64,000 nucleotides of DNA, taken from positions 20,003 to 84,002 of IMG/VR virus record IMGVR_UViG_3300009149_000019. One strand, written 5' to 3'. Below are positions 1 to 64,000 of the stretch, piece by piece; positions within the stretch are counted from its first letter, which is position 1, and each line of letters opens with the position of its first letter. The position numbers and the translations under genes are program-made. This DNA comes from a virus. The notes under the pieces are model-generated. The model was not told the DNA's origin and searched no databases. It was given only the letters and a program-made list of their open reading frames with translations.

Positions 1-2
1 AT

Positions 3-1196
3 AGTTTCTTTCAGAAGTATGTAACTAAAGGTAGAGAAACTATGATGGATCCTATATGTATCAGCATAGAAGATAAGAAGAATCACAGGAAATTGGTGGT
101 TACTCTTGCTATCTGTGATGATGCTAGAAGGGATACATACGGGTTAGTTAACTTCCTGTTAACACCTCAGGGAACACATATAACTGGTGTAACAAATTCT
201 TTCAGTAATGTTATGCTAGGTCTTATAAGTTCCGGAAAGAAGGCAAAAGAGACTGAAATGTTAGAAAAAGGGGATACAACCATTGGACTTAGAATGATGG
301 TTAGCATCTTTCTTCCTGAGAACATCCTATCTCTTGATGGTCAGACCAAGGAAAAGCTGGAAACAGAGAGGAAGCATTTTCAGGGCTTACTTGATCAGTT
401 TGAAATCCAGCTGGCCTCTGAGCTTAAGTCTCATCCGATGATAGGTGAGATCATAGCACGTATACGTGCTTATCGTGCTAAGCTTGAGCATAGCACTGTT
501 TTTAAAAATAGGTCTGTGCGTGGGATCACTTCTGAGGAAGATATCCTCATAGACTGTACATCCAACAATGGAGAGCTGTACTTGGTAGAGGGTGAGTCTG
601 CTCTTGGTGGATTCAAGATGGCTAGAAATCCTGATTGCCATGCGTTGATACCGATGGGCGGGAAGGTCACTAATCCTATAGCTGCCTCTATGACTAAGCT
701 TCTTAGGAGTAAGGAGTTCTCAAGTCTAGTGCAGGCTCTAGGCATAGGGGCTCGTTTATCCATGGATACAGTGATAGATGTCTCAAAGTTACGGTATCGT
801 CGTATCATAGTGTCTTGCGATGCTGATGATGACGGAAAGCACATTACTGTACTGGTATTAGCTTTCTTCATGCGATGGTATCCAGAGCTTGTTAAAAGCG
901 GCTTCATCTTCGTTGTTGAGGCTCCGCTCTTTAAGGTGACATCCAAAAGAAAAAGGATGCCAGCGTGGTCTTTTAAGGAAGCTCAAGCCTTAATGGATAA
1001 ATTTCCTGGATCTACTCTTACACGATTTAAGGGTTTAGGGGAAATGAATCCTGATGAGGTAAAGGAGTATTTACTTACTCCAAGGTCAAGACGGCTTCTT
1101 CAAATTAAGTGGGCTGATGAAAGCTCAATAGAATACGTGACGGCTCTTCTTAACTCTTCAGAGTTAAGGCAGAAGCTAGTCGATGAAAAGGAGTAA
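3..1196 (+). CDS. DNA topoisomerase II ATPase/Toprim subunit (GyrB/ParE/T4 gp39-like), 5' truncated by window edge
   Basis: The frame is open to the first base of the window, so the true start lies upstream and the ATG at 42 is internal. What is visible is the end of the transducer domain (a QGTH...GV stretch like the GGTHExG of GyrB), then a Toprim domain with the EGESA motif and the metal-binding DADDDG motif, then the GyrB tail FKGLGEMNPDE. This subunit binds ATP and, with the cleavage subunit encoded at 2283, passes one DNA duplex through another; in T4-like phages this supports replication. The ATPase GHKL domain is outside the window. Family assignment is firm; gyrase versus topo IV/T4-type cannot be told here. 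Confidence 0.93.
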   Translation, partial: SFFQKYVTKGRETMMDPICISIEDKKNHRKLVVTLAICDDARRDTYGLVNFLLTPQGTHITGVTNSFSNVMLGLISSGKKAKETEMLEKGDTTIGLRMMVSIFLPENILSLDGQTKEKLETERKHFQGLLDQFEIQLASELKSHPMIGEIIARIRAYRAKLEHSTVFKNRSVRGITSEEDILIDCTSNNGELYLVEGESALGGFKMARNPDCHALIPMGGKVTNPIAASMTKLLRSKEFSSLVQALGIGARLSMDTVIDVSKLRYRRIIVSCDADDDGKHITVLVLAFFMRWYPELVKSGFIFVVEAPLFKVTSKRKRMPAWSFKEAQALMDKFPGSTLTRFKGLGEMNPDEVKEYLLTPRSRRLLQIKWADESSIEYVTALLNSSELRQKLVDEKE

Positions 1197-1198
1197 TA

Positions 1199-2227
1199 AT
1201 GCCAATTAAGGTAACACATATGAAAGGCCTATCACAAGAGGACCTCACCTCTTTTATGAGAAAAGCAATTAAGAAGGAGGGCGAAACTCAGGGATCTGTT
1301 GTAAGAAAGTCGATCAGATCCTTTTACTGGAGAACCCTCTTTCCAGAGTTTACGGCTGACGTCATTGAGACATGGTTCAGGCGTCAGGAACGCTACAACG
1401 GGACCCGCCAGATGGAGCACGCGGTTTTCATAGCGTATGTTTCTGGGATTTCTGATGGAATACCATGGGCAGTCAACAACTACTGGAGGGGAAACATAGC
1501 ACTCCAGCTTAAACACGCTTTGAGCGTGTGCTTACCTATTAGAGCGTCTATGGGTAAGCTTCCATTTACTTTCTTTCCTCGTATGAACTTTAAGTACGCC
1601 CGCTCCTCAGAGCAGGCAACGCATTTGATAGATGCAACCGCAATGGCACTATTCTTGACTAATGCAAGAATAGAGGATAAGGTTAGCTTTATTGTGGAAA
1701 GTCCGCCAATTTCAGGGTGGCACGAGTCTAATAGAGCATCTGTGCTGTCGGTTCTAGCTTCTGCTAAAAGTACCCAAGAGCTGTATGCCATGATAGAGGT
1801 CCTTTCTACATCTGTTAATAAGGATTTCTATGTAATGGCGTATGCGAAGACATTAGCTGGTGACGTAAGTGAACGCGCCTTTCTTGATATTCTGGAGTCA
1901 GGAGGGCCTGTAGTGGATGACATTGATCCCTTACTACTATTCCCGGTACTGTTTGATAGCCTATCAGCATCAACTGCTATCAAAGTACTGCAGGCCCTTA
2001 ATAGTAATCAGCGCATAAAGGGACGTTCTTTTCTAACGGATGCTGTTCTTCTTGGGATACTATCCAGGAATAGTGAGAACTCCGTTAGAAATATTGTGTT
2101 AACATCAACCCCCGGTGCGGGGAGAGTTGAGGTTCTTCGTAAGAAGAACGAGAATGATATCATACGCATACGTGCTGCGTATGATAAGGCTATGGCCTTG
2201 GCTGGTGAGAAAGAAATGAGTGCTTAG
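1199..2227 (+). CDS. Hypothetical helical protein between the two topoisomerase genes
   Basis: 342 residues, start ATG overlaps the tandem stops of the topoisomerase B gene and has AAGGAG upstream. I do not recognise a family. The protein is predicted soluble, mostly helical, basic at the N-terminus (many Lys/Arg and aromatic residues around residues 25-70) and ends in a Lys/Glu-rich helix. It sits inside the topoisomerase operon, directly followed by a terminator-like hairpin, so co-expression with the B subunit is likely; a role in topoisomerase function is only a guess from position. Confidence 0.75.
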   Translation: MPIKVTHMKGLSQEDLTSFMRKAIKKEGETQGSVVRKSIRSFYWRTLFPEFTADVIETWFRRQERYNGTRQMEHAVFIAYVSGISDGIPWAVNNYWRGNIALQLKHALSVCLPIRASMGKLPFTFFPRMNFKYARSSEQATHLIDATAMALFLTNARIEDKVSFIVESPPISGWHESNRASVLSVLASAKSTQELYAMIEVLSTSVNKDFYVMAYAKTLAGDVSERAFLDILESGGPVVDDIDPLLLFPVLFDSLSASTAIKVLQALNSNQRIKGRSFLTDAVLLGILSRNSENSVRNIVLTSTPGAGRVEVLRKKNENDIIRIRAAYDKAMALAGEKEMSA

Positions 2228-2234
2228 ATGTATG

Positions 2235-2265
2235 GGGCTGGTATTATAATGGTATCAGCCCTTTT
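2235..2265 (+). terminator. Intrinsic terminator-like hairpin
   Basis: GGGCTG (2235-2240) pairs with CAGCCC (2256-2261) and the stem can extend inward with G-U and A-U pairs. TTTT follows directly. It lies in the 55-base gap between 2227 and 2283, and the ribosome site of the next gene follows at once, so partial readthrough is expected. Confidence 0.55.
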
Positions 2266-2282
2266 CCTGGAGGAAACCACGA

Positions 2283-3611
2283 ATGAGAGAGAAAATGATA
2301 AGTGTAGACATCGCAGAGGCCATACGGAGTAACTATAAGGCCTTTGGGAAAAAGGAGAATGAGGACCGTAAGATCCCTAAAAGACGTGATGGCCTACGGC
2401 CTGTATCTCGTAGGGTCCTTTACTCCTCATACAAGTGTGGGATTGGAACAAAGTCTATGAAGAGTGCAGTCATCTGTGGAGATTGTTCTGGACACTATCA
2501 TCCTCACAGTGACGACATCATATACGGTGCCCTGGTAACTCTAACAAAGTCTGGGCTGTATGAGACTCAAGGAAATTTTGGGTCTATTCATGGGATGTCT
2601 CCTGCTTCCCCCGCTGCCAAACGGTATACGGACTGCAAATTAACAAAAGAAGCCACAGATATGATGTTTGGCTTAATAGACTTTGTGCCGTACACCAAAA
2701 ATAATTTGAACTTTGAGGAACCTGACTTCCTCCCGACCAAATACCCTCTATGTTACTTCCAGAGTACTCTTAACTCTGGTATTGGTTTTGGTTATAGGGG
2801 TGATTACCCATCTTATAAGCTTGAAGACCTCAAACAGCGTTTGTTCTGGCTTATAAAGCAGAGGAAAACAGAACCAATCATCGAACCCTATTATGGTGAC
2901 TACTTAGAAGTTAAATCTTCAAAAGATGAACTAAAGAGACTTCTGACTACTGGGGAAGGGTCCATTACCTTTGTACCTAAAGTGGTTATCTCCGGACCTA
3001 AAACCATTTCCATCCTTGCGAACAGCATGGCTGGTAATTTTAAGAAGCAGGTCTTTTCAGTGTTTGATGACAAGATGCTCAAAGCTGGACAGGTTGGTAT
3101 TGTAGACAGGTCAACAACCAAGACAGAGGTTGTTATAACTTTCTACGGAAGAGGAATAAATCCGAAGGATTATGTAAAGTTGCTCTCCGATAGACTGTCC
3201 TTCGCTGTATCATACAACTGCATCTTTGTAAATGATGACCGGTCTATCGAGAAGGTGTCTGTTGATCAGATGCTTGTTGAGATATACCAGCAGTACAAGG
3301 ATCTCTTCTTTAAGAAGATTGATTATGATGTTCAGCAGTTACAAAGAAAGATCTCAGACATGGACATAATCGCAAAAATTAGACCATTTCTGAGAAGACA
3401 TCTCGGAAGAGAAGTCACTGCTGAGCTGTCATCTATAATATCAGACCTTTCCAGGAATGCATCAATTCCTGTAGAAGACATCTCCAGGGTCATTGGTGCT
3501 TACAGCATCAAGGTACTCTTAACCTGTAATACAGACAGTACTGCCTTACAGGCAAAAGTTAAGGAGACGACTGCTAAAAAGACTGAAGCAGAAGTCATAT
3601 CTCATTACTAA
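2283..3611 (+). CDS. DNA topoisomerase II cleavage subunit (GyrA/ParC/T4 gp52-like)
   Basis: 442 residues, close to the length of T4 gp52 and lacking the beta-pinwheel C-terminal domain of bacterial GyrA. It shows the DGLRPVSRRVLYS motif near residue 38, GHYHPHSDDIIYGALV (GyrA: GkYHPHGDsAvY), and AAKRYTD with the active-site tyrosine at residue 115, which attacks the DNA backbone preceded by its conserved Arg. The C-terminal ~90 residues look like the coiled-coil gate. Start ATG follows CCTGGAGG. It pairs with the Toprim subunit upstream; the two genes are separated by one unknown gene. Confidence 0.95.
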   Translation: MREKMISVDIAEAIRSNYKAFGKKENEDRKIPKRRDGLRPVSRRVLYSSYKCGIGTKSMKSAVICGDCSGHYHPHSDDIIYGALVTLTKSGLYETQGNFGSIHGMSPASPAAKRYTDCKLTKEATDMMFGLIDFVPYTKNNLNFEEPDFLPTKYPLCYFQSTLNSGIGFGYRGDYPSYKLEDLKQRLFWLIKQRKTEPIIEPYYGDYLEVKSSKDELKRLLTTGEGSITFVPKVVISGPKTISILANSMAGNFKKQVFSVFDDKMLKAGQVGIVDRSTTKTEVVITFYGRGINPKDYVKLLSDRLSFAVSYNCIFVNDDRSIEKVSVDQMLVEIYQQYKDLFFKKIDYDVQQLQRKISDMDIIAKIRPFLRRHLGREVTAELSSIISDLSRNASIPVEDISRVIGAYSIKVLLTCNTDSTALQAKVKETTAKKTEAEVISHY

Positions 3612-3629
3612 TAATTTAAAGGGGGTTTC

Positions 3630-5234
3630 ATGGTAACCGTGAGCTCTTTTACATATTTACAGCATAATAGTATGCTGGAAATTACCCTATCATCGGACAA
3701 TGACACCCCTCTTTCGGATAAGTGGTTAGCGCACCAAGATGGTCTATTTAGGGAGGGTGCCTCTGACTCATTCGAAGTAGTTGGTAGCAGCAGTACTACA
3801 CGGCTAACAGGTTGTTACAAAGCTCAAAAGGAGCTTCAGTTACTAGTACAAGTAAAGGAGAACGGACCTAATGACAGTGTTACTGATGTAACGTTAGAAA
3901 TAGACTCGCTGGGTTTTATCCTTAAGGTTATTATCCATAAATATAACTGGAAGAAGGAGTACTACAAGGAACCATGCGACGTCCTTTACAGGGAGACTCC
4001 TGAGAAGGAGGCATTATTTAGAATGGTAGCAGGTAAACGTCTGTCTTCCGTGGCAGATACACTTTTGTTTATGGATAAAAGTGTATATGACTTACCATGC
4101 TTTGCTAAGGCTATTTATTATAAAAGCCTTGCACAGGGAAACCTGGCGTCATTTCAGTTTACATACAGAAGCGCTGACCTTGCGCATAATGGCACCAATA
4201 GGAGGTCATACCAGAACATGCTACACTTGCTGCCATTAGCAGAGGCAATGGTACAAAACCCAGAATCGCCTTTACTAAGGCGTGTTGTAAGCTCTGCAGG
4301 AAATGAAGGACACGCGATTCATTTCTTGTATGCACTTACACATGGGAAAGTGACCACTAAGAGGGCAGCTACTTATGGTGTAGGGCTTATAGTGGAGGCA
4401 CGCGGTACTGTGTCTCTTGAGTTAGTAGAAGTGATAATGGAGTATATAGGAAAGCAAGGACTGAGCAGCCCCAGGCTACTCAACATGATTGTTAAGTCAA
4501 AACATGTTGGGAAGTTCATAAAGGCAAGCTCTGGAGAAGTGAGAGAAGATCTTATTAGCAAGTTCTCTGCCCTTAATGTAAGTGATATCCATGGAGATAC
4601 TCTACAAGACCTCATGTTGCATGATTGTTTTGGGATACCAGAAGTGGTAGAAAAGGCAAGAGAGGTCTTGTTCTTTCTAATCACTTCCTGGGAAGACTTC
4701 CCTTATTTTGATGGTGATAGCCCTCCCAGGCCTAAGGTACACTATGAAAGTAAAGAGTCCTTCATTACCTTTGCTACTCGTGGGGAATGGCCACAAGAGT
4801 TTGAGGACATCTATCTTTTCTTCCCAACCACTAAGATAATGTACTATCTCTACAGGATAGAGGCAGGAGAGGCCGGGCTTATCACCTACTTTGAAGATAC
4901 CTGGGTTCTAAGTCAACTAGTCAGCTCTGTAACTACTTATCCTAGATTATTGATGTGGTTCTTAGGGGTGTTTAGTAGAGTTTTATACTCTGAGGACCAT
5001 CTTGACATCCTGAAAGAGTGTCCTAGTCTAATGGAACTGCGTTCTGGGCTTTTGTATGAACGGGAGTTTCTCATAGGCACACATACGCCAACTATACGTA
5101 AGTTGATACATCTTCTTACTAACGACTTTAGCTGGTGTTGTGGGTACTCGCATCTAGGGCTAGTGTTGTCGATGGATGAGGCAACGGAAAATACGAGAAC
5201 TCTTTCTAATACTGCTTTAAGGCTAGAAAAATAA
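3630..5234 (+). CDS. Hypothetical protein, N-terminal beta domain plus helical body
   Basis: 534 residues starting 7 bases after an AAAGGGGG ribosome site. No family recognised. Residues 1 to about 120 are Ser/Thr/Val-rich and look beta-rich; the rest is a long helical array with several Leu-rich segments, possibly a degenerate repeat solenoid. No signal peptide or membrane segment. It is followed after 11 bases by a protein of similar size and similar layout (5246-6673), so the two may be distant tandem paralogues. Function unknown. Confidence 0.75.
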   Translation: MVTVSSFTYLQHNSMLEITLSSDNDTPLSDKWLAHQDGLFREGASDSFEVVGSSSTTRLTGCYKAQKELQLLVQVKENGPNDSVTDVTLEIDSLGFILKVIIHKYNWKKEYYKEPCDVLYRETPEKEALFRMVAGKRLSSVADTLLFMDKSVYDLPCFAKAIYYKSLAQGNLASFQFTYRSADLAHNGTNRRSYQNMLHLLPLAEAMVQNPESPLLRRVVSSAGNEGHAIHFLYALTHGKVTTKRAATYGVGLIVEARGTVSLELVEVIMEYIGKQGLSSPRLLNMIVKSKHVGKFIKASSGEVREDLISKFSALNVSDIHGDTLQDLMLHDCFGIPEVVEKAREVLFFLITSWEDFPYFDGDSPPRPKVHYESKESFITFATRGEWPQEFEDIYLFFPTTKIMYYLYRIEAGEAGLITYFEDTWVLSQLVSSVTTYPRLLMWFLGVFSRVLYSEDHLDILKECPSLMELRSGLLYEREFLIGTHTPTIRKLIHLLTNDFSWCCGYSHLGLVLSMDEATENTRTLSNTALRLEK

Positions 5235-5245
5235 GAGGAGGGGTT

Positions 5246-6673
5246 ATGACAACCATATGGTGCTTACTTATTCCCCCAAGTGAATGTAAGTATCTTCATA
5301 AAAAGATAGAAATGACTACAGTACTAATGGAAGAAAATGGGCATAGGCCCATTTTTTCTATCTTTGGGAGTGAGTTTCCAATAATACGAATACAGAAAAA
5401 GTATCCGTATTACCTAATTACTGTAGACAAAGAGGTACCCTTTGGGTGCACGGAGGTTACGTGCAATGTTACATTTACTCTATCCCAGATTGTGTGTGGG
5501 ATTCATGTGAGGGTGCCAATAAGGAAGAGAGCGCTGTTCAATAGAAAGCAGGAAATTGACAGCATGAGCAGATCCGATGCGGTCCCTTACCTCATGCATA
5601 AGTTAGACTATGGGATGAGTGTCTCGTATAAAGAGATGTATAGTGTGGTATCTACCCTGTTCTATAAGATAGATGCGGGGGCGATGACACACTACCTTTT
5701 TATTAAAAAGGTAGTTAGTGCTGGCTATAGCTCAAAGCTATTAGTGTGTTGTATTAATTACTGGGATAAGAACCACAGTCTCGGATCATTCCAAGGACTT
5801 CCCCTCATAGCCGTGCTGGAAGCCTTATACGCTTTCGGTGCGAATCGAAAGCTTGTGGTAAAGGCAGTGGCTATCATGTTTAAGAAATTCCACATGTCTC
5901 ATGTGATGCTAACAGACCATCAGTTTCCAGTGCCTTTCTTTAGGAAGCTTGGGTGTCCGAAGGAGCTTGAGTTTCTAATGATACATACTAGGAACGTGGA
6001 AAGCCTAGTAACGGACCTCTCGACCATAGCAACACCGGACAGCATCTATGGTGTTCTGAAGAATGGATCTTCTTTTTACTTAAGAAGATTAGCCAAGGAG
6101 ACGGGTAATCATGATCTTGGGTTATGTAGCCTACAGACGGATAGCGCCCTAGGCTCTATCAGGGCTGCATACGATAGAAAACTAGACCTGAATGAGATCA
6201 TACCAAATGCGTACCATTCCTATGGCAAGGACGCACGGGCAACTATGATGGGTCTAATAACTGATAGTGTTCATCAGTGCTTATCTCGCACGAACATATA
6301 TGGTAGTTCAGAGGTGGCACTACGTTTTCTTCCGGAGAACCTATTTAGTACTGGGTGGCCGACACAAAACTCGCAAAAGTTTGTGGACATTCTAGAAAAG
6401 CTCTTACGTGGGCAAGCACATTTGCTTGACGATGAAGTGCTAAAGTACCTTCTTACTACAAACAATTCCTTTTCTAGTGATCCGTTATACAGGCACTCTG
6501 TATTACGATGTATCACTAATGATACACGGATAGCTCAGGTGTTACTCAGAGTCACCCCGGATAAGGGGGAGATTATAGCAGCATTTAGGAAAAAGAGAAG
6601 AACGTATAAAAATGCCTACGCTACTATGCTAAAGAGGGTTCTTAAAGAAAGAAAAAAGAGAAAGGAGAAATAA
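5246..6673 (+). CDS. Hypothetical protein, N-terminal beta domain plus helical body
   Basis: 475 residues behind AAGAGGAGGGG. The first ~95 residues look beta-rich, the remainder helical, and the last ~45 residues are strongly basic (RKKRRTYKN..., then Lys/Arg-rich to the end), which could bind nucleic acid. No recognised domain. Its stop codon shares one base with the next start (TAATG). Layout resembles the preceding gene. Function unknown. Confidence 0.75.
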   Translation: MTTIWCLLIPPSECKYLHKKIEMTTVLMEENGHRPIFSIFGSEFPIIRIQKKYPYYLITVDKEVPFGCTEVTCNVTFTLSQIVCGIHVRVPIRKRALFNRKQEIDSMSRSDAVPYLMHKLDYGMSVSYKEMYSVVSTLFYKIDAGAMTHYLFIKKVVSAGYSSKLLVCCINYWDKNHSLGSFQGLPLIAVLEALYAFGANRKLVVKAVAIMFKKFHMSHVMLTDHQFPVPFFRKLGCPKELEFLMIHTRNVESLVTDLSTIATPDSIYGVLKNGSSFYLRRLAKETGNHDLGLCSLQTDSALGSIRAAYDRKLDLNEIIPNAYHSYGKDARATMMGLITDSVHQCLSRTNIYGSSEVALRFLPENLFSTGWPTQNSQKFVDILEKLLRGQAHLLDDEVLKYLLTTNNSFSSDPLYRHSVLRCITNDTRIAQVLLRVTPDKGEIIAAFRKKRRTYKNAYATMLKRVLKERKKRKEK

Positions 6674-7167
6674 TGGAATTAGAAAAAGAGAAACTAAAAG
6701 AAATGAAAGAATTTCTTACTAATAAGAGGAAGGAGTCTGGGTTTGAGTGGATAGTTAATAAAGACTCGGATAGTGTGGGCCCAAGACTGGCACACTATAT
6801 CATGAACGACTGGAAGGACCTCGATTGGTATGCAGATGAAGATATAGCCATACTTCTAGACGGGTTTCGATACTCTAGTACCTTTGAAGACACTTCACGT
6901 CTTTTTCATGCGCTAGTGTACGTGAGCATCTATTATATCCATGATGCATACACTAAAGAGAGGGTCATGGCTGGCGTTCGCAGAGCGCTAGGAAGCATGT
7001 CCTCATCTAATCTTAAAATGTTATTGTTGTATAAAGAGGCACCAGAACGCCTTCAGGCGAGCATCTCTGAGCTTCTGAAGGAGAGGGGAAACGATGGGAA
7101 AAAAGAAAAAAAGAGTAAAGTTACCAGAAGAAGCGGCAAAGGAGATACTGCAGAGTCTAGAGGATAG
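6673..7167 (+). CDS. WxDxDWY-family protein
   Basis: 164 residues. Around residues 38-56 it carries the block HYIMNDWKDLDWYADEDI shared with the proteins at 7538, 28794, 51798 and 59941. After it comes the family's ~55-residue helical stretch and then a copy of the short helical module (SSSNLKMLLLYKEAPERL...). It has only the last of the (I/V)RxxYY-type repeats. The last ~25 residues are Lys/Arg/Ser-rich and lie in the 74-base overlap with the next gene. Function unknown; paralogy within the window is clear. Confidence 0.8.
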   Translation: MELEKEKLKEMKEFLTNKRKESGFEWIVNKDSDSVGPRLAHYIMNDWKDLDWYADEDIAILLDGFRYSSTFEDTSRLFHALVYVSIYYIHDAYTKERVMAGVRRALGSMSSSNLKMLLLYKEAPERLQASISELLKERGNDGKKEKKSKVTRRSGKGDTAESRG

Positions 7168-7525
7168 AGGGTTCTTCACATTAATGGCTAAGGCTGGTGT
7201 AAACCCTACCTACTCTTCTGAAATAAAAGAAGTTGTCGATGACATGTTTACCTCAGGGTACACACACGGGCGCGAAGAGGGCTTTGATGCCGGATACGAA
7301 GACGGCTACAACGAGGGGAATGCAGACGGAAAAAAAGCAATGGAAGAGGTAGCGTATGAAATGGCCTTTACTGCCCTCAAGAAACAAATTGTAGATGGTG
7401 TTCTATATGCTTTATTAAAAGATTTAAACAAGGGCCATCCATCCATTATGAGGATGATCCTAATGAAGCATGGCAAAAATGATGTACTTAGGGAAGTCAT
7501 CAAAAGGGTCATGGCTGAAAAATAG
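7094..7525 (+). CDS. Small protein with GxxxG-type repeats
   Basis: 143 residues; start ATG lies inside the previous gene, preceded by GAAGGAGAGGGG, so the 74-base out-of-frame overlap is well supported. Residues ~55-85 hold a run of aromatic/Gly four-residue steps (GYTHGREEGFDAGYEDGY and onward), similar to the GxxxG helices of FliH or Yae1-like proteins, which mediate helix packing. The C-terminus is the shared helical module (SIMRMILMKHGKNDVLREVI). Basic first ten residues. Function unknown. Confidence 0.7.
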   Translation: MGKKKKRVKLPEEAAKEILQSLEDRGFFTLMAKAGVNPTYSSEIKEVVDDMFTSGYTHGREEGFDAGYEDGYNEGNADGKKAMEEVAYEMAFTALKKQIVDGVLYALLKDLNKGHPSIMRMILMKHGKNDVLREVIKRVMAEK

Positions 7526-7537
7526 AAAGGAGTAAAA

Positions 7538-8449
7538 ATGACTGAAAAAGAATGTGAATTTCTAAGATTCTCCGAGGAATTTAGCTCTTGGGGGAAAAAT
7601 ATATACGTTGGAATAAGAGACGTGTGGGCATACTGCACTATGATAAAGAACCTGATAGATTCCGGAGTGATTACTGTTGATGTAGAAAAACTGAAGACAT
7701 TCAATCCCTCCAAATGCCAGAAAGCGATTGGTTGTATATACATTATGGCAACCAAGGATCCTATATTTAAGAAGAAGGGGCATATGGCTCTACGCATTGC
7801 GTACCATATGGCTACCGATTTCAAGGACAGCCCTCTGGACGATAAGAGTAGTTCTGTAAAGGAGCTTATCCTTTACCATAAGCCAGAGTTGAAACCATGC
7901 TTCGTTAGTAAGGATTTTAAGAAGCTATCCCCATCACAGAGGAAGGAGACATATTTCCAGATTGGAAAAGAACATGCCAAAGGTGACGCATCGTACCATG
8001 TCAGAGCATCCGCTTATTATCGTAAGGGGGGCTGGAGTGATTTTGACTGGTATACAGACAAAGAGTTGTCTTTAGTCAGTATGGGAATCTGGGAAGCTAC
8101 TCTGTTTAGTACTGAAGAAGCGCCAGCTACTTTTGTATTAAAGAAAATGCTTAAGACAAAGAGCGGGGTGAAGAAGATAATAACTGGAACTAGGGCATGG
8201 AACATATGGTGTACCCAGAATCGACATTCTGAGAATTACCCTATTATGTGGCTCACCTTGAAGGACCAGTACATGAGTAAGGCCTCTACGTTTTTCTCGT
8301 ACGCTTCCGGATCTATGCTAACCACGGCTGTCCTTAACTGTGGTAATGAGCAGGCTTCTGATGTTTTACAGAAGGCACTATGTATAAAAGCAGCTAGAAA
8401 CGCTGCTAATGCTAAGGAGGGCTTATGCCAAACTGGTGTAGCAACATAG
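7538..8449 (+). CDS. WxDxDWY-family protein, long form
   Basis: 303 residues. Contains repeat-like units such as LRIAYHMATDFKDSPLDD and VRASAYYRKGGWSDFDWYTD, the latter being the family's terminal block near residue 160-172, followed by ELSLVSMGIW as in the paralogue at 28794 (DLEIVKMGI). The last ~40 residues resemble the shared helical module in degenerate form. Start has AAAGGAG upstream. It overlaps the next gene by 25 bases. Function unknown. Confidence 0.8.
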   Translation: MTEKECEFLRFSEEFSSWGKNIYVGIRDVWAYCTMIKNLIDSGVITVDVEKLKTFNPSKCQKAIGCIYIMATKDPIFKKKGHMALRIAYHMATDFKDSPLDDKSSSVKELILYHKPELKPCFVSKDFKKLSPSQRKETYFQIGKEHAKGDASYHVRASAYYRKGGWSDFDWYTDKELSLVSMGIWEATLFSTEEAPATFVLKKMLKTKSGVKKIITGTRAWNIWCTQNRHSENYPIMWLTLKDQYMSKASTFFSYASGSMLTTAVLNCGNEQASDVLQKALCIKAARNAANAKEGLCQTGVAT

Positions 8450-8979
8450 TAAAGATATATGGTAGCGATGAGCACCTCCAGGAGTTTATGGAGCGTGTAA
8501 GCGGCTACCATGCTATCTATGGTAATGATCATCCTGAGTATTGGATGGAGGTCCTATCAAAAAAGCATCCATTTTGTTTTAATGCAATCCTGCCCTCTCC
8601 ACCAGAGGTTAGTTTAGGAACATACAGCAACAATGGGTTTGGTTGGTGTGTGGAAAACTGGGGAACAAAATGGGATATACATTCGGATGACACTTTCTAT
8701 AATGAAGATCCGGATGACTGTGACCTCTCTCTGAGCTTCTCTACAGCCTGGGGCCCTCCCTTAGGTGTGTACAACGAGCTAGCCCAGCTTTTCCCTAACC
8801 TTGTCTTTGACATGTTCTGGATTGAACTTGGGATGGCTTTTGGTGGACATCTACATATAGAGAAGGGACAGCAGACAATATCTGAGATATCTAGTGATGA
8901 GCCAGAGTACCGAACCCTTGCAGAAGATATCTTTGATATAGATTCGTCTAGCTTTATTGATGAAGAAGAGGATCTCTAA
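8425..8979 (+). CDS. Api92-like / MPNWC-family protein with ferredoxin-like domain
   Basis: 184 residues. It begins MPNWCSNIVKIYGS, the hallmark of the phage/plasmid Api92-like (DUF1281, YubB) family, and has the family's central block of an FNAILPSPPE motif followed later by WGTKWD and FSTAWGPP. These proteins have a ferredoxin-like fold and an unknown role; they are common in mobile elements. The C-terminus is acidic (Asp/Glu-rich from ~165). The ribosome site AAGGAGGG lies in the end of the preceding gene. Confidence 0.88.
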   Translation: MPNWCSNIVKIYGSDEHLQEFMERVSGYHAIYGNDHPEYWMEVLSKKHPFCFNAILPSPPEVSLGTYSNNGFGWCVENWGTKWDIHSDDTFYNEDPDDCDLSLSFSTAWGPPLGVYNELAQLFPNLVFDMFWIELGMAFGGHLHIEKGQQTISEISSDEPEYRTLAEDIFDIDSSSFIDEEEDL

Positions 8980-9021
8980 TGGACACACGAGTTCCTAAAA
9001 AGATTATTATAAGGAGGTTCC

Positions 9022-9375
9022 ATGTGGTATAAACCAGAAGGAACTAGTGTTATCTGTAAGGAAAACTTTGCAGATATTCTAGAGGAAGTTGGATTTAAGC
9101 TTCCTGAAAAGGGAAAAAGCGCCCTCCTGTACTGGCTTGACAGGCACTGTATCGCACGGGTTGCGGTATCAAAAAGTGGGTATGTAGTGACAAGCTGGGA
9201 ACAGGCGGTTGAAGATGGAGTTCCCCCATCAGTTCAAATGTTGAGGATTGATAATATAACTGGGGAGATACAACTCATATTCATAACAGAAGTAGCCAAC
9301 GGTTGCTGTAAGACTCTGTTGGGAAGAGAAGTATCTCTCCAGGTGTCTCGGTTTGTTATTGAGGCCTTAGGGTAG
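9022..9375 (+). CDS. Hypothetical protein
   Basis: 117 residues behind an AAGGAGG site. No recognised family. Mixed alpha/beta composition with two short hydrophobic stretches (residues 44-55 and 86-93), no signal peptide. Cys pair CC at about residue 97. Lies between the Api92-like gene and another unknown. Confidence 0.7.
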   Translation: MWYKPEGTSVICKENFADILEEVGFKLPEKGKSALLYWLDRHCIARVAVSKSGYVVTSWEQAVEDGVPPSVQMLRIDNITGEIQLIFITEVANGCCKTLLGREVSLQVSRFVIEALG

Positions 9376-9379
9376 CACC

Positions 9380-9973
9380 ATGCACAGTAGATTGTATTAT
9401 ATGATGGAGCATGCCGTAAAGGACAACATAATCGATTTTGAAGAGTTTTATGAGGATGATGCCTCCATATTTGATGTGGCACAACACAGTCCTATATGTT
9501 CTGGTATTGACTATGTAGCAGAACCAGATAATTTAGAGGAGGATATGTCTTATGTCCATGATAACATTTTTGGATCATTGTCAAAAGTAGAACATGGGGT
9601 TTTACGTATTCCGCCTGTGGCTATGGAGTTCTATGTGGACAAGGTAAAGTGGGTACCGGTGGAAACAGCACGTAAGAGCTTTGAAGAGTTGACCTCATTG
9701 TATGCACGGTTAGTTAACGGCAACTATGTAAATGGCGGAGCAGGGGGTGTTTTATACCATTTTAAGCAAGAACTCTCTATTATGCGTTATAACGGAGCCC
9801 CTTCTCTGGAATGGGCAGGTTCCTCTTTCGGAGATTTCGTGGTTACTACATTAGCTAGGCCCTACCTAACCATCTATGATTCATTTATGGTTAAGGCCCT
9901 CTTTATTGACCACCTGGCAACTAAACCAGCTACAGTATTTTCAATAATACAGATTTTTGACTATCACTGTTAA
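9380..9973 (+). CDS. Hypothetical acidic protein
   Basis: 197 residues, acidic, no family recognised. The start is uncertain: ATG 9380 is four bases after the preceding stop and no clear Shine-Dalgarno precedes it or the later ATGs at 9401/9404, so translational coupling is likely. Not membrane or secreted. Confidence 0.65.
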   Translation: MHSRLYYMMEHAVKDNIIDFEEFYEDDASIFDVAQHSPICSGIDYVAEPDNLEEDMSYVHDNIFGSLSKVEHGVLRIPPVAMEFYVDKVKWVPVETARKSFEELTSLYARLVNGNYVNGGAGGVLYHFKQELSIMRYNGAPSLEWAGSSFGDFVVTTLARPYLTIYDSFMVKALFIDHLATKPATVFSIIQIFDYHC

Positions 9974-9984
9974 AGGAGTGCTTG

Positions 9985-10602
9985 ATGCTGAACCTTATGT
10001 CACATGGATGTATGAGAAAGGATCAAGAGGAGCCCTTTGACTTTAGCACATTACAGGATCTTGGTATAGCTGCTAAGTTGGGAAGACTGGAGCCTTTTCT
10101 TTCTTTTTCCACAGATGCGCTGGTGTCTAGCTATCAAAAAAGCGCAGCTCATATGCTGTTGTGTGTGGCTGCGACTAATGGAAACACACAGGTGGTCTCA
10201 CACTTACTTAATAGTGGAGTAGGCCCAAAGTCTAGGGACTGTTCCCCTTTTGTACACGAAGGTGGCTTGTCACCGTTAGCTCGAGCGCTCATCTTTGACC
10301 AGGACGCGTGTGCTCTTGTTTTAGCAAGAGCGGGGGCGTGGCTAGATGACTACGATATTTTACTTGGAAGCTGCCCACTGCTTGTGCTAGTGTCTAGGTT
10401 CCCTACTGATGACTGCTATAGGTATGCTGATTACTTATTCGGAAATGTGGATAGTGCTCTAAAGTCGTTGTCTATCTCAGGTCGAGATGACACCGTCAGG
10501 ATGGCAGCAATCGCAGTCCTACAGAGAAAAACTGTGGCCAACCACCACGCAAGGAGGTTTAATGGCTCGAAAACTCATCATCCTCTTCCAAAAACCATCT
10601 GA
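9985..10602 (+). CDS. Ankyrin-repeat-like protein
   Basis: 205 residues from ATG 9985, which is 6 bases after AAAGGAG; a TTG at 9982 is an alternative. Residues ~50-125 show two or three weak ankyrin units (LLCVAATNGNTQVVSHLLNSGV; LARALIFDQDACALVLARAGAW). The end carries a short helical stretch (DDTVRMAAIAVLQRK) resembling the second half of the shared module. Ankyrin repeats bind proteins; the partner is unknown. Confidence 0.72.
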   Translation: MLNLMSHGCMRKDQEEPFDFSTLQDLGIAAKLGRLEPFLSFSTDALVSSYQKSAAHMLLCVAATNGNTQVVSHLLNSGVGPKSRDCSPFVHEGGLSPLARALIFDQDACALVLARAGAWLDDYDILLGSCPLLVLVSRFPTDDCYRYADYLFGNVDSALKSLSISGRDDTVRMAAIAVLQRKTVANHHARRFNGSKTHHPLPKTI

Positions 10603-10762
10603 GAAATTATCTGGATGGTCAGTCGTGTTAGGGTTCTGGAAAAAAGGTAAGCGCCCTGAGTTCATAACATGGGAGAGGAAGGATATTGATGACACTCTGT
10701 ATTCTGGTCATTACTACGCAGAGCTTCCAGCGGCTTACGCTGATTTTAAGAAAAGGAGGTGA
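10562..10762 (+). CDS. Small basic hypothetical protein
   Basis: 66 residues. The ATG at 10562 is preceded at ideal spacing by AAGGAGG, so it is preferred over an in-frame upstream ATG at 10487 that has none. It overlaps the end of the ankyrin-like gene by 41 bases. Basic, Trp-containing; no family recognised. Confidence 0.65.
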   Translation: MARKLIILFQKPSEKLSGWSVVLGFWKKGKRPEFITWERKDIDDTLYSGHYYAELPAAYADFKKRR

Positions 10763-10849
10763 TTGTTGGCACAGTGAAGATATATAACCAACCACTAACT
10801 ATGAGGTACTAGTGCGTCTGTTCGTTCAGTTACAAAGATGAGGAAACCA

Positions 10850-11473
10850 ATGAAATTAAAGGGGTTCAAACGAAAGCTAAAACAAAACAGATTAACAGCC
10901 GGCAATGTAAAGCTGTCGAAGAAAATTCTGATCTTTAATCTTCCTTCTGGTAAGCAAGGTACTTGTCCAATTACCTGTAATAGCTGCTATTCTCTAAGAA
11001 CTGAGAAGAGGTGGCCTAATGTTAAGGTATGGAGGAATGAGAATCTGCAGCTTGCCAAACATAATCTACCCGTGTTAGAAGAGTGTGTACACGGGCAGTT
11101 GTACAGGTCAAGGAAGAGTATTGTCAGAATTCATGAGGGTGGGGACTTCTTCTCTCAGCCATATCTGGACATGTGGTCTGGAATAGCAACTTCTTTTCCT
11201 GATAACCGTTTCTATGCCTACACAAAAACCTTAGAGTTGTTTAACTTCTCTAGGTTCTCAATCCTTCCAAACGTTAACATAATTAATAGCCATATTGAGG
11301 GTAACATTAATTATGGAAGTCTGAACTATTGTAATAGCCTTGTGGAAGAGTATGGAGCGTTTCTCTGTCCAGCAACCTTAGATAAGCACCTGGGCAGAAA
11401 GAGGAAAACTGTATGTGGAGAAGATTGTACCTACTGTATAACAGAGGCAGCTCCAGTGTTCTTGAAACATTAA
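10850..11473 (+). CDS. GP88-like phage protein with radical-SAM-like Cys motif
   Basis: 207 residues from ATG 10850 (GAGGA just upstream; ATG 10838 is an alternative without a ribosome site). Resembles the phage 'gene product 88' family: a Cys-rich segment, RxxN, then RIHEGGDFFSQPYLDMWSGI and FYAYTKT. Here the first cluster is spaced CPITCNSC, i.e. CxxxCxxC as in radical SAM enzymes, and the C-terminus has a second cluster (C371-like ...FLCPAT, then VCGEDCTYC). This suggests one or two Fe-S or zinc sites. Activity of the family is not established; radical SAM chemistry is inference. Confidence 0.75.
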   Translation: MKLKGFKRKLKQNRLTAGNVKLSKKILIFNLPSGKQGTCPITCNSCYSLRTEKRWPNVKVWRNENLQLAKHNLPVLEECVHGQLYRSRKSIVRIHEGGDFFSQPYLDMWSGIATSFPDNRFYAYTKTLELFNFSRFSILPNVNIINSHIEGNINYGSLNYCNSLVEEYGAFLCPATLDKHLGRKRKTVCGEDCTYCITEAAPVFLKH

Positions 11474-11525
11474 TAATTTAGCAGGGGGGTGGTTATGTAT
11501 GACACTCCCCTCCTTTGGAGGATTC

Positions 11526-11696
11526 ATGTGTAAAAAGGATGATATCGTTTCCATAGTGAGTGAGATACAGATAGAAGAGAAGGAATGGGTTGATAAGAAA
11601 GTGGACTGTGCCCTAAGAGAAATGGCGAAGAGAAGGACCCCATTGTGGAAAAGGGCTCTATATTTTATGGGGAAGCTGGTGAGAAAAAAAGAGTAG
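11526..11696 (+). CDS. Small charged hypothetical protein
   Basis: 56 residues. ATG 11526 follows TTTGGAGG at good spacing; the in-frame ATG at 11499 lacks one. Highly charged helix, with a short basic/hydrophobic C-terminal segment. No family recognised. A G-rich/C-rich imperfect hairpin lies just upstream (about 11483-11512). Confidence 0.6.
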   Translation: MCKKDDIVSIVSEIQIEEKEWVDKKVDCALREMAKRRTPLWKRALYFMGKLVRKKE

Positions 11697-11751
11697 CTTT
11701 TTCCTGTTGTATGGAGTATCCTAAGTGGCACATTACTTTGGAGGATCTTCT

Positions 11752-12735
11752 ATGACATTATGGCACTTGGCTGACATCCACTTCGGAAAGGTGAAACAGG
11801 AAACGATTGAGGACTTCTATAAAGTTACTGATGGGTTAGATAACCCAGATAAAATTATAATAGCCGGAGATCTGTTTCACTCATCTTACTATTTTGAGGA
11901 TGAGACTACCAGGAATGTTCTTTTCTTTGTGGATTACCTTCTATCCAAGTGTCCTGACGTATCTTTTACTAAAGGAACACACTCCCACGACAGGAGTAAC
12001 CTTCTTACATTAAAAGATATATTCAAGGACAGGATTGAGGTGTATCAGTCACCAACAGATGAGGGAGGCTTTTGCTTTGTACCAGAGCCAACAATTAATA
12101 CAATTGAGGAGACCATAAAGATGATCTCCAGTACAGATGCTCCTCATCTTGTTTATCACGGCGACATTGAATCTGCTAAATACCCTTCAGGTGTTAACGC
12201 AGAGGATAAAAGCAGCTGCTTCTTACGTAAGTCCTTGTTTAAGAAGTTTGCACTAGTGATGGCTGGGCACATACACAGCAACCAGCGTCTAAAAGGAACC
12301 AGTATTTATTACACAGGATCCCTGGGAAGGTTTCAGTTTGGTGAAGAGGAGGACAAAGGTTTTTACGTTCATTCTCTTGTAAAGGAGAAATGGGCAAGTG
12401 TGTTTATTCCTGTGAAGTCTCCAGCGTATAAAACATACGGGGTAGAAAATGATACCGAACTTGAGGCGCTCATAGCATCTCTTGATAATGAAGAACCGGT
12501 TCGTGTTTTAATGTCAAAGTCCAGACAGAAGACACTAACTATTCCAAAGTTTGTAAGTATAGAGGCGAACATCGATAGGACACCGGTCACGTCAAGTAAA
12601 ATACAGGAACTTGCCGCATCGGATAAGCCGATGTACGATAAGGTGATTACTTACATAGAAGAGAAGATGCAGCTAGAGACCAATGAGATTTTAAAAAAAG
12701 AACTCTCTACCGTGCTTAAGCATGTTGGTGTCTAG
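11752..12735 (+). CDS. SbcD/Mre11-like (T4 gp47-like) exonuclease subunit
   Basis: 327 residues from ATG 11752, which has GGAGGA nine bases upstream (a GTG at 11725 lacks one). Metallophosphoesterase motifs in order: WHLADIHFG, AGDLFHSS, GTHSHD in place of the usual GNHD, VYHGDIE and GHIH, followed by a TGSLGRFQFGEE capping strand. With the SbcC/Rad50-like ATPase at 19200 it should form the gp46/47-type nuclease that resects DNA ends for recombination. Replacement of the metal-binding Asn of GNHD is notable, though I recall GTxSHD variants in other phage homologues. Confidence 0.88.
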   Translation: MTLWHLADIHFGKVKQETIEDFYKVTDGLDNPDKIIIAGDLFHSSYYFEDETTRNVLFFVDYLLSKCPDVSFTKGTHSHDRSNLLTLKDIFKDRIEVYQSPTDEGGFCFVPEPTINTIEETIKMISSTDAPHLVYHGDIESAKYPSGVNAEDKSSCFLRKSLFKKFALVMAGHIHSNQRLKGTSIYYTGSLGRFQFGEEEDKGFYVHSLVKEKWASVFIPVKSPAYKTYGVENDTELEALIASLDNEEPVRVLMSKSRQKTLTIPKFVSIEANIDRTPVTSSKIQELAASDKPMYDKVITYIEEKMQLETNEILKKELSTVLKHVGV

Positions 12736-12756
12736 AAGAATTAAGGAGGCCACCTT

Positions 12757-15165
12757 ATGAGATTATCCAGCCTTGTGGAAAAGTCTTCCTGTACAGATAA
12801 AAAGCAATCATCTTGTCAGAAATGTCCTTTAAGCACACGACAGTTTATCCCACCTATACTGCATGATAACAGTAATATCCTTATGGTGGGAGATATACCT
12901 GTAAAAGATGAGTCTGACGCTGGTAGGCCTATTGCTGGTAAGGCTGGAAAGATTCTTAAAGAATACCTGGACATCCATGGCATCGACAGGGATACCGTAT
13001 CCGTTTCGAATGTGGTCAAATGTAGACCAGATGAAAAGGATACCTTCAAGGTAAACCACATAACTGAATGTGGTGACCGATTTTTGGCGAATGAGGTCTC
13101 CTCCCTGAAGAGTCTTAAGCTAATAGTGTTGCTGGGTAAAACAGCGTTCAGCTACTTTTTTAATAAGGGAAATTATGCAAAGAGCTGCGGACATTTCATG
13201 GCTGGGCACGGCGCTACCTTCTTCTGTATGTTACCACCCTCTCAGGCTTATAAAAGAGAAGAGGAGTTCTCCAATGACATTAAGAAGATAAAGCTGTTTC
13301 TAGATGGGGCTTTATTTACTGATAGGAATTACATCGTTGTTGACTCCATGGACAAACTGAAGGCTGCGGAACAGACCCTTTCACAGTATGACACCCTGTC
13401 TATTGATATCGAAACAAATATTATTCCAAAGAGACGAGAGATAAAACCTCTAACCTTAAAGACATTTGCGATATCTCCAGAAAAGAATGTGTCATACGGA
13501 TTCTATATGGAGTGTGATAAGACGATATCCCCCAGGTATCATCAAGAAGCGTGGAGGATGCTGTCTTCTTTTCTTGTGAACCCGAAGATAAAAAAGGTGT
13601 TCCATAATGCAGCCTTCGAGTGTAAGCAGTTCAGGCTGAGAGGATGCAACCCAGTAAACTATGATGACACCATGATAGAAGCATTCCTCTTAGATGAAAA
13701 TAGACCAATCAACTTGAAGGAGCTTGCACACACCTATACTGAGGGGTATAAGAATCTTATCTCAGGATTCAATCAGACCACAGAAAAATTACTGGGTTAC
13801 AATATGGAAGATGCAGACCTAACACTGCAGCTCCACACTCAGTTTAAGCCGGCCCTTATAAAAAATAAGGGGTTGTTGTGGATATATGATAACCTGATGA
13901 TACCTGAGACTTACCTCTTTCCAACTATTGAGATGAACGGTGTGCTGTTTGACACCGATTACGCTCTTGAGCTCAACAGAGCTCTTTCTGTTGATGTAGG
14001 GCAGCTAGAGGCTTCTATATTCGGAAAGTATCCTATGCTGAGGAACACGAATCTTGACTCCCCTAAGCAACTGGCCGCATTTATGTTCGGTGTACTTGGG
14101 CTTAAGCCTAAATCTGAGACGCCCACAGGGAGACCTTCTTTAGCCAAGAACGACCTCACCCTTTTTAAAGAGGATGGTGTTGTACTAGCTGAGTGGATAT
14201 TGGAAAGGAGAGTAGTGAAAAAGCTGATCTCTACTTATGTGAAGGCTCTTCCTAATTTGTTAGGAGATGACAGTAAGTTAAGCTCTTCGTACTCCACAAC
14301 AACAGCTAAGACTGGAAGGGCTGCGTCGTCAAAGCCAAATCTTCAGAACATCCCTCGTGACAAAAGAGTTAAGAACACGTTTACTCCTGATCCCGGTAAT
14401 GTGTTTCTCCAAGGTGACTTCTCCCAGGCGGAATTACGGATAGCAGCTTCGATAGCAGATGAAAAGAGAATGATTGACATCTATAGAAATGATGGAGACA
14501 TTCATCGGCTAACTGCATCGATTGTTGCCGGAATCCCCCTCGCAGAGGTAACCAAGATACACAGACAGTCAGCTAAGGCTGTTAACTTCGGCTTTATATA
14601 TGGTATGGAGGCTCTCGGGTTTAAATCCTATGCTAAACAGGACTATAACGCGGAGTTTACAGAGAAAGAAGCTATACGGGCACGGGAGCTATATTTTGAG
14701 AACTACTCGGCATTAGCACCATGGCACGCTCGTGTAAAAAGGTTTGCTGAAAAGCATGGATACGTGGTATCTCCTCTTGGAAGAGTACGACGTTTACCTG
14801 ATGCACAGAACCATACAGACTTCAAAAAGAAAAGTTCTGCGTTAAGACAGGCCCTTAATGCACCAGTACAGGCGACCGCTGCTGATCTTACAGCATACAC
14901 AATGATCAGAGCTCAGCGGTTCTTAGAAAAAATGGACATGAAGAGTAAGTTAGTTCTAACTGTACACGACTCTATCGTGTTCTCAGCAGTGCCTGAAGAA
15001 GTTGAGGCTCTGGCAATGTTCCTTACAGATACGGTAACCTCTCTAGAAAGAAAATTTTCATGGTTAACTGTTCCGATGAAGATGGATTTTGAGATTGGTG
15101 ACCGGTGGGGAGCACTAAGAGAATGTTCAAATATTGAACAGCTGCTTCAATATCTGCAACTCTGA
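12757..15165 (+). CDS. Uracil-DNA glycosylase (family 4-like) fused to DNA polymerase I
   Basis: 802 residues. Residues 1-190: family-4 UDG-like domain with CQKCPLS, GDIPVKDESDAGRPIAGKAG, NVVKCRPDE and ITEC, giving the four Fe-S cysteines. Residues ~205-370: 3'-5' exonuclease (LSIDIETN, FHNAAFECKQFRL, DADLTLQLH). Residues ~400-802: family A polymerase with motif A QGDFSQAELR (~551), motif B KAVNFGFIYG (~607) and motif C TVHDS (~735). This is the replicative polymerase. A UDG-like domain on Pol I is known from SPO1-type phages; here the cluster cysteines are intact but the catalytic Glu/Asp region differs from GEAPG, so glycosylase activity is uncertain. Confidence 0.93.
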   Translation: MRLSSLVEKSSCTDKKQSSCQKCPLSTRQFIPPILHDNSNILMVGDIPVKDESDAGRPIAGKAGKILKEYLDIHGIDRDTVSVSNVVKCRPDEKDTFKVNHITECGDRFLANEVSSLKSLKLIVLLGKTAFSYFFNKGNYAKSCGHFMAGHGATFFCMLPPSQAYKREEEFSNDIKKIKLFLDGALFTDRNYIVVDSMDKLKAAEQTLSQYDTLSIDIETNIIPKRREIKPLTLKTFAISPEKNVSYGFYMECDKTISPRYHQEAWRMLSSFLVNPKIKKVFHNAAFECKQFRLRGCNPVNYDDTMIEAFLLDENRPINLKELAHTYTEGYKNLISGFNQTTEKLLGYNMEDADLTLQLHTQFKPALIKNKGLLWIYDNLMIPETYLFPTIEMNGVLFDTDYALELNRALSVDVGQLEASIFGKYPMLRNTNLDSPKQLAAFMFGVLGLKPKSETPTGRPSLAKNDLTLFKEDGVVLAEWILERRVVKKLISTYVKALPNLLGDDSKLSSSYSTTTAKTGRAASSKPNLQNIPRDKRVKNTFTPDPGNVFLQGDFSQAELRIAASIADEKRMIDIYRNDGDIHRLTASIVAGIPLAEVTKIHRQSAKAVNFGFIYGMEALGFKSYAKQDYNAEFTEKEAIRARELYFENYSALAPWHARVKRFAEKHGYVVSPLGRVRRLPDAQNHTDFKKKSSALRQALNAPVQATAADLTAYTMIRAQRFLEKMDMKSKLVLTVHDSIVFSAVPEEVEALAMFLTDTVTSLERKFSWLTVPMKMDFEIGDRWGALRECSNIEQLLQYLQL

Positions 15166-15182
15166 TATTTCACTAAAAAATA

Positions 15183-15212
15183 TTTCCCTTCTAATAAAGA
15201 ACCTGTTATTAT
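15183..15212 (+). promoter_or_regulatory. Possible promoter with extended -10
   Basis: TGTTATTAT (15204-15212) is an extended -10 element. The -35 at 18-base spacing is poor (TTTCCC, 15183-15188). It sits in the 88-base gap before the gene at 15254, a plausible place for a promoter in this recombination block. Confidence 0.4.
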
Positions 15213-15253
15213 AGATTTGCTGTAAAAAGCAAAAAACATAGTAGGAGGTTCTT

Positions 15254-15751
15254 ATGCTGTTAGAAGGCATGCAGGACATCAAGTCCACCTTCTATCTCCA
15301 AGTCGACGGTGAGTTAACTGAGGTAGAAATTAGTCTGGAGAAGGTCTTCGTCGTCAATGAGCACGACATCAAAGGTGAGTTGCTGAGGCACGCTTCCATT
15401 GTTGCCTGGTTTGGTATGATCCACAATTCATATCAGCAGAATCTTTCTGCCCTTAGAGGTGAGCAGAAAATAATGGATGCAGAGCTCTATGGTGAAAAGA
15501 AAACCATTCTTGAGAGTGCCGGAGCCAGAGCTACCGTTGATGGTATCAAGGCGGAAGTAATCATTGACGCTCGTATGCAGGCAATGAATAAGCGCATACG
15601 GGACACAGAGTCGGATGTAGGCGCATTGTTCGCAATTAAGAACGCACTCGACCACAAAAAGGATATGCTTATCCAGCTTGGTGGTTTACACAAAAGGGAA
15701 ATGGATCTCCAATCCCTCCTGGATTTGCAATCAGTCCATGGAGGTGCATAG
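15254..15751 (+). CDS. Helical protein, possible UvsY-like recombination mediator
   Basis: 165 residues behind GTAGGAGG. After a short beta N-terminus (~35 residues) the protein is a long alpha-helical/coiled-coil region with the RIRDTESDVGALFAIKNALDHKKDML pattern typical of small phage recombination mediators. It lies between DNA polymerase and the SSB and RecA genes, where T4-like phages place related functions. The UvsY assignment rests on composition, size and neighbours, not on a clear motif. Confidence 0.6.
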   Translation: MLLEGMQDIKSTFYLQVDGELTEVEISLEKVFVVNEHDIKGELLRHASIVAWFGMIHNSYQQNLSALRGEQKIMDAELYGEKKTILESAGARATVDGIKAEVIIDARMQAMNKRIRDTESDVGALFAIKNALDHKKDMLIQLGGLHKREMDLQSLLDLQSVHGGA

Positions 15752-15769
15752 GTAAACACACAAAATTTC

Positions 15770-15798
15770 TTGTATTACCGGTAACCGTGTGGTAACCT
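15770..15798 (+). promoter_or_regulatory. Promoter with overlapping GGTAACC direct repeat
   Basis: TTGTAT (15770-15775), 17 bases, then TGG-TAACCT (extended -10, 15793-15798). Two direct copies of GGTAACC (15780-15786 and 15791-15797) are spaced 11 bases, one helical turn, and overlap the -10, like an operator. A small hairpin GCGCA/TGCGC (15806-15821) would lie at the start of the transcript. It would drive the SSB gene. Confidence 0.5.
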
Positions 15799-15845
15799 AG
15801 CACTAGCGCACAACAATGCGCAAAAAACAAACGGAGGTACATCTC

Positions 15846-16784
15846 ATGGCTGGTCTCAACATCGAGGCGTTCAAGCAACAAATGGCAGGAAAGAAAAAAA
15901 CGCAGTACTGGTCCTTTAAGGACGGGTCTAATTACATTCGTGTATTGCCAAGGTCTATTCAGTACTACTCTCCTGAAGGGGATTGTGAGTTCTCCTTCCA
16001 TTATTTTAGGCACTACCGTGTGTCTGAGACAGAATCGATCGTATGTCCAAAATCCCCACATATAGGGCGGCCTTGTCCTATTTGTGAGAAGATTAAACTT
16101 CTTTGGGATTCCACGGATCCAGAGGATCATCACCTAGCTCGTCAGATTAAGAAGACGAAAAGGGTTCTCTGTAATGTCATAGACATGGACAGCGTCGAAG
16201 CAGGTATCCAGGTTCTGGAAACAGGGCCTCAGGTTTATTCTGAGGTTGCAAAGTGGGTAGTTAACCCTAAATGGGGCGATTTGTTTGACATAACACAAGG
16301 AAGATCCATTACTGTTGACAAAAACCCACCAAAAAACAAGAATGACTGGACAAAGTACGTGGTGACTCCTGATCCAGAACCTACTTCTGTTAAAGAAGTA
16401 CTTCCACCATCATGGCAGGATGACATTAACCTGCTTGAGTCAAAACTCCCTCTTGCTAAGTCTTATGAGGAAATTATGCGTGTCATGCATCCTGATGGAG
16501 ACTTTCCTGCAGCTAATCATGGAGTGTCTCAGGGCAGCTTCGTTCCTGAGGGGATAACAACCAGAACAGTGGCTAATCCTCCTGCGAAGGCTGAGGAACT
16601 TGTTGTTGAGGAAGAGCTTGCGGTTGAGTACGGCGAGGAAGAGGAGCAGGCACCGCCAACACCAAGAAAAACCAAAGCCCCAGAATGTTTTGGTAAATCT
16701 TATTCTCCCAAGTCGAAGACTTGTATTCCGTGCCCAAGTGAAGTGAAGGACAAATGCTGTGACGCGTTCCTTCATAGCGACTAA
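15846..16784 (+). CDS. gp32-like single-stranded DNA-binding protein
   Basis: 312 residues from ATG 15846 (CGGAGG upstream; the in-frame ATG 15816 lacks a site). The N-terminal half has an OB-type T4 gp32-like layout: YWSFKDGSNYIRVLP near residue 22, then CPKSPHIGRPCPICEK, a Cys/His zinc-site-like cluster. An acidic region (EEELAVEYGEEEE, ~255-270) is like the protein-recruiting tail of SSBs, but it is followed by an extra ~45-residue Cys-rich end (CFGKSYSPKSKTCIPCP..CC). It coats ssDNA for replication and recombination beside RecA. Confidence 0.85.
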   Translation: MAGLNIEAFKQQMAGKKKTQYWSFKDGSNYIRVLPRSIQYYSPEGDCEFSFHYFRHYRVSETESIVCPKSPHIGRPCPICEKIKLLWDSTDPEDHHLARQIKKTKRVLCNVIDMDSVEAGIQVLETGPQVYSEVAKWVVNPKWGDLFDITQGRSITVDKNPPKNKNDWTKYVVTPDPEPTSVKEVLPPSWQDDINLLESKLPLAKSYEEIMRVMHPDGDFPAANHGVSQGSFVPEGITTRTVANPPAKAEELVVEEELAVEYGEEEEQAPPTPRKTKAPECFGKSYSPKSKTCIPCPSEVKDKCCDAFLHSD

Positions 16785-16796
16785 GGGGGACAATCC

Positions 16797-17936
16797 ATGG
16801 CAAAGATGTCCATCGCTCAGGCCGTAAGAAAAACAGTTCGACAGATTCAGGCATCATCAGATATCGCTGTTCCTTTTTATGTGGATAGTGGTAACTATGC
16901 GCTTAATTACATCGTATCGGGGTCCTTTTTTAAAGGATACCCCGCTGGGAGGATTACCGAACTGTTCGGAACACAGTCGACTGGCAAGTCTCTGCTAATA
17001 ACGCAGGCTATCGCTAGTGTTCAAAAGATGGGTGGAATCGCTATACTAGACGATTCTGAAAGAACGTTTGATCCATTTTTTGCTGAGAAGGTTGGAGTAA
17101 ACGTAGAAGATCTACTCATCCTAAATTCTCAGACCTTGGAGGATTTCAAAGATCCGGAAAATCCTAAGGAGATGATTCCCGGTCATTATACATCAATAAT
17201 GACTACAGTAAAGGCAATCAGAGAGCAGGATCCAAACATTCCTATACTGATTGCTCTTGACTCCATAGCCATCCTTACGACTGCTCATGAAAAGGAAGTA
17301 GGGCTGTCAAAAGTTGACATGTCCAAGGCTAAAATGGTTCGTCAGTTCATGCGACTACTTACTCCAGAAGCAGATAAATATAAGCTTTGCTATCTGGTAA
17401 GTAATCATGTTACTGCAAGTATGGCCTTGTACGGTAAATCTACAACCACGACTGGTGGTTCAGGAGTTAAGTACCAGTCTTCTGTCAGACTTGAACTGAA
17501 GACTAAGGGAAAGATTCTAGGTACTACTGGAAAGGTTAAAGGTGTCAATACCCATGTAGCATGTGAGAAATCTAAAATAACAGCACCACACAAGCAATGT
17601 CAGGTAGAGGTGCTGTTTGATATTGGCATGTCAACACTCTCAGGTGTTACAGACATGTTAATAGTAGAGGAAGTTATCGTTCAAGAAGGACCGGGATGGT
17701 TTGTAATCCCTGGTATTCTTGATAAAAAGACTCGTCGAAAGGACATTGAAGACATGATGACCAACGACATAGACTTTCTCAAACGAGTAGCAGACAAGGC
17801 TAAGCATGCTACTCAGAGTGCCAACATTTCGGAAAAAGATTTTGCTGTACCGGAAGGCACTCCTGCCCAGGACCCTTCTGTTGAACAAGCAGAAGATGCA
17901 CCCTCTCCCACAAAAAAGGGAGGAAAAAGCAAGTAA
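16797..17936 (+). CDS. RecA/UvsX recombinase
   Basis: 379 residues. Walker A GTQSTGKS at residues 58-65, preceded by GYPAGRITELFG, then ILDDSERTFD (the RecA DAE strand), Walker B ILIALDSIA, and NHVTASM followed by the glycine-rich TTTGGSGVKYQSS loop. These are all RecA-family ATPase signatures. It catalyses strand exchange on SSB-coated DNA. The C-terminal ~45 residues are acidic and Pro-rich, ending in a basic KKGGKSK. Twelve bases after the SSB gene, one-base overlap with the nuclease gene that follows. Confidence 0.95.
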   Translation: MAKMSIAQAVRKTVRQIQASSDIAVPFYVDSGNYALNYIVSGSFFKGYPAGRITELFGTQSTGKSLLITQAIASVQKMGGIAILDDSERTFDPFFAEKVGVNVEDLLILNSQTLEDFKDPENPKEMIPGHYTSIMTTVKAIREQDPNIPILIALDSIAILTTAHEKEVGLSKVDMSKAKMVRQFMRLLTPEADKYKLCYLVSNHVTASMALYGKSTTTTGGSGVKYQSSVRLELKTKGKILGTTGKVKGVNTHVACEKSKITAPHKQCQVEVLFDIGMSTLSGVTDMLIVEEVIVQEGPGWFVIPGILDKKTRRKDIEDMMTNDIDFLKRVADKAKHATQSANISEKDFAVPEGTPAQDPSVEQAEDAPSPTKKGGKSK

Positions 17937-18454
17937 TGAATTCAAAGGCTAAGGGCAACAAGTACGAGCGGGATGTTGCCCGTTTTTTGACAAGATGGAT
18001 AACTGGTAAGGATAACCCCTTACTATTCTGGAGATCAACATCATCAGGGGCGTTCTGGACAACATCACGTTGTGCAGAAGGCCAGGCTGGTGACATCTCT
18101 GCTGTACACGTAGACGGACAGTGGTTTATTGACCAGTACACTATTGAGTGTAAGTCTGTCGCCCCCATTAAATTTGATCTCGGTCACACAGGCGACCTGG
18201 AGAAGTTTTGGGGTCAGGCGATTAATCAGGCACGAGGGATTGATAGAGAACCTCTTTTGTTTCTTAAACGGAACAATCGTAAGGAACTCTTTGGTTGCTC
18301 CGCCAGAATCGGTAGATTCTTTACAGATCGCCTGTCTGCGAGTATAGTTATCTGTTTTGCAGAGTTCAAACCTGAGCCCTTAGCCTTGTTCCTCACGTCA
18401 GATGTTCAGGGAGTACCATTCTCTGAGTTTAAGAAGTTCACCGAAACAAATTAA
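17936..18454 (+). CDS. Hjc/RecB-like nuclease, probable Holliday-junction resolvase
   Basis: 172 residues, start overlaps the RecA stop (TAATG). The N-terminus KAKGNKYERDVARFLTRW matches the first helix and Glu of archaeal Hjc/PD-(D/E)xK nucleases; the core shows GDISAVHVDG and TIECKSVAP (D...ExK), with a following LLFLKRNN strand. Position straight after RecA suggests it cuts recombination intermediates. The nuclease fold is well supported, the junction specificity is inferred. Confidence 0.75.
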   Translation: MNSKAKGNKYERDVARFLTRWITGKDNPLLFWRSTSSGAFWTTSRCAEGQAGDISAVHVDGQWFIDQYTIECKSVAPIKFDLGHTGDLEKFWGQAINQARGIDREPLLFLKRNNRKELFGCSARIGRFFTDRLSASIVICFAEFKPEPLALFLTSDVQGVPFSEFKKFTETN

Positions 18455-18472
18455 AGTAAGTAGGAGGATCTT

Positions 18473-18670
18473 ATGCCTATATTAAAGGAGATCTCTGTTT
18501 CCTATGGAAGGAAATGTACGAGAAACTATCAGACAATGGATCTGCTCATAGCAGAATCTTACACTATGGAGGAGGGTGAGGACATTGAGGTAGTTAAGGA
18601 GGAGTTGATGAATCAACTTATGAGGACAGTTGATCGTCGAATCCTGGCTCATGCAAAAGATGAGCTGTGA
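18473..18670 (+). CDS. Small acidic hypothetical protein
   Basis: 65 residues behind GTAGGAGG. Acidic helical second half. No family recognised. Lies in the recombination block, between the nuclease and a helical protein. The 88-base gap after it holds an imperfect GTGTGGCTGG / CCAGTCACCAC hairpin. Confidence 0.6.
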   Translation: MPILKEISVSYGRKCTRNYQTMDLLIAESYTMEEGEDIEVVKEELMNQLMRTVDRRILAHAKDEL

Positions 18671-18758
18671 GGTGTGGCTGGCCTAGAGACCAGTCACCAC
18701 AAGATGAAAAAGTGCTTTAAGAAAGATCAGAGTTCGTTTCTGATTAGGAGGAAAATCA

Positions 18759-19181
18759 GTGGTTACCAAAATCCTATCTTATGCTCCGAGGATTGCTTCC
18801 CTTCTTAGAATGGGAAGTCAGGTTTGGCAGGCTATTGTTCAGGCGATTCAGAAGAAAAGATCGTGGCTCATAAAGTCTGCTGAGGTAATTGAGTGTATTA
18901 GCGTTGCTCTGGAAGTAGGCTCCGCTTTTCTCTCAGCTGGAAAAGGGTTCGTAAGGGATGTGGTCACTGTGAGAGCATTGTCCACACTGAACCAAGTAGC
19001 TGAAAAAGCGCAGGCTTTTGCAGACTACTGTAAGACATCAGCCTCTGAATGGGTAACTGAGACAGGAGAGAGCTGTCTCGAATTCCTTGACAAAGTGACT
19101 GAAACCATGGATACTGTTAGAACTGAGCTTGACAACATTAGGGTTGCGTGCCTAAGAGGCTCATTTCAGGTAGTATCCTAG
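18759..19181 (+). CDS. Helical hypothetical protein (GTG start)
   Basis: 140 residues starting at GTG 18759, six to eight bases after TAGGAGG. Amphipathic helices throughout; residues 42-65 are Ala/Val-rich and could be a weak membrane segment or a hydrophobic core helix. No family recognised. It precedes the SbcC-like gene by 18 bases. Confidence 0.65.
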   Translation: MVTKILSYAPRIASLLRMGSQVWQAIVQAIQKKRSWLIKSAEVIECISVALEVGSAFLSAGKGFVRDVVTVRALSTLNQVAEKAQAFADYCKTSASEWVTETGESCLEFLDKVTETMDTVRTELDNIRVACLRGSFQVVS

Positions 19182-19199
19182 TCTACAGAGGAGCTGTGT

Positions 19200-21125
19200 A
19201 TGATAAAATACTTCAAACTAACTGGGCTGAAAACATTGGATAAAGAGTTTGAGTTTAACTTCGGACCGGGAAGCTACCTGTTCTGTGGTCCTAACGGAGC
19301 AGGTAAGACAACGGTTCTTGACTCACTCCATCCATTTGACACATCTATCTCTAGAGGAGTAAGTATTAGAGATATGCTTAACCCGGGTGGTATGAAGGAA
19401 ATAGTCATAACCAGGCACGAAGATGAGTTCCTTATCCGCATTACTAAGATGAAGGGATCAAGTGATACCTTCTTCATCCAGAAGAACGGGAAGAAGCATC
19501 TGCTAACACAGAAGGTAAGTGCATTCAGAGACGAGGTCAACCGTCTCTTTCTACCCAACGTGTTCCAGTTTCTTCAGATACACGCAGATTCCCCAGATTT
19601 AAGTCGGGTAAAGAACGTTGAGTTCAAGCAACAACTACTGGAGCTTGCAGGAGGAGACCAGTTTGAGGTTATCCGAGGGGAGATCAAAAAACGGCTGAGT
19701 TCCTCTAAGTTCCATATAACAGCAAAAGAGGGAGAGTTAGCAGGAATTCGGATTGGGCAGGATGAGCTGCATATTACTGGGAGTCCTGATGAGGTTAAAG
19801 ACAGTCTAGTTAAGGCTAAGGCAAAGAAAAAGAAACTAGAAACCCTTGTCAGTGAAATGGAAGTAGTTCGCCAGGAATATACAAACCTGACATCCAGAAG
19901 AAACTTGCTTATACACCAACTCCAAGTTGCTGAGACTGAGGTTAACAGGATAGAAGATATCCTTCCTAAGCTTGATATGTATAGGAGAGACCTTATGCCT
20001 CTTGATGAAAAGAGAGAACGTCTTTCCAGTATATTAGAAGAGCTGTCTGAGATTCAGACCATAGAATTTAATGAACTATCCGCATTGCAAAGAGATACTA
20101 ATACTCTTGAAGAGCAAATGCGTGAACTCAGCAGAAAGCTTTCTGTATCTGAGAAGTTCAAGGACATTCCTTGTGGTAAGGATCTTCAGAGTACGTGTCC
20201 TCTTGTACCTGAGATAGAAAACGTCAGGGATCTCAAAGATCAAATGGTTTTAGTTAAGATAGAAAAGGGAGAGAAGATGACCCTTACTGAAGCTACGAAG
20301 GCTAAAAACATTGATAGAAAGAAGATATTAGTGCTAGAGAAGACAACTTTAGTAAAAGAGGTTGCTCATCTAACATCTCTTCATGATGAGGTTATTCGAT
20401 ATGAGGATTGTGAAAATAGACTGGAAGGTCTATTATCTCAGATAGAGGTACTAACAAAACAGATAAAGGAGATTGATGAAAACTTAACAACGTGTCTATA
20501 CGATGCAGGAAAAATGGCTGAGTTTCGAGAAATGGTCCACGGGATCATTAGGAAAATAAGCGACTGTGAGAACCAGCTCATGTTGCTTGAGCGTATGGGA
20601 AGCACAACAGAGAGAAAAGAAACACTTGAAACAGAATTAACCACTCTTCACAGCACATATGATGCCCAGGTTATTCTTAACAAGGCGTTCTCTGTCAATG
20701 AGTTTCCCGTCCTTACCCTGAATAGCGTTGTTGGAAGAATGAACGTGGGCGCCAACAGCTTATTCCAGGTGTTCGTACCTGAGCTTTCGCTCAACGCGTA
20801 CGTAAAGGACGACGCTAGGCAAACTATCGAGCCGGATGTCTATAAAAACGGTCAATCCGTACTCATGTTTCTTTTATCCACTGGTGAGAAGGTCTGGTGT
20901 AACAGAATTACGAAAATTGCGTTGGCCCTGATTGCAAACCAGCAACATCCATTCATGGATGTACTCACGTGTGATGAAGGAGACGGAGCTCTTCATGTGA
21001 GCGTTAGAGAAGATTTTCTTAAAGCACACAGAACAATTTTGGAGTCTTCTGGTCTTAGCCAGCTGTTTCTGGTTAGCCATGATCCACGTGCTGAGAAAGT
21101 TTTCGATAACGTTATACGGTTCTAA
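19200..21125 (+). CDS. SbcC/Rad50-like (T4 gp46-like) recombination ATPase
   Basis: 641 residues. ABC-type Walker A GPNGAGKT at residues 30-37, a Q-loop region (FLQIHADSP), a long coiled coil (~190-490), and at the C-terminus a signature LLSTGEKVW and Walker B LTCDEGDGAL, then LVSHD switch histidine. At the coiled-coil apex lies C-x7-C (residues 325 and 333) instead of the classical CxxC zinc hook. It partners the SbcD-like subunit encoded 7.5 kb upstream; the two are separated by the polymerase, SSB and RecA genes. Confidence 0.92.
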   Translation: MIKYFKLTGLKTLDKEFEFNFGPGSYLFCGPNGAGKTTVLDSLHPFDTSISRGVSIRDMLNPGGMKEIVITRHEDEFLIRITKMKGSSDTFFIQKNGKKHLLTQKVSAFRDEVNRLFLPNVFQFLQIHADSPDLSRVKNVEFKQQLLELAGGDQFEVIRGEIKKRLSSSKFHITAKEGELAGIRIGQDELHITGSPDEVKDSLVKAKAKKKKLETLVSEMEVVRQEYTNLTSRRNLLIHQLQVAETEVNRIEDILPKLDMYRRDLMPLDEKRERLSSILEELSEIQTIEFNELSALQRDTNTLEEQMRELSRKLSVSEKFKDIPCGKDLQSTCPLVPEIENVRDLKDQMVLVKIEKGEKMTLTEATKAKNIDRKKILVLEKTTLVKEVAHLTSLHDEVIRYEDCENRLEGLLSQIEVLTKQIKEIDENLTTCLYDAGKMAEFREMVHGIIRKISDCENQLMLLERMGSTTERKETLETELTTLHSTYDAQVILNKAFSVNEFPVLTLNSVVGRMNVGANSLFQVFVPELSLNAYVKDDARQTIEPDVYKNGQSVLMFLLSTGEKVWCNRITKIALALIANQQHPFMDVLTCDEGDGALHVSVREDFLKAHRTILESSGLSQLFLVSHDPRAEKVFDNVIRF

Positions 21126-21173
21126 GTCCAAACACAATAATCGATACTACTATAATAATAAAGGAGTTGTGTT

Positions 21174-21740
21174 GTGGATTTAAAATTTTACCTAGAATCA
21201 CTATATCCCGGCCTGGATGAGGCTGGTGTATGGCATGTAGCAAAGGTCGTGCTTAACTACGACCATTTTCGGCAAGAGCCTCTTGTTACGAAAGCAATGG
21301 GAATAAGCTCCAGGAACTGTGAGTATTGCAAGAGAGAGCAAGAGGAATCTAACCACAGACACGTATTCTGCCGACGCCATTTAATGCTTTATGAGCTAAA
21401 GAGGTATTACGTGACAGAAGCCAGCCCGGTATTTGTATACCGTGATCTATACATCTTTCCACAAAAGTATGCGGTCAAGTGGTTTGAGAATGTGGTAGTG
21501 TCCTCATTTTCATCCAGGTACGTATCAAAAAAAGATGTGTATTACCTACTGAAGTTCTCCTTCCTGAAGAGAGATCTTAGAGAAGTGACTTTCTCAAATC
21601 TCATAAACATAGATGAGATTGATACACAGGAATCACTAAGTGTGTCCCTTGCTACTGCCAACCTTATTATGTCTAAAGACAATAGGGATGGATTTGTAGT
21701 AAGTACGTTTGACGATTTAGGGATACCAGAAGAGGAATGA
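21174..21740 (+). CDS. Hypothetical protein with Cys/His cluster (GTG start)
   Basis: 188 residues from GTG 21174, seven bases after AAGGAG. Residues ~44-65 show CEYC...H-x-H..C-x2-H (CEYCKREQEE..HRHVFCRRH), a likely zinc site. The rest is helical and aromatic-rich. A TATAAT lies at 21151-21156 upstream but without a good -35. Function unknown. Confidence 0.7.
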   Translation: MDLKFYLESLYPGLDEAGVWHVAKVVLNYDHFRQEPLVTKAMGISSRNCEYCKREQEESNHRHVFCRRHLMLYELKRYYVTEASPVFVYRDLYIFPQKYAVKWFENVVVSSFSSRYVSKKDVYYLLKFSFLKRDLREVTFSNLINIDEIDTQESLSVSLATANLIMSKDNRDGFVVSTFDDLGIPEEE

Positions 21741-21959
21741 TCTTTTTTGAGTTTGGTACTTTGGGCATTTTAGAAAAATACCATTGTACTTCCAATATAC
21801 TCTCTGCTATACTGAGTGCGACCGACTACAAGCAGTAGTTGTATAACAATGCACTACTGCATAAATTTATGGCGGAGCGCTCGCCGGTAGCTGAGAGACT
21901 TAAAAAAACAACAATGGTCTAACCACTCTTAGCTTCTATAGTGCACAGGAGGGTTTTCC
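21741..21959 (+). promoter_or_regulatory. Structured leader with promoter ahead of the RNA polymerase genes
   Basis: The longest non-coding stretch of the window (219 bases). Promoter: TTGTAC (21784-21789), 18 bases, TGC-TATACT (extended -10, 21808-21813). The transcript would then contain a perfect 8-bp hairpin GCAGTAGT/ACTACTGC (21832-21839 with 21853-21860) and a compact GC-rich hairpin GGCG...CGCC (21871-21885), followed by an A-rich run (21900-21912) and the CAGGAGG ribosome site. No known riboswitch was recognised; autogenous control is possible. Confidence 0.65.
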
Positions 21960-24884
21960 ATGTTTGTAACAATGCTTCCCCAAAAGGAGCTAATTTCTCT
22001 TCCGGAGGTGTCCTCCACCAAACCTTATAACAAAAACAAATTGTTTAGTGCTGATGGGCTATACTCCGAACAGATCTTTGGTCCTGTTAACGACTATCAG
22101 TGTCAGGATAAGATGTTTATAGGAAAAATCCATGAAGGAAAGATTTGTCCGAAGTGTGGCGTAAAGGTTACCAGCAGTTTGGAAAGATTCAAGAATTTCG
22201 GGAAGATAACCCTTCCTCTCAGAATCATTCATCCGTATGCGTTCCCGTTTCTAACGAGAGAGTTTGGTCAGTCAGTGGTCAAGGCTATATCGAATGGGGA
22301 GAAGTTCTATAAGGTAGTAAATAAAAAACTAGAGCTTGTAGAAGAAGAAGATGTCGACGGTGGAACAGGTGGAGAGTTTCTATTCCACGTTATAAGCAAG
22401 CTTGGGTTTAAGGATAAGAAAACAAAAGATTTTATCATGTTATATAAGAATGAGGTGTTCCCTCAGTACCTTCCAGTTATTCCAGTAGGTGCCAGGAACA
22501 TGCTTAAGGTTGATAACGTGGTAGTTGTTGATGACATCAACAACGTGTATGTCCGGATTCTTAAAAAGAACCAGGCAATGGCACGTGTAGTAGTCATGGA
22601 CAAAAGTCTTTTATCAGAATACTATGAAATCCAGAGCTTCGTTGAGGAGCTTTTTCAGAAATTGGAAGAGAAGATTGGAAAGAAGAAAGGCCTAATCAGA
22701 CAGAATCTTCTCGGAAAACGTGCAGACTTCTCATCCAGGGCAGTCATTGTTCCAAGCCCACACCTTCCTTTGGACAAAGTGGAGCTTCCCCTTGCTATGT
22801 GCAAGGAGCTGTACAAGTTCCATATCCTATCCCATCTTATAAACAAGGTAAAGGTAAGTGCTCTTAGTGCATTAGAGCGCCTAGATACTATGACGGATGA
22901 TGAGTACCTGGACATCTTGAACGAGATAACAGCAACCAGCTGTGTTATCTTAAACAGACAGCCTACCCTTCATAGGATGGGTATGATTGCATTTTATCCT
23001 ATCGTCAAAAAAGATACGAACGCTATTGCGATTCCTGTGCTAGCGTGCCCACCGTTTAACGCTGATTTTGATGGTGATCAGATTGCTGTTTACCTTCCTT
23101 TATCAGAAGCAGCGCTTGATGAGGCGCGTGGATCACTTCTGGCAACCAACCAAATCATTTCCCCATCTAATAGGGATATCACCTTTTTACCAAGCCACGA
23201 CATCGTTCTGGGGTTATACAAACTTACAAAGTTTGGACCGAAGCCTCGGTCTAGGGCGGTTTCTATCAGTGACACTATATCTAAAGAAGAACTCCTCTCA
23301 ATTAAAATGGAGTCAACTGTTACATATAAAGGCCGTAGAACGACAGCGGGGCGTGTCCTTTTTAATAAGGTGATCCGTGAGCTGGTAGACTTTGTTGACA
23401 TACCAGTCACGAAGAACGTACTGTACTCAATAATGAAAGACGAAAGACTTCGACCACACCTGTCTGTACTGATAGACGAGATCAAGAACATGGGGTTCTA
23501 CCTTACTACAAGGATAGGATCATCCTTCGCAGTCTCTGACTTTATTCTTAAGGGGACTGCACAGAAGAAGAGTGCCATAAAAGACGTACGCGATATGAAA
23601 GAGATTGAGAACCTGGAAGCTCTAATGATTGAAGAGCTAAAGGATAATGATGTGTTTGACATGATTAAATCAGGAGCTCGTGGAAGCTTTGAACAGGTCA
23701 GACAGATCTCCTTATTTAAGGGCTTAGTGACTGATGTTGTTGGCCAGATTCAGTCTGAGCCTATTAAGCACGGATTGCTTGAGGGGCTCACACCTAAAGA
23801 GTTTTTCAGATCCAGTTACGGTTCTAGGAAAGGAGTCGTAGACTCTTCATTAAACACTGGCCAGTCAGGACACCTAACAAGGAAGCTGGTATTCGCACTT
23901 TCTCCTTGTATTGTTGATTATAGCAACAGTGACTGTAAATCAACAAGATACTTTGATATTGAGGTTACTACACCCATACTTCCATTTCTTAAGGATAGGT
24001 ACATCCTTGTTGGAAACAAAGAGGTAAAGATCTCTAACTCAGCGCCCTATCTTGGAAAAACGATTAAGTTAAGAAGCCCTATTCACTGTAAGGGTGAGCA
24101 TGGTTTCTGTAGCAAGTGTGTAGGACACTTTCCATGGGGGAAAGAGATAGGCATAATGGCAGCCCAGGCAATGGGAGAAAGAGCAACCCAGATGACACTG
24201 CGTACATTTCATACTGGTGGAATTGCTAAGTCAGCCTTAGGTGGAATCCTGGACAAGCTAAACCACCCAGCCCTAGACCTTGAGGGTGCTACGATCGTAG
24301 CACGTAAAGATGGATTTCTTACTCTTCTTTCTGATGAAGATGATGATGAGGGAGGGGAGAGTGTGGATGGTATGTACCAAATTAAGATCGGTAACGACAC
24401 CATCCTGATTGAGAGTGTTCCAGAGATAGATATCTTTCACGTAGGTAAATTTATTTCAGGAACAGCACTCCTCCAGGTTAATTTCAGAAATGATGATATA
24501 GTATCTGACCTAAGACAGCTCAGGTTGGTACTTGACAATAAGAATGTATGTAAGCAGTTCATCGGACCAAACTTAGGTGCATTGCTTACAGAACTCATAG
24601 AGGTGTTTACAAACTATGGCATGATTGACATCGTGTTTTTGGAGACACTCTTAAGCCAGCTAGCCAGAGCAGACGGAGTACACCTTCGTTTTTCAGATAA
24701 ACAGTTTCCGGATGATATGAAGACCCTGTCCTCACTACCACTATCTTCCTCGATCATACAAGGCATGTCCTTTGAAAGATTTAGGAGTGCAGTTACTAAA
24801 AGCTTGGACATGGTTAAGGATGGCACCATAAGCCCAAACAAGACTGTATCTGTTTTAGAGAGATTGCTTCTCTTAAAGTTCTGA
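21960..24884 (+). CDS. DNA-directed RNA polymerase beta' subunit, unsplit
   Basis: 974 residues in one frame. N-terminal half zinc ribbon ICPKCGVKVT; RQNLLGKRADFSSRAVI; ILNRQPTLHR; catalytic NADFDGDQ at residues 367-374, whose three Asp hold the active-site Mg; a C-terminal zinc cluster with CKGEHGFCSKC (~709-719) joined to the trigger-loop region MAAQAMGERATQMTLRTFHTGG. It is shorter than bacterial beta' (~1200-1400), lacking lineage inserts. With beta it forms a phage multisubunit polymerase. Unlike phiKZ- or AR9-type jumbo phages, the subunit is not split in pieces. Confidence 0.96.
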   Translation: MFVTMLPQKELISLPEVSSTKPYNKNKLFSADGLYSEQIFGPVNDYQCQDKMFIGKIHEGKICPKCGVKVTSSLERFKNFGKITLPLRIIHPYAFPFLTREFGQSVVKAISNGEKFYKVVNKKLELVEEEDVDGGTGGEFLFHVISKLGFKDKKTKDFIMLYKNEVFPQYLPVIPVGARNMLKVDNVVVVDDINNVYVRILKKNQAMARVVVMDKSLLSEYYEIQSFVEELFQKLEEKIGKKKGLIRQNLLGKRADFSSRAVIVPSPHLPLDKVELPLAMCKELYKFHILSHLINKVKVSALSALERLDTMTDDEYLDILNEITATSCVILNRQPTLHRMGMIAFYPIVKKDTNAIAIPVLACPPFNADFDGDQIAVYLPLSEAALDEARGSLLATNQIISPSNRDITFLPSHDIVLGLYKLTKFGPKPRSRAVSISDTISKEELLSIKMESTVTYKGRRTTAGRVLFNKVIRELVDFVDIPVTKNVLYSIMKDERLRPHLSVLIDEIKNMGFYLTTRIGSSFAVSDFILKGTAQKKSAIKDVRDMKEIENLEALMIEELKDNDVFDMIKSGARGSFEQVRQISLFKGLVTDVVGQIQSEPIKHGLLEGLTPKEFFRSSYGSRKGVVDSSLNTGQSGHLTRKLVFALSPCIVDYSNSDCKSTRYFDIEVTTPILPFLKDRYILVGNKEVKISNSAPYLGKTIKLRSPIHCKGEHGFCSKCVGHFPWGKEIGIMAAQAMGERATQMTLRTFHTGGIAKSALGGILDKLNHPALDLEGATIVARKDGFLTLLSDEDDDEGGESVDGMYQIKIGNDTILIESVPEIDIFHVGKFISGTALLQVNFRNDDIVSDLRQLRLVLDNKNVCKQFIGPNLGALLTELIEVFTNYGMIDIVFLETLLSQLARADGVHLRFSDKQFPDDMKTLSSLPLSSSIIQGMSFERFRSAVTKSLDMVKDGTISPNKTVSVLERLLLLKF

Positions 24885-24903
24885 GCACAGGAGGCTATAC
24901 TAT

Positions 24904-27900
24904 ATGAACGGCATGAACATCTATCCTTTTGAGAGAACGTCACCCCTGCTGGACTACTATGCGTTTGACATTGACATCCTGCAGAAAAAGATCTTTACAC
25001 TATTTAAGCACCTGGAGCATACAGGGCACGTGAAGGTCTTGAGCATCTCTCATAATCTGAAACCAAAGCAGACACGATACTGCTACCTGTATCCTACAGA
25101 TACTTTTTCGATCAGAGTTAAGTGTACAATTGATGAGATTGACAAGACCTTCCTGCTGCACATCCCCAGGATGATAAATAGAAAGTTTACCATCAATGGG
25201 TATGAGAACATTCCCATTTTCCAGATGGTGGATCCTGCTGTTGTAGCCAGACCAGGTCATATCTTTGTAAGGTCAGCCTTTAACGATTTGTCAGTAGTAT
25301 ATAATGAAAAACACTGCCAGGTCTACGCATTCAGGAAAAAGATGACACTGTCTACCATACTGTTTGCAGTGCGTGGATTCCGGAAGGCATGTAAATATTT
25401 TGGGGTGAAAGTTAGTAAGGTCAAAAGCTTCACTAAAGGAGACTCCAGAGCAAACAAGATGATCTTAAAGGACCAGTGTATAGAGATCCTAAACATGGAC
25501 GCACTTGATCCAATAGGGCAGTTGGTATTTAGGACAGCATGTTATGAAAAGTACAAGGACGTCCTTGAGACATTCGGAACGGACGAGTTCTTTATTGGAA
25601 TGCTAGGTAACCATTTTTTTGATAAGCGGAACTTCATGAAGAAAGGTGAAGAGATCCTTGAGAGTTTTAAGACTGCTTTCTTTGATCCGATCACAAAAGA
25701 ACAGCTTAACTATAACGGGGATTTCTTCAAATTCATGGTTGATCTTCTCACACAGTACCTGAACACTCAGGCTTATGACTTCTTAGATCTTGAGCGTAGA
25801 GTGATCAGGCTGGAAGATTATATCCTTGTTCCATTATTTCAAAAGATATTCTCAATAGTCAGGGTAAGTATGAAATATCCTCAAAGGGTACATCATATAA
25901 AAATAAAGCCTGATGAGATGACAGGCTCTTTGTCTAAGCCAGAGTTACAGCCTTTAATTCAATATGACTCTTCTCTTAATCCGATAGGAGAGGTTTCAAC
26001 TTTCTTTAAGTGTTCCATCTTTGGGATCAGTGGCCTGCAGAAGAGTCAAGTGTCAATTGCGATGAGAAATATTCATCCATCTTACTACGGGTCTATTTGT
26101 CCAATTGATACCCCAGATGGTCCCAGTTGTGGTGTGGTTATGAACCTGGTTCCGACTGCACAGCTTAACATTGAAGACGGTAAGTTGGAGATAGATAGAG
26201 ATCACGAGACCAGAGACATAGTTTCCCTACCAGTAGCCACCATCCCATTTTTGGAAAGAAATGATGGTGTCCGTCTCCAGATGGGAGCTAACCAGAGTGA
26301 GCAGTCAAAGATACTTGATGTCACCGAGCTTCCGACTATTCAGACAGGAGCAGAGCATCTGGTAGCAAAAATGTCTACTTTTGTTAGAAGAAGCCCAGTA
26401 GACGGTATTATTTCCTTCATTAACAAGAACTTCATTGTTGTAAAAGACGAGGCTGGTAAGCATCACCTGGTTGATGCTCGTGACGAGTTCACGAGAAGGA
26501 AAATGTTCAAGTCGTTTGACCACCAGGTAACCATAGGCCAGAAGGTCAGAAAAGGGATGATCTTATCTGCTGACAGTCGGTGTATCAAGGATGATAAGGT
26601 TACTCTTGGTAGAAACTTAAAAACCTGCTTTTTCTGTTATGAGGGCAACACTTACGAAGACGCGATTGTTGTATCAGAAGAAGCAGCAGAAAAGATGTCA
26701 CATTGGGAATACAACGTGACAGAGCTAACGATTGGAAGGAATGAGACTTTGCGTGAATATAATGGAAAGTTCTTTCCTGCGGTAGGAGAAGTTACCAAAG
26801 ACGGGGTGCTCACTGAAAAGCAAACGATAGACCCGGAAATACGGTTCCTGTTTGACTACGACAGGGAGACAGAAAAAATAGCAGTGCCTCCCGGTTCTGA
26901 GGTTGTTGATATTCGTGTGTATGTTAATAATGAGCACGAGCTACAGCCTGAGCTTAAGGAGTACATAGATGCCCTGGTTTGTCAGCAAATGACAGATGAG
27001 CGTTCTCAGTTCAACACCATAAAAAGGTTTGTTGAGGATCCGGACCTGCTGGCATACCATAAGAATAATACATTAAAAAGTCACCGTATAGGAAGATTTT
27101 ACGGGGTTGACCATTTTGAGGGTGTCCTATTCAGAATCTTTACAAAAAGACGGTGTACTCTGATGAAGGGTGACAAACTTGCTAACAGGGCAGGAAACAA
27201 GGGCGTTGTGTCTGCCATTCTTCCAGTTGATCAGATGCCAAGAGGAGAGGATGGGGTACCCTTCGAGATCTGCTTGAATCCAATGGGTATTATTACCAGG
27301 ATGAACACCGGCCAGTTATTTGAAATGACACTGGGAACTGCATGTAAAGAGATCACAAAGCGTATGCAAACCCTTCCTGAGGACAGGGCTCTGGACTTTA
27401 TGCTAGAGATGATTGAGCTAGTTGATAATACAGAGGAGCACTGGTATTCTATCCAGGCTAAGGATCATGTTAGTTCACTAGAACCACATGCAAAAACTGC
27501 GCTGTATAACAAAGTGTGTACTGATGGGCTTCAGCTATATCAGCCACCATTTGCGTCCATCACCCTGGATAACTACATGAAATTGGTGGAGATACTTGGA
27601 ATTTCTGAGAAGGAACATCTATTTATTCCTGAGCTTAACACAACAACGTCTGACCCTGTTGGCTGTGGATACACTTACGTACTAAAGCTTCTGCATACAT
27701 CAGAAAGTAAAATTCATAGCAGAAGTATAGGTCCATATTCTCAGATTACTGGACAACCTTTACAAGGTAAGCGTAACCAAGGCGCTCAGCGCTTAGGTGA
27801 GATGGAAATTTGGGCTCTTGCTGCACACGATGCCGACGCCACCGTTAAGGAGATTTTAACCATTAAGAGTGATGATATTGCTGGACGAAAAGCAATGATC

Positions 27901-28026
27901 AGGAACTTCTTAGACGCAACTCCTATTTCGATGTCCTCCTCAGAAGAGTCTCTATCTAAGACTATTTTTATGGCATACATGAAAGGCCTTATGATAAAAT
28001 TAGAATCTTCGGAGGTAGGTCTATGA
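24904..28026 (+). CDS. DNA-directed RNA polymerase beta subunit, unsplit
   Basis: 1040 residues, full length in one frame, 19 bases after beta'. Motifs in order: IHPSYYGSICPIDTPDGPS (fork region, ~400), the lysine-bearing GDKLANRAGNKGV (~757) with QMPRGEDGVPFEICLNPMG, and near the C-terminus RSIGPYSQITGQPLQGKRNQG and GEMEIWALAAHDA...LTIKSDDI. These are the standard beta motifs, in order beta' then beta, reverse of the bacterial rpoB-rpoC order. No alpha, omega or sigma gene was found in the window, so either they lie elsewhere or the enzyme works without them or borrows host subunits. Confidence 0.96.
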   Translation: MNGMNIYPFERTSPLLDYYAFDIDILQKKIFTLFKHLEHTGHVKVLSISHNLKPKQTRYCYLYPTDTFSIRVKCTIDEIDKTFLLHIPRMINRKFTINGYENIPIFQMVDPAVVARPGHIFVRSAFNDLSVVYNEKHCQVYAFRKKMTLSTILFAVRGFRKACKYFGVKVSKVKSFTKGDSRANKMILKDQCIEILNMDALDPIGQLVFRTACYEKYKDVLETFGTDEFFIGMLGNHFFDKRNFMKKGEEILESFKTAFFDPITKEQLNYNGDFFKFMVDLLTQYLNTQAYDFLDLERRVIRLEDYILVPLFQKIFSIVRVSMKYPQRVHHIKIKPDEMTGSLSKPELQPLIQYDSSLNPIGEVSTFFKCSIFGISGLQKSQVSIAMRNIHPSYYGSICPIDTPDGPSCGVVMNLVPTAQLNIEDGKLEIDRDHETRDIVSLPVATIPFLERNDGVRLQMGANQSEQSKILDVTELPTIQTGAEHLVAKMSTFVRRSPVDGIISFINKNFIVVKDEAGKHHLVDARDEFTRRKMFKSFDHQVTIGQKVRKGMILSADSRCIKDDKVTLGRNLKTCFFCYEGNTYEDAIVVSEEAAEKMSHWEYNVTELTIGRNETLREYNGKFFPAVGEVTKDGVLTEKQTIDPEIRFLFDYDRETEKIAVPPGSEVVDIRVYVNNEHELQPELKEYIDALVCQQMTDERSQFNTIKRFVEDPDLLAYHKNNTLKSHRIGRFYGVDHFEGVLFRIFTKRRCTLMKGDKLANRAGNKGVVSAILPVDQMPRGEDGVPFEICLNPMGIITRMNTGQLFEMTLGTACKEITKRMQTLPEDRALDFMLEMIELVDNTEEHWYSIQAKDHVSSLEPHAKTALYNKVCTDGLQLYQPPFASITLDNYMKLVEILGISEKEHLFIPELNTTTSDPVGCGYTYVLKLLHTSESKIHSRSIGPYSQITGQPLQGKRNQGAQRLGEMEIWALAAHDADATVKEILTIKSDDIAGRKAMIRNFLDATPISMSSSEESLSKTIFMAYMKGLMIKLESSEVGL

Positions 28027-28481
28027 CAAAAAAGAAACTGCATCTTATTCTTAACAACCATGAAGGCACCATTATTATTGCTGGGCATGTGCCACTATCT
28101 TCGCAAGCCCACAGTGGAATCAGGCTATCATCCTCCAAAAAAGGAGAAGCCCTGGTAAGTACAGCTCTTGACTCGATATCTTTCCTTTCGAGAGCTTCAG
28201 TGCTTAAGGAACTTAACCTTAGTAAACATATGACCAAGGGGTGTGTTTCTGCTTTGGTAAATGTTCCATGTACCTACCAAATTACGGTAAAGAAGACACT
28301 TCTGGTTTCTGGAGAAATAGTATCGTTGCACAGCATTAACATTATCTCTCCTGGGGTGAATACCGTAAACGTCTTGTATGTTAACAGGGTAGACATCTCA
28401 GATAAACTTACTGAATTTTTTGCTACTCTGGAAGATGTGGAAGAACTGGAACAGGGAGGCATTAATGGCAATGTCCTCTAA
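28023..28481 (+). CDS. Hypothetical protein overlapping RNA polymerase beta
   Basis: 152 residues; ATGA overlap with the beta gene implies coupled translation. Beta-rich composition with no recognised domain. Position suggests a polymerase-associated factor but nothing in the sequence shows this. Confidence 0.65.
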   Translation: MTKKKLHLILNNHEGTIIIAGHVPLSSQAHSGIRLSSSKKGEALVSTALDSISFLSRASVLKELNLSKHMTKGCVSALVNVPCTYQITVKKTLLVSGEIVSLHSINIISPGVNTVNVLYVNRVDISDKLTEFFATLEDVEELEQGGINGNVL

Positions 28482-28794
28482 TCTTAGCTCTTTAGGTAAA
28501 GCATGCGGCTTGGGTAGTGGTGCTCAGACATCTGGAACGGTGGCTACGTGCAGTAGTAGTAATATTGGTACGTATTATGCAGGAAGTACATACACAACAG
28601 TTTCTTATCCTTCGGTAGAAGAGGTTACCGAACTCAAAGAGACAGTAGACTTTCTGTCACACATGATTGTGTTACTTGCCCCTACAGCTCAACTTAAGAT
28701 AATGCTTCTTTTGCCTAAGACACCTGAGATAGTAAAAACAGCAATAAGGGAAAGACTTAAGATTCCTATGGATAGCCAGGAGGGAGGACTATAA
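28465..28794 (+). CDS. Small protein with Ser/Thr-rich N-terminus and shared helical module
   Basis: 109 residues from ATG 28465, five bases after AGGGAGG (the in-frame ATG 28420 has none). First ~55 residues are Ser/Thr/Gly-rich and probably disordered, then a helix and the shared module (LAPTAQLKIMLLLPKTPEIV, followed by KTAIRERLK). Overlaps both neighbours. Function unknown. Confidence 0.65.
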   Translation: MAMSSNLSSLGKACGLGSGAQTSGTVATCSSSNIGTYYAGSTYTTVSYPSVEEVTELKETVDFLSHMIVLLAPTAQLKIMLLLPKTPEIVKTAIRERLKIPMDSQEGGL

Positions 28795-29273
28795 TGACTA
28801 GTGATAAATCCTTAAAAACTCATAAGAAATGGGAGCAGCGGCTTCGTTACTACAGAGAGTGTAACTTTTCTGATAATGATGCAAAGAAGGATAAGCACGC
28901 AAGCATTAGGAGTCGTTTCTACGCAGCAGGTGGATGGACAGATCCTGATGCAAAAAAGGATAAAGATCATTTGATTAGGGTAGCCTACTACTCTGTGAAA
29001 GATTGGACAGACTTCGACTGGTATGTAGATTCAGATCTTGAAATAGTTAAAATGGGTATTGCTTCCTGTAGCAGGTTTAAGGACAGCACCAATCTGTATA
29101 AGGCGCTAGGTCGAGTGTTTGAGGAAAAATCGTATAACTATGCTATAAAGCAATTAAAATTAGCTCTTACAGTTGTTCCTAAGGCAGTGCTACTTCGGTT
29201 ATCCATGAAGGTCCTCGCAACTGATCCCAGAGTAAACGTGGTACTTCAAGAGATACTAACCTCGAAGACATGA
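28794..29273 (+). CDS. WxDxDWY-family protein
   Basis: 159 residues, the clearest family member. Three ~22-residue units in a row: LRYYRECNFSDNDAKKDK, IRSRFYAAGGWTDPDAKKDK and IRVAYYSVKDWTDFDWYVD (residues ~18-77), then the conserved DLEIVKMGI helix and a C-terminal helical module ending at the stop. It is the best template for judging the interrupted copy at 59941. Function unknown. Confidence 0.82.
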   Translation: MTSDKSLKTHKKWEQRLRYYRECNFSDNDAKKDKHASIRSRFYAAGGWTDPDAKKDKDHLIRVAYYSVKDWTDFDWYVDSDLEIVKMGIASCSRFKDSTNLYKALGRVFEEKSYNYAIKQLKLALTVVPKAVLLRLSMKVLATDPRVNVVLQEILTSKT

Positions 29274-29971
29274 GGCTGATAACGGATAGTTTATCAACGA
29301 TAGAGATATCGAGAATGGTGGTCATTTCTGATATGGCTGCTTATTTTAGTTCGGGTAACGTGGTTACAAGTCAGTATCTGCGTGGCACGAACCAAGGTGA
29401 GCGGAATGTATATATGTATCTCGCAGCTTTACTAGGACACGGCTCTGGTAGCCTGTGTCGTTTGAAGAAGAAAGATAAGGATTTTCTTTCTTTTATGTAC
29501 CTTAGTGGGCCTACTGCTATAACCGAGGCTTGGGCTTCCTCTATCATGGACACCATGTTGGAAGAAAGAATCCATGAACTAAAAGCAGGACACCTCGGTG
29601 TACTTTCCCATGTGATGCCTCATATTCCGGAGTGGCTATCTATTTTCAGGAAACTTGGAGTAGCACATACAAGCGATTTGCTATCAACAAGCATCCCAGT
29701 TATGACCCTTTCTTATAAAATAAATGACCTCTTATTTGATTTTCGGATACTTGGAGCTAAATTGTACTGTCTGCTAAAAAAAGATAGGCCTGGTATACTA
29801 AGCCGCCTGATGATGACACAGCAGTACTCAGAAGTGTTTATGGACATTCAGGATCTTGGGTGGGTTGACCAGGAAGAATTAGAGCTTCCTGAGTTTAGGA
29901 TCCAGATTAATGTGGACAACTATTTTTCGTTAAGACACTTTATGAAAGAACAAAAGGAAGAGATGCCATGA
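29270..29971 (+). CDS. Hypothetical helical protein
   Basis: 233 residues; start overlaps the previous stop by four bases. No family recognised. Leu-rich, possibly a degenerate helical-repeat protein. Ends with an ATGA overlap into the phosphatase gene, so the 28-31 kb genes probably form one translational unit. Confidence 0.65.
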   Translation: MRLITDSLSTIEISRMVVISDMAAYFSSGNVVTSQYLRGTNQGERNVYMYLAALLGHGSGSLCRLKKKDKDFLSFMYLSGPTAITEAWASSIMDTMLEERIHELKAGHLGVLSHVMPHIPEWLSIFRKLGVAHTSDLLSTSIPVMTLSYKINDLLFDFRILGAKLYCLLKKDRPGILSRLMMTQQYSEVFMDIQDLGWVDQEELELPEFRIQINVDNYFSLRHFMKEQKEEMP

Positions 29972-30618
29972 AGATATGTATATGTGGTGATGTCCACGGC
30001 AAGTGGAAGTACTTGAATGACCTTATCCGGAATGAAAAGCCAGACATACTCCTAAGTTGTGGAGACTTTGGGTACTGGCCCCGGTTTAGAAATCTTAGTA
30101 TAGACCAAGTTATCGCTGGAGATACAAAGATATACTTTTGTGATGGTAACCATGAGGACCACTGGGCTCTTATCGATCTAACAGATAATGAGGTAGCTCC
30201 TAATGTATTTTACATGAAAAGAGGATCTACTCTTACTTTACCTGATGGACGTGTGGTTATGTTTTTTGGAGGTGCAGACTCTATTGACAAGGGTATCAGG
30301 TTGATAGGGGTTGACTGGTTTCCGGAAGAAGTTATTTCATACAAAGACATGACTGATCTTCCAAACACAAAAATTGATATCATGATAACGCATACGTGCC
30401 CAGATTGGATGGGTGACTTAACGGATCTATTGGGGAATGCTCCGTTTACTGATCCTTCGCGCCAGGCTCTTTCACAAATATTTGATATGTATAAGCCAGC
30501 GCTTTGGTTCTTTGGTCATTGGCATGGGGCTAGGTCGGGGGAAATCGACGGATGTCGTTGGGAAATGTTGAACATGGCAGGATGTTATAACTGGTACACT
30601 GTACTGGAGGAAGTATGA
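29968..30618 (+). CDS. Calcineurin-like metallophosphoesterase
   Basis: 216 residues with the full motif set: CICGDVHG (D-x-H), SCGDFG (GD-x-x), CDGNHED (GNHE), MITHTCP and FFGHWHG (GHxH). These bind two metals and hydrolyse phosphomono- or diesters. Substrate unknown: phage enzymes of this type act on proteins, RNA ends or nucleotides. It sits two genes before the HD phosphohydrolase at 30920. Confidence 0.88.
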   Translation: MKICICGDVHGKWKYLNDLIRNEKPDILLSCGDFGYWPRFRNLSIDQVIAGDTKIYFCDGNHEDHWALIDLTDNEVAPNVFYMKRGSTLTLPDGRVVMFFGGADSIDKGIRLIGVDWFPEEVISYKDMTDLPNTKIDIMITHTCPDWMGDLTDLLGNAPFTDPSRQALSQIFDMYKPALWFFGHWHGARSGEIDGCRWEMLNMAGCYNWYTVLEEV

Positions 30619-30638
30619 CATTTTGTGAAGGAGTCACA

Positions 30639-30908
30639 ATGAAGGTTCGTTTTTTACGAGCACAGCTCCAAACGATACTAGGCGAATTCCTAAAAGGCCC
30701 AAACAGCACTGAAAACGCAGAGGGCCACGCTAAGATTGATGGTCCTATGGTGTATTTTTACTTGAACGGTTCGTACGTGTCAATGTACGGAACTATACTG
30801 GAACCAGGAGAATGTAATGTAAACATTGACTATGTCTTAAAAAGACTGTCTCAAAGTGAAGGCACATACGTTACACTTTCTACCCAAGAGGATCTTGTTT
30901 TTGAATAA
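30639..30908 (+). CDS. Small hypothetical protein
   Basis: 89 residues from ATG 30639, five bases after AAGGAG. An in-frame ATG at 30615 overlapping the previous stop (ATGA) and preceded by GGAGG is a real alternative, adding eight residues. Beta-rich; no family recognised. Confidence 0.65.
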   Translation: MKVRFLRAQLQTILGEFLKGPNSTENAEGHAKIDGPMVYFYLNGSYVSMYGTILEPGECNVNIDYVLKRLSQSEGTYVTLSTQEDLVFE

Positions 30909-30919
30909 CGGAGGTAACC

Positions 30920-31645
30920 ATGGATAATCCATATAAAGAATTCTTAGAGATAACGTTTCCGTTGCTTGAGAAATTCAGGGAGATTACTCCCTCTTCTTTC
31001 AAGCACTGTTCAGCGGTTGAAGGAATATGTGCTGCAGTGGGATCAGAGATCGATGATCTAACCTCTGAAGCACTACGATGTGCTGCAAGATTTCACGATG
31101 TGGGTAAGATGTTTAACCCGCATTACTTTATAGAAAATCAAGATGGTACAAACAATCCGCATGATGAGTTGGATCCTTTAATGTCATACCAGATAATTAC
31201 CAGGCATGTATCAGACTCTGTTCTGGTACTTGTACAGTACGACTTTCCTAAGGATGTTATTGACATTGTGTCACAACACCATGGAAACACAATTGTTCAG
31301 TTTTTCTTTCAGAAGTCGGGCTTAGCTAATGAAGAGGCCTATAGATATAAGTGCCGACCACCTGCTACCACAGAGGCCGCTATCCTTATGATTGTGGATG
31401 CAGTAGAAGCAACTGCTAGGTCAGTTTACCAGAAAGGATTAATGGATACTCCTGAGTCCAGGAAGCAAGTAGTGACTGATACGATAGAACGCTTGAGTGA
31501 GGACAGCCAGCTTGATCATCTGAAGCTTGGTGTTCTCAAGATTATAAAGCGAGTCATCACAAGAGAGCTTGATGCCCTCTTTCATAAACGTATTCCCTAT
31601 CCAGAGGATGAATCCTCTGAGTCCAAAGCAAAAAAGAAGAAGTAA
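30920..31645 (+). CDS. HD-domain phosphohydrolase resembling the PgpH c-di-AMP phosphodiesterase domain
   Basis: 241 residues. Matches the cytoplasmic HD domain of the PgpH/7TMR-HD family over its length: FKHCSAV, FHDVGKM, YFIENQ..NNPHDELDPLMS, IITRHVSD, DIVSQHHGNT, the Y-x-C/G-RPP-TTEAAI stretch and VDAVEATARS. All metal-binding His/Asp residues are present. PgpH degrades the second messenger c-di-AMP to pApA. The extracellular and seven membrane segments of the host enzyme are absent, so this is a soluble stand-alone domain. Substrate is inferred from family; other cyclic dinucleotides are possible. Lys-rich C-terminus. Confidence 0.88.
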   Translation: MDNPYKEFLEITFPLLEKFREITPSSFKHCSAVEGICAAVGSEIDDLTSEALRCAARFHDVGKMFNPHYFIENQDGTNNPHDELDPLMSYQIITRHVSDSVLVLVQYDFPKDVIDIVSQHHGNTIVQFFFQKSGLANEEAYRYKCRPPATTEAAILMIVDAVEATARSVYQKGLMDTPESRKQVVTDTIERLSEDSQLDHLKLGVLKIIKRVITRELDALFHKRIPYPEDESSESKAKKKK

Positions 31646-31674
31646 GTTTAGTAAGTTACTAAGGTAACCAAAAC

Positions 31675-31709
31675 GCGCTATCCCACTCACCAGGGTAGTG
31701 CGCATTTTT
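31675..31709 (+). terminator. Intrinsic terminator
   Basis: Imperfect stem GCGCTATCCC (31675-31684) with GGGTAGTGCGC (31693-31703), followed by ATTTTTA. It closes the 28-31.6 kb gene group. Confidence 0.65.
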
Positions 31710-31726
31710 AATAAAGGAGTGCGTGT

Positions 31727-32320
31727 ATGACAGAGAGCTTGATTGACTTAAATGAGCGTTTGTGGCAGGCAGTTATGGTAGACGCCGTGGAGGAGGCAAA
31801 ATTTCTTATACAGTGCGGAGCTGATATTGGTTACATGATGGCTGATCGCTCCCTCTTAGATGTAGCGGTTTCAAAGGGGTGCGTTAACGCTGTAAAGCTT
31901 CTCCTCAAAGCAGGGGCTGATGTTAACAGCATGTTTTATTGTACTACTACAAGCATCGTCTTAGCTTGTGAGCTGGGCAACAAGGAGATAGTGGAGACGT
32001 TACTTGAGGCAGGTGCTGATGTTAACGATGTTGGGGTGAGTGGATTATCTCCTCTTATAGCAGCATCTGCTTTTAACAAAATGGATCTAGTGTCTTTATT
32101 GTTGGAAAGAGGAGCATATCCTGACATAAAAGATCATGATGGAAGGACTGCACTGTTTTATGCGTGCCGACACGGCAGTAAAATGGTAGAGGTACTCCTC
32201 AAGTATGGAGCAGACCCTTCAATAGAGGATAAATCAGGAAACACCTGTCATGATCGTATCTTATGTAAAAATAATGACATCTATAAGCTACTGAGGGAAG
32301 CACTACCGAAAGAACTGTAG
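31727..32320 (+). CDS. Ankyrin-repeat protein
   Basis: 197 residues with about five canonical ankyrin units, e.g. LLDVAVSKGCVNAVKLLLKAGAD, VLACELGNKEIVETLLEAGAD, ALFYACRHGSKMVEVLLKYGAD. The most regular ankyrin protein in the window. No signal peptide. Likely acts by binding a host or phage protein; target unknown. Confidence 0.93.
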   Translation: MTESLIDLNERLWQAVMVDAVEEAKFLIQCGADIGYMMADRSLLDVAVSKGCVNAVKLLLKAGADVNSMFYCTTTSIVLACELGNKEIVETLLEAGADVNDVGVSGLSPLIAASAFNKMDLVSLLLERGAYPDIKDHDGRTALFYACRHGSKMVEVLLKYGADPSIEDKSGNTCHDRILCKNNDIYKLLREALPKEL

Positions 32321-32334
32321 AATATCTAGGGTAT

Positions 32335-32364
32335 TTGACAACACAAGGCATTACGTGGTAATTT
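32335..32364 (+). promoter_or_regulatory. Sigma-70-type promoter with extended -10
   Basis: Perfect TTGACA (32335-32340), 18 bases, TGG-TAATTT (-10 at 32359-32364). It would start transcription just ahead of the small gene at 32398. Confidence 0.65.
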
Positions 32365-32397
32365 ATTATAGCGTCATGCCTTACGGAGGATTTTCAT

Positions 32398-32631
32398 TTG
32401 ATAGAACTATTAAAAGCAAGATGCCAAGAAGACGAGGCGGTGTTTATTCCTATTCAGAACATTGGTAACATTTCTGTTATAAAGGAAGAAGGCACTGGAG
32501 TAGAACCACAGTTCTCTATTTTGTATTTTGACAAAAGAGGGCAGGTGATTACGAAAAAAGAAGGATTCGCATCATTCTCTCAGGCAGTTACTGCCGTTGA
32601 GAGGGCAGGACTAGTTATCACTATTGAATAA
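32398..32631 (+). CDS. Small hypothetical protein (TTG start)
   Basis: 77 residues from TTG 32398, eight bases after ACGGAGG; no ATG is available nearby. Two beta-strand-like segments, no family recognised. First gene behind a strong promoter, so probably well expressed. Confidence 0.65.
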   Translation: MIELLKARCQEDEAVFIPIQNIGNISVIKEEGTGVEPQFSILYFDKRGQVITKKEGFASFSQAVTAVERAGLVITIE

Positions 32632-32645
32632 AGTAGGGGGTGGGT

Positions 32646-33281
32646 ATGTCTAGCTACGAGCGATGTTGCTATGCTGCCCACATAGAGTATGTTCGTATTC
32701 GATCAAAGAGATCTCCGAAAGGACTAGACAAGTATAGGATGTGGGATAGCAAAAGACACACGTTTTTCGGAGACAAGTGTTGGAAAAACAGAACTAGGCG
32801 TATTAGACAATGGGATATAGATTCAAGTAGAGATAAGCCCCTATGGTTTCTGTATAGACATATAGGAGACTGGTGGTCCCCTGCTCCTATGAGACGGTGG
32901 TCGGAGTTTCTTGAGAAGAATCGTAAGCAAAGTATTCGAAATAAGTTTTGGCCTGAAATTAGAGAGCTAAATCGCTCTTGGAAAAAGATAGAGACAATGA
33001 TGGTGGGGCTGGCTACTACGCTACCAGAGGCTGCTATATTGTTGGAGGAGTTTCTAGACATAGAAGATTCGTTGTTAGTTTTTAATAAAAAGGCGGTAGA
33101 CCCTGAGGATGACACAGAGGTATTCAAGGAAGCGTTTAGAAAAATAATTAGGATTTTGATTAAGCTTCCTCCAGCTTACTTTACTAGAGCTGTGTTGTTT
33201 AACGACCTTGGTATACCTGGTTACTTGGTTGGCGAGGTTAACCAAAAGTTGACAGATCAAAGACAACTTGATACTGTTTAA
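32646..33281 (+). CDS. Aromatic/basic hypothetical protein, distant WxDxDWY relative
   Basis: 211 residues from ATG 32646 (TAGGGGG upstream; GTG 32640 possible). N-terminal half is rich in Arg, Trp and Tyr, with a degenerate repeat-like block KPLWFLYRHIGDWWSPAPM. The C-terminal third matches the layout of the WxDxDWY family tail and contains the shared module (LPPAYFTRAVLFNDLGIPGY). Relationship is inferred from pattern, not from strong identity. Confidence 0.6.
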   Translation: MSSYERCCYAAHIEYVRIRSKRSPKGLDKYRMWDSKRHTFFGDKCWKNRTRRIRQWDIDSSRDKPLWFLYRHIGDWWSPAPMRRWSEFLEKNRKQSIRNKFWPEIRELNRSWKKIETMMVGLATTLPEAAILLEEFLDIEDSLLVFNKKAVDPEDDTEVFKEAFRKIIRILIKLPPAYFTRAVLFNDLGIPGYLVGEVNQKLTDQRQLDTV

Positions 33282-33306
33282 TGTAACTACAAATAATTTA
33301 CAAGTG

Positions 33307-33330
33307 AGGCACAGAAAAAGGTCTGTGCCT
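33307..33330 (+). other. Perfect hairpin without T-run
   Basis: AGGCACAGA (33307-33315) pairs perfectly with TCTGTGCCT (33322-33330), six-base loop. No U-tract follows, so it is more likely an mRNA stability or processing element than a terminator. It precedes the AAA ATPase ribosome site. Confidence 0.6.
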
Positions 33331-33351
33331 ATTCATAAGGAGGTTTACTTA

Positions 33352-34449
33352 ATGTCAGATTCTTTCATTTCTTATTCTTTTGTCAAAAACAACTATGGTC
33401 CATTTGGAATGGAGCCTTTGGAAGAAAGGACCATTGAGCTGCTTAGGAAACAGCTAGGTAAGGGGTCTTTTCAGTTTGTGAAAAGCGGACTTGTAATTGT
33501 ACAGGTTATAGACACGGATCAACTCCTGAGTGTTTTCAGTTCCCTAGGTGACCCCATTATGCTGAGCGGTACAACGTTTCTTATTGTTAAGAAAAATAAG
33601 AGTTGTATTTATTTTAATATTAATCGCTACAGCGATCATGCCAGACTTGAATGGGTGACACACGTCAACAAGCAGGAAGACATGGAAGACGTGTGCACAG
33701 CGGTATCCAATGTATTAAAAGACCTGGAGATAACACATCATGTCATTGCGGGAGTGAAGTGGTACCACAATACGGTAAAGGGAATAAAGAAAGCCGAGAT
33801 TACAGAGTTTCTTGGTGATACTTTCCATAAAGAGGCCTACCCTTTTCTAGGGGATGTTGATCAGGTCATCTCTGACTACTTAGAGTCATCTGAAAAGGTG
33901 ATTGTACTGAAAGGCCCTCCAGGAACGGGTAAGACACGGTTCATCAGACATCTTATGAGAACTATAGGCCTTGCACGTAGGAACTATGTACATGCTTCAT
34001 TTACGAGTGACACTGCGGTTCTTCACAGTGATGAGATGTTTGTTGAGTTCATGGAGTCAGGGGATCAGGTTCTTATCTTGGAAGACATTGATTTTAATCT
34101 TGCTCCAAGAAAGGATGGTAATACATCCATGTATCACCTCTTGACAATATCAGACAGTATCTTAAGTAATGCACGGTTTAAGGTTGTAGTATCAACAAAC
34201 CTTAGCTGTGTGAAAGATATAGACCCTGCCTTGTTGCGTCCTGGGCGATGCTTTCAGGTCCTTGAATTTCGTGAGCTAACAATTGCAGAAAGCAAGAAGC
34301 TGTTGGCAGCAATGGGAAAGAAGTTACCAAAAGAGGTTCTTAGCAGAAAAAGCCTCTCTTTGGCTGAGATATATAGGATAGCGTCAGGACGTGCTACTAC
34401 TGCCCCTGAGCAGAAAACATTTGGCCTAATGGCCCAACTACCATCTTAG
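33352..34449 (+). CDS. AAA-family ATPase
   Basis: 365 residues from ATG 33352, behind AAGGAGG; an upstream in-frame ATG (33268) has no ribosome site. Residues 1-170 form an unknown domain. The AAA core has Walker A GPPGTGKT (188-195), Walker B VLILEDID (~240), sensor-1 STNL and DPALLRPGR with the arginine finger (~291). This is a BCS1/FtsH/proteasomal-type AAA, likely a hexameric remodelling machine. The substrate is unknown. Confidence 0.88.
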   Translation: MSDSFISYSFVKNNYGPFGMEPLEERTIELLRKQLGKGSFQFVKSGLVIVQVIDTDQLLSVFSSLGDPIMLSGTTFLIVKKNKSCIYFNINRYSDHARLEWVTHVNKQEDMEDVCTAVSNVLKDLEITHHVIAGVKWYHNTVKGIKKAEITEFLGDTFHKEAYPFLGDVDQVISDYLESSEKVIVLKGPPGTGKTRFIRHLMRTIGLARRNYVHASFTSDTAVLHSDEMFVEFMESGDQVLILEDIDFNLAPRKDGNTSMYHLLTISDSILSNARFKVVVSTNLSCVKDIDPALLRPGRCFQVLEFRELTIAESKKLLAAMGKKLPKEVLSRKSLSLAEIYRIASGRATTAPEQKTFGLMAQLPS

Positions 34450-34461
34450 GAGGTTTAATCG

Positions 34462-36207
34462 ATGGAGACAAAACGAATGCTGTTTAACCAGCTACTGGCG
34501 AAAGTTCGAGAACTTATATCGGAGGGAGAGGTTGTATCTATGGTGTTTAGGGGTGATACCTTTAGAATCCTGTCTGTTGATAGGAAGTTAGGTAGAATAA
34601 AGTTCTATGATACCGGGAAAACTCTTCCCCTGAATAAAGATGGAATTTTTATCTGGAAAACTGACAGGTTTCTTGTTCCCATCTCTGGCTCCTTACTTGG
34701 GGATGTCAGGGAATTTGATGTGTGGCCAATCTTTAATGGTTCTCCTGAGTTTGCATGTACTTTGTTTAGGTCTTCTACGGGAACCCATATAGCAGACAGC
34801 ATCAAAGTACTAGTAGCATACCTAGTGGAAAGTCTAAAGAGCGCAAATCCGCATCCATCCAGGGTAGTTACGATTGATAAAAAGCTGTATGACGACAACT
34901 TTGTGTCAATTAAGAGTGCTGCCAAGACGCTCTCTGTTAACGAGGACATTGTTCTGAACGGGGCAGCCGATTGGAAGAAGAAGAAGGAACTGGGTCTTCC
35001 TTTCATTGAAAGGACACAGGGAAATGTACTTCTTTACGATGTGATTGATTATGTTAATACCGTAAAGGTTACTACTGAAGAAGCTAAAGCACTTCCTGAA
35101 AAGGAAGTCGCTACAAGAGTAGATGCGTCCAAAACGTCAATTGGTGCATTCGCATTAGAACAAAAGGAGTCAATAGCAATGAAGAGGATATCAGAAGTTG
35201 TGAAAGAAGTAGGATGCCCGTACCACAAGGTACACGGCATGGTCGCGTCAGGGAAAGTTAAGTGTGCAAGCAAGAAAGTTGTTAAGGGCAGAAATATATA
35301 TTACCTTGACGCTGATGCTGTTGACGCGGTAAAGGCTGAACTTGCTAAGGGGAACAGAAAAGGTGGCCTTAGGCCTGACCCTGAGCTAACGACCTTAAAT
35401 CAGCTGGCCAAAGAGATTAAAATCGACTACTATCATGTCAGGAAAGCAGCCGTCACCTTGGGTGTATGTCCTACAAGGGAAGATACTCAGGGTAAGAGGA
35501 CTGTTGCATACTATAATAAGGACACAATAGACATGATTAAAAGTGCCGTTCTCCTCACTACATGGAAACCGAAGACATCTCAGAGTGATGACCCTAGCCC
35601 GCGTCCTACTATGGTCCCCACGATGAAGTATGTGAAACTCCCTTGGCATGGACATAGAAGCCCATCCCCTATCGTAAAAAGCGCACGTAAGTTGGTTGTT
35701 GATATGGGTGAGACCTTTTCGAGCTTTAGCAAAAAGTGTAAACTTTCGGATGTTTGTGTGAGAAGCATTCTTCTCGGAATGAACGCCCCTCAAGAGAAGA
35801 CCATAAGAAAAATTGGAATCGGGGTCGCTATTCTCAAAAAGGAAAGAGAATGTTTAGAAAATATGGCGGATACTACTACTCCGCTAAATATGAAGAAGCC
35901 TATCATACAACCCCAGACACCAGATACTCCGGCATATGGTGACACGGTTACAGATCTCCCGAAGCCAATCAGATCCAGAAGTAAGGATCCTATTGCATCA
36001 CAAGAGTATGAGCCAATAGACCTTCAAATTGTGATGTATGGTGTCGTTGGCGGAGTCAGTGCGTGTTCTGCTATCATCGATGAAAAAATCGCAGTGCTGA
36101 CAAATACACTGAAGGCATCACCAAACAAAGAGAACCTTTCAAAAGCAATTGAGTCTTTTAGGAGGGATATTCGTAAGATAGTGGAGAATCTTAATAAGTT
36201 AGTTTAA
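34462..36207 (+). CDS. Multi-HTH DNA-binding protein
   Basis: 581 residues. At least four helix-turn-helix-like units are visible: ~153-200 (VSIKSAAKTLSVNEDIV), ~236-290 (MKRISEVVKEVGCPYHKVHG, MerR/excisionase-like with a wing), ~310-360 (TLNQLAKEIKIDYYHVRKA) and ~413-440 (ETFSSFSKKCKLSDVCVRSI, XRE-like). A Pro/Thr-rich linker and a helical C-terminus follow. The array resembles the protein at 56756. It may bind repeated DNA sites, as a transcription or packaging/partition factor. Terminator follows. Confidence 0.72.
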   Translation: METKRMLFNQLLAKVRELISEGEVVSMVFRGDTFRILSVDRKLGRIKFYDTGKTLPLNKDGIFIWKTDRFLVPISGSLLGDVREFDVWPIFNGSPEFACTLFRSSTGTHIADSIKVLVAYLVESLKSANPHPSRVVTIDKKLYDDNFVSIKSAAKTLSVNEDIVLNGAADWKKKKELGLPFIERTQGNVLLYDVIDYVNTVKVTTEEAKALPEKEVATRVDASKTSIGAFALEQKESIAMKRISEVVKEVGCPYHKVHGMVASGKVKCASKKVVKGRNIYYLDADAVDAVKAELAKGNRKGGLRPDPELTTLNQLAKEIKIDYYHVRKAAVTLGVCPTREDTQGKRTVAYYNKDTIDMIKSAVLLTTWKPKTSQSDDPSPRPTMVPTMKYVKLPWHGHRSPSPIVKSARKLVVDMGETFSSFSKKCKLSDVCVRSILLGMNAPQEKTIRKIGIGVAILKKERECLENMADTTTPLNMKKPIIQPQTPDTPAYGDTVTDLPKPIRSRSKDPIASQEYEPIDLQIVMYGVVGGVSACSAIIDEKIAVLTNTLKASPNKENLSKAIESFRRDIRKIVENLNKLV

Positions 36208-36213
36208 TGGAAT

Positions 36214-36248
36214 AGGGCTCCTTGGTATATAACTGAGGAGCCCTTTTT
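36214..36248 (+). terminator. Intrinsic terminator
   Basis: Perfect stem GGGCTCC (36215-36221) / GGAGCCC (36237-36243) followed by TTTTT, just after the multi-HTH gene. Confidence 0.85.
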
Positions 36249-36258
36249 AGGAGAAAAC

Positions 36259-36984
36259 ATGAAAGCGATTTATTTTACTCGTGGGAGGGCAAAAGAATAC
36301 TGTGAGTGCGCCATTAACATCTATACTGGTTGTGATCATGGCTGCACGTATTGCTATGGTGCGTCCGTCCTTCATATGACACGAGAAAAGTTTGCTAACC
36401 CTGTTACCAGGAATAATCTTATAAACAGTATAAAAAAAGAAGCTCCTGCATTTAAGGGCAAGGAGGTTCAGTTATGCTTTGTCACGGATCCCTATCAGGT
36501 ATTTGATCAGGAGGTTAGACTGACAAGGGAAGTTATTGAGGTTCTCCATGAAAGTGGAGTTAAGGTATCTATTTTGACAAAAGGTGGGAACAGAAGTCTG
36601 GTTGACTTCGATCTCTTTGAGAAGAATCCATCTTTATCTAAATATGGAACTACCCTGACCTTTCTGGATGAAGCTAAATCATTGGAATGGGAACCAGGGG
36701 CAGCACCTCCTGAGGAACGCATAAACGCCCTTCAGAAGGCAAAAGAGATCGGAGTGGAGACTTGGGTCAGTCTGGAGCCAGTTCTCGATCCACAGGCTGT
36801 ATACTCAATAATAGAGAGAACACACACCTTCGTGGATATGTTCAAGGTAGGAACCTGGAATTATCATGAGGACGCCAAGAAGATTGACTGGAAACTTTTT
36901 GGTACAACTGCTAAAGAACTAATGGATCATTTGGGATGTAACTACTATCTCAAAAATGATCTGGTAGAGAAGATGAACGGTTAA
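36259..36984 (+). CDS. Radical SAM protein, SplB/spore photoproduct lyase-like group
   Basis: 241 residues. N-terminal CECAINIYTGCDHGCTYCYG holds the CxxxCxxC motif binding the 4Fe-4S cluster. Next come the LCFVTDPYQ, VSILTKGG and WVSLEPVLDP strands typical of the SPL-like radical SAM group (Rv2578c type). These enzymes cleave SAM to make radicals; phage members may repair DNA or modify another target. Length matches the catalytic core only. Own terminators on both sides. Confidence 0.88.
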   Translation: MKAIYFTRGRAKEYCECAINIYTGCDHGCTYCYGASVLHMTREKFANPVTRNNLINSIKKEAPAFKGKEVQLCFVTDPYQVFDQEVRLTREVIEVLHESGVKVSILTKGGNRSLVDFDLFEKNPSLSKYGTTLTFLDEAKSLEWEPGAAPPEERINALQKAKEIGVETWVSLEPVLDPQAVYSIIERTHTFVDMFKVGTWNYHEDAKKIDWKLFGTTAKELMDHLGCNYYLKNDLVEKMNG

Positions 36985-37007
36985 ATAAGTGAAGTTACTT
37001 TATAGGA

Positions 37008-37036
37008 ATGGGCTGGAAACGTAGCCCATTTCTTTT
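37008..37036 (+). terminator. Intrinsic terminator
   Basis: ATGGGCT (37008-37014) / AGCCCAT (37023-37029), followed by TCTTTTT. Confidence 0.75.
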
Positions 37037-37048
37037 TGGAGGAAAATT

Positions 37049-37444
37049 ATGTCAAGCTTGAAAAAATATTTAGACTGTTTTATTGTATCTGTGCCTACTT
37101 TCCATGTTTATATTCCAGCTGAGCACATCATGCAGATAGGTGGGATAATTAGTGAGAAAAGTTCCAATGGAGAAACTATTTATATTATTAAACTTCATCT
37201 TAAAGACATTGACAGTCCTACGAAACTCCAAGTGGCAGACGTAGATGACGCTAGAAAGGTTATAACTCTTCTCTATAAACAGCTAAGTCGTTATCATTTA
37301 TTTAAGAATGTGATTTCCATGATGGGATCAGTTCCCCCATCAGTTTTAAAAAACATGCTGTTAAGCTTAGATGGGGAAGATCCATTAAAAGATATGATTG
37401 TTGCAACACTGTCAACTCAGGAACGAGAGGAAAATAACAAATAA
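37049..37444 (+). CDS. Hypothetical protein with shared helical module
   Basis: 131 residues behind TGGAGG. Beta-rich first half. The C-terminal ~45 residues are a good copy of the shared module (VPPSVLKNMLLSLDGEDPLK, then DMIVATLS). No other domain recognised. Confidence 0.68.
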   Translation: MSSLKKYLDCFIVSVPTFHVYIPAEHIMQIGGIISEKSSNGETIYIIKLHLKDIDSPTKLQVADVDDARKVITLLYKQLSRYHLFKNVISMMGSVPPSVLKNMLLSLDGEDPLKDMIVATLSTQEREENNK

Positions 37445-37464
37445 TTTAAGGAGGAGGATCCTTT

Positions 37465-38598
37465 ATGGTTAATGTTGACGAAATGTTTGAGACAGTTGAT
37501 GACGTTCTTAAATGTGATACGTTACTAATAGCTTTACAGCACTTGTTGATACAGGCCACCAAAGAGTCTGACTTAGATTTACTTTATAGGCTTGATTGGT
37601 TAGGGGTATATCCACGCGTTTACAACAGTAGGGTAATGCAGAATGAGCGTAACATCCCATCTACACTAGTTGTGGGATCTTCTTATATACAATTGTTTCA
37701 GGGAGCAGGACATTCCATAGCTTTTCAGAGATTATGTTTATCCGTACACCCATCTTTAGACGCAGTTAAGCATTTCTTTTTAGTATTGAACATCTCGGGC
37801 GTAGCATGTGAAACAAGAAAGGAGTGGGAAAGAAGAACAGCATCCTTTTATATGTGTAATCGAGGGTTCGATTTAGACATACTGCGTTATCTTATTGATA
37901 ATCATGGGGCAGATGTTAATGAGCCATGTAAACACTTATTAGACAATGAAACAGAGTTTACTGCGTTACAGGCGCTATGTTTCTATGGACCTAAGGACTT
38001 GTCACTCCAGGAGCTAGCAAACAGACTGTCTTTCCTATTAGAGCATGGAGCTGATATCAACAAGGCTGGTAGAGAGGATAGTGACCTGGCTTCTCCTCTT
38101 CGGCTTGCTATTCATGCCATGGCTCCCTTTGCCTTTGTGAGGAAACTTATCGAGGCGGGTGCTGATGTTAACATGATACAACAAACAAGTACTAGGTATA
38201 ACAGTCCCATTACCTATTCTATTATGGTATCGTCATACAGTGATCGTGGGAAGATAGACCTATTTCTTTTGTTTGCGGATCATGGAGTAAAGGCTGAGCA
38301 TTTTTTATACGAACATCCAGACAGACACGATCTACCTAATAAGACTCCTGTAGAGTTCGTGGTTCGCTACTACGACGGCATTTCTATCTCCCTACTGGAA
38401 AAGCGTCTGCAGAAGATGTTGGGCATTGATAATGTATCATCCTTCTTTTGTAGATGGGCAATGTTGACAAATGGTGAAGACAAGAGGAAAAGATTGATTG
38501 GAGAAAATTTCTTAAAAAGAAAAGCTGCCCAGATCAAAAGGAAGTTAAAGGAAGCCGCACGCGTAGACTTATTGGAGGTTATTGCTGGTCATGATTAA
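37465..38598 (+). CDS. Ankyrin-repeat protein
   Basis: 377 residues. Ankyrin-like units in the middle: ILRYLIDNHGADVNEP, RLSFLLEHGADINKAG, FVRKLIEAGADVNMIQ. It lacks regular repeats in the first ~130 residues. The C-terminal ~70 residues are basic and hold a weak module copy. Overlaps the next ankyrin gene, a tandem pair. Confidence 0.85.
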   Translation: MVNVDEMFETVDDVLKCDTLLIALQHLLIQATKESDLDLLYRLDWLGVYPRVYNSRVMQNERNIPSTLVVGSSYIQLFQGAGHSIAFQRLCLSVHPSLDAVKHFFLVLNISGVACETRKEWERRTASFYMCNRGFDLDILRYLIDNHGADVNEPCKHLLDNETEFTALQALCFYGPKDLSLQELANRLSFLLEHGADINKAGREDSDLASPLRLAIHAMAPFAFVRKLIEAGADVNMIQQTSTRYNSPITYSIMVSSYSDRGKIDLFLLFADHGVKAEHFLYEHPDRHDLPNKTPVEFVVRYYDGISISLLEKRLQKMLGIDNVSSFFCRWAMLTNGEDKRKRLIGENFLKRKAAQIKRKLKEAARVDLLEVIAGHD

Positions 38599-39538
38599 AA
38601 AAGAAATAAAGAAAAATTTGCTCCATGAGTTTGTAGAAAAGGCACAGAAAACCACAAACGGTTATGAGGTTATGGAATATCTGGTTACCCTTTGCGTGAC
38701 GAGTAGCCCAAATGATGTAAAAATGTGTAAGTGGTTATTAGATCAGGGCTTTAATTTTCCTGAATACCTTCTTAAAAATAGAGAAAACTTTCTGTACAGG
38801 ATTGTCGGCCGGATTAGTGATGACAACGTTGATTATATCCGTGCGTCACTGCCGATGGGGGTTATTGGTAAGTATGAGACTGTGGAAATGAAAAAGAACT
38901 CCTACAATGGCGCTTTTATCTCTAACCATCTTTCATATAATAAAACGCCAAGTATAAAAGTTGTACAATTTTTTATTGATAATGGTTGTGCCATAAATGT
39001 ACCAGTTAGAGGGACACATGATCCACCATTGTTAGTAGCTGTTTGTGAGGTTAAGCACAATTCCCTTCCTTTCGTACAACTTTTACTCAAAGCTGGTGCA
39101 GACCCAAACAACAGCTATGGGCGGCCTGATGGGGTCAGCACACTTACCCCCTTAATGGCAGCTTGTAAGATGAGGAAGGTTGACGTGGTTACTGCCTTGC
39201 TTGAGGCTGGAGCACGCATCCCTAAGGTAAAAAAAGGAGAAGACTGCCCTTTGATGCATTCTATGTTTTCTGGATGGCGGGATAACACCCAACATGGTAA
39301 GTCTGAAAGGATATTTAATATCCTTATGAAGCATGGGTATGACTCTTCTCTTCTCTACCGACCTGTTATGGAAGGACGTACTCCAATACATAATATAATA
39401 AGGTTTCGTTCTATTAAGTCACAGGCATCGACACTGAAAAAGTTATATGGCAAAAAGAGAGCATCTTCTATTGTGATGTCTTGGAGTATAGATAATCAGG
39501 AAGATAGGTATTCTGAATTACTCTCTGCTCTCTCTTGA
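38591..39538 (+). CDS. Ankyrin-repeat protein
   Basis: 315 residues from ATG 38591; TTG 38582 is an alternative, the GGAGG at 38574-38578 lying awkwardly for both. Ankyrin units: VVQFFIDNGCAINVP, FVQLLLKAGADPNNS, PLMAACKMRKVDVVTALLEAGAR, IFNILMKHGYD. The C-terminus resembles that of the preceding paralogue. Followed directly by a strong promoter. Confidence 0.87.
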   Translation: MIKKEIKKNLLHEFVEKAQKTTNGYEVMEYLVTLCVTSSPNDVKMCKWLLDQGFNFPEYLLKNRENFLYRIVGRISDDNVDYIRASLPMGVIGKYETVEMKKNSYNGAFISNHLSYNKTPSIKVVQFFIDNGCAINVPVRGTHDPPLLVAVCEVKHNSLPFVQLLLKAGADPNNSYGRPDGVSTLTPLMAACKMRKVDVVTALLEAGARIPKVKKGEDCPLMHSMFSGWRDNTQHGKSERIFNILMKHGYDSSLLYRPVMEGRTPIHNIIRFRSIKSQASTLKKLYGKKRASSIVMSWSIDNQEDRYSELLSALS

Positions 39539-39564
39539 CATCCAGTAAAGAATCCTGATATGAT
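39535..39564 (+). promoter_or_regulatory. Strong sigma-70-type promoter with extended -10
   Basis: Perfect TTGACA (39535-39540), 18 bases, TGA-TATGAT (-10 at 39559-39564). It lies 28 bases before the start codon of the protease gene and its -35 overlaps the stop of the ankyrin gene. Confidence 0.78.
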
Positions 39565-39591
39565 AGAGGCTACTATCAATAGGAGGATTCT

Positions 39592-40452
39592 ATGGAAACA
39601 TTTGCAACTGGATGGCTACCTGATTTTCCTGATATCAGAGATTACACAATGGACACTGAAGAGGTTAAACCAATTTTTGCGGCTGTCTGTAAGAATGGAA
39701 CTACCCCACAGTCTACTGTTGACTTGAGGGAATGGTTCTCTCCGGTAGAAAATCAAGGAAGTATTGGTTCGTGTACTGCACATGCAGCAATCGGTCTTCT
39801 TGAGTACTGTGAGAGACGGGCTTTTGGAAAACATGTTGATGCCTCACGGCTGTTCACCTATAAAGTGACCAGAAAACTGATGGGAGTTACAGGAGACACA
39901 GGTGCATTCTTGAGAACTGTTATGGGCGCTTTAACTATGTTTGGTGCTCCTCCAGAAAAGTTTTATCCCTATGTTGAGGCTAAGTATGATGATGAGCCTG
40001 ATCAATTTGTGTATGCGTTAGCCCGTAATTACCAGGCTACCAAGTATGTCAGATTGGATCCTCCAGGCTCAACAAGAGCACAACTAATGGAAGGGATTAA
40101 AGCTAATCTCTGTAATGGCCTTCCTTCAATGTTCGGTTTCTCCGTGTACAGATCCTTGTACAATCCAGATGTCTCTAAGAGTGGCAAGATCCCATATCCT
40201 GCAAAGGGAGAAAAGGGGGATGGTGGCCATGCTATCGTATGCTGCGGGTATATTGATGACATGGAGATCATCAATCCTTACGATATGCATAAAACTAAGG
40301 GCGCCTTCATCATAAGGAATTCTTGGGGAACTGGCTGGGGTAATCAAGGATACGGATTCCTTCCCTATGAGTATGTTGAGAAAGGTATTGCTATTGACTG
40401 GTGGACGCTTATTAATGCAGAATGGGTGGATACTAACCAGTTCGGCGTTTAG
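39592..40452 (+). CDS. Papain-family (C1) cysteine peptidase
   Basis: 286 residues. Short N-terminal PDIRDY region as in prokaryotic C1 peptidases, then the oxyanion Gln and active Cys in ENQGSIGSC (Q55, C61), catalytic His in GDGGHAIVCCGY (H213) and Asn in IIRNSWGTGWGNQGYG (N243). All catalytic residues are present. No signal peptide and no long inhibitory pro-region, so it probably acts inside the cell on host or phage proteins. It has its own strong promoter and a terminator, i.e. a single-gene unit. Confidence 0.92.
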   Translation: METFATGWLPDFPDIRDYTMDTEEVKPIFAAVCKNGTTPQSTVDLREWFSPVENQGSIGSCTAHAAIGLLEYCERRAFGKHVDASRLFTYKVTRKLMGVTGDTGAFLRTVMGALTMFGAPPEKFYPYVEAKYDDEPDQFVYALARNYQATKYVRLDPPGSTRAQLMEGIKANLCNGLPSMFGFSVYRSLYNPDVSKSGKIPYPAKGEKGDGGHAIVCCGYIDDMEIINPYDMHKTKGAFIIRNSWGTGWGNQGYGFLPYEYVEKGIAIDWWTLINAEWVDTNQFGV

Positions 40453-40475
40453 GCCAGGACACTATTAAATAATCA

Positions 40476-40505
40476 AAGGACCGGACAACTGCCCGGTCCT
40501 TTTTC
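40476..40505 (+). terminator. Intrinsic terminator
   Basis: AAAGGACCGG / CCGGTCCTTT stem with a short loop (40476-40503), followed by a T-rich tract, after the protease gene. Confidence 0.85.
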
Positions 40506-40519
40506 TTTTAGGAGGAACT

Positions 40520-40867
40520 ATGGAACTATTTTGTCCTTATTGTGGAGAGAAGACACAGTTCATTGCAGGTGTCCATGTCTCCGAGAGTTGGCTTGTATCA
40601 AATGATGGAGAGTTTACTGAACCCGTAGATAATGGAAACAATAATGTGATTAGGGGCCCGTTCGGCTTTGAGTGTGCTAACTGCCAAATGCCTGCAGTTG
40701 ATCTTGACAAGAGCTACAAAGTTGCGATAGCTGCTTATAGGAAGTATTATAAGAAATGTAATCCTCTCCCAGACTGTGCTATTAAGGAAAAATTGCTGTC
40801 GCAAGATATTTGTGAGGTAGAAAGGGAAGCATTAGCTTCTCTGTTAAAACGTAAAAGGAGAAGGTAA
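40520..40867 (+). CDS. Zinc-ribbon protein with shared helical module
   Basis: 115 residues. CPYCGEKT at residues 4-11 and ECANCQMP near 51-58 form a two-knuckle zinc ribbon. The C-terminus (CAIKEKLLSQDICEVEREAL) is a module copy ending in a basic tail KRKRRR. Function unknown. Start behind TAGGAGG. Confidence 0.75.
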   Translation: MELFCPYCGEKTQFIAGVHVSESWLVSNDGEFTEPVDNGNNNVIRGPFGFECANCQMPAVDLDKSYKVAIAAYRKYYKKCNPLPDCAIKEKLLSQDICEVEREALASLLKRKRRR

Positions 40868-41853
40868 TGGCGTCATCAAAGAAAAGTAGAAGGCACCGGG
40901 TACAGGCTTCATATGCGAGTGCACTCTTTGGGTATATACATAAAGCATCAGACGCAGTAAGAAACATGCCACAGAAAGAGAGTGACCAGCTATCTAAATG
41001 TTTTGACATTATTACGGATTGTGCTTTAGCCCTACCTGCCGATGTTAGGAAGGATATAGCACGCAAATGGCTCCAGTGGGCGCCTATTGACATGTGTCAG
41101 CCAAAAGGGCTGCTACCTCTTATTAGAGACGGATTAATACTGGGATCTGACTTACAGCATACGGGGTCTCCGTCAATCCTTTATAAAATTATAAAGTGCT
41201 TACCTAAAAAAATAGAGGCGGGTACCTTATCGGTGATCAGAGAGCTTCTATCAACTGGGGCATGTCCAAATGAGGTGTGTGACTACGTCTCTCTACTAGA
41301 GATTGCTACCACTCGCAATGTAATAGAGGTGGTAAGGCTCTTACTTGATGCTGGTGCAAATCCAGAGTGTGATACTAGGTCCGCACCGTCTCAAGAAAGG
41401 GAAGGAGGTCCAATTGATATTGCGTTATACCATGGGTTTATTGAGTGCGCCACTTTACTGTATGAGGCTGGAGCTCCTTTAGCAGTAAATGTTACTGAAG
41501 GATCACATACTCCTGTAGTAGTTGGCACTAGTTTATGTGGTCCACCTAGAACCATAAAGACAGCTATGTGTATGGCTTACTGGATTAAGCAGGAGAAGGA
41601 CCGGGGTGCTGCGGGGCATGGTATTGACAATCTAGAGTTAAACATCGTTGCACGCTTACTAGTTCAACATGTTTTAGTAAAATATCCACCAGCCCCCACG
41701 TTAAAAATTCTAAGTATTCTGTTCCCACAGAATGGTTCTTCGGTTATTAAAGCATTTACTTTAGATAAAGATCCGGCTATTAGGGAGGCTGCTGTAGCGC
41801 TTCTTATGTACAGTGATACCTATCCTAAAAATAAGTTGCAAAAGGAAAAATAG
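40867..41853 (+). CDS. Ankyrin-repeat protein
   Basis: 328 residues, start overlapping the previous stop. Basic N-terminus, helical first 110 residues, then ankyrin units VIRELLSTGACPNEV, VVRLLLDAGANPECD, IALYHGFIECATLLYEAGAP. Ends with a copy of the shared module (GSSVIKAFTLDKDPAIREAA). Confidence 0.85.
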   Translation: MASSKKSRRHRVQASYASALFGYIHKASDAVRNMPQKESDQLSKCFDIITDCALALPADVRKDIARKWLQWAPIDMCQPKGLLPLIRDGLILGSDLQHTGSPSILYKIIKCLPKKIEAGTLSVIRELLSTGACPNEVCDYVSLLEIATTRNVIEVVRLLLDAGANPECDTRSAPSQEREGGPIDIALYHGFIECATLLYEAGAPLAVNVTEGSHTPVVVGTSLCGPPRTIKTAMCMAYWIKQEKDRGAAGHGIDNLELNIVARLLVQHVLVKYPPAPTLKILSILFPQNGSSVIKAFTLDKDPAIREAAVALLMYSDTYPKNKLQKEK

Positions 41854-41894
41854 TTATGCTACTATTAAATAATAAGTTGGGGGAAGGGGAATAT

Positions 41895-42077
41895 ATGAAC
41901 AACGTACATACTGCTACAGTACAGAAAAATTTGTCGGGGATGACATCAAAAAAGCTTGTGTGTCTTTTGTGTACTACTGTGTTACCACGGGAGACGGTTA
42001 TTGAGATAGAGCGTATTCTTTCTCAGAGAAAGTCTTCTGGAAAGTTTACATTCTTTTCAGCAAAAACAAGGAGATAA
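41895..42077 (+). CDS. Small protein with shared helical module
   Basis: 60 residues from ATG 41895, behind GAAGGGG; the in-frame ATG 41856 has no site. Most of the protein is the module (TSKKLVCLLCTTVLPRETVI, EIERILSQRK). No other domain. Confidence 0.6.
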   Translation: MNNVHTATVQKNLSGMTSKKLVCLLCTTVLPRETVIEIERILSQRKSSGKFTFFSAKTRR

Positions 42078-42080
42078 ATA

Positions 42081-42272
42081 ATGCACGAAAAAATACCATT
42101 TGCTCTCCTTAACGAGGAGATCAGTGATCTTTCTGCTATGGAAGAAGCCCTTAGGGCCCTTCAGGATGATCACCCGGATGACCTTGACTTAGAGCTTACT
42201 TTGGAACAAACCATTTCCAGAAAGATATACTTGGAAAATGTGCTTGTACGACTAGTGAAGGAGGCCTCATGA
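42081..42272 (+). CDS. Small acidic helical protein
   Basis: 63 residues behind AAGGAG. Acidic, two predicted helices, no recognised family. ATGA overlap with the membrane protein that follows. Confidence 0.6.
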   Translation: MHEKIPFALLNEEISDLSAMEEALRALQDDHPDDLDLELTLEQTISRKIYLENVLVRLVKEAS

Positions 42273-42853
42273 AGGGAAGGATTTCTCGCTGGGCCTACAT
42301 TATTTTAGTACTTGTTGGTACGGCCGTTAGTGTTGGGATGAGCATCTATCTCTGTAAATGCATGCAGGTCCTTTCCATGCCCTGGCCGTGCTTCCTGTTC
42401 TTTAGTTGGGCTGTTGGTACATCAATCCCGTTTTGGATAGGTGTTACTATGAGGCGTGCTCTTTATGATCCGGATGAATCCACATATGGAAAGATTTGGG
42501 GAGATACTATGTCTGTGGGAGAGGTGTCTCTTCTCGTTAGAAGCTTACCAGACCGTTACCTCAAAGCTATAAGTTTGAGCTCAACCATTCCCCCTCTTCT
42601 GAGGGATGTAGTGGCGTTTGAGCTAGTGCTTAGAACAAAGAAGGGTACTAATGAGTATTCGGGCTTTGTTCATACTATGGTATTGGTACGTAATATATCT
42701 AAAATAGTCGAGGGGTGGGGTGTTATATTTGTAATAGGCGGATTACCTCTAATGGCCCTGGGTCTAAGTTGGCCTTTATTTGTTGGTATATCCCTCGTCT
42801 CCCTAGGTATTGGCTTTACTGTCATGTCTCCCTTCTCTTCTTTCACAATTTAA
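42269..42853 (+). CDS. Membrane protein with four predicted transmembrane segments
   Basis: 194 residues. Hydrophobic segments at about 8-27, 36-55, 149-166 and 168-188 flank a central soluble loop (~60-145). The loop contains a module copy (LPDRYLKAISLSSTIPPLLR, then DVVAFELVLR), the only one found in a membrane protein. Function unknown; an inner-membrane location is expected. Confidence 0.75.
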   Translation: MKGRISRWAYIILVLVGTAVSVGMSIYLCKCMQVLSMPWPCFLFFSWAVGTSIPFWIGVTMRRALYDPDESTYGKIWGDTMSVGEVSLLVRSLPDRYLKAISLSSTIPPLLRDVVAFELVLRTKKGTNEYSGFVHTMVLVRNISKIVEGWGVIFVIGGLPLMALGLSWPLFVGISLVSLGIGFTVMSPFSSFTI

Positions 42854-42874
42854 GATCATCCATTAGGAGGAACT

Positions 42875-43351
42875 ATGGAATCATCGTTGCATGATGTCAT
42901 GCACAGTTTTCACTATGGCCTATTTCTTGAAAAGGCCTTGATGCTTGCTACTTACTATCATAAAGGACAAGTAGACATTTCAGGGCAGCCGTACATTATG
43001 CATTTACTTAGTGTAGCTTCACGTGTAGAGACAGTAAGACAGAAAACTATTGCTGTTCTCCATGATATTCTGGAGGACACTGATATCCCTGAGCATATTC
43101 TTAGTGTCTACTTTCGATCAGACATTGTGGATGGGGTAGTGGCCTTAACAAGACGAGGGGGGGTATACTATGATGACTACATTGACGGAATTATGAATCA
43201 TTACGATCCCGATGTTGTCCTCATTAAAATTGCTGATTTGAGACATAACTGTGATCCTATCAGACTAGGAATACTGAAGGATCACGATGTAACACGTATG
43301 AATAAGTACATGAAGGCTCTTGGGAAACTTGAACAGACCCTAAGAGACTAA
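42875..43351 (+). CDS. Mesh1/SpoT-like (p)ppGpp hydrolase HD protein
   Basis: 158 residues. Hydrolase-type motifs in order: ATYYHKGQVDISGQPYIMH (first His), VLHDILEDTD (HD-x2-ED), VVALTRR and LIKIADLRHN (D-x3-N). This is the layout of metazoan/bacterial Mesh1 small alarmone hydrolases, which remove pyrophosphate from (p)ppGpp. No synthetase or ACT domain. Probably blunts the host stringent response during infection; substrate not proven. Confidence 0.85.
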   Translation: MESSLHDVMHSFHYGLFLEKALMLATYYHKGQVDISGQPYIMHLLSVASRVETVRQKTIAVLHDILEDTDIPEHILSVYFRSDIVDGVVALTRRGGVYYDDYIDGIMNHYDPDVVLIKIADLRHNCDPIRLGILKDHDVTRMNKYMKALGKLEQTLRD

Positions 43352-43375
43352 TTACCATAAGGTTAGGAGGAACCA

Positions 43376-45880
43376 ATGAGAACCATTTTGTTTCTGTTGT
43401 TGACTGTAATGATCTTATTACAGCCTATTTCCATTTTTGCGAAACCATCAGTCGACATCTACATGTATGACGGTGATGACGAGACTATCTATGTCGATGT
43501 GGATATGCCAGACGACGTAGACTGGGTAATCAAGGTACGGTTAAACGGCTATACCGCAGACACTTTTGTTGCTTCCGGTGACCGTAATAAGCATTATAAC
43601 ATTGATGATGAGCTTGATGGAAATCCTAGTAACATCGAGATCCTTGTGCAAGGTGACGGTGATGGCTACGGATGGGAAGATTTAGCTAGTGAAGACTTTA
43701 AGCGTGAGACTTCTGCACCAACCTATGATTTAGATGTAGAGGTAAGCCCACGGGGGTCAGGGACTGTTACGGTAACACCTGATAATGACGACTACTCCTT
43801 TGATCAGGGTGTTGTATTGGAGGCCCATGCTAATGAGGGGTACACGTTTGATAGGTACGAATCTGACGAGTGGGGTACATCCTATGATGGTTCTTGCTAT
43901 GGAGAGCATATTAGGGAAGACGTAGACGTAATTGCATATTTCAATGCTGCTACCCCTCCTGACGGCTCTGGTGGTGACAATGACGATCAGGATCCTATTC
44001 CTCCACCTCCGATAGCACAGGAGTACTCAATTAGGTGTTATGTTGTTCCTCCTGAGGCTGGAATGTTAGTTATATCAGCATCCTTGACCCCAGAGGATAT
44101 TATACATTCTTCAGATTATACTAGTAACTACAGAAGTGACACTGTACTTACAATAAGGTCTGTTGAATCTACAGGATATTCTTTTATGGGGTGGGCATAC
44201 AATGATATCCCTACCTCAACAGATGACATCTACAACCTTACCCCAGTAGAGGACGCTGACATATCTGCAATATTTACTAAAGATCAACCAGCTCCCCCAG
44301 GTAATGGACATCAGAGTCTTATTGACGGCCTTAGGTTCCATGGAGACGATGATAGTTGCGTTGTCTTTATTTACCTTATTGAGGGTAACGATTTCTTTTC
44401 TACAGCAATCAGTACAAATTCTGGACTAAACCTCAAGGTAGGAGATATTGATGTCCTGCTTGAGCGGCTAAGTTCCCTTTACAAGAATGTTACTATTACC
44501 TTTGAGCCTCAGACAGGAGATACCGGAATGCTTAGGATTGATATTGTTGACAACCCTACTAAGTGGGAGGCTGCAATTGCTTCTACAACAGAAACCCTAA
44601 GTGATCTTGCTCAATACTTATCTGGACAGTGTAACTTTGAGGACCCAGGGCAACAAGAAGATTGTAGGAGAACACAGATGGTTTTGCTGGGTGTTGCTAC
44701 CGTTTTGACTATCACCCCTGTTGGTGGACTTGGCTTTGTATATCTTGGGTATATGGGATTAGCTGGTAATACATACTTGCTAGTAAGTGATGCAAGCGAA
44801 GCCGCACTAACCCCTGGGTTTGATCAAGATATCCATGATAGGATCATTACTGACGTAAAGTATAGCTTGTTGTCATTATTTGATGTTGCTGGTGGTAATC
44901 TTATAGACTTTGCAAAAATTAAGTTAGTTACCAAGTACCCTAAACTTAATAATGCAGCAAAGATCACTAAGCAGTTTGCATCAAATGCCACATTGAGAGC
45001 TAGAAAGATAGGTGGCTGTGTTGTTAACGTGTTTGATGACATCATTATGGAGAATCTTTCTTTTACCGACGATTTCTTCAGAGTGTTTGATGATATCATA
45101 GGTGCGCCTCTTGGAAACTCAGGTGGCAAGGCTCTAGATAAATTCACCAAAATCTTTGGAGATATAAAGATCCAGAAATGGGTACCTTATAAAAGATCTA
45201 TCTCTGAGATGAGCGGGTATGCTGATGACATTGCCAGGAATGGCTTTGACTACTCAGATGACATTATTCGTGGAACACTTAAAGGGGATCTTCTAGAGGA
45301 GTACATTGCTAATGTCGTAGCCTCCGGGGGAAAAGTCGTTAAGGTCTTTAAGAACGCAGGATCAGCAACTGGGAAGGAGTGTGTTGACATCATCTATACC
45401 AGACTTGATGATGCGGGAAGAGAAGTTATTGGCATAATGGAGGTTAAGCTTTACGAGACTGGTGGTGTTTCTGCTACGGTAAAACAGCTGTCTGAAAGAT
45501 ACACTTCTATGATCGATGACGGATTCAGTGCATTTATAGATGTTCCAGCTGCTCCAGGGTCCAGCGTTTACTCAAGCCTTGAGCTTGAAAAAGCCTTTAA
45601 TGAAGGCAGGATGGAATTTACTCTCAGTGTGTTTAATGGAGAAACTAGTTGGCTGTCTACCATTCCGTTGGATGACATGAAGAAAATGTATGACTTGGCG
45701 GATGATACTACTTCACTGATTGCTACTATTAGAAGTAAGATAGCTGCCGGTGTTTACGCTCCCGGTCCTGATCTTTCAGGGCTTACCTTATCTAGTGATA
45801 CCATGAAAGCTATCCGAAACATCTACTCTGAGTATGTTATTCAGATGAAAGCTATAGCCATAGAAGGAGGTTCATTATGA
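43376..45880 (+). CDS. Secreted polymorphic-toxin-like protein with InlB-type repeats and PD-(D/E)xK domain
   Basis: 834 residues. A signal peptide (residues 1-22, LFLLLTVMILLQPISIFA). Two InlB B-repeat/beta-grasp-like units: ~120-195 (VEVSPRGSGTVTVTPD..GYTF) and ~220-305 (GYSFMGWAYND). An Asp/Pro-rich linker lies near 200. A hydrophobic stretch spans ~440-475. A nuclease-like region (~640-700) has GDLLEEYIA, then CVDIIY and GIMEVKLYE, i.e. D...ExK at ~673 and 689-691. This N-to-C order is that of bacterial polymorphic toxins. The next gene encodes a lipoprotein with ATGA coupling. Nuclease activity is inferred. Confidence 0.8.
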   Translation: MRTILFLLLTVMILLQPISIFAKPSVDIYMYDGDDETIYVDVDMPDDVDWVIKVRLNGYTADTFVASGDRNKHYNIDDELDGNPSNIEILVQGDGDGYGWEDLASEDFKRETSAPTYDLDVEVSPRGSGTVTVTPDNDDYSFDQGVVLEAHANEGYTFDRYESDEWGTSYDGSCYGEHIREDVDVIAYFNAATPPDGSGGDNDDQDPIPPPPIAQEYSIRCYVVPPEAGMLVISASLTPEDIIHSSDYTSNYRSDTVLTIRSVESTGYSFMGWAYNDIPTSTDDIYNLTPVEDADISAIFTKDQPAPPGNGHQSLIDGLRFHGDDDSCVVFIYLIEGNDFFSTAISTNSGLNLKVGDIDVLLERLSSLYKNVTITFEPQTGDTGMLRIDIVDNPTKWEAAIASTTETLSDLAQYLSGQCNFEDPGQQEDCRRTQMVLLGVATVLTITPVGGLGFVYLGYMGLAGNTYLLVSDASEAALTPGFDQDIHDRIITDVKYSLLSLFDVAGGNLIDFAKIKLVTKYPKLNNAAKITKQFASNATLRARKIGGCVVNVFDDIIMENLSFTDDFFRVFDDIIGAPLGNSGGKALDKFTKIFGDIKIQKWVPYKRSISEMSGYADDIARNGFDYSDDIIRGTLKGDLLEEYIANVVASGGKVVKVFKNAGSATGKECVDIIYTRLDDAGREVIGIMEVKLYETGGVSATVKQLSERYTSMIDDGFSAFIDVPAAPGSSVYSSLELEKAFNEGRMEFTLSVFNGETSWLSTIPLDDMKKMYDLADDTTSLIATIRSKIAAGVYAPGPDLSGLTLSSDTMKAIRNIYSEYVIQMKAIAIEGGSL

Positions 45881-46263
45881 GAGTAGTACTTGTTGCTATA
45901 GCAACAGTTGTGGCGGTCTCCCTTTTCCCGATTTCTGGTTGTAGTGGAGGAGGATCAGGCGGCGGAATTGCCAGTGCTACTTCCGAGATTTCTGTGGTTA
46001 CTCCTGTTAACTCAATCCTTCCAATTGTTCCTACTGGAGCAAAGCTGTCGTCACCTGTTCCATGGATGTTCTTAGCTACGTTTGATACTCAAGACAACCT
46101 GCTTGAGTTTCAGATAGAAAATCCTGACTTTGTTCTTGTTCCATCTGACGACATCTACATGGCTATAAATGATAAGCATGCAGATCTTAAGAAAACACCA
46201 GGCCTGGTTATTGTAGATGGTATCGGTTGGGATGAGGATAGAAAAGCAATAGCTCTTAACTAA
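45877..46263 (+). CDS. Lipoprotein, partner of the secreted protein
   Basis: 128 residues. Signal sequence and lipobox FPISGC (Cys at residue 22), then a Gly/Ser spacer and a small mixed domain. The start overlaps the stop of the 834-residue secreted protein (ATGA), so the two are made together. It could be an immunity or anchoring partner, or a spanin-like envelope protein; no lysis partners were identified nearby. Followed by a strong terminator. Confidence 0.8.
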   Translation: MRVVLVAIATVVAVSLFPISGCSGGGSGGGIASATSEISVVTPVNSILPIVPTGAKLSSPVPWMFLATFDTQDNLLEFQIENPDFVLVPSDDIYMAINDKHADLKKTPGLVIVDGIGWDEDRKAIALN

Positions 46264-46270
46264 CTTATAA

Positions 46271-46308
46271 AAGGGCGTATGGCACAGAAGCGTACGCCCT
46301 TTTTTTTT
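46271..46308 (+). terminator. Strong intrinsic terminator
   Basis: GGGCGTA (46273-46279) / TACGCCC (46293-46299) with nine T residues following and A's upstream; the best terminator in the window, closing the secreted protein-lipoprotein pair. Confidence 0.9.
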
Positions 46309-46322
46309 AAAGGAGAAAATAA

Positions 46323-46625
46323 ATGGCAAAGATTTTATTAGATAGAGAACTTTTGGATATCACAAAACGTGTGATAGAAAATCAGGAAATAGACGATACT
46401 GACCAGCACATTGTTTTCATGGACGGACTGGCACGGCTTATTTGTGAGCACTTCGGCGGACAGGTTGGGGCTGTTCACTCTCCTCTTCTTGATGAGCCTG
46501 TAAATGAAGTGGACGCGTCCAGATGGGCTGTTGCAATTCATTTTGATGATAATGTTCCTGATGGCGGTGGTATCTATAAAGAGTTTGATACTGACGTTTC
46601 TATAGAAGAATGGATGGAAACCTAA
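46323..46625 (+). CDS. Hypothetical acidic protein
   Basis: 100 residues behind AAAGGAG. Acidic, mixed alpha/beta, no family recognised. Confidence 0.65.
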   Translation: MAKILLDRELLDITKRVIENQEIDDTDQHIVFMDGLARLICEHFGGQVGAVHSPLLDEPVNEVDASRWAVAIHFDDNVPDGGGIYKEFDTDVSIEEWMET

Positions 46626-46638
46626 GGAGGAAGAATAT

Positions 46639-46995
46639 ATGGATGACTCTGAAAAATTAGCGGTATGTCTTGCTACAGTGACTATGGCTGAGGCTCAGTC
46701 CCTTGGGACTATGATGACCTTAACTAAGTTAAATGGATGTAAAGAGGGCGTGGAAACGGTAACTGCTATGATAGGAGAACTTAGTCAATGTATTGAAGAG
46801 CTGAATATTGGGTTTGCCAAAAGTCGTATCATTGAGGTGCTTATGGAGCTTGAGGCACTCTCTGACTTTATTACGTTGTCCATGGAGCAGGAAAATGAAC
46901 ACTGCTCCAACGTAACAGATGCTCTTTCTGTTGCCACATCTAGGGTAGATGGGCTCATCAAGAAAGGTGCAAAGAAGAAAAAGAAAATAAAGTGA
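46639..46995 (+). CDS. Hypothetical helical protein
   Basis: 118 residues behind AAGGAGG. Helical bundle-like, with a Lys-rich last ten residues. No family recognised. Precedes the RtcB gene by seven bases. Confidence 0.65.
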   Translation: MDDSEKLAVCLATVTMAEAQSLGTMMTLTKLNGCKEGVETVTAMIGELSQCIEELNIGFAKSRIIEVLMELEALSDFITLSMEQENEHCSNVTDALSVATSRVDGLIKKGAKKKKKIK

Positions 46996-47002
46996 GGTAT
47001 CC

Positions 47003-48445
47003 ATGTTTGAGATAAAAGGAAAACATACGACAGCTACCGTGTTTACTGATGATGTTGATTCTCAGTGTGTAGGGCAACTTACAAAGATAGTAAACAATGC
47101 ATCTTTTAAGGGTAAGATTGCAGGTATGCCTGATATACATGCTGGTAAGGGATGTGTGGTTGGCTTTACAATGCCTTTAGGTGATAGAGTCGTGCCAAAC
47201 ATTGTTGGGGTAGACGTGAACTGTGGGGTTTTTGGTGTTAATATCGGATCAGTGGATCCGTTCAGGAAGGTATCTCATCAGAAGTTTGATGACCTCGTAA
47301 GACAGAGGATCCCTTTTGGTATGAATACCCATGACACCCCAGTTATTGATATGAAAAAGGAATTTCCATGGGATGTGGCAACAGAGACTGCCAGGAAGTT
47401 CTCTATGGCATATCGTGAAAGGTTTGGAGTACTGCCGCTTGACCCGCCTGAATACGCTTATGACTGGTTTGAAAAGAAGTGCAAGCAGATAGGAGTTAGG
47501 AAAGGCGTGTCCTACGCAGTAAACAGTCTTGGAACTCTCGGTGGTGGAAACCACTATATTGAAGTAGCTCAGTCTAATGTGACTAGAGACTTTTGGATAA
47601 TAGTCCATTCTGGATCTAGAAACTTTGGTGGTCGGGTTTGTACATTCTGGCAGGACATAGCGGTCGCAAAAGGAAAGATGTCTATCCCCAAAGAAGAGTA
47701 TGCTGCTAGGATGAAAGAGATCACTACTAATACTCTTCCTAAAACAGACATTCCCCATAAGCTTGAGGAGCTTCGCATGTCTGCTAAGGCGCAAGATGTA
47801 GAAAAGGAACTCGAGTATCTTTCCGGAGAAGACATGATGGGCTACTTTTATGATATGATCTTTACACAGACATACGCTGATGTTAACAAGCTTTTGATGC
47901 TTGACATCCTGGTAAAGGTGTTTGGTATAAAGGCGATAAATGAGACCATCAGGACATCCCATAATTACATAGATTTCCGGGATTTCATTATAAGGAAAGG
48001 AGCAATCTCTTCTTATGAAAATGAGAGGATGATCATTCCTTTTAACATGAGAGATGGATCTTTGCTTTGTGTAGGAAAAACTAATCCTGATTGGAATTAC
48101 TCTGCTCCACATGGGGCTGGAAGAATAATGTCCAGGCGTGAAGCTAAAGAAAAGATCAAGATGGAGTCCTTTGAGATAGCTATGCGTGGGATATTTACCA
48201 CCAGCGTCACGGAAGGCACCTTAGACGAGGCGCCACAGGCGTATAAGAATGCAGAAGAAATAGAACGATTGATAGAGCCTACAGCCCTTGTTCTTGAAAG
48301 GCTCCGTGTTATTCATAACATGAAGGATACAGGAGGAGACAATCACGCTCACTGGAGTAAGAAGAAGGAAAAGCACAGGCTTGCAAAAGAGAAGAGGGAT
48401 CTTGGAAAAAGAAAAATGGAAGAGCGTGAACTTACGGGAGGATAA
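47003..48445 (+). CDS. rtcB: RNA-splicing/repair ligase RtcB
   Basis: 480 residues, the usual length. Characteristic motifs: PDIHAGKGCVVGFTMPLG, IVGVDVNCGV (metal-binding Asp and Cys), LGGGNHYIEV, HSGSRNFG and SAPHGAGRIMSR, where the His takes GMP. RtcB joins 2',3'-cyclic phosphate and 5'-OH RNA ends using GTP and Mn. In a phage it can repair tRNAs cut by host anticodon nucleases. The C-terminal ~40 residues, after DTGGDNHAHW, are a highly charged Lys/Arg/Glu tail that most RtcB proteins lack. Confidence 0.96.
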   Translation: MFEIKGKHTTATVFTDDVDSQCVGQLTKIVNNASFKGKIAGMPDIHAGKGCVVGFTMPLGDRVVPNIVGVDVNCGVFGVNIGSVDPFRKVSHQKFDDLVRQRIPFGMNTHDTPVIDMKKEFPWDVATETARKFSMAYRERFGVLPLDPPEYAYDWFEKKCKQIGVRKGVSYAVNSLGTLGGGNHYIEVAQSNVTRDFWIIVHSGSRNFGGRVCTFWQDIAVAKGKMSIPKEEYAARMKEITTNTLPKTDIPHKLEELRMSAKAQDVEKELEYLSGEDMMGYFYDMIFTQTYADVNKLLMLDILVKVFGIKAINETIRTSHNYIDFRDFIIRKGAISSYENERMIIPFNMRDGSLLCVGKTNPDWNYSAPHGAGRIMSRREAKEKIKMESFEIAMRGIFTTSVTEGTLDEAPQAYKNAEEIERLIEPTALVLERLRVIHNMKDTGGDNHAHWSKKKEKHRLAKEKRDLGKRKMEERELTGG

Positions 48446-48448
48446 TTA

Positions 48449-49468
48449 ATGTCAACTACTGTTACGTGTATACCTTACTACACGTTAATTAATAAAGTAA
48501 AAGAGCTGGGAAACTATGGGGTTCGGGCTTTCTTAAAGGAGTGCCCGGACCCAGCAAAGGTAATTAACGCCCTAGTACCATCAAGGCGCTCTGTTATGGC
48601 GTTTGTCGCTGGAAAGGGTGACATCGAGATGATGGACACCCTGGTGGAGTTTGGTGGGGATCTAAACATAGAGAGAACACGACCAACGAAAAGCAAAAAC
48701 ACGCCTCTCATGGTAGCTATTATTGAAAAACAAAATCATATGATTACGTACCTCCTTAAGAAGGGAGCAGACCCAACACTTACAAATGCCAATGGCATCT
48801 CTCCGTTGCTACTAGCAGTTAGGAGACACAACCGGGGCATTGTAGAGCTTCTCCTTTCTTATGGGGCTGATCCAAACGTTCAGCATGCCAAGCTGTCGTT
48901 TTCCCCACTCAATCAGGCTATCTCTTCCTTTAGGGAGGATATCGTTTCTGTTTTATTAAAAGCAGGCGCTAATCCTACTGCTCCTGACAGAGATGGGTTT
49001 GCTCCTATACATATTGCCTGCAACTGTGGAATGCTTGCGGTTGTACGCTCTCTTGTAGATAGAGGTGCACCAATTGATGTAATGACTAGAATGGGGTACT
49101 CTTCTTTTTATTACGCTTGTGTGTCCGCTATGAGAAAGCATTATAGATCTAATTTCTGTAAGAAGGGCTTTGACGTCAGAGAGGCTATTGACTTTTTTAT
49201 GAGTAACGGGTATCCGGTCTTCAGGGATATTAGTAACCCTAAGTATGAGTTGCTATCAGAAGCCTTTTGTGGTGGTACGGCCTCTCTGATAATAAAGCAG
49301 TATCTTACAGACGCACGGCTTAAACGTCTACTTTTAAATAAGGTAGCACTTAAAATGTCAGAAGAAAATGAAAAATTAATACGGGAGGTTCTCATTGGAG
49401 GAAAACGAAAACAAGAACCCCATGGTCCAGATAGACATGAAAAATCCTCTGGGGTGGGGAAACATTGA
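48449..49468 (+). CDS. Ankyrin-repeat protein
   Basis: 339 residues. Five or more ankyrin units between ~50 and 215, e.g. MITYLLKKGADPTLTNANG, IVELLLSYGADPNVQ, IVSVLLKAGANPTAP, VVRSLVDRGAPIDVM. A helical C-terminal region ends with a module-like stretch (DARLKRLLLNKVALKM). Overlaps the next gene by 74 bases. Confidence 0.9.
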   Translation: MSTTVTCIPYYTLINKVKELGNYGVRAFLKECPDPAKVINALVPSRRSVMAFVAGKGDIEMMDTLVEFGGDLNIERTRPTKSKNTPLMVAIIEKQNHMITYLLKKGADPTLTNANGISPLLLAVRRHNRGIVELLLSYGADPNVQHAKLSFSPLNQAISSFREDIVSVLLKAGANPTAPDRDGFAPIHIACNCGMLAVVRSLVDRGAPIDVMTRMGYSSFYYACVSAMRKHYRSNFCKKGFDVREAIDFFMSNGYPVFRDISNPKYELLSEAFCGGTASLIIKQYLTDARLKRLLLNKVALKMSEENEKLIREVLIGGKRKQEPHGPDRHEKSSGVGKH

Positions 49469-50612
49469 GGACTTTTCAAAGTGGCAGTCTCTAGAGATTG
49501 AGAGGTTAGAGCAGAGGGCACAAGAGACGGAGGATGAACTACAAAAGTTCAAAAGGGTTAGCTTACATCTTCTTAACCACATAGAGAACAACTACTCGAA
49601 AAAAACCCCGAAAGATTTAATAGTAGACACAATAGAAGGCCCCTTTAGGAAAGATGAGTTTCTGTTTTTGTGGGACTACCTATGTGGAGTACCCTATGCA
49701 CGCAGGGAAATAGATCGAATGTTCCTTGAAGAGATTGTTGCTTGTGGTTCTGCTATAGCCCTAATTACTCTTGTTGACCATGTGGAAGGGCCCTTAGATA
49801 TCTGTATTACTGCAAATGATCTAGCTGAGCACTTCACATCAGATACGACTTTTCTATTTTTAAACTGTATGGCAGACTTTATGGACACCGGGGAGCTGCA
49901 AACACATGCTAATGATAAGTTACTATGGGCAATGTTCTTACATATACTTGAGAGTGACGTTCTTAATAGTGAACACATCATTCAGTTTTCTGATAGAATT
50001 AGCCAAATATTTGTGTGCTGTAACACCAACGGCATAACAGCTGATCTGGTATGTACTATTTATCCTACTATGGACTCATACGTGTTAGAGTACCTGCTTA
50101 TAGAAAAGCAATGGTCTATTCCGTATGATCGCCTTCTTTGGCATATGCTACATTCACATGGAGGCTGTTGCTTAGATGTTGAGAAGGGCACCTCTCTTTA
50201 TTACCTTATTGTTGAGAAGGGCACAACACTGCACTCTTTAGACACGGCGGCTCATGAGTTGGTTAGGGGACCAAACGGACAACAGAGACTTAACGTTGCC
50301 CTGACATACTGTTTAGTTGACAGAGACCTAATTACTAAGGAGGTACTGACTGATATTTTACGTTATAATGATTACTATAATGTTCTTTCGGTAATTATCC
50401 CCTTTTACCCAGAGATAGATTGGATACAGCTAATCATTTCTATAGGGAGACCTAATCTTAAGACATCGACTCTGCAAAGAATATTCGATAGTCTGCCTAT
50501 TTCCGTACTAGGACGATACTTATTGGAGAAATCACTATTGGAGGACCCTTTGTTAAGAGATCTGATAGTAAAAACGTGCTCTAACAGAAAGACCAAACAG
50601 GAGGATGTATGA
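49395..50612 (+). CDS. Helical repeat protein (TTG start), tandem paralogue A
   Basis: 405 residues from TTG 49395, six bases after GGGAGG. N-terminal coiled coil (~28-60), then a long helical body and a module copy at the C-terminus (LPISVLGRYLLEKSLLEDPL, then LRDLIVKTC). Aligns by eye with the next gene along its length (compare LLIEKQWSIPYDRLLWHML with HLFEKEWPVNLDAVLGYVI). May be a decayed ankyrin-type solenoid. Function unknown. Confidence 0.75.
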   Translation: MEENENKNPMVQIDMKNPLGWGNIEDFSKWQSLEIERLEQRAQETEDELQKFKRVSLHLLNHIENNYSKKTPKDLIVDTIEGPFRKDEFLFLWDYLCGVPYARREIDRMFLEEIVACGSAIALITLVDHVEGPLDICITANDLAEHFTSDTTFLFLNCMADFMDTGELQTHANDKLLWAMFLHILESDVLNSEHIIQFSDRISQIFVCCNTNGITADLVCTIYPTMDSYVLEYLLIEKQWSIPYDRLLWHMLHSHGGCCLDVEKGTSLYYLIVEKGTTLHSLDTAAHELVRGPNGQQRLNVALTYCLVDRDLITKEVLTDILRYNDYYNVLSVIIPFYPEIDWIQLIISIGRPNLKTSTLQRIFDSLPISVLGRYLLEKSLLEDPLLRDLIVKTCSNRKTKQEDV

Positions 50613-51850
50613 AAGGTACAAAGAGTGTGCCTAACAAACCAAAGACAGTTGAGCATGAGTTAGCTGTTACTAAACATGCTCTGGAGATGGTAACAAAGGA
50701 AGCTAAAGATACTAAAAAGACACTGTCCGGTGTCCTTTCTTATGCTATTGATCATCTTGATCATGATCAAGTAGTGAGGTTGATTAGCTCTCCAGTTGGT
50801 AAATACAGGGCAGATGCTACAGCATTACGTCTAATATGGGAGCTTGCTGAGAGCTCACATCAGATTACCAGAGGAGAGCTAGAAGACATCATATTCGGAA
50901 AAATCTTTGATAATGGGAACATTAAGGCCCTTCTAACTCTTATTGAAGTAACTGGCGGGCTTGTCTTTACGGAAGAGCCTTCTTTTTTTGAGTGTCACGG
51001 ATGTCATAACCTTCCTTTCTATCGGGTATTAGCAGACAATATTGAAAATGGCACAATACACATGAGTGTATCTCAGAGGTGGAAACTATTTACTTCTTTT
51101 GTGACGAGACTTCCTAGTAAAACAAAAGATATAATTCGTATGTCAAATCTTGTACCTGATACGTACTCAAGGTGGGATAGCGAGGCTAAGACAGACCTTA
51201 ACCGTGTATTGTGGTTAGTATCTCCGAAGGTGGTCGACCACCTTTTTGAAAAGGAATGGCCGGTTAATCTAGATGCTGTCTTGGGTTACGTTATTTATCA
51301 TGATACCTATAAAGATAAGTCAAAGGGAAGCCTTATTAAGTACCTTATATACAATGGAGCTACTCTTTGTATTGGTGACACGTCTGACCTGTTTACTCCT
51401 GATAGAGTTAATAGCAGTGATGAGTGCCTTGTTAGACTTAACTTTGTGGTAGACAATAAGTTAATAGTCACGAAAAGACCGCCAATTTCAAAAGAGGGTA
51501 TTGAGTTCTTATTTACTAAGGCTCATACAGCTAAACTGATTAAAAAGGCCCTGTCTCTTATCAAGAAGCCTGGTACACTACAGATTATTTGTAACGCGTT
51601 TGAGCGTGCTAGAAGGACTAGTAATAACTGGAGACTTTCATCAGATAATGTCGTATATACGACAACTACTAGCTTTTTTAAGTTACATTCATCAGCTGTC
51701 TTGGCAAGATGGTTACTAGAAGATATAGCTTGTCCTAATGTACATGAAATCTTACGTAATGTTTATGCAAAAAAGAGAAAACCAAGGAGGAAAAAGAATG
51801 ACGAACGAAGAAATGCTAACAATCCTGACGTCCAGACGAAAGAGAGTTAA
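50609..51850 (+). CDS. Helical repeat protein, tandem paralogue B
   Basis: 413 residues; ATGA overlap with paralogue A. Basic N-terminus, coiled coil at ~15-40, helical body, C-terminal module copy (SSAVLARWLLEDIACPNVHE), then a basic tail that overlaps the following gene. Paralogous to the protein encoded at 49395; function unknown. Confidence 0.75.
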   Translation: MKGTKSVPNKPKTVEHELAVTKHALEMVTKEAKDTKKTLSGVLSYAIDHLDHDQVVRLISSPVGKYRADATALRLIWELAESSHQITRGELEDIIFGKIFDNGNIKALLTLIEVTGGLVFTEEPSFFECHGCHNLPFYRVLADNIENGTIHMSVSQRWKLFTSFVTRLPSKTKDIIRMSNLVPDTYSRWDSEAKTDLNRVLWLVSPKVVDHLFEKEWPVNLDAVLGYVIYHDTYKDKSKGSLIKYLIYNGATLCIGDTSDLFTPDRVNSSDECLVRLNFVVDNKLIVTKRPPISKEGIEFLFTKAHTAKLIKKALSLIKKPGTLQIICNAFERARRTSNNWRLSSDNVVYTTTTSFFKLHSSAVLARWLLEDIACPNVHEILRNVYAKKRKPRRKKNDERRNANNPDVQTKES

Positions 51851-52874
51851 TTATGTGATTAACTACACATGGGTTCAATGGGAAGTTATCCTGGACCTTA
51901 TGAGGAGTAAGACTATCCTCAAGGTGAATCCGGAAGCCAAACTGAGTGAGTCCCCAATTACCCGGGCGACCTATTACATGTTCTCTGACGAGGTTGACCA
52001 CGATGCGTTGAGTGATCCTCATCCTTTTGCCAGGATAAGTTATTTCTTAAGACAGAGTTGGCCGGAACTTGGTATGCACGATCCAAGTCTTTATGTAAGG
52101 AGAGAGTACTTCTCTTTTCATGGATGGCCGGCTATTGCTGGAGAAGATAAATCCAAAATGGTGAGATACGAGTTCTTCAAGGTAAAAGAGTACAAAGATT
52201 CCAGGATAAAGAAGGAAAATGACAACTGGATTCACATCAGGTACTACGAAGCAACTGAGTGGTCTGACATGGACTGGGCCTCTGATGAGGATCGTGTTGT
52301 TCCACTTACTCGTGCTTTCCTGGAATCTAGAGGTAATGTCAACAAGATGAACACAGGGGCAGTTGTCATGTCTACCGTCATGAAGATGATGATCAAGATC
52401 TCTGAGGAGAGCGAGAACATAGATGACACAAGACCAAAGTTTGTTGGATACTATCGTAATATGTACTGGAGTGATAGAGTAAGAGACAGACTGAGGTTTG
52501 TACTTGACCTGGTTAACGGAAAGGTTAACGGGTACCAGTTAGATCAGACTATCATGGGTGAGCATACTGACCACCCATACTTCAGACTCATCAGTAGGCT
52601 GTCTCACCTCTTTAGGGAAAATCAGTCTATCGCAAAGGTATCTATCTTTCGTCTGAAGGATCCTATCTTACGGGAAGCTTGCTCCAGAATGCTTACCCCT
52701 GGTCTTGTTAAAGATTTCGGTGCTAAGCTGAGAGAAGCTAGACGGCTGTCTCCTGAGATTCCTGAAAATGAGAAGAGGAAAAAGAAGAGGAAGAGTAGCA
52801 CAATGGTTGTGCGTATTCCTCAGAATGCTGCAACAATGGGGGTAATGCTCGATGAACAACAAACTGGTAATTGA
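51798..52874 (+). CDS. WxDxDWY-family protein, longest repeat array
   Basis: 358 residues from ATG 51798, behind CAAGGAGG; the in-frame ATG 51738 lacks a site. About five ~22-residue units at residues ~55-160, e.g. VRREYFSFHGWPAIAGEDKS, VRYEFFKVKEYKDSRIKK, ending in IRYYEATEWSDMDWASD. A helical domain (~165-330) follows, with a module-like IFRLKDPILREACSRML, then a basic tail. Function unknown. Confidence 0.82.
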   Translation: MTNEEMLTILTSRRKRVNYVINYTWVQWEVILDLMRSKTILKVNPEAKLSESPITRATYYMFSDEVDHDALSDPHPFARISYFLRQSWPELGMHDPSLYVRREYFSFHGWPAIAGEDKSKMVRYEFFKVKEYKDSRIKKENDNWIHIRYYEATEWSDMDWASDEDRVVPLTRAFLESRGNVNKMNTGAVVMSTVMKMMIKISEESENIDDTRPKFVGYYRNMYWSDRVRDRLRFVLDLVNGKVNGYQLDQTIMGEHTDHPYFRLISRLSHLFRENQSIAKVSIFRLKDPILREACSRMLTPGLVKDFGAKLREARRLSPEIPENEKRKKKRKSSTMVVRIPQNAATMGVMLDEQQTGN

Positions 52875-53076
52875 GATACTTGGGAGACCACACAGTGTAG
52901 ATCTTTCTCTGCTTGAAGACAGAGAGGATCTTGAGATCATGGTAGTTTTCCACGATGGAACAGCTAACAACCACACCCCCAGGGTGGAGGTGTGGGATGA
53001 TGTTAGTGGTATCGTGGGCCCTACCGTAGTAAATGAGTTCTTTTCTAAGAGCTCTGAACAACTCCAGGAGGTGTAA
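52852..53076 (+). CDS. Small hypothetical protein
   Basis: 74 residues, start inside the previous gene's end and stop sharing a base with the next start (TAATG). Beta-rich, acidic. No family recognised. Confidence 0.65.
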   Translation: MNNKLVIEILGRPHSVDLSLLEDREDLEIMVVFHDGTANNHTPRVEVWDDVSGIVGPTVVNEFFSKSSEQLQEV

Positions 53077-53669
53077 TGGGAACTAGGGGCGTATTCGGAT
53101 TTCAGGTAGGAAACCAACTAAAGGTTACCTACAACCACTTTTCTTCCGATCCAGGTGGGTTAGGAGAGGAAGTGCTGTCTTTTTGTAAGCACCATGACCT
53201 TGATACAATGAAAAAGATGGCAAGTGCTATTGAGCTCGTTGACTCAGACGTAGCTCCCACCCATGAGCAAATTGTGCGATGTAGGGAGGCAGGCACCATT
53301 GATCTAGGGGTCTCTGAGCAATCGGAGACTGATTGGTACTGTCTTTTACGTGATGCCCAAGGAGACCTTAATAAGGTAACTGAGGTAGGAATAATGATAG
53401 ATAGTCAGTCCTTTCTCAGTGACTCTTTGTTTTGTGAATGGGCCTACATCATAAATCTTGACAACAGTACTCTGGAAGTTTACTCTGGGTTTAATGAAAA
53501 GCCAGCGGTGGGGCGTTTTGAAAAATCCCCACCTAATGATGGTGGCTACTACCCTGTTACTCTTATTGCCACTCTTGATCTAACTAAAGAGGTCATGGGG
53601 GGAACCTTACACCAGGCATTGGACATACTGGGAGTACTAGAAAAAGAAGAAGAGGAAGAAGAGGAGTAA
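53076..53669 (+). CDS. Conserved phage protein, MGTRG...YNHF family
   Basis: 197 residues. N-terminus MGTRGVFGFQV followed by YNHFSSDPGGLG, a pattern I recognise from a widespread phage family of unknown function, in which the Met-Gly-Thr-Arg start and the YNHFD-YPSGLG block are conserved. Ends in a run of Glu. Function unknown. Confidence 0.8.
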   Translation: MGTRGVFGFQVGNQLKVTYNHFSSDPGGLGEEVLSFCKHHDLDTMKKMASAIELVDSDVAPTHEQIVRCREAGTIDLGVSEQSETDWYCLLRDAQGDLNKVTEVGIMIDSQSFLSDSLFCEWAYIINLDNSTLEVYSGFNEKPAVGRFEKSPPNDGGYYPVTLIATLDLTKEVMGGTLHQALDILGVLEKEEEEEEE

Positions 53670-53671
53670 AC

Positions 53672-53848
53672 ATGCCTATTTTCGATTACGTATGTGACAA
53701 GTGTGAGAAGGAGTTTGAGCTCCTTGTTGGAGTTGTAGACTCTGAAACAACACTAAAGTGCCCTCATTGTGGGGCATCTACCATTACCAAGAAGATAACT
53801 TCCGGGAAATTTGTTAAGCCATACACGTTTCGCGGGAAGACCTGGTAA
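53672..53848 (+). CDS. FmdB-type zinc-ribbon protein
   Basis: 58 residues starting two bases after the previous stop. MPIFDYVCDKCEKEFELLV and CPHCG give CxxC...CxxC spacing, as in the FmdB/CxxC_CXXC_SSSS putative regulatory family, including the YxCxxC start. Probably binds zinc; such proteins are presumed regulators or chaperones. A terminator follows. Confidence 0.85.
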   Translation: MPIFDYVCDKCEKEFELLVGVVDSETTLKCPHCGASTITKKITSGKFVKPYTFRGKTW

Positions 53849-53861
53849 TACTACCTATCTT

Positions 53862-53899
53862 AGCGGAGAGCCCTTAACCAGCTCTCCGCTTACCTTTTT
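53862..53899 (+). terminator. Intrinsic terminator
   Basis: Perfect 10-bp stem AGCGGAGAGC (53862-53871) / GCTCTCCGCT (53881-53890), nine-base loop, then TACCTTTTT. Confidence 0.85.
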
Positions 53900-53915
53900 A
53901 ACAATGGAGGGGCTT

Positions 53916-54248
53916 ATGAGCTCTGAAGATACTACTACTATTTGTAAGAGTTGCATGTTACCATCTTTACGGTTTAGTGACCCGCCTTTAGGACAACCAC
54001 ATAAGGGATATAGTTGTTGCTGTGGTTATCCGTACTTTATTGTATGTGACAAACATTACCATTCTTTTAATGAGTTTCTTGGAGATAAGGGAAAGGACGC
54101 TGTAAGTCTGGCAAAGGCCTTGTTGTTAGATCCTGATGTTCAGGGATCAATGAGAAGATATTTATATAAGTATGTTCAGGGAAGGCATAAATCGACTGTT
54201 ATTCCTGCTCTTTCAGTGACGGGGAGATTAGTTAGATTAAATAACTAG
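53916..54248 (+). CDS. Cys-rich zinc-binding-like protein with shared helical module
   Basis: 110 residues from ATG 53916, behind TGGAGGGG; the upstream in-frame ATG 53811 would run through the terminator. Cys cluster: CKSCM (9-13), CCCGYPYFIVCDKH (~34-47). Then a module copy, AKALLLDPDVQGSMRRYLYK. Function unknown. Confidence 0.7.
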   Translation: MSSEDTTTICKSCMLPSLRFSDPPLGQPHKGYSCCCGYPYFIVCDKHYHSFNEFLGDKGKDAVSLAKALLLDPDVQGSMRRYLYKYVQGRHKSTVIPALSVTGRLVRLNN

Positions 54249-54260
54249 GTTAAGTGGTAC

Positions 54261-54289
54261 TTGACATATACATATGAGTATGGCATACT
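54261..54289 (+). promoter_or_regulatory. Sigma-70-type promoter with extended -10
   Basis: Perfect TTGACA (54261-54266), 17 bases, TGG-CATACT (-10 at 54284-54289). It stands ahead of the small Cys protein and the five-gene SNSSSSSF array. Confidence 0.6.
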
Positions 54290-54342
54290 GCACATCCTAT
54301 ATTATGTTAATCTATCCAATATTGGATAGTAAGGAGCACGTT

Positions 54343-54501
54343 GTGTGTTACAAATGTGAACACGCTGTGAAGGTCAGATTACTAAAGACACTGGAACTAT
54401 ACATAGTTTGTCAGGTGATGACTGATTCTTCAATTGGAACGGATTTAGTGCAGTGTGCTGGGGAAAAGCGCTGTCCTGTTAGAAATCAAAAAGTAAGTTA
54501 A
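54343..54501 (+). CDS. Small Cys-rich protein (GTG start)
   Basis: 52 residues from GTG 54343, six bases after AAGGAG (54331-54336). The in-frame ATG at 54274 overlaps the promoter -10 region and would not be in the transcript. C-x2-C near the N-terminus (VCYKCEH) and CAGEKRC near the C-terminus suggest zinc binding. Family unknown. Confidence 0.55.
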   Translation: MCYKCEHAVKVRLLKTLELYIVCQVMTDSSIGTDLVQCAGEKRCPVRNQKVS

Positions 54502-54526
54502 TCCATATCAATTCGGGGGTTTAGAT

Positions 54527-54964
54527 ATGAAAATCAGAACTGGGTTCGTTGCGAACTCAAGTAGTTCTTCATTTATAGTTATGTATGCAAATCTGGAAAA
54601 GGTACGTTCTTCCAGACTGAAACGGGCATTACTGGATAATTCCAAGGCAGCTCAATGTGTTAAAGAGTATATTATGGAAGAGTTAGAGGGTAGAGATAAA
54701 GACAATGATGATCCTGCTATATACACTACTGACTTTATTAGTGTGACTCTTATAAATATACAGGAGTGCTATGGTGGAGAGCTCTGTGAATATACTCATG
54801 CTGATCCTGATGATGACGACAGTTGTGATTGTTCTTGTGAGATAACGGTGCTGGACTGGGATGACCGTAACAAATTGGAAGACTGGTCAAACCGTTTTGA
54901 TCCTCAGTACATTATAATTGATGAGTACCGCAAAGGGGAGATGTCACCATATGAAAATACGTAA
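54527..54964 (+). CDS. SNSSSSSF-tagged protein 1
   Basis: 145 residues. Begins MKIRTGFVANSSSSSFIV. Directly after the tag comes a module copy (RSSRLKRALLDNSKAAQCVK..ELEGRD), then an acidic region with a Cys/Asp cluster (DDDDSCDCSCE, ~110-120). First of five adjacent genes sharing the tag. I recall similar N-termini on uncharacterised proteins of bacteria and phages but no function. Behind CGGGGG; overlaps gene 2 by 14 bases. Confidence 0.8.
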   Translation: MKIRTGFVANSSSSSFIVMYANLEKVRSSRLKRALLDNSKAAQCVKEYIMEELEGRDKDNDDPAIYTTDFISVTLINIQECYGGELCEYTHADPDDDDSCDCSCEITVLDWDDRNKLEDWSNRFDPQYIIIDEYRKGEMSPYENT

Positions 54965-55355
54965 TGGATTCGTTTCCAACTCAAGCAGTTCTTCATTTGT
55001 GATAGTACGATCAAATCTACAAAGAATAACAGACTCCAGGATAAAGCAGCTTTTATTACATAGTGGGCTTCCTGTCCTAGTAAAAGATCAGTGCCGAAAG
55101 GAGCTCCTTCTTAGGGATACAGGAAAAGTAAGAGCTATCCATCAAGATGAATCTTTTGTATGTTCTATTGTGGAAGAGACTGAAGATGACTATACCGACA
55201 ACAGCATTCCAGAAACAATCACGTTGTTTACTATAGGATTTCCTGCTAGTAACATACCACCCAGCATGCGGCTAGGCAGGCATTTTGATGAATTTGATGA
55301 CATCGATTTTGAGAATAACCATTCTCCAGAATTTATCTTTGAGGAGGACCTATGA
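54951..55355 (+). CDS. SNSSSSSF-tagged protein 2
   Basis: 134 residues from ATG 54951 (AAAGGGGAG ten bases upstream; the in-frame ATG 54918 would bury the tag). N-terminus MKIRNGFVSNSSSSSFVI, then a module copy (TDSRIKQLLLHSGLPVLVKD) and an acidic, beta-rich tail. Body is alignable with protein 1 over the module only. ATGA overlap with protein 3. Confidence 0.8.
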   Translation: MKIRNGFVSNSSSSSFVIVRSNLQRITDSRIKQLLLHSGLPVLVKDQCRKELLLRDTGKVRAIHQDESFVCSIVEETEDDYTDNSIPETITLFTIGFPASNIPPSMRLGRHFDEFDDIDFENNHSPEFIFEEDL

Positions 55356-55687
55356 AGGTAAGATTTGGTTTTGTGGCTAACTCTAGCTCTCAGGACTTTG
55401 TCCTACACAATCGTAGGATGACTCAGAGTAAACATAGCATTGATGTAGAGCACAACCTTGGTGATCTAAAGAGTCCCGTATTAAAGAGATTGTTACTTGA
55501 GGATATTCCTGAGGAAGTAAAGGTGGTTATACTCAAAGAGTTTGAGAACAGGAAAGGAAAGTCGGACGATGGCTATGATGATTCTCCTGTGGAGGTTGTT
55601 GTCGTTGAGAGGTCCATGTGCTATGATAGCCATGGTCAGGAAACCTTTGAGGAAGAAGTTATTTATTCGTACCAGGAAATTATTTAG
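55352..55687 (+). CDS. SNSSSSSF-tagged protein 3 (degenerate tag)
   Basis: 111 residues. N-terminus MKVRFGFVANSSSQDFVL, in which the serine run is broken by QD. Module copy follows (LKSPVLKRLLLEDIPEEVKV). Acidic tail. The break may mark loss of tag function or tolerated variation. Confidence 0.78.
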   Translation: MKVRFGFVANSSSQDFVLHNRRMTQSKHSIDVEHNLGDLKSPVLKRLLLEDIPEEVKVVILKEFENRKGKSDDGYDDSPVEVVVVERSMCYDSHGQETFEEEVIYSYQEII

Positions 55688-55695
55688 GAGGTATT

Positions 55696-56385
55696 ATGAA
55701 AGTACGTAACGGGTTTGTATCCAATTCAAGCAGCTCCAGTTTTATAATGGGTAATAGTACAACAGCGTCTGCTATGTATGATCTAATACGAGCAGTGCTT
55801 CGTGATTGCGAGATTTATTTTAACCCAGTCTCAACGTCTGACTATAATTTTATCAGAACGTTTGAGTCTGAATACGAGATCCTTACATGGCTTTCTCAGA
55901 ACTTAGATTGTGACGAACCGCTGCTCTTTAGTGGCACATGTAACTATGAAACGTTCATGATTAAGGACAAGAGCACCGGAAGAATCTTAGTAGACACGTG
56001 TAACAACCATGATTGGACTGGCCTTGACATCATCAACCATAATGATGACGATAACGATGGTACACACCAAAGATACCAGGGTTACGAGGCGAAATATAAG
56101 GATGAGCATTGTGAATTTGGTCCCTGTTCTTCCTGTGAGGAGGCTGAGTGCCCTGACCATATCCAGGACATGGTAGATGGGGATGAAAAAGACCTCGATC
56201 ATCCAAAATACAGGGTTATCTACATAGACGTAAGGACGAGGGCACGTGAGACGGAAGCACTGTATTTCTTTAAGAAATATGCTCATATGGGTTTCTATGA
56301 CAAGATCCCAGGAACAAACAAACCGTGGTCCATAGAGATCCTTGAGCTGCTTGCTCAGGGTGTAGCACAAGAGGAATTTTTATGA
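55696..56385 (+). CDS. SNSSSSSF-tagged protein 4
   Basis: 229 residues, the longest. N-terminus MKVRNGFVSNSSSSSFIM, then a body unlike the other four: mixed alpha/beta with acidic stretches and a Cys cluster CEFGPCSSCEEAEC (~136-149) that may bind zinc. No clear module copy. Behind TAGGAGG. Confidence 0.8.
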   Translation: MKVRNGFVSNSSSSSFIMGNSTTASAMYDLIRAVLRDCEIYFNPVSTSDYNFIRTFESEYEILTWLSQNLDCDEPLLFSGTCNYETFMIKDKSTGRILVDTCNNHDWTGLDIINHNDDDNDGTHQRYQGYEAKYKDEHCEFGPCSSCEEAECPDHIQDMVDGDEKDLDHPKYRVIYIDVRTRARETEALYFFKKYAHMGFYDKIPGTNKPWSIEILELLAQGVAQEEFL

Positions 56386-56711
56386 AAATTCGTAATGGCT
56401 TCGTTTCCAACTCAAGCAGTTCTTCTTTCGTGGTTCCTACAGCCATGTTATCCCCTTTGCAAATTTGGGCAGTCTTAACAAATACACAAACAGATCAAGA
56501 GTACACCAGGCCAATTTGGGAGATTGGTCTGATTGATGGTTACCTGGTCGGGTATACAAGTATGGACAACTATGATATGATAGAGTTCTTAAAGAAGGTT
56601 GGGATTCCTTCCAAAGACATCAGTGGGACTGACCGTTTCTACGGAAGTCTTGAGAGCACATTAGAGTGGTATAAGGATGAAATACTTAATAATCCGAATA
56701 GGAAAGAGTAA
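56382..56711 (+). CDS. SNSSSSSF-tagged protein 5
   Basis: 109 residues, ATGA overlap with protein 4. N-terminus MKIRNGFVSNSSSSSFVV, body unrelated to the others by eye, with an aromatic middle and no Cys. Last of the array. Confidence 0.8.
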   Translation: MKIRNGFVSNSSSSSFVVPTAMLSPLQIWAVLTNTQTDQEYTRPIWEIGLIDGYLVGYTSMDNYDMIEFLKKVGIPSKDISGTDRFYGSLESTLEWYKDEILNNPNRKE

Positions 56712-56755
56712 GCAGAAAAATAATAAAGGTATTTAACTAAGGAGGTTTCCTACCA

Positions 56756-57943
56756 ATGAGAACGCGTACAAAACAAAAAGAGTGTGTATCTACCCAGGAA
56801 GCGGCACGTACCCTAAGTGTAACTGCAGCAACTATCAACAACCTTGTGATGGTTGGAGTTCTATCCTCGTCTACAAAGGTCAAGGGTCGTGTAGACAGAG
56901 AGAGTGTCCTTTTCTGTAAGGACAACCGCATAAACCTGGTAATGCTTCGAACAGAAGAACCAGATATTGGGGATTGTCTTACGGTAGAAGAGACAGCTAA
57001 CATGATGCACATTACTCGTGACCAGGTACTATCCAGTGCGTACAACGGCGTACTTTCTTCGAGCCTTTTCTGGAGACAGAAGCGGGTAAATGGAACCATG
57101 GTTCCAGTCTTTCACAGACTAACCCTAGAAAAGATTAAGGCGGAAGTATTAAGTCTTCAAAAGAAGACTCTCTACACACCAGCTGAGATCTTTAATTCTA
57201 TTATGCTTTCAGAGAAAGCAAGAAGAGCCGGTGTTTCTTATTCAGCTATGTATATGAGGAAACAGAAAGGCCATGTAGACACGTTCAAGATCATGTCTGG
57301 TGTTTACGTTCTTCCAGAAGAGAAGGATACAGCTAAGTCTATCCTCCAGAAGAAACCATTACGAGAGGAAGTAAAAAAGGTTGTTAACTCCCGTAGTGGT
57401 GCAGTAAAGAAAGTACCAGCTGAGTCCATGAAGCGGCCTTCTAGAGGCGGTACGTATAAAGCAACCTCAAACGTACCACGTGTACCTATTGTGGAAACAG
57501 GATCAGCTCTTCTTGATGGTACTGGCTACATGACCCTTGAGAAGGCTCACCTTTTATTAGGTAAGACTAAGAACTCATCCTACCTCTATAAATGGGCTAA
57601 GCGTGGATACGTCACCATAATAAAGCAGACCGGTGGTGGTGCAGCACTTATCCATGTAAGTGAATTTGAGGCGTTTCTCTCAGCCATGACTCCTCCGGTG
57701 GCATCCATAGACGAGCTGAAGACCCTCAGTAAGAGCGTAAAAGCTAGTCTACGGTTTATTGTAACGAAGGGAAAGATCGTAGTTAAGAAAACCCTTACAC
57801 CGACACCTCCAGTATCGTTCAGATCGTCCTTTAAGGAGCTTGGGGACCGCATTGCATCGTTTACACCTGCAACTCCTGAAGAAGAGCTTCAGAGTGATCT
57901 CCTTAAGACAATAGTAGACTGGGCAGACAGACATATTGTCTAA
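56756..57943 (+). CDS. Multi-HTH DNA-binding protein
   Basis: 395 residues behind AAGGAGG. Four MerR/excisionase-like units: ~11-58 (STQEAARTLSVTAATINNLV), ~75-130 (LTVEETANMMHITRDQVLSS), ~142-190 (less clear) and ~260-310 (MTLEKAHLLLGKTKNSSYLY, then KWAKRGYVTIIKQTGG as wing). Basic linkers between them. Resembles the protein at 34462 in plan. Likely binds arrays of DNA sites; role (late transcription, DNA organisation) unknown. Confidence 0.75.
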   Translation: MRTRTKQKECVSTQEAARTLSVTAATINNLVMVGVLSSSTKVKGRVDRESVLFCKDNRINLVMLRTEEPDIGDCLTVEETANMMHITRDQVLSSAYNGVLSSSLFWRQKRVNGTMVPVFHRLTLEKIKAEVLSLQKKTLYTPAEIFNSIMLSEKARRAGVSYSAMYMRKQKGHVDTFKIMSGVYVLPEEKDTAKSILQKKPLREEVKKVVNSRSGAVKKVPAESMKRPSRGGTYKATSNVPRVPIVETGSALLDGTGYMTLEKAHLLLGKTKNSSYLYKWAKRGYVTIIKQTGGGAALIHVSEFEAFLSAMTPPVASIDELKTLSKSVKASLRFIVTKGKIVVKKTLTPTPPVSFRSSFKELGDRIASFTPATPEEELQSDLLKTIVDWADRHIV

Positions 57944-57953
57944 GGGGTAGAGC

Positions 57954-58511
57954 ATGACCATAGCGATCATTGGTACAGCAGGAAGGAAAGAAGATGGAGA
58001 TAAACTATCTCTTGATCTTTACAATAGGATGTATTATGATGTCATCTGGAGGTTCTCTGAAATGAATGTTTCTGTTGAGGAACGGCACCTTGTTTCAGGA
58101 GGAGCAGCTTGGGCTGATCATCTGGCTGTTCGAGCATTTCTGGAAGACGAGTGTGTTTCTCTCAGCCTCCACCTCCCTGCCATGTTCGGTGGTTGCAGAT
58201 ACTTAGGAATGAATAGCTCAAAGTATGATCCTGGCCGGATCGCTAATTACTATCATGGGCTATTTTCTAATAAAGTTAAAACAAATACTCTTTTGGAAAT
58301 AGCAGCTGCTATAAAGAAAGGTGCTGGTTTAACGGTTAGTAAGGGATTCAAAGAAAGAAATCTCCTGGTTGGAAAGTCTGATGCTGTACTAGCTTATACT
58401 TTCGGCCAGGAGAGCTTTCCGAAAGACGGTGGTACTTTGCATACATGGAATAGTTCCAGTGCAAAGATCAAGACTCATATACCACTACACGAGCTTAGGG
58501 CCAAGCTCTAA
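57954..58511 (+). CDS. SLOG-like nucleotide-binding protein
   Basis: 185 residues. IAIIGTAGR at the N-terminus, HLVSGGAAWADHLA in the middle, then KERNLLVGKSDAVLAYTFG and DGGTLHTWN near the C-terminus. This is the Rossmann-like layout of the SLOG (DprA/LOG/YspA) superfamily, which binds nucleotides or nucleotide-derived ligands. It could sense or sequester a nucleotide signal; this is inference. Confidence 0.65.
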   Translation: MTIAIIGTAGRKEDGDKLSLDLYNRMYYDVIWRFSEMNVSVEERHLVSGGAAWADHLAVRAFLEDECVSLSLHLPAMFGGCRYLGMNSSKYDPGRIANYYHGLFSNKVKTNTLLEIAAAIKKGAGLTVSKGFKERNLLVGKSDAVLAYTFGQESFPKDGGTLHTWNSSSAKIKTHIPLHELRAKL

Positions 58512-58534
58512 TTATTCCAGGAGGAATTACAACA

Positions 58535-58699
58535 ATGGAAAAAAAGATTATCGTTTTGATGGAGCAGTATACGAAAGAACTGACGAAGGCTGAAGAAGGT
58601 AACAAATCCGCTGGGAAGCGTGCCAGAAAGTTTTCATTAGAGCTGGATAAGCTGAATAAAGAATTCAGAAAATACAGCGTCACTAAAGAAAAAGCGTAA
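58535..58699 (+). CDS. Hc1-like small basic protein
   Basis: 54 residues behind CCAGGAGG. Lys/Arg-rich, two helices; the segment GNKSAGKRARKFSLELDKL closely follows the G-(D/N)-K-A-A-G-x-R-A-R-K pattern of the histone H1-like Hc1 family of bacteria and phages. Such proteins bind DNA. Could act in phage DNA compaction or transcription control. Family call from pattern memory only. Confidence 0.7.
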   Translation: MEKKIIVLMEQYTKELTKAEEGNKSAGKRARKFSLELDKLNKEFRKYSVTKEKA

Positions 58700-58712
58700 G
58701 TACGGTACTATG

Positions 58713-58747
58713 AGGAGAGAGGCGGTGTGGCCCTCTGCCTCTCTCCT
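58713..58747 (+). other. Perfect long hairpin, weak T-run
   Basis: 11-bp stem AGGAGAGAGGC (58713-58723) / GCCTCTCTCCT (58737-58747), followed only by TAT. Probably a weak terminator or an mRNA-stabilising end; the GGAGAG strand could also mimic or mask ribosome-site sequence. Confidence 0.6.
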
Positions 58748-58774
58748 TATAACCAAATAAGGAGGATTTTTACT

Positions 58775-59623
58775 ATGCCACACGAAATGTTACGAAGGGC
58801 AATTACGGAGTTTAGAGAAAAGAAGGGAATCAATAAAAAGGATACGGCTACTATTCTTAAGATCCATAGAGTAACTCTCAGTAGACTTGAGAGCGGAATA
58901 ATGGAGATTTCTCCTGAAAGAGAACAGGAGCTTCTTACTCTGATTAAGACGTTATCTTCTGAGCCAACAGAAAAAGTTGTTTTTAAGACGAAGAAAGATG
59001 TAGCTGCTGCTATAAAGAAGACCGAAGCGTATCTTGCTTCAGAAGAAGGGGTATCTGCAATGAAAGAGCAAGCCAGTAAGTTTAAGGACACTGAGCGTCC
59101 AACAACGATGCCAGAAGAGTTTTCTTCAAAAAGATCAATTGATCAGAGTGAGATGCAGCTCTCACCACCAGTTGTAGAGATTGCATACACGTCTGTTGTC
59201 ACTAAGTCTCTGTATGAGAAAAATGGTGGGATAAAGACAGAGGGCTCAGTTGGGTTCGACCTGGTTGCTGCCAATGACACAGTTCTTCTAGAAGGTAACA
59301 CCTATATGATAGACCTTGGTTTGATTGTTAAGCCACCAGCAGGATATCGTATTACTATTTATCCTAGGAGTTCCACGTTCTCTAAGTTTGGGCTAGTTCA
59401 GACCAACAGTGTTGGAGTAATAGACCCCGACTACTGCGGAGAGCTTGATGTACTAAAATGGCCCTGTAAGTGTATTGAAAGATCAGCTACAGGGAAAGTA
59501 CTAAAACAAGGTACTCCGATTGCTCAAATGGTTCTTGAGAAGGCTCGTACGTTTACAACTACTACCTTTGTTCCTAATAAAAGATCCCGTGGAGGATTTG
59601 GTAGTACTGACGAGGGGAAATAA
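58775..59623 (+). CDS. XRE-type HTH fused to dUTPase
   Basis: 282 residues from ATG 58775, behind AAGGAGG (an in-frame ATG at 58727 lies in the hairpin). Residues ~5-55 are an XRE-type HTH (INKKDTATILKIHRVTLSRL). After a linker, residues ~130-282 are a trimeric dUTPase with SVGFDLVA, YPRSSTFSKFGL, NSVGVIDPDYCGELDV, QGTPIAQMV and RGGFGSTDEGK, motifs 1 to 5. It should hydrolyse dUTP to dUMP; the HTH suggests a second, regulatory role. The uracil theme recurs in the UDG-polymerase fusion. Confidence 0.9.
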   Translation: MPHEMLRRAITEFREKKGINKKDTATILKIHRVTLSRLESGIMEISPEREQELLTLIKTLSSEPTEKVVFKTKKDVAAAIKKTEAYLASEEGVSAMKEQASKFKDTERPTTMPEEFSSKRSIDQSEMQLSPPVVEIAYTSVVTKSLYEKNGGIKTEGSVGFDLVAANDTVLLEGNTYMIDLGLIVKPPAGYRITIYPRSSTFSKFGLVQTNSVGVIDPDYCGELDVLKWPCKCIERSATGKVLKQGTPIAQMVLEKARTFTTTTFVPNKRSRGGFGSTDEGK

Positions 59624-59626
59624 CAT

Positions 59627-59914
59627 ATGTCTAAGGAAAGACGTCGTGATCTTATTAAGCTAAAGCCTCAGATGACAAGTATTCTTCTTAGTTATCTGAA
59701 AGAAACCCTTACAGGATTCGAACAGGCTGTCAAGACTCTGGAGGCACAGGCCTCAAAAGTCTCTATGTTAGAAGATCCAAATTCTAGTGCAATGGGGGAA
59801 CCTGATCCTAATGCAACAGTTGTAGACCAGAACGTCTTACGGATGAAAGCTGGTCATAAATTATTGTCAGATGTGTATTACACAATACATAATCAGGTAA
59901 AGAGGTCTAAGTAA
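59627..59914 (+). CDS. Small hypothetical helical protein
   Basis: 95 residues, three bases after the dUTPase gene. Basic N-terminus, helical, with a Asp/Asn/Pro-rich middle loop. No family recognised. Confidence 0.65.
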   Translation: MSKERRRDLIKLKPQMTSILLSYLKETLTGFEQAVKTLEAQASKVSMLEDPNSSAMGEPDPNATVVDQNVLRMKAGHKLLSDVYYTIHNQVKRSK

Positions 59915-59940
59915 TACAATATTGAGGAGAGAGGCCAAAT

Positions 59941-60567
59941 ATGCACACTTTACAAAATCAGATGATAACTCTGGATATCCCTGACTCTTGGGAGGATGTA
60001 CCAGGTACTTATAAACAGATAAACTATATCCAGGCAACAGACTCCTGGAAAGATCCTTCTATTCCAGAGAATTTTCCAAAGGAATCTTCTTCCCTAATAT
60101 CATTCATTAAGTACAGACATTACCAAGCTATAGGATGGAAGGATGATAAAATTATTGAAGATTCAAATTTCCTGATAAGATTTGAGTTTTATGAGAGAAG
60201 TGAGTGGAAGGACATACGTGCTAAGCGAGATGAGAAATGGGAGATCAGGCTCTTCTATTATTTCATGAACAACTGGAAAGACTATGACTGGTATAGGGAT
60301 GAATAGCTTGAGCTGGTTATTTTTGGATTTGCTACTGCAGTAGAATTTAAGATGAACAGTGAGTTTTACTCAGCCATTAACCGTGTTCTTCACAACTGTG
60401 AACCACATTATACCATTCCCATTGACAAATGGTACCTTATAGCTAGCCACCTTAGTTCTGGAGTTATAAAGCAGATGCTTTTACAGGACTATCCGTATAA
60501 GCAATATACAGATTTGTTAAGAGAAGAGCTTAGTAAAAGAGATCATAAAAATGGAGGTCCCCTATGA
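59941..60567 (+). pseudogene. WxDxDWY-family gene interrupted by one amber codon
   Basis: From ATG 59941 the frame gives four (I/V)RxxYY-type units ending in NNWKDYDWYRDE, then TAG at 60304-60306. The same frame continues without any other stop to 60567 with LELVIFGFATAVEFK and a module copy (SSGVIKQMLLQDYPYKQY). That downstream part aligns residue by residue with the family after the WxDxDWY block (28794: DLEIVKMGIASCSRFK). The TAG replaces exactly one codon. The ATG at 60352 has no ribosome site, so the second half is not an independent gene. Either a nonsense mutation or readthrough; a truncated 121-residue product is otherwise expected. Confidence 0.8.
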
Positions 60568-61184
60568 AAAAAAGTGCTCTTATTATTGTTGATCCGCAGA
60601 AAGATTTCTGTCCTGGAGGAGCTCTACCGCTTCCTGGAGGGAATGAGATAGCCAGTTATATTCTTGGTCACCTGTTTCACTACCCATTTGATCTTATGAT
60701 CGTTAGCAGAGACTGGCATCCGAAAGACCACACGTCTTTCAAAGTTGATGGGTGTGATGAGAGAGGTATATGGCCACCACACTGTATACAGGGAACATCT
60801 GGGGCTGCCTTATTGTTTATCCCACCTTACAATGTTCTTCTTGCTACAAAGGGAGATAACCCTTATGAACACCCGTATCCTGCTATGAAGGCCCATATGG
60901 ATGATGCGCCTGATACCATGGTTCCGTCTCTTCTAAAAAGTAAGAAGATTGACTCTGTTTTTGTTGGTGGTCTTGCACTTGACTTTTGTGTTAAGGATAC
61001 GGTCCTTGATCTACTAAAAGAAGGATATGAGACATTCTTGATGCTTGATGCCTGTCGTGGACTCGGCCATGCTACAATGACTGATGCTGTACGTGAGATG
61101 GTTGAGGCTGGTGCTAAGCTAACTTATATCAAGAACGTAGAGCAACTTGTGAAGTCGAGACGGAAAGATGACAGTCCTGGGTAA
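60564..61184 (+). CDS. Nicotinamidase/isochorismatase-family hydrolase (PncA-like)
   Basis: 206 residues, ATGA overlap with the end of the interrupted frame. IIVDPQKDF (D10), ATKGD (K96) and LALDFCVKDT (C142) form the Asp-Lys-Cys triad; SRDWHPKDH supplies metal ligands, and PPHCIQGT fits PncA. It should turn nicotinamide into nicotinate in NAD salvage. Phages carry such genes with NAD metabolism sets, possibly to rebuild NAD after host NADase defence; no other NAD gene is in the window. Confidence 0.88.
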   Translation: MKKSALIIVDPQKDFCPGGALPLPGGNEIASYILGHLFHYPFDLMIVSRDWHPKDHTSFKVDGCDERGIWPPHCIQGTSGAALLFIPPYNVLLATKGDNPYEHPYPAMKAHMDDAPDTMVPSLLKSKKIDSVFVGGLALDFCVKDTVLDLLKEGYETFLMLDACRGLGHATMTDAVREMVEAGAKLTYIKNVEQLVKSRRKDDSPG

Positions 61185-61500
61185 CCACATAAATATAAGT
61201 GACATTGAAGAATTCTTGTGTACTTATTACTGCGATCCACTCACTGTTGAGCAATGCACTTGTCTGGGGGATAAGTGGCGTCATCTTAACATGTCCTTTT
61301 ACGCCACCAGTGCTCATACTAGAATGTCTGTAGATGAGCTAAACATGGAGACTGCAAAACTACTGGAATCCGTTATACCAGGATCAATAGTAAAGAGACT
61401 CTTACTAGATAATAGAGTAAGTAACCTCTACCTTCGTGATATACTTACCAAGGCTCTCACCTGTAACAAAGATATAATTAAAGTAGCTATCATAATGTGA
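61168..61500 (+). CDS. Hypothetical protein with shared helical module
   Basis: 110 residues, overlapping the nicotinamidase by 17 bases. Four Cys in the first half. The second half is a good module copy (IPGSIVKRLLLDNRVSNLYL, then RDILTKAL), very like that at 60352-60567. Function unknown. Confidence 0.65.
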   Translation: MTVLGNHINISDIEEFLCTYYCDPLTVEQCTCLGDKWRHLNMSFYATSAHTRMSVDELNMETAKLLESVIPGSIVKRLLLDNRVSNLYLRDILTKALTCNKDIIKVAIIM

Positions 61501-61507
61501 GGTGTAC

Positions 61508-61747
61508 ATGATTAACATTAACGACCTTGAACCACTAGATGTTGGACGGTCAGTCATCTATCATTCTTTTGAAAACCAGGAGTCGGGAAGAATTAAAAGC
61601 TGGAACACTAAATTCATTTTTGTAGAGTTTCCACCACGAACGTACGGAAGGGGCGAAGCGTGTGATCCGAATGACCTAGACTTCATGTTTGCAAGTAAGC
61701 ATGCAAAACGAAAGCTCATTGGAGCGTCATCAAAGAAAACTAAGTAG
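61508..61747 (+). CDS. Small phage protein with SH3-like VIY...F-FVxF pattern
   Basis: 79 residues from ATG 61508 (TGAGGTG upstream). RSVIYHSFENQESGRIKSWN, FIFVEF and ACDPNDLDF match a widespread phage family whose members read G-x-V-I-Y...E-x-G-V-I-S-S...V-F-V-x-(F/Y)...P-x-D-L. Function not known to me. Basic C-terminus. Confidence 0.75.
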   Translation: MININDLEPLDVGRSVIYHSFENQESGRIKSWNTKFIFVEFPPRTYGRGEACDPNDLDFMFASKHAKRKLIGASSKKTK

Positions 61748-61774
61748 CATTTGCTATTAATAACGGAGGTTACC

Positions 61775-62110
61775 ATGAATACAGAAAAGAGAGAGAAAAA
61801 TCCCATTATTGCAAGGATCAAAAAAGAGAACAACAGCATTGCTGAAAAAATTAGGACGATGAGAGGTACCAGGAAACAACATATTAATGGGTGTGTTCCC
61901 GGTCTTATCGCTCTCTCAAAAGAGTCGCGATGTAGGCACATTGTATACTGTGAACTGAGAGGGAAGAAAAGGGAAGATATTGAAAAGCCCAGGGAAACAA
62001 ACAAGGCTAATGAAAATATTATCAAGGGAATCAGGAAAATCTGGGAAGATGAGCTCAAGGCTTTTAGAGGTGAAGACCCTGTGATAGTAGAGCAGGCTAA
62101 CGCAGCCTAA
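61775..62110 (+). CDS. Basic hypothetical helical protein
   Basis: 111 residues from ATG 61775, behind CGGAGG; an in-frame TTG at 61751 has no site. Lys/Arg/Glu-rich helices with a short Cys-containing middle (residues ~40-62). No family recognised. A terminator follows. Confidence 0.65.
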   Translation: MNTEKREKNPIIARIKKENNSIAEKIRTMRGTRKQHINGCVPGLIALSKESRCRHIVYCELRGKKREDIEKPRETNKANENIIKGIRKIWEDELKAFRGEDPVIVEQANAA

Positions 62111-62135
62111 CAATATATAGCACGATTTGTTTAGA

Positions 62136-62166
62136 AGAGAGAGCCCATTATTGGCTCTCTCTTTTT
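62136..62166 (+). terminator. Intrinsic terminator
   Basis: Perfect 10-bp stem AGAGAGAGCC (62136-62145) / GGCTCTCTCT (62153-62162) followed by TTTT. Confidence 0.85.
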
Positions 62167-62201
62167 ATGAGCCTGTGAAGTTTAAGAGGAGGAAGGAACC
62201 T

Positions 62202-62360
62202 ATGAATATACAAACAGTTGTACAGATGGACCAGGAAACCTTTGAGGAAATGAAAACTATAATAGAGGAGCTTGCACATCTTTACAATAATGAGCACGAT
62301 TATGAAATGCTTTCTTCAAGAGCAAATGATCTTGTTGAAAAGTTAAAAAGAAAAGAGTAG
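62202..62360 (+). CDS. Small helical protein
   Basis: 52 residues from ATG 62202, behind GAGGAGGAAGG; upstream in-frame ATGs lie before the terminator. Acidic coiled-coil-like helix pair. No family recognised. Confidence 0.6.
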   Translation: MNIQTVVQMDQETFEEMKTIIEELAHLYNNEHDYEMLSSRANDLVEKLKRKE

Positions 62361-62361
62361 T

Positions 62362-62394
62362 AGGAGGATAATTATGGCTAATCACATGGAAGCT
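62362..62394 (+). repeat. Duplicated gene-start cassette, copy 1
   Basis: Ribosome site plus first codons, encoding MANHMEA. Matches 62942-62974 at 29 of 33 bases, 580 bases apart. The two genes diverge at once after it. Confidence 0.8.
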
Positions 62395-62940
62395 GCTACA
62401 CTTGGCAGAAAAACACTATTCTTTGTTTACTCTGTTGAAAATATAACAAAAAGAAAAACGAAGATCAAGGCTACAGTAGAGAAAGAAGGACAAGACTTTG
62501 AAGATCTAGCCCAGGCATACAACTGGGATATTTCGAATCTACGCAAAGGGCAGCCTATATGCATTGAAGTAAAATGCTCAAAACCTATTGTTGAGGCAAA
62601 TGTAATAACAATTACAGTTGACGGTAAAGCTAAGCATTCAGGAAAAACAATATTTAGGGTTAATAACATTGTAAAAGGAGAAGCGTGTTTTGTTGCCTTT
62701 GACACAGGTTATGATTTTACCGATGTGGTTAAAGCTTTAGGATGGAATAAAAGAGAATTGTCTTCAGGAGAAGAGAGCCCCTTTATTCCTCTTACTGACA
62801 CAGTTGAGATTGGGGACTATGTACACTTATCCTTAAAAGGTGAGATAGTCTCTGCTAAAAATGATCCAAGATATGCAGTAATTGTAGAAAATACACGGCT
62901 ACGTGAGGCGCTTATAGCTCGCTATGTTAAGGTGGCGTAG
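62374..62940 (+). CDS. Hypothetical protein with MANHMEA start, two internal repeats
   Basis: 188 residues behind TAGGAGG. N-terminus MANHMEA is shared with the next gene. The body seems to contain two similar halves: FEDLAQAYNWDISNLRKGQPI (~45-66) and FTDVVKALGWNKRELSSGEE (~112-131), each followed by beta-strands, a LysM-like or small alpha/beta unit. No signal peptide. Function unknown. Confidence 0.7.
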   Translation: MANHMEAATLGRKTLFFVYSVENITKRKTKIKATVEKEGQDFEDLAQAYNWDISNLRKGQPICIEVKCSKPIVEANVITITVDGKAKHSGKTIFRVNNIVKGEACFVAFDTGYDFTDVVKALGWNKRELSSGEESPFIPLTDTVEIGDYVHLSLKGEIVSAKNDPRYAVIVENTRLREALIARYVKVA

Positions 62941-62941
62941 A

Positions 62942-62974
62942 AGGAGGATAGCTATGGCTAATCATATGGAAGCA
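62942..62974 (+). repeat. Duplicated gene-start cassette, copy 2
   Basis: Second copy of the ribosome-site plus MANHMEA segment; see 62362-62394 for the match. Confidence 0.8.
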
Positions 62975-63463
62975 GTACTTGATCGTGAAACCTCTCCAGA
63001 GGAGATTGAAGCTCTTCTTAGGAAATGTAACGATGAGAGATTCAAAGAAGTCTTTGGCATAACAGTGTCAAAGAATGGGTGGATACAAGGGGATACTTAC
63101 TTCTTAGTATTCTATGAGAATCTTGATAACTTCTTTTTGGAGATGTGGCTTCATCCTGACAACAAGAAACTCGAATTCAGAATGGGCCACAGCAGTAATC
63201 TTTATATGCTTGTTACTTACCTTGAATGGTATTTTTTTGAATATCCTGTTGTAGCGATTGGAGGAATAATACAAGATGAATGCGCAGACGCATATGATAA
63301 AGATGACCCCGACTATGAAGACACTTCATTTGCTCCAGACTTCTTAAAGAGGTATCCCACATTTAATAATTACGTCCATGAGAATATGTTAACCGCTAGG
63401 AGTAAACCTATGATAAGACGGATACTCGCACAGGTTCCTAAAGAACTAGAACATATTGTGTGA
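62954..63463 (+). CDS. Hypothetical protein with MANHMEA start
   Basis: 169 residues from ATG 62954, behind GAAGGAGG; in-frame codons upstream overlap the previous gene without a site. MANHMEA N-terminus, then an unrelated acidic, aromatic alpha/beta body. Ends with a short module-like helix (SKPMIRRILAQVPKELEHI). Function unknown. Confidence 0.7.
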   Translation: MANHMEAVLDRETSPEEIEALLRKCNDERFKEVFGITVSKNGWIQGDTYFLVFYENLDNFFLEMWLHPDNKKLEFRMGHSSNLYMLVTYLEWYFFEYPVVAIGGIIQDECADAYDKDDPDYEDTSFAPDFLKRYPTFNNYVHENMLTARSKPMIRRILAQVPKELEHIV

Positions 63464-63473
63464 AGGAGTACTT

Positions 63474-63626
63474 ATGAAAAATTTTATGTTAGGTATATTG
63501 CTAACCATAGTTGCTATCTTTTCTGTCGGTGCTGTCCCAGAGGTTGTTGCTATCATGTGGATGCTGACATCCGGGAAAAGAACGAAAAGTCAGCGGAAGC
63601 GTTTTACAGGGGGGACTAATGTTTGA
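63474..63626 (+). CDS. Small membrane protein
   Basis: 50 residues behind GAAGGAG. One hydrophobic segment (residues ~4-32, LGILLTIVAIFSVGAVPEVV...) followed by a basic cytoplasm-type tail (GKRTKSQRKR). Overlaps the next start by 8 bases. Function unknown. Confidence 0.6.
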   Translation: MKNFMLGILLTIVAIFSVGAVPEVVAIMWMLTSGKRTKSQRKRFTGGTNV

Positions 63627-63858
63627 AGACATTAAAGGTTCGAGCACAGGTAGAATACGGTTTACCAGACCAGAGCTGCATGAAGATAAGCCAAGATTTG
63701 TTCGCAGAGAATGTATTGATCCTGAAACACACATGGTTGGTAAAGGCTGTCAGGGTATTAACTGTGATTTTGCTGCGATAGAAAAACGAGTGCTGGCTTT
63801 CATGTCTGAGGACGATAAGAATAAAATGATGCTGATGGGGATTTATGGGAAAGTGTAG
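63619..63858 (+). CDS. Small hypothetical protein
   Basis: 79 residues behind AGGGGGG. Three Cys in the middle (ECIDPET...GCQGINC) could bind metal. No family recognised. Confidence 0.6.
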   Translation: MFEDIKGSSTGRIRFTRPELHEDKPRFVRRECIDPETHMVGKGCQGINCDFAAIEKRVLAFMSEDDKNKMMLMGIYGKV

Positions 63859-63883
63859 GTACATCAACGGAGGACACATAACA

Positions 63884-64000
63884 ATGGACAATCAAAATTC
63901 GAAAAACGTGCAAGTGCTGAAAAGTCAGGGCTACCAAACTTTTATCAACATTTTCTGCGGTGATGTTATGGTATCGCCAACCGGAGAAGATGTTCCTACA
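63884..64000 (+). CDS. Start of a gene running off the window
   Basis: ATG 63884 behind CGGAGG; 39 codons are visible and open at the edge. No assignment possible. Confidence 0.55.
   Translation, partial: MDNQNSKNVQVLKSQGYQTFINIFCGDVMVSPTGEDVPT

Follow-up and report, generated by a model that had tools for sequence, protein, structure and literature searches.

The DNA analyzed here, referred to as the window, is a stretch of 64,000 nucleotides covering positions 20003-84002 of an 84,002-bp virus record. Between positions 54527 and 56711 of the window, five adjacent open reading frames on the + strand start with the pattern MK(I/V)RxGFV(S/A)NSSSxxF, hereafter called the tag. Copy 1 (54527-54964, tag residues 1-16 at 54527-54574) encodes a protein of 145 residues, MKIRTGFVANSSSSSF, with the Cys cluster CDCSC. 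Copy 2 (54951-55355, tag at 54951-54998; 134 residues, MKIRNGFVSNSSSSSF) starts within copy 1. The start of copy 3 (55352-55687, tag at 55352-55399; 111 residues, MKVRFGFVANSSSQDF) overlaps the copy 2 stop, and its serine run is broken. Copy 4 (55696-56385, tag at 55696-55743) encodes 229 residues, MKVRNGFVSNSSSSSF, including a Cys-rich segment, CEFGPCSSCEEAEC. Copy 5 (56382-56711, tag at 56382-56429; 109 residues, MKIRNGFVSNSSSSSF) belongs to the largest tag family, with 48 sequences. Each start in the array overlaps or abuts the stop before it, with ATGA overlaps at 55352 and 56382, and the five genes thus form a translationally coupled operon. A 58-residue FmdB-like zinc-ribbon reading frame (53672-53848, MPIFDYVCDKCEKEFELLV) is located just 5' of the array. 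No match was found in tRNA and Rfam scans of the window, or when an 8-kb region was compared with cultured phages by DNA similarity.

The initial annotation had described these genes as near-identical starts on unrelated bodies. The five tagged reading frames are as described, and the bodies of copies 4 and 5 are unrelated. Copies 1-3, however, have a weak module of about 40-60 residues in common (E 2e-4 to 3e-4 for copy 1 versus 2 and copy 1 versus 3). The copy 4 body has two relatives in other phages of the sampled set; a weak match to LntA_helical fell below the cut-off and was rejected. The copy 3 tag reads NSSSQDF. It has lost S14 and S15 and kept K2, R4, V8, N10, S11 and S12. The initial annotation had regarded this copy as a natural test of what is essential, and the six positions kept are indeed those conserved across about 500 tag proteins.

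The exact tag pattern is present in at least 118 viral stretches, often as arrays, which reach 11 genes. Its carriers are T4-like and jumbo-sized phages, including cultured phages of Escherichia, Klebsiella, Cronobacter, Enterobacter and Vibrio. It is absent from all 44 virus records that served as controls and had been selected with an unrelated Walker-A codon pattern. A pattern scan of 84,980 bacterial and archaeal species genomes found it in 26 stretches only, indicating that the tag is mainly viral, and together these counts argue that it does not arise by chance. A tblastn search with the tag alone gave no match, presumably because the serine run is masked as low complexity. Across all sampled loci we collected 479 unique full-length tag proteins, with a median length of 135 residues and a maximum of 305.

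Conservation within the tag is extreme. R4 is found in 99.6% of the proteins, N10 in 99.8%, S11 in 100% and S12 in 99.4%, and K2 and V8 are likewise invariant or nearly so. G6, F7, S9, S15 and F16 are conserved at about 95%, a level partly forced by the search pattern, and S13 and S14 accept T, A or C. The initial annotation had held that selection acts on the tag itself, which agrees with this conservation. It had also considered the coding DNA of the tag to be very similar among copies. The DNA shows no special conservation: AGY and TCN codons are both used at S11-S15, in the window as well as in about 500 genes, and AGT, TCA, AGC, TCT, TCC and TCG are all used at S11. The free variation of these serine codons indicates selection on the protein and not the DNA. 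It also bears on the idea that the tag is a recombination site, a DNA cassette behind which bodies are swapped. Such a cassette would fit the arrays, which reach 11 tag genes and carry many different bodies, and the record-specific tag variants described below could reflect conversion between copies. The codon usage identifies the protein as the conserved object, however, and a cassette would leave unexplained the enzyme linked to the tag. We consider it very improbable.

Beyond the tag, the bodies have no residues in common. They range from about 40 to 300 residues and fall into 151 clusters (BLAST E 1e-4), of which about 119 are singletons. The initial annotation had placed the same start on scattered uncharacterized bacterial and phage proteins; it is found on these roughly 150 body clusters in phages and on some prokaryotic proteins. 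Pfam matched none of 125 body-cluster representatives, so the bodies gave no functional clue. PHROG 7397, a family of unknown function, is the sole PHROG matched by more than one of these representatives. One recurrent family carries a zinc-ribbon-like body, CDVCGxxxxGxDxSLxEAxMxxCxxGHxxC, directly after the tag (L013, L020, L044, L081 and others).

We modeled copy 5 with 42 of its relatives. Its body is predicted to be a folded domain. Residues 1-9 have pLDDT below 50 and appear disordered, and the first strand comprises residues 14-19. Most of the conserved stretch is therefore flexible in this model, which is what one would expect of an enzyme substrate. A Foldseek comparison with viral models returned nothing below E 1e-3. 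The tag might still be the opening strand and turn of a single, ordinary but diverged domain family, as the modeled strand at 14-19 and a hydrophobic pair that follows the tag in most proteins would allow. However, residues 1-9 are modeled as disordered even though the most conserved positions are 2, 4, 8, 10, 11 and 12, and about 150 body clusters, with no Pfam match, would have to belong to that one family. We therefore regard a single diverged domain as highly unlikely. The initial annotation had named two observations that would count against a functional tag, its being merely such a first strand and its lack of conservation in related phages; the model and the conservation described above speak against both.

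A degenerate-codon pattern scan of the whole 84,002-bp record detected exactly six tags, five of them in the window, and the reversed pattern detected none. The sixth tag gene, at record positions 16968-17438 outside the window, belongs to a family of 37 members. It begins at the end of a gene at record positions 15880-16968, also outside the window, which encodes a 362-residue protein with matches to radical SAM and SPASM domains. The five-gene array is about 58 kb from this gene. The initial annotation, which had not seen this enzyme, had suggested a common partner of the tag or modification of its serine region. That proposal is probably right, and the partner found is a predicted radical SAM/SPASM enzyme of the peptide-modifying type. 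The results gave no positive support to the sorting, encapsidation or protease-site roles that the initial annotation had also listed.

In this record, the enzyme gene and the sixth tag gene are sandwiched between genes for a MoxR-type AAA ATPase and a vWA/DUF2201 protein (record positions 14620-18949; locus L005). In Klebsiella phage KP15 (L398), the tag genes KP15_97 and KP15_102 flank the vWA (MIDAS) protein KP15_100. The MoxR/vWA pair was found at only 3 of 80 enzyme loci; on this count and a MIDAS motif scan, it was rejected as a constant partner. Two more radical SAM domains in the same record (window 36313-36792 and L005:10282-10764; PF04055 43 and 37 bits) are outside the partner family.

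In evolutionary terms, the partner enzyme and the tag behave as a unit. A full-length enzyme (E<1e-110) is encoded in 38 of 50 tag-bearing virus records and in 0 of the 44 controls (Fisher P = 4e-16), among which a single partial match of 29 bits was seen. The enzyme was scored by a specific profile. PF04055 is too loose for this purpose, taking in for example the probable NrdG of RB43; used alone, it also marks 38 of the 50 tag records, the same figure by coincidence. Most of the 12 tag records in which the enzyme went undetected may be fragments, although some are long (214 kb, 162 kb).

The association is also seen when loci are selected by the enzyme. A single-query phmmer search with the record's own enzyme matched 45 reading frames, in loci nearly all of which had been chosen by the tag. 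We constructed an alignment, A1, of 28 members with 35-50% identity to the first, and searched for loci with a closer subset of it, since the whole-family alignment is too diverse. Among the resulting 80 enzyme loci, not all of which are independent, 73 have tag genes within 10 kb by a looser tag definition. The nearest enzyme-tag gap has a median of 258 bp, and 295 tags are located downstream and 51 upstream of the enzyme. The strict definition finds tags at 67 of the 80 loci, and all 305 such genes are on the strand of the enzyme. It leaves 13 loci tagless compared to 7 with the looser definition, because it misses tag variants that occur record-wide. Of these 7, four are RB43-type phages with tags elsewhere in the record, L207 has a truncated tag-like start adjoining the enzyme, and L218 and L252 have short flanks or are short records. 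Tag conservation at the enzyme-ascertained loci is similar to that in the whole set; these loci were not picked by the tag, but their tags were gathered by a similarity score, which somewhat inflates the conservation.

Distant gene pairs and prokaryotes follow the same pattern. Among 50,697 phage records, a tag protein of RB43 marks 174 and the enzyme 173, and the two sets are nearly alike in their make-up by organism name. These records largely represent one T4-like group, which counts as one lineage. Its tag and enzyme genes are about 22 kb apart, so that their association is not mere neighborhood. On the basis of the enzyme alone, Vibrio phage D479 and Klebsiella phage CPRSA were predicted to carry tags; 5 and 3 were found. 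An enzyme match is present in 24 of 25 tag-bearing prokaryote genomes and is strong (E<1e-39) in 23 of them. In 19 of the 26 prokaryote stretches, the enzyme is encoded within the same stretch as the tag.

The enzyme family reached no NCBIfam equivalog and corresponds to PHROG 7293, of unknown function. The three cluster cysteines are fully or nearly invariant in A1. Some members have the canonical CX3CX2C motif, and many have an insert in the first spacing. The record's own enzyme has CPRACEHC and scores 18.6 bits against PF04055 (cut-off 29.5), compared to 36-56 bits for most relatives tested. The first half of the SPASM cysteine pattern (CX9-15GX4C) is present in the phage enzyme as C267-X13-G281-X4-C286, with a PF13186 score at the cut-off (21.5 bits). 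The second half (CX2CX5CX3C) is complete in bacterial members, such as CMNCEHYQFCHGGC in L393, and in most phage members only CRxC or less remains of it. With the first cysteine spacing often altered and the SPASM cysteines reduced in phages, activity of the enzyme is not guaranteed.

An AlphaFold2 model of the enzyme (pLDDT 90.1) displays a predicted radical SAM fold of the peptide-maturase type. Its best matches among solved structures in Foldseek are SuiB, CteB, TigE, SkfB and anSMEcpe (4k39), followed by ChlB, with E values of 1e-11 to 1e-6. These top matches are all peptide-modifying radical SAM enzymes; viperin and others rank after them. Three strands and no helices precede the first cluster cysteine in the model, suggesting that it contains no complete PqqD-like leader-binding (RRE) domain.

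The resemblance to RiPP maturases raises the possibility that the tag is a leader peptide, which only recruits the enzyme to modify the body, in the manner of a classical RiPP precursor. A conserved N terminus followed by a variable C-terminal part is the layout of such precursors. However, the bodies are about 40-300 residues long and share none beyond the tag, the one modeled is a folded domain, and the enzyme model is without the complete RRE domain. The invariant N10-S11-S12, in addition, look like a reaction centre. We consider a leader function unlikely, although it is the alternative to which we give most weight.

Tag variants within individual records provide a further view of the enzyme-tag relationship. 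Four records have private variants in every copy found: GHV/CHV in L246, SLV in L251, DF/DY in L263 and MRTR in L249. Within records, same-variant pairs number 13 at position 6 and 13 at position 7, compared to 0.7 and 0.4 in shuffles, and 0 of 2000 shuffles reach the observed values. The enzymes of these four records all deviate in 9 conserved N-terminal columns, whereas 4 of 46 others do (Fisher 3e-4); this test was devised post hoc, on four variant records. Outside these columns, the enzyme does not differ between variant-tag records and others (P 0.31). This suggests that the N-terminal strands of the enzyme may read tag positions 2, 6 and 7. The uniformity of tags within a record could instead stem from gene conversion or duplication. 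The four records would constitute natural variants of enzyme-tag specificity.

We propose, with a probability of roughly 0.75, that the same virus encodes a radical SAM/SPASM peptide maturase dedicated to the tag, and that this enzyme both recognizes and modifies the tag. The tag is all that the putative substrates have in common, the enzyme resembles peptide maturases, and the tag core is invariant and at least partly disordered; from these we infer that the enzyme acts on the tag. The enzyme would grip the flexible, basic N terminus through K2 and R4 and then G-F-V. SAM-derived radical chemistry would then act on the invariant core, N10-S11-S12, or on serines next to it, and the residue changed is inferred to be in N-S-S or a neighboring Ser. 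Candidate chemistries are oxidation of Ser to an aldehyde, epimerization, or a backbone or side-chain cross-link. One N-terminal modification would thereby be placed on many unrelated accessory proteins, whose folded bodies begin at about residue 14. As to its purpose, our best guess, a tentative one, is host-interaction functions early in infection.

In bacterial chromosomes, the tag and the enzyme occur in a different setting. In Veillonella parvula, Lachnobacterium, Acetatifactor, Sulfuricurvum and a Verrucomicrobia MAG, a tag protein of 137-139 residues and the enzyme are encoded beside an NTPase of 845-984 residues (L393:4772-12520, L394:3757-11023, L395:3645-9207, L396:6062-11832 and L397:6284-11014). 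Most of these operons contain a small protein of about 140 residues, and those in Firmicutes also one of about 310 residues. Four of the NTPases were tested against PADLOC and matched Avs2 models (E 1e-11 to 5e-29); three of these four Avs2-like STAND NTPases begin with a trypsin-like or SMEK domain. The Sulfuricurvum operon is followed by SIR2 and HerA genes. Relatives of the NTPase are present in 8 of the 26 tag-bearing prokaryote stretches, and none were found in the phage loci. The phage matches of the bacterial tag protein are tag families as well, with the tag itself adding to those scores. The chromosomal NTPase-tag-enzyme operon looks like an undescribed defense system. To our knowledge, neither a tag protein nor a radical SAM enzyme is a recognized part of Avs.

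The bacterial operons are also relevant to the possibility that the tag is a sorting signal. T4 internal proteins carry a short N-terminal sequence that targets them to the capsid. The tag, a short N terminus common to several accessory proteins of large phages, resembles it, and could likewise direct proteins into the virion for packaging and injection, the enzyme gene being linked to it for another reason. Against this, the tag is linked to and co-occurs with a single enzyme family in viruses, bacteria and archaea alike, and the chromosomal copies adjoin defense-like NTPase genes, not capsid genes. Such a role is therefore improbable, and distinctly more so than a leader function.

The proposed maturase and its tagged targets resemble known systems in part. 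RiPP radical SAM/SPASM maturases, including SuiB (streptide), the sactipeptide-type CteB and SkfB, TigE and ChlB, have the same fold, a SPASM-like C terminus and a small conserved partner sequence adjoining their gene. A partner sequence linked to the enzyme is found here too (73 of 80 loci; 38 of 50 versus 0 of 44 records). Unlike RiPP precursors, which are short and consist of leader and core, the targets are varied, apparently folded proteins of about 100-300 residues (median 135, one modeled body folded), several per genome and mostly in phages, with no leader/core layout and no complete leader-binding domain in the enzyme model. In anSME/AtsB, as proposed here, one radical SAM/SPASM enzyme acts in trans on a short motif of several full-length proteins. 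The residue that anSME targets can be Ser, which the Ser-type enzyme oxidizes to an aldehyde. The sulfatase motif, however, lies within one enzyme family, whereas the tag is N-terminal and on unrelated bodies, and the C/S-x-P/A-x-R (CxPxR-type) motif is absent among the conserved tag positions.

In vWA-MoxR and peptide-processing conflict systems, radical SAM/SPASM genes are predicted to modify a peptide encoded nearby; the peptides so predicted lie at the C terminus and carry FxSxx and other motifs (eLife 2020, PMC7159879). The sixth tag gene similarly lies between MoxR-type AAA and enzyme genes on one side and a vWA/DUF2201 gene on the other. The tag, however, is N-terminal, and the scarcity of the MoxR/vWA pair at enzyme loci (3 of 80) separates the two arrangements. 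PHROG 7397 for the tag and PHROG 7293 for the enzyme are existing phage families that match these proteins. Of PHROG 7397, only about the first 20-45 residues match the window proteins, and PHROG records no functional connection of 7397 with 7293. The most that a Klebsiella phage paper mentions is a radical SAM enzyme annotated as peptide-modifying (PMC9960720), and our search of the open-access literature for the tag motif found no paper. Pairs of maturase and target are thus a known kind of system, and a common N-terminal tag on dozens of unrelated phage proteins with one enzyme is, as far as we found, apparently undescribed.

If the tag is the site of modification, hundreds of anonymous phage proteins, in about 150 body clusters in our sample, would become one functional class with a known modifying enzyme. 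Radical SAM peptide chemistry would then extend from short natural-product precursors to the common tag of a virus accessory proteome. It is possible, though we put it forward tentatively, that the phage enzyme installs a single radical-made N-terminal modification on a regulon of unrelated proteins, replacing the arrangement of one enzyme per substrate, and that bacteria have built the same enzyme and a copy of one tagged protein into the operon of an Avs-like immune NTPase, where the pair would serve to sense such phages as a decoy or trigger. That bacteria have tag and enzyme next to Avs-like NTPases would then point to an arms race over the same modification.

Follow-up and report, generated by a model that had tools for sequence, protein, structure and literature searches.

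An in-frame amber codon within a helical-repeat gene

The window analyzed here comprises 64,000 nucleotides and corresponds to bases 20003-84002 of IMGVR_UViG_3300009149_000019, a linear virus record of 84,002 bases without end repeats. At position 59941 it carries a gene whose reading frame is interrupted by one amber codon (cf. Table 1). Coordinates and frame were re-derived, and both agreed with the preliminary description, in which the two halves share one frame and the TAG at 60304-60306 is the sole internal stop. The 86 codons past the TAG contain VLHNCEPHYTIPIDK, and their TGA (60565-60567) overlaps the ATG (60564) of the following isochorismatase-like gene as ATGA.

Table 1 Features of the interrupted gene, its neighbor, its paralogs and other proteins discussed in the text. 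Positions are those of the window, except where an L label precedes them.
Feature	Position	Strand	Evidence or remark
First ORF (121 aa) with an N-terminal extension followed by helical repeats; ends in DWYRDE, stop TAG	59941..60306	+	Shine-Dalgarno (SD) AGGAG upstream; homology to four paralogs
Two intact 23-residue repeats (WKDDKIIEDSNFLIRFEFYERSE, WKDIRAKRDEKWEIRLFYYFMNN)	60136..60273	+	Sequence; helices in model
Last repeat, WKDYDWYRDE-TAG-LELVIFGFATAV, broken in inter-helix loop	60274..60342	+	Sequence, alignment, AlphaFold
In-frame amber codon replacing a variable polar residue	60304..60306	+	Alignment column; predicted structure
Same-frame continuation, 86 codons and TGA: second helix of last repeat and C-terminal module	60307..60567	+	Codon score, profile
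ATG-started ORF within second half, 71 aa; starts inside domain, no ribosome-binding site	60352..60567	+
Isochorismatase-like (nicotinamidase-type) gene, own SD GGAGGT	60564..61184	+	Pfam PF00857, E 1e-14
Intact paralog, 159 aa	28794..29273	+	Gapless alignment
Intact paralog, 164 aa	6673..7167	+	Gapless alignment
Intact paralog, 303 aa	7538..8449	+	Gapless alignment
Fourth intact paralog, more diverged, 378 aa	51738..52874	+	Gapless alignment through TAG
Other proteins with the C-terminal module (37049 and 7094 weakly)	37049-37444, 7094-7525; L033:9788-10960, L032:217-1251		C-terminal profile
MK(I/V)RxGFV(S/A)NSSSSSF proteins	54527, 55352, 55696, 56382, -3076 (upstream of window); L031:2688-3095

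Genes were predicted with a codon-usage score trained on long open reading frames, which yielded 102 genes. On this score the second half of the interrupted gene reached +0.12 per codon with no stops, and the other five frames of the same DNA all scored negative, with 4-12 stops each. Among the 102, this was the sole gene to be followed by a long extension that looks coding and is free of overlap with other genes. Compared with a profile of the second halves of the other family members, the second half scored 21.7 bits, while none of 2000 shuffled versions exceeded 9.2 bits, and in a leave-one-out scoring of the family it ranked 10th of 15 with 22.0 bits (range 4.6-54.2). Its codon usage is normal and it contains no second lesion. 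Judged by its sequence, the second half is thus no more decayed than those of other family members, and the stop must therefore be recent, tolerated or bypassed; the lack of decay fits a very recent mutation and equally fits a long form that is still being made. The absence of a ribosome site for the second half, claimed earlier, was borne out: no Shine-Dalgarno match precedes the ATG at 60352, which is the first in frame past the stop, compared with matches of at least 4 bases in 86 of the 102 genes.

The repeat family and the column of the stop

The family comprises five members in the 84-kb record, at 6673, 7538, 28794, 51738 and 59941, and its paralogs are mutually 23-29% identical at the protein level where compared. 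Using a profile search, we found one related virus, the nearest relative detected, in the record IMGVR_UViG_3300009149_000020 (82,826 bases; hereafter G001), whose RNA polymerase subunits are 60-62% identical to those encoded here (62% for the beta subunit) and whose DNA polymerase is 48% identical. G001 carries 12 members of the helical-repeat family, six of them in tandem (L031:9593-15924), an arrangement that suggests expansion by duplication.

The gapless alignment reported earlier with the paralogs at 28794, 6673 and 7538, in which the TAG takes the place of one residue, was reproduced and extends to the paralog at 51738 and to the 12 genes of G001. In these 16 homologs, four from this record and 12 from G001, the column of the TAG is occupied by D, D, E, D, N, E, S, D, S, N, E, T, M, S, H and S, that is, in the alignment it is a variable, polar position. 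All 16, which are paralogs or distant homologs, have a sense codon there and possess the downstream part; a 330-aa homolog in G001 spans the TAG in a single tblastn alignment (31% identity over 174 columns, E 3e-19). Hence, when the related phages were compared for retention of the TAG, as had been proposed, the stop was kept in none of the 16, and homologs consistently ending at this position, which would have refuted the earlier description, were looked for and not seen, since all continue into the second half.

The uniqueness of the stop was also apparent on a larger scale. About 20.8 kb of this record (about 6,900 codons) could be aligned to G001 proteins, and the TAG at 60304 was the sole in-frame stop inside a real gene. 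The other stops in these alignments were discarded, as an ankyrin alignment starts ahead of the gene's ATG and two further ones concern antisense open reading frames; the reverse case, a stop in G001, was not encountered. Close relatives of the gene at 59941 or of its neighbors were absent from the viral contigs and the phage collection, and an exact DNA pattern spanning the TAG had no match in viral contigs, a set from which near-identical records may be missing. Among genome contigs, a match in an Actinomycetota metagenome-assembled genome (L011) was rejected as a chance frame in a contig of 61% GC. No family members were detected in 34 further RNA-polymerase-bearing virus contigs, and the family, seen only in this record and in G001, looks lineage-specific at the level of sequence. 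The window contains two adjacent genes of multi-subunit RNA polymerase beta type (21960-28026), and the lineage is distant from the phages of the annotated collection, with a best identity of about 30% and only one near relative found in IMG/VR.

Predicted fold and the C-terminal module

The read-through product, with the TAG entered as Q and an alignment of 17 sequences, was modeled with AlphaFold as an all-helical solenoid (mean pLDDT 84.8, about 93-98 over residues 71 to 150), in which each 23-residue repeat (W-K-D-x-x-A-x-x-D-x-x-x-x-I-R-x-x-Y-Y) forms one short and one long helix. In the model of the last repeat, the DWY motif forms the short helix and LELVIFGFATA the long helix, the two being joined by a loop that contains residue 122, the position of the TAG; termination there would thus deprive the product of the final solenoid helix and of the C-terminal part. 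The preliminary description had placed the TAG exactly inside a conserved domain, and it does interrupt a conserved repeat; however, the site is not the middle of a separate domain but the loop of the last solenoid repeat, before its second helix. The predicted fold resembles HEAT/ARM-like alpha-helical solenoids in its tandem short and long helices and its repeats of about 23 residues, but differs from them in that the family has no significant match in Pfam or PHROGs and none at E <= 0.001 in structure searches of the PDB and viral structure libraries. Weak Pfam and PHROGs matches (E2-E1mid, Osw5, Prefoldin_2 and others) fell below the cut-off, and leucine-rich-repeat-variant (LRV) repeats, suspected from motifs such as NNPLDPVA, were supported neither by Pfam nor by the fold search.

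A profile built only from the C-termini of other members of the repeat family matched the C-termini of ankyrin-repeat proteins of G001 (E 1e-6 and 2e-5) and, weakly, those of the window proteins at 37049 and 7094 (E 0.002-0.003); among reversed-sequence decoys, the best E value was 0.38. The copy at 60307-60564 is weak against this short profile (E 0.52) and clear against the profile of the whole downstream part. A module of about 35 residues (hydrophobic-P/S-x-x-hydrophobic..LLL....h..hh...L) is thus common to the helical-repeat family and to ankyrin-repeat proteins in the two related phages, and the second half of the interrupted gene plausibly carries it as well. The combination of a repeat scaffold with a shared C-terminal module suggests, purely by analogy, that these may be adaptor proteins.

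Origin and decoding of the amber codon

As stated earlier, TAG is not globally reassigned in this phage, since it terminates 31 of the 102 predicted genes (TAA 49, TGA 22); under the standard code, the coding density is about 91% and the non-coding fraction 8.6%. A suppressor tRNA had been proposed as a check, and the search of the 84-kb record with ARAGORN and Rfam revealed neither a CUA anticodon nor any tRNA gene at all. In G001, at least 21 tRNA genes of differing anticodon form an array (L035:387-2469), none of the 21 with CUA; as this array is near the contig end, that of the present phage may be located in DNA outside the record. Two acidic residues precede the TAG and the base C follows it, both of which are contexts favoring readthrough in E. 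coli; a C follows five of the 31 TAG stops of the record, so its presence here is not special. Downstream of the TAG, no stable RNA structure was found beyond that of shuffled sequences (z 0.11 and -0.74, folded without pseudoknots).

On these findings, the stop probably originated as a recent nonsense substitution that struck a single member of an expanded and redundant family of phage helical-repeat proteins. Such a substitution is the simplest account because of the redundancy of the family, the variable column, the unique occurrence of the stop and the lack of decoding signals. The codon itself is read directly from the sequence; as to its history, a point substitution would have converted one variable polar codon to TAG. 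The main product would then be a protein of 121 residues consisting of the N-terminal repeats and half of the last repeat, without the final helix and the C-terminal module, and the full-length form would arise solely from whatever amber misreading occurs at background level in the host. Such a loss could be tolerated because the paralogs would cover the function, and the mutation would be recent enough for the second half to have remained undecayed. The locus resembles a premature amber mutation in a multigene phage family in that (i) a single in-frame stop occupies a non-conserved position, (ii) both flanks are intact and (iii) intact paralogs are present, and no feature distinguishing it from such a case was found. 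Of the three options listed in the preliminary description, the nonsense substitution fits all observations, because of the sense codons in 16 of 16 homologs, the tolerant column, the redundant family and a stop that is unique in the record, while amber suppression and regulated readthrough gained no support. A counterpoint to the nonsense substitution is that an intact second half with normal codon usage is also predicted by maintained readthrough.

We regard it as unlikely that the codon is subject to functional readthrough or amber suppression, in which some ribosomes would insert an amino acid at the TAG, by means of a host or phage suppressor tRNA or by near-cognate misreading, and thereby produce a short, repeats-only form and a long one. 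In its favor, the column takes many polar residues, so that whichever amino acid a suppressor inserted would probably be accepted; the second half is coding-like and shows no decay, and its ATGA overlap with the next gene gives the impression that it still belongs to a coupled operon; the full-length product is confidently predicted to adopt a single fold; and a tRNA array like that of G001 may lie in unsequenced DNA. However, none of the 16 homologs keeps the stop, the two records, both of which are fragments, provide no tRNA with a CUA anticodon, no RNA structure follows it, and no other gene is split likewise, though this would be expected for a suppressor-bearing phage. In phages known to reassign TAG, the coding density under the standard code is low and a suppressor tRNA is often encoded; of the predicted code-15 phages, 52% have one with a CUA anticodon (PMC11210395); TAG is read as glutamine (code 15) in crAss-like phages and is reassigned in Lak megaphages (PMC11210395, PMC9523058). 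The present gene is similar to these cases in having an in-frame TAG within a conserved phage gene, but differs from them because TAG ends 31 of 102 genes, the coding density is about 91%, one gene only is split, and the search of the 84-kb record for a suppressor tRNA revealed none. Programmed readthrough, first found in Q-beta and exemplified by the MuLV gag-pol UAG with its 3' pseudoknot (PMC8310308), likewise involves a single in-frame stop between coding parts of the same frame, but here no stimulatory RNA structure was found and the stop is not conserved in homologs; in bacteria (E. coli), readthrough has been described as rare relative to frameshifting (PMC5373646). Highly improbable, in our opinion, is a controlled form of amber readthrough, effected for example by a suppressor tRNA from an unsequenced array, that would switch a solenoid adaptor between a short product and a long one, only the latter bearing the C-terminal module found on several of the phage's ankyrin- and helical-repeat proteins, with TAG being a normal stop elsewhere.

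An error of assembly or consensus, or the entry of a minority variant into the consensus sequence, with the real gene intact, is likewise a doubtful explanation. The record is a metagenomic virus contig, and a single wrong base would be enough, the rest of the gene being undamaged; however, the approximately 6,900 codons aligned to G001 show no other frame break, so the assembly looks clean, and the paralogs are too distant from each other for cross-assembly. Translation of the second half as a separate gene by reinitiation at the ATG at 60352, 15 codons past the stop and in frame, is hardly credible, since this ATG lacks the Shine-Dalgarno match that most genes have, a start there would remove the conserved LELVIFGFATAVEFK helix, and no homolog is split (16 compared).

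Taken alone, one nonsense codon in a phage gene that has redundant copies is nothing unusual. Were it read through, this locus would be a rare instance of amber readthrough confined to one gene, in a DNA phage for which TAG is elsewhere a stop. Of greater use, as a by-product of this analysis, is the description of the expanded helical-repeat family and of the C-terminal module that it has in common with ankyrin-repeat proteins, in a phage lineage with a multi-subunit RNA polymerase. Two further observations concern other loci of the window: a helix-turn-helix domain is fused to a dUTPase in a single open reading frame at 58727-59623, and several small, otherwise different proteins, four of them located between 54527 and 56711, share the N-terminal motif MK(I/V)RxGFV(S/A)NSSSSSF.
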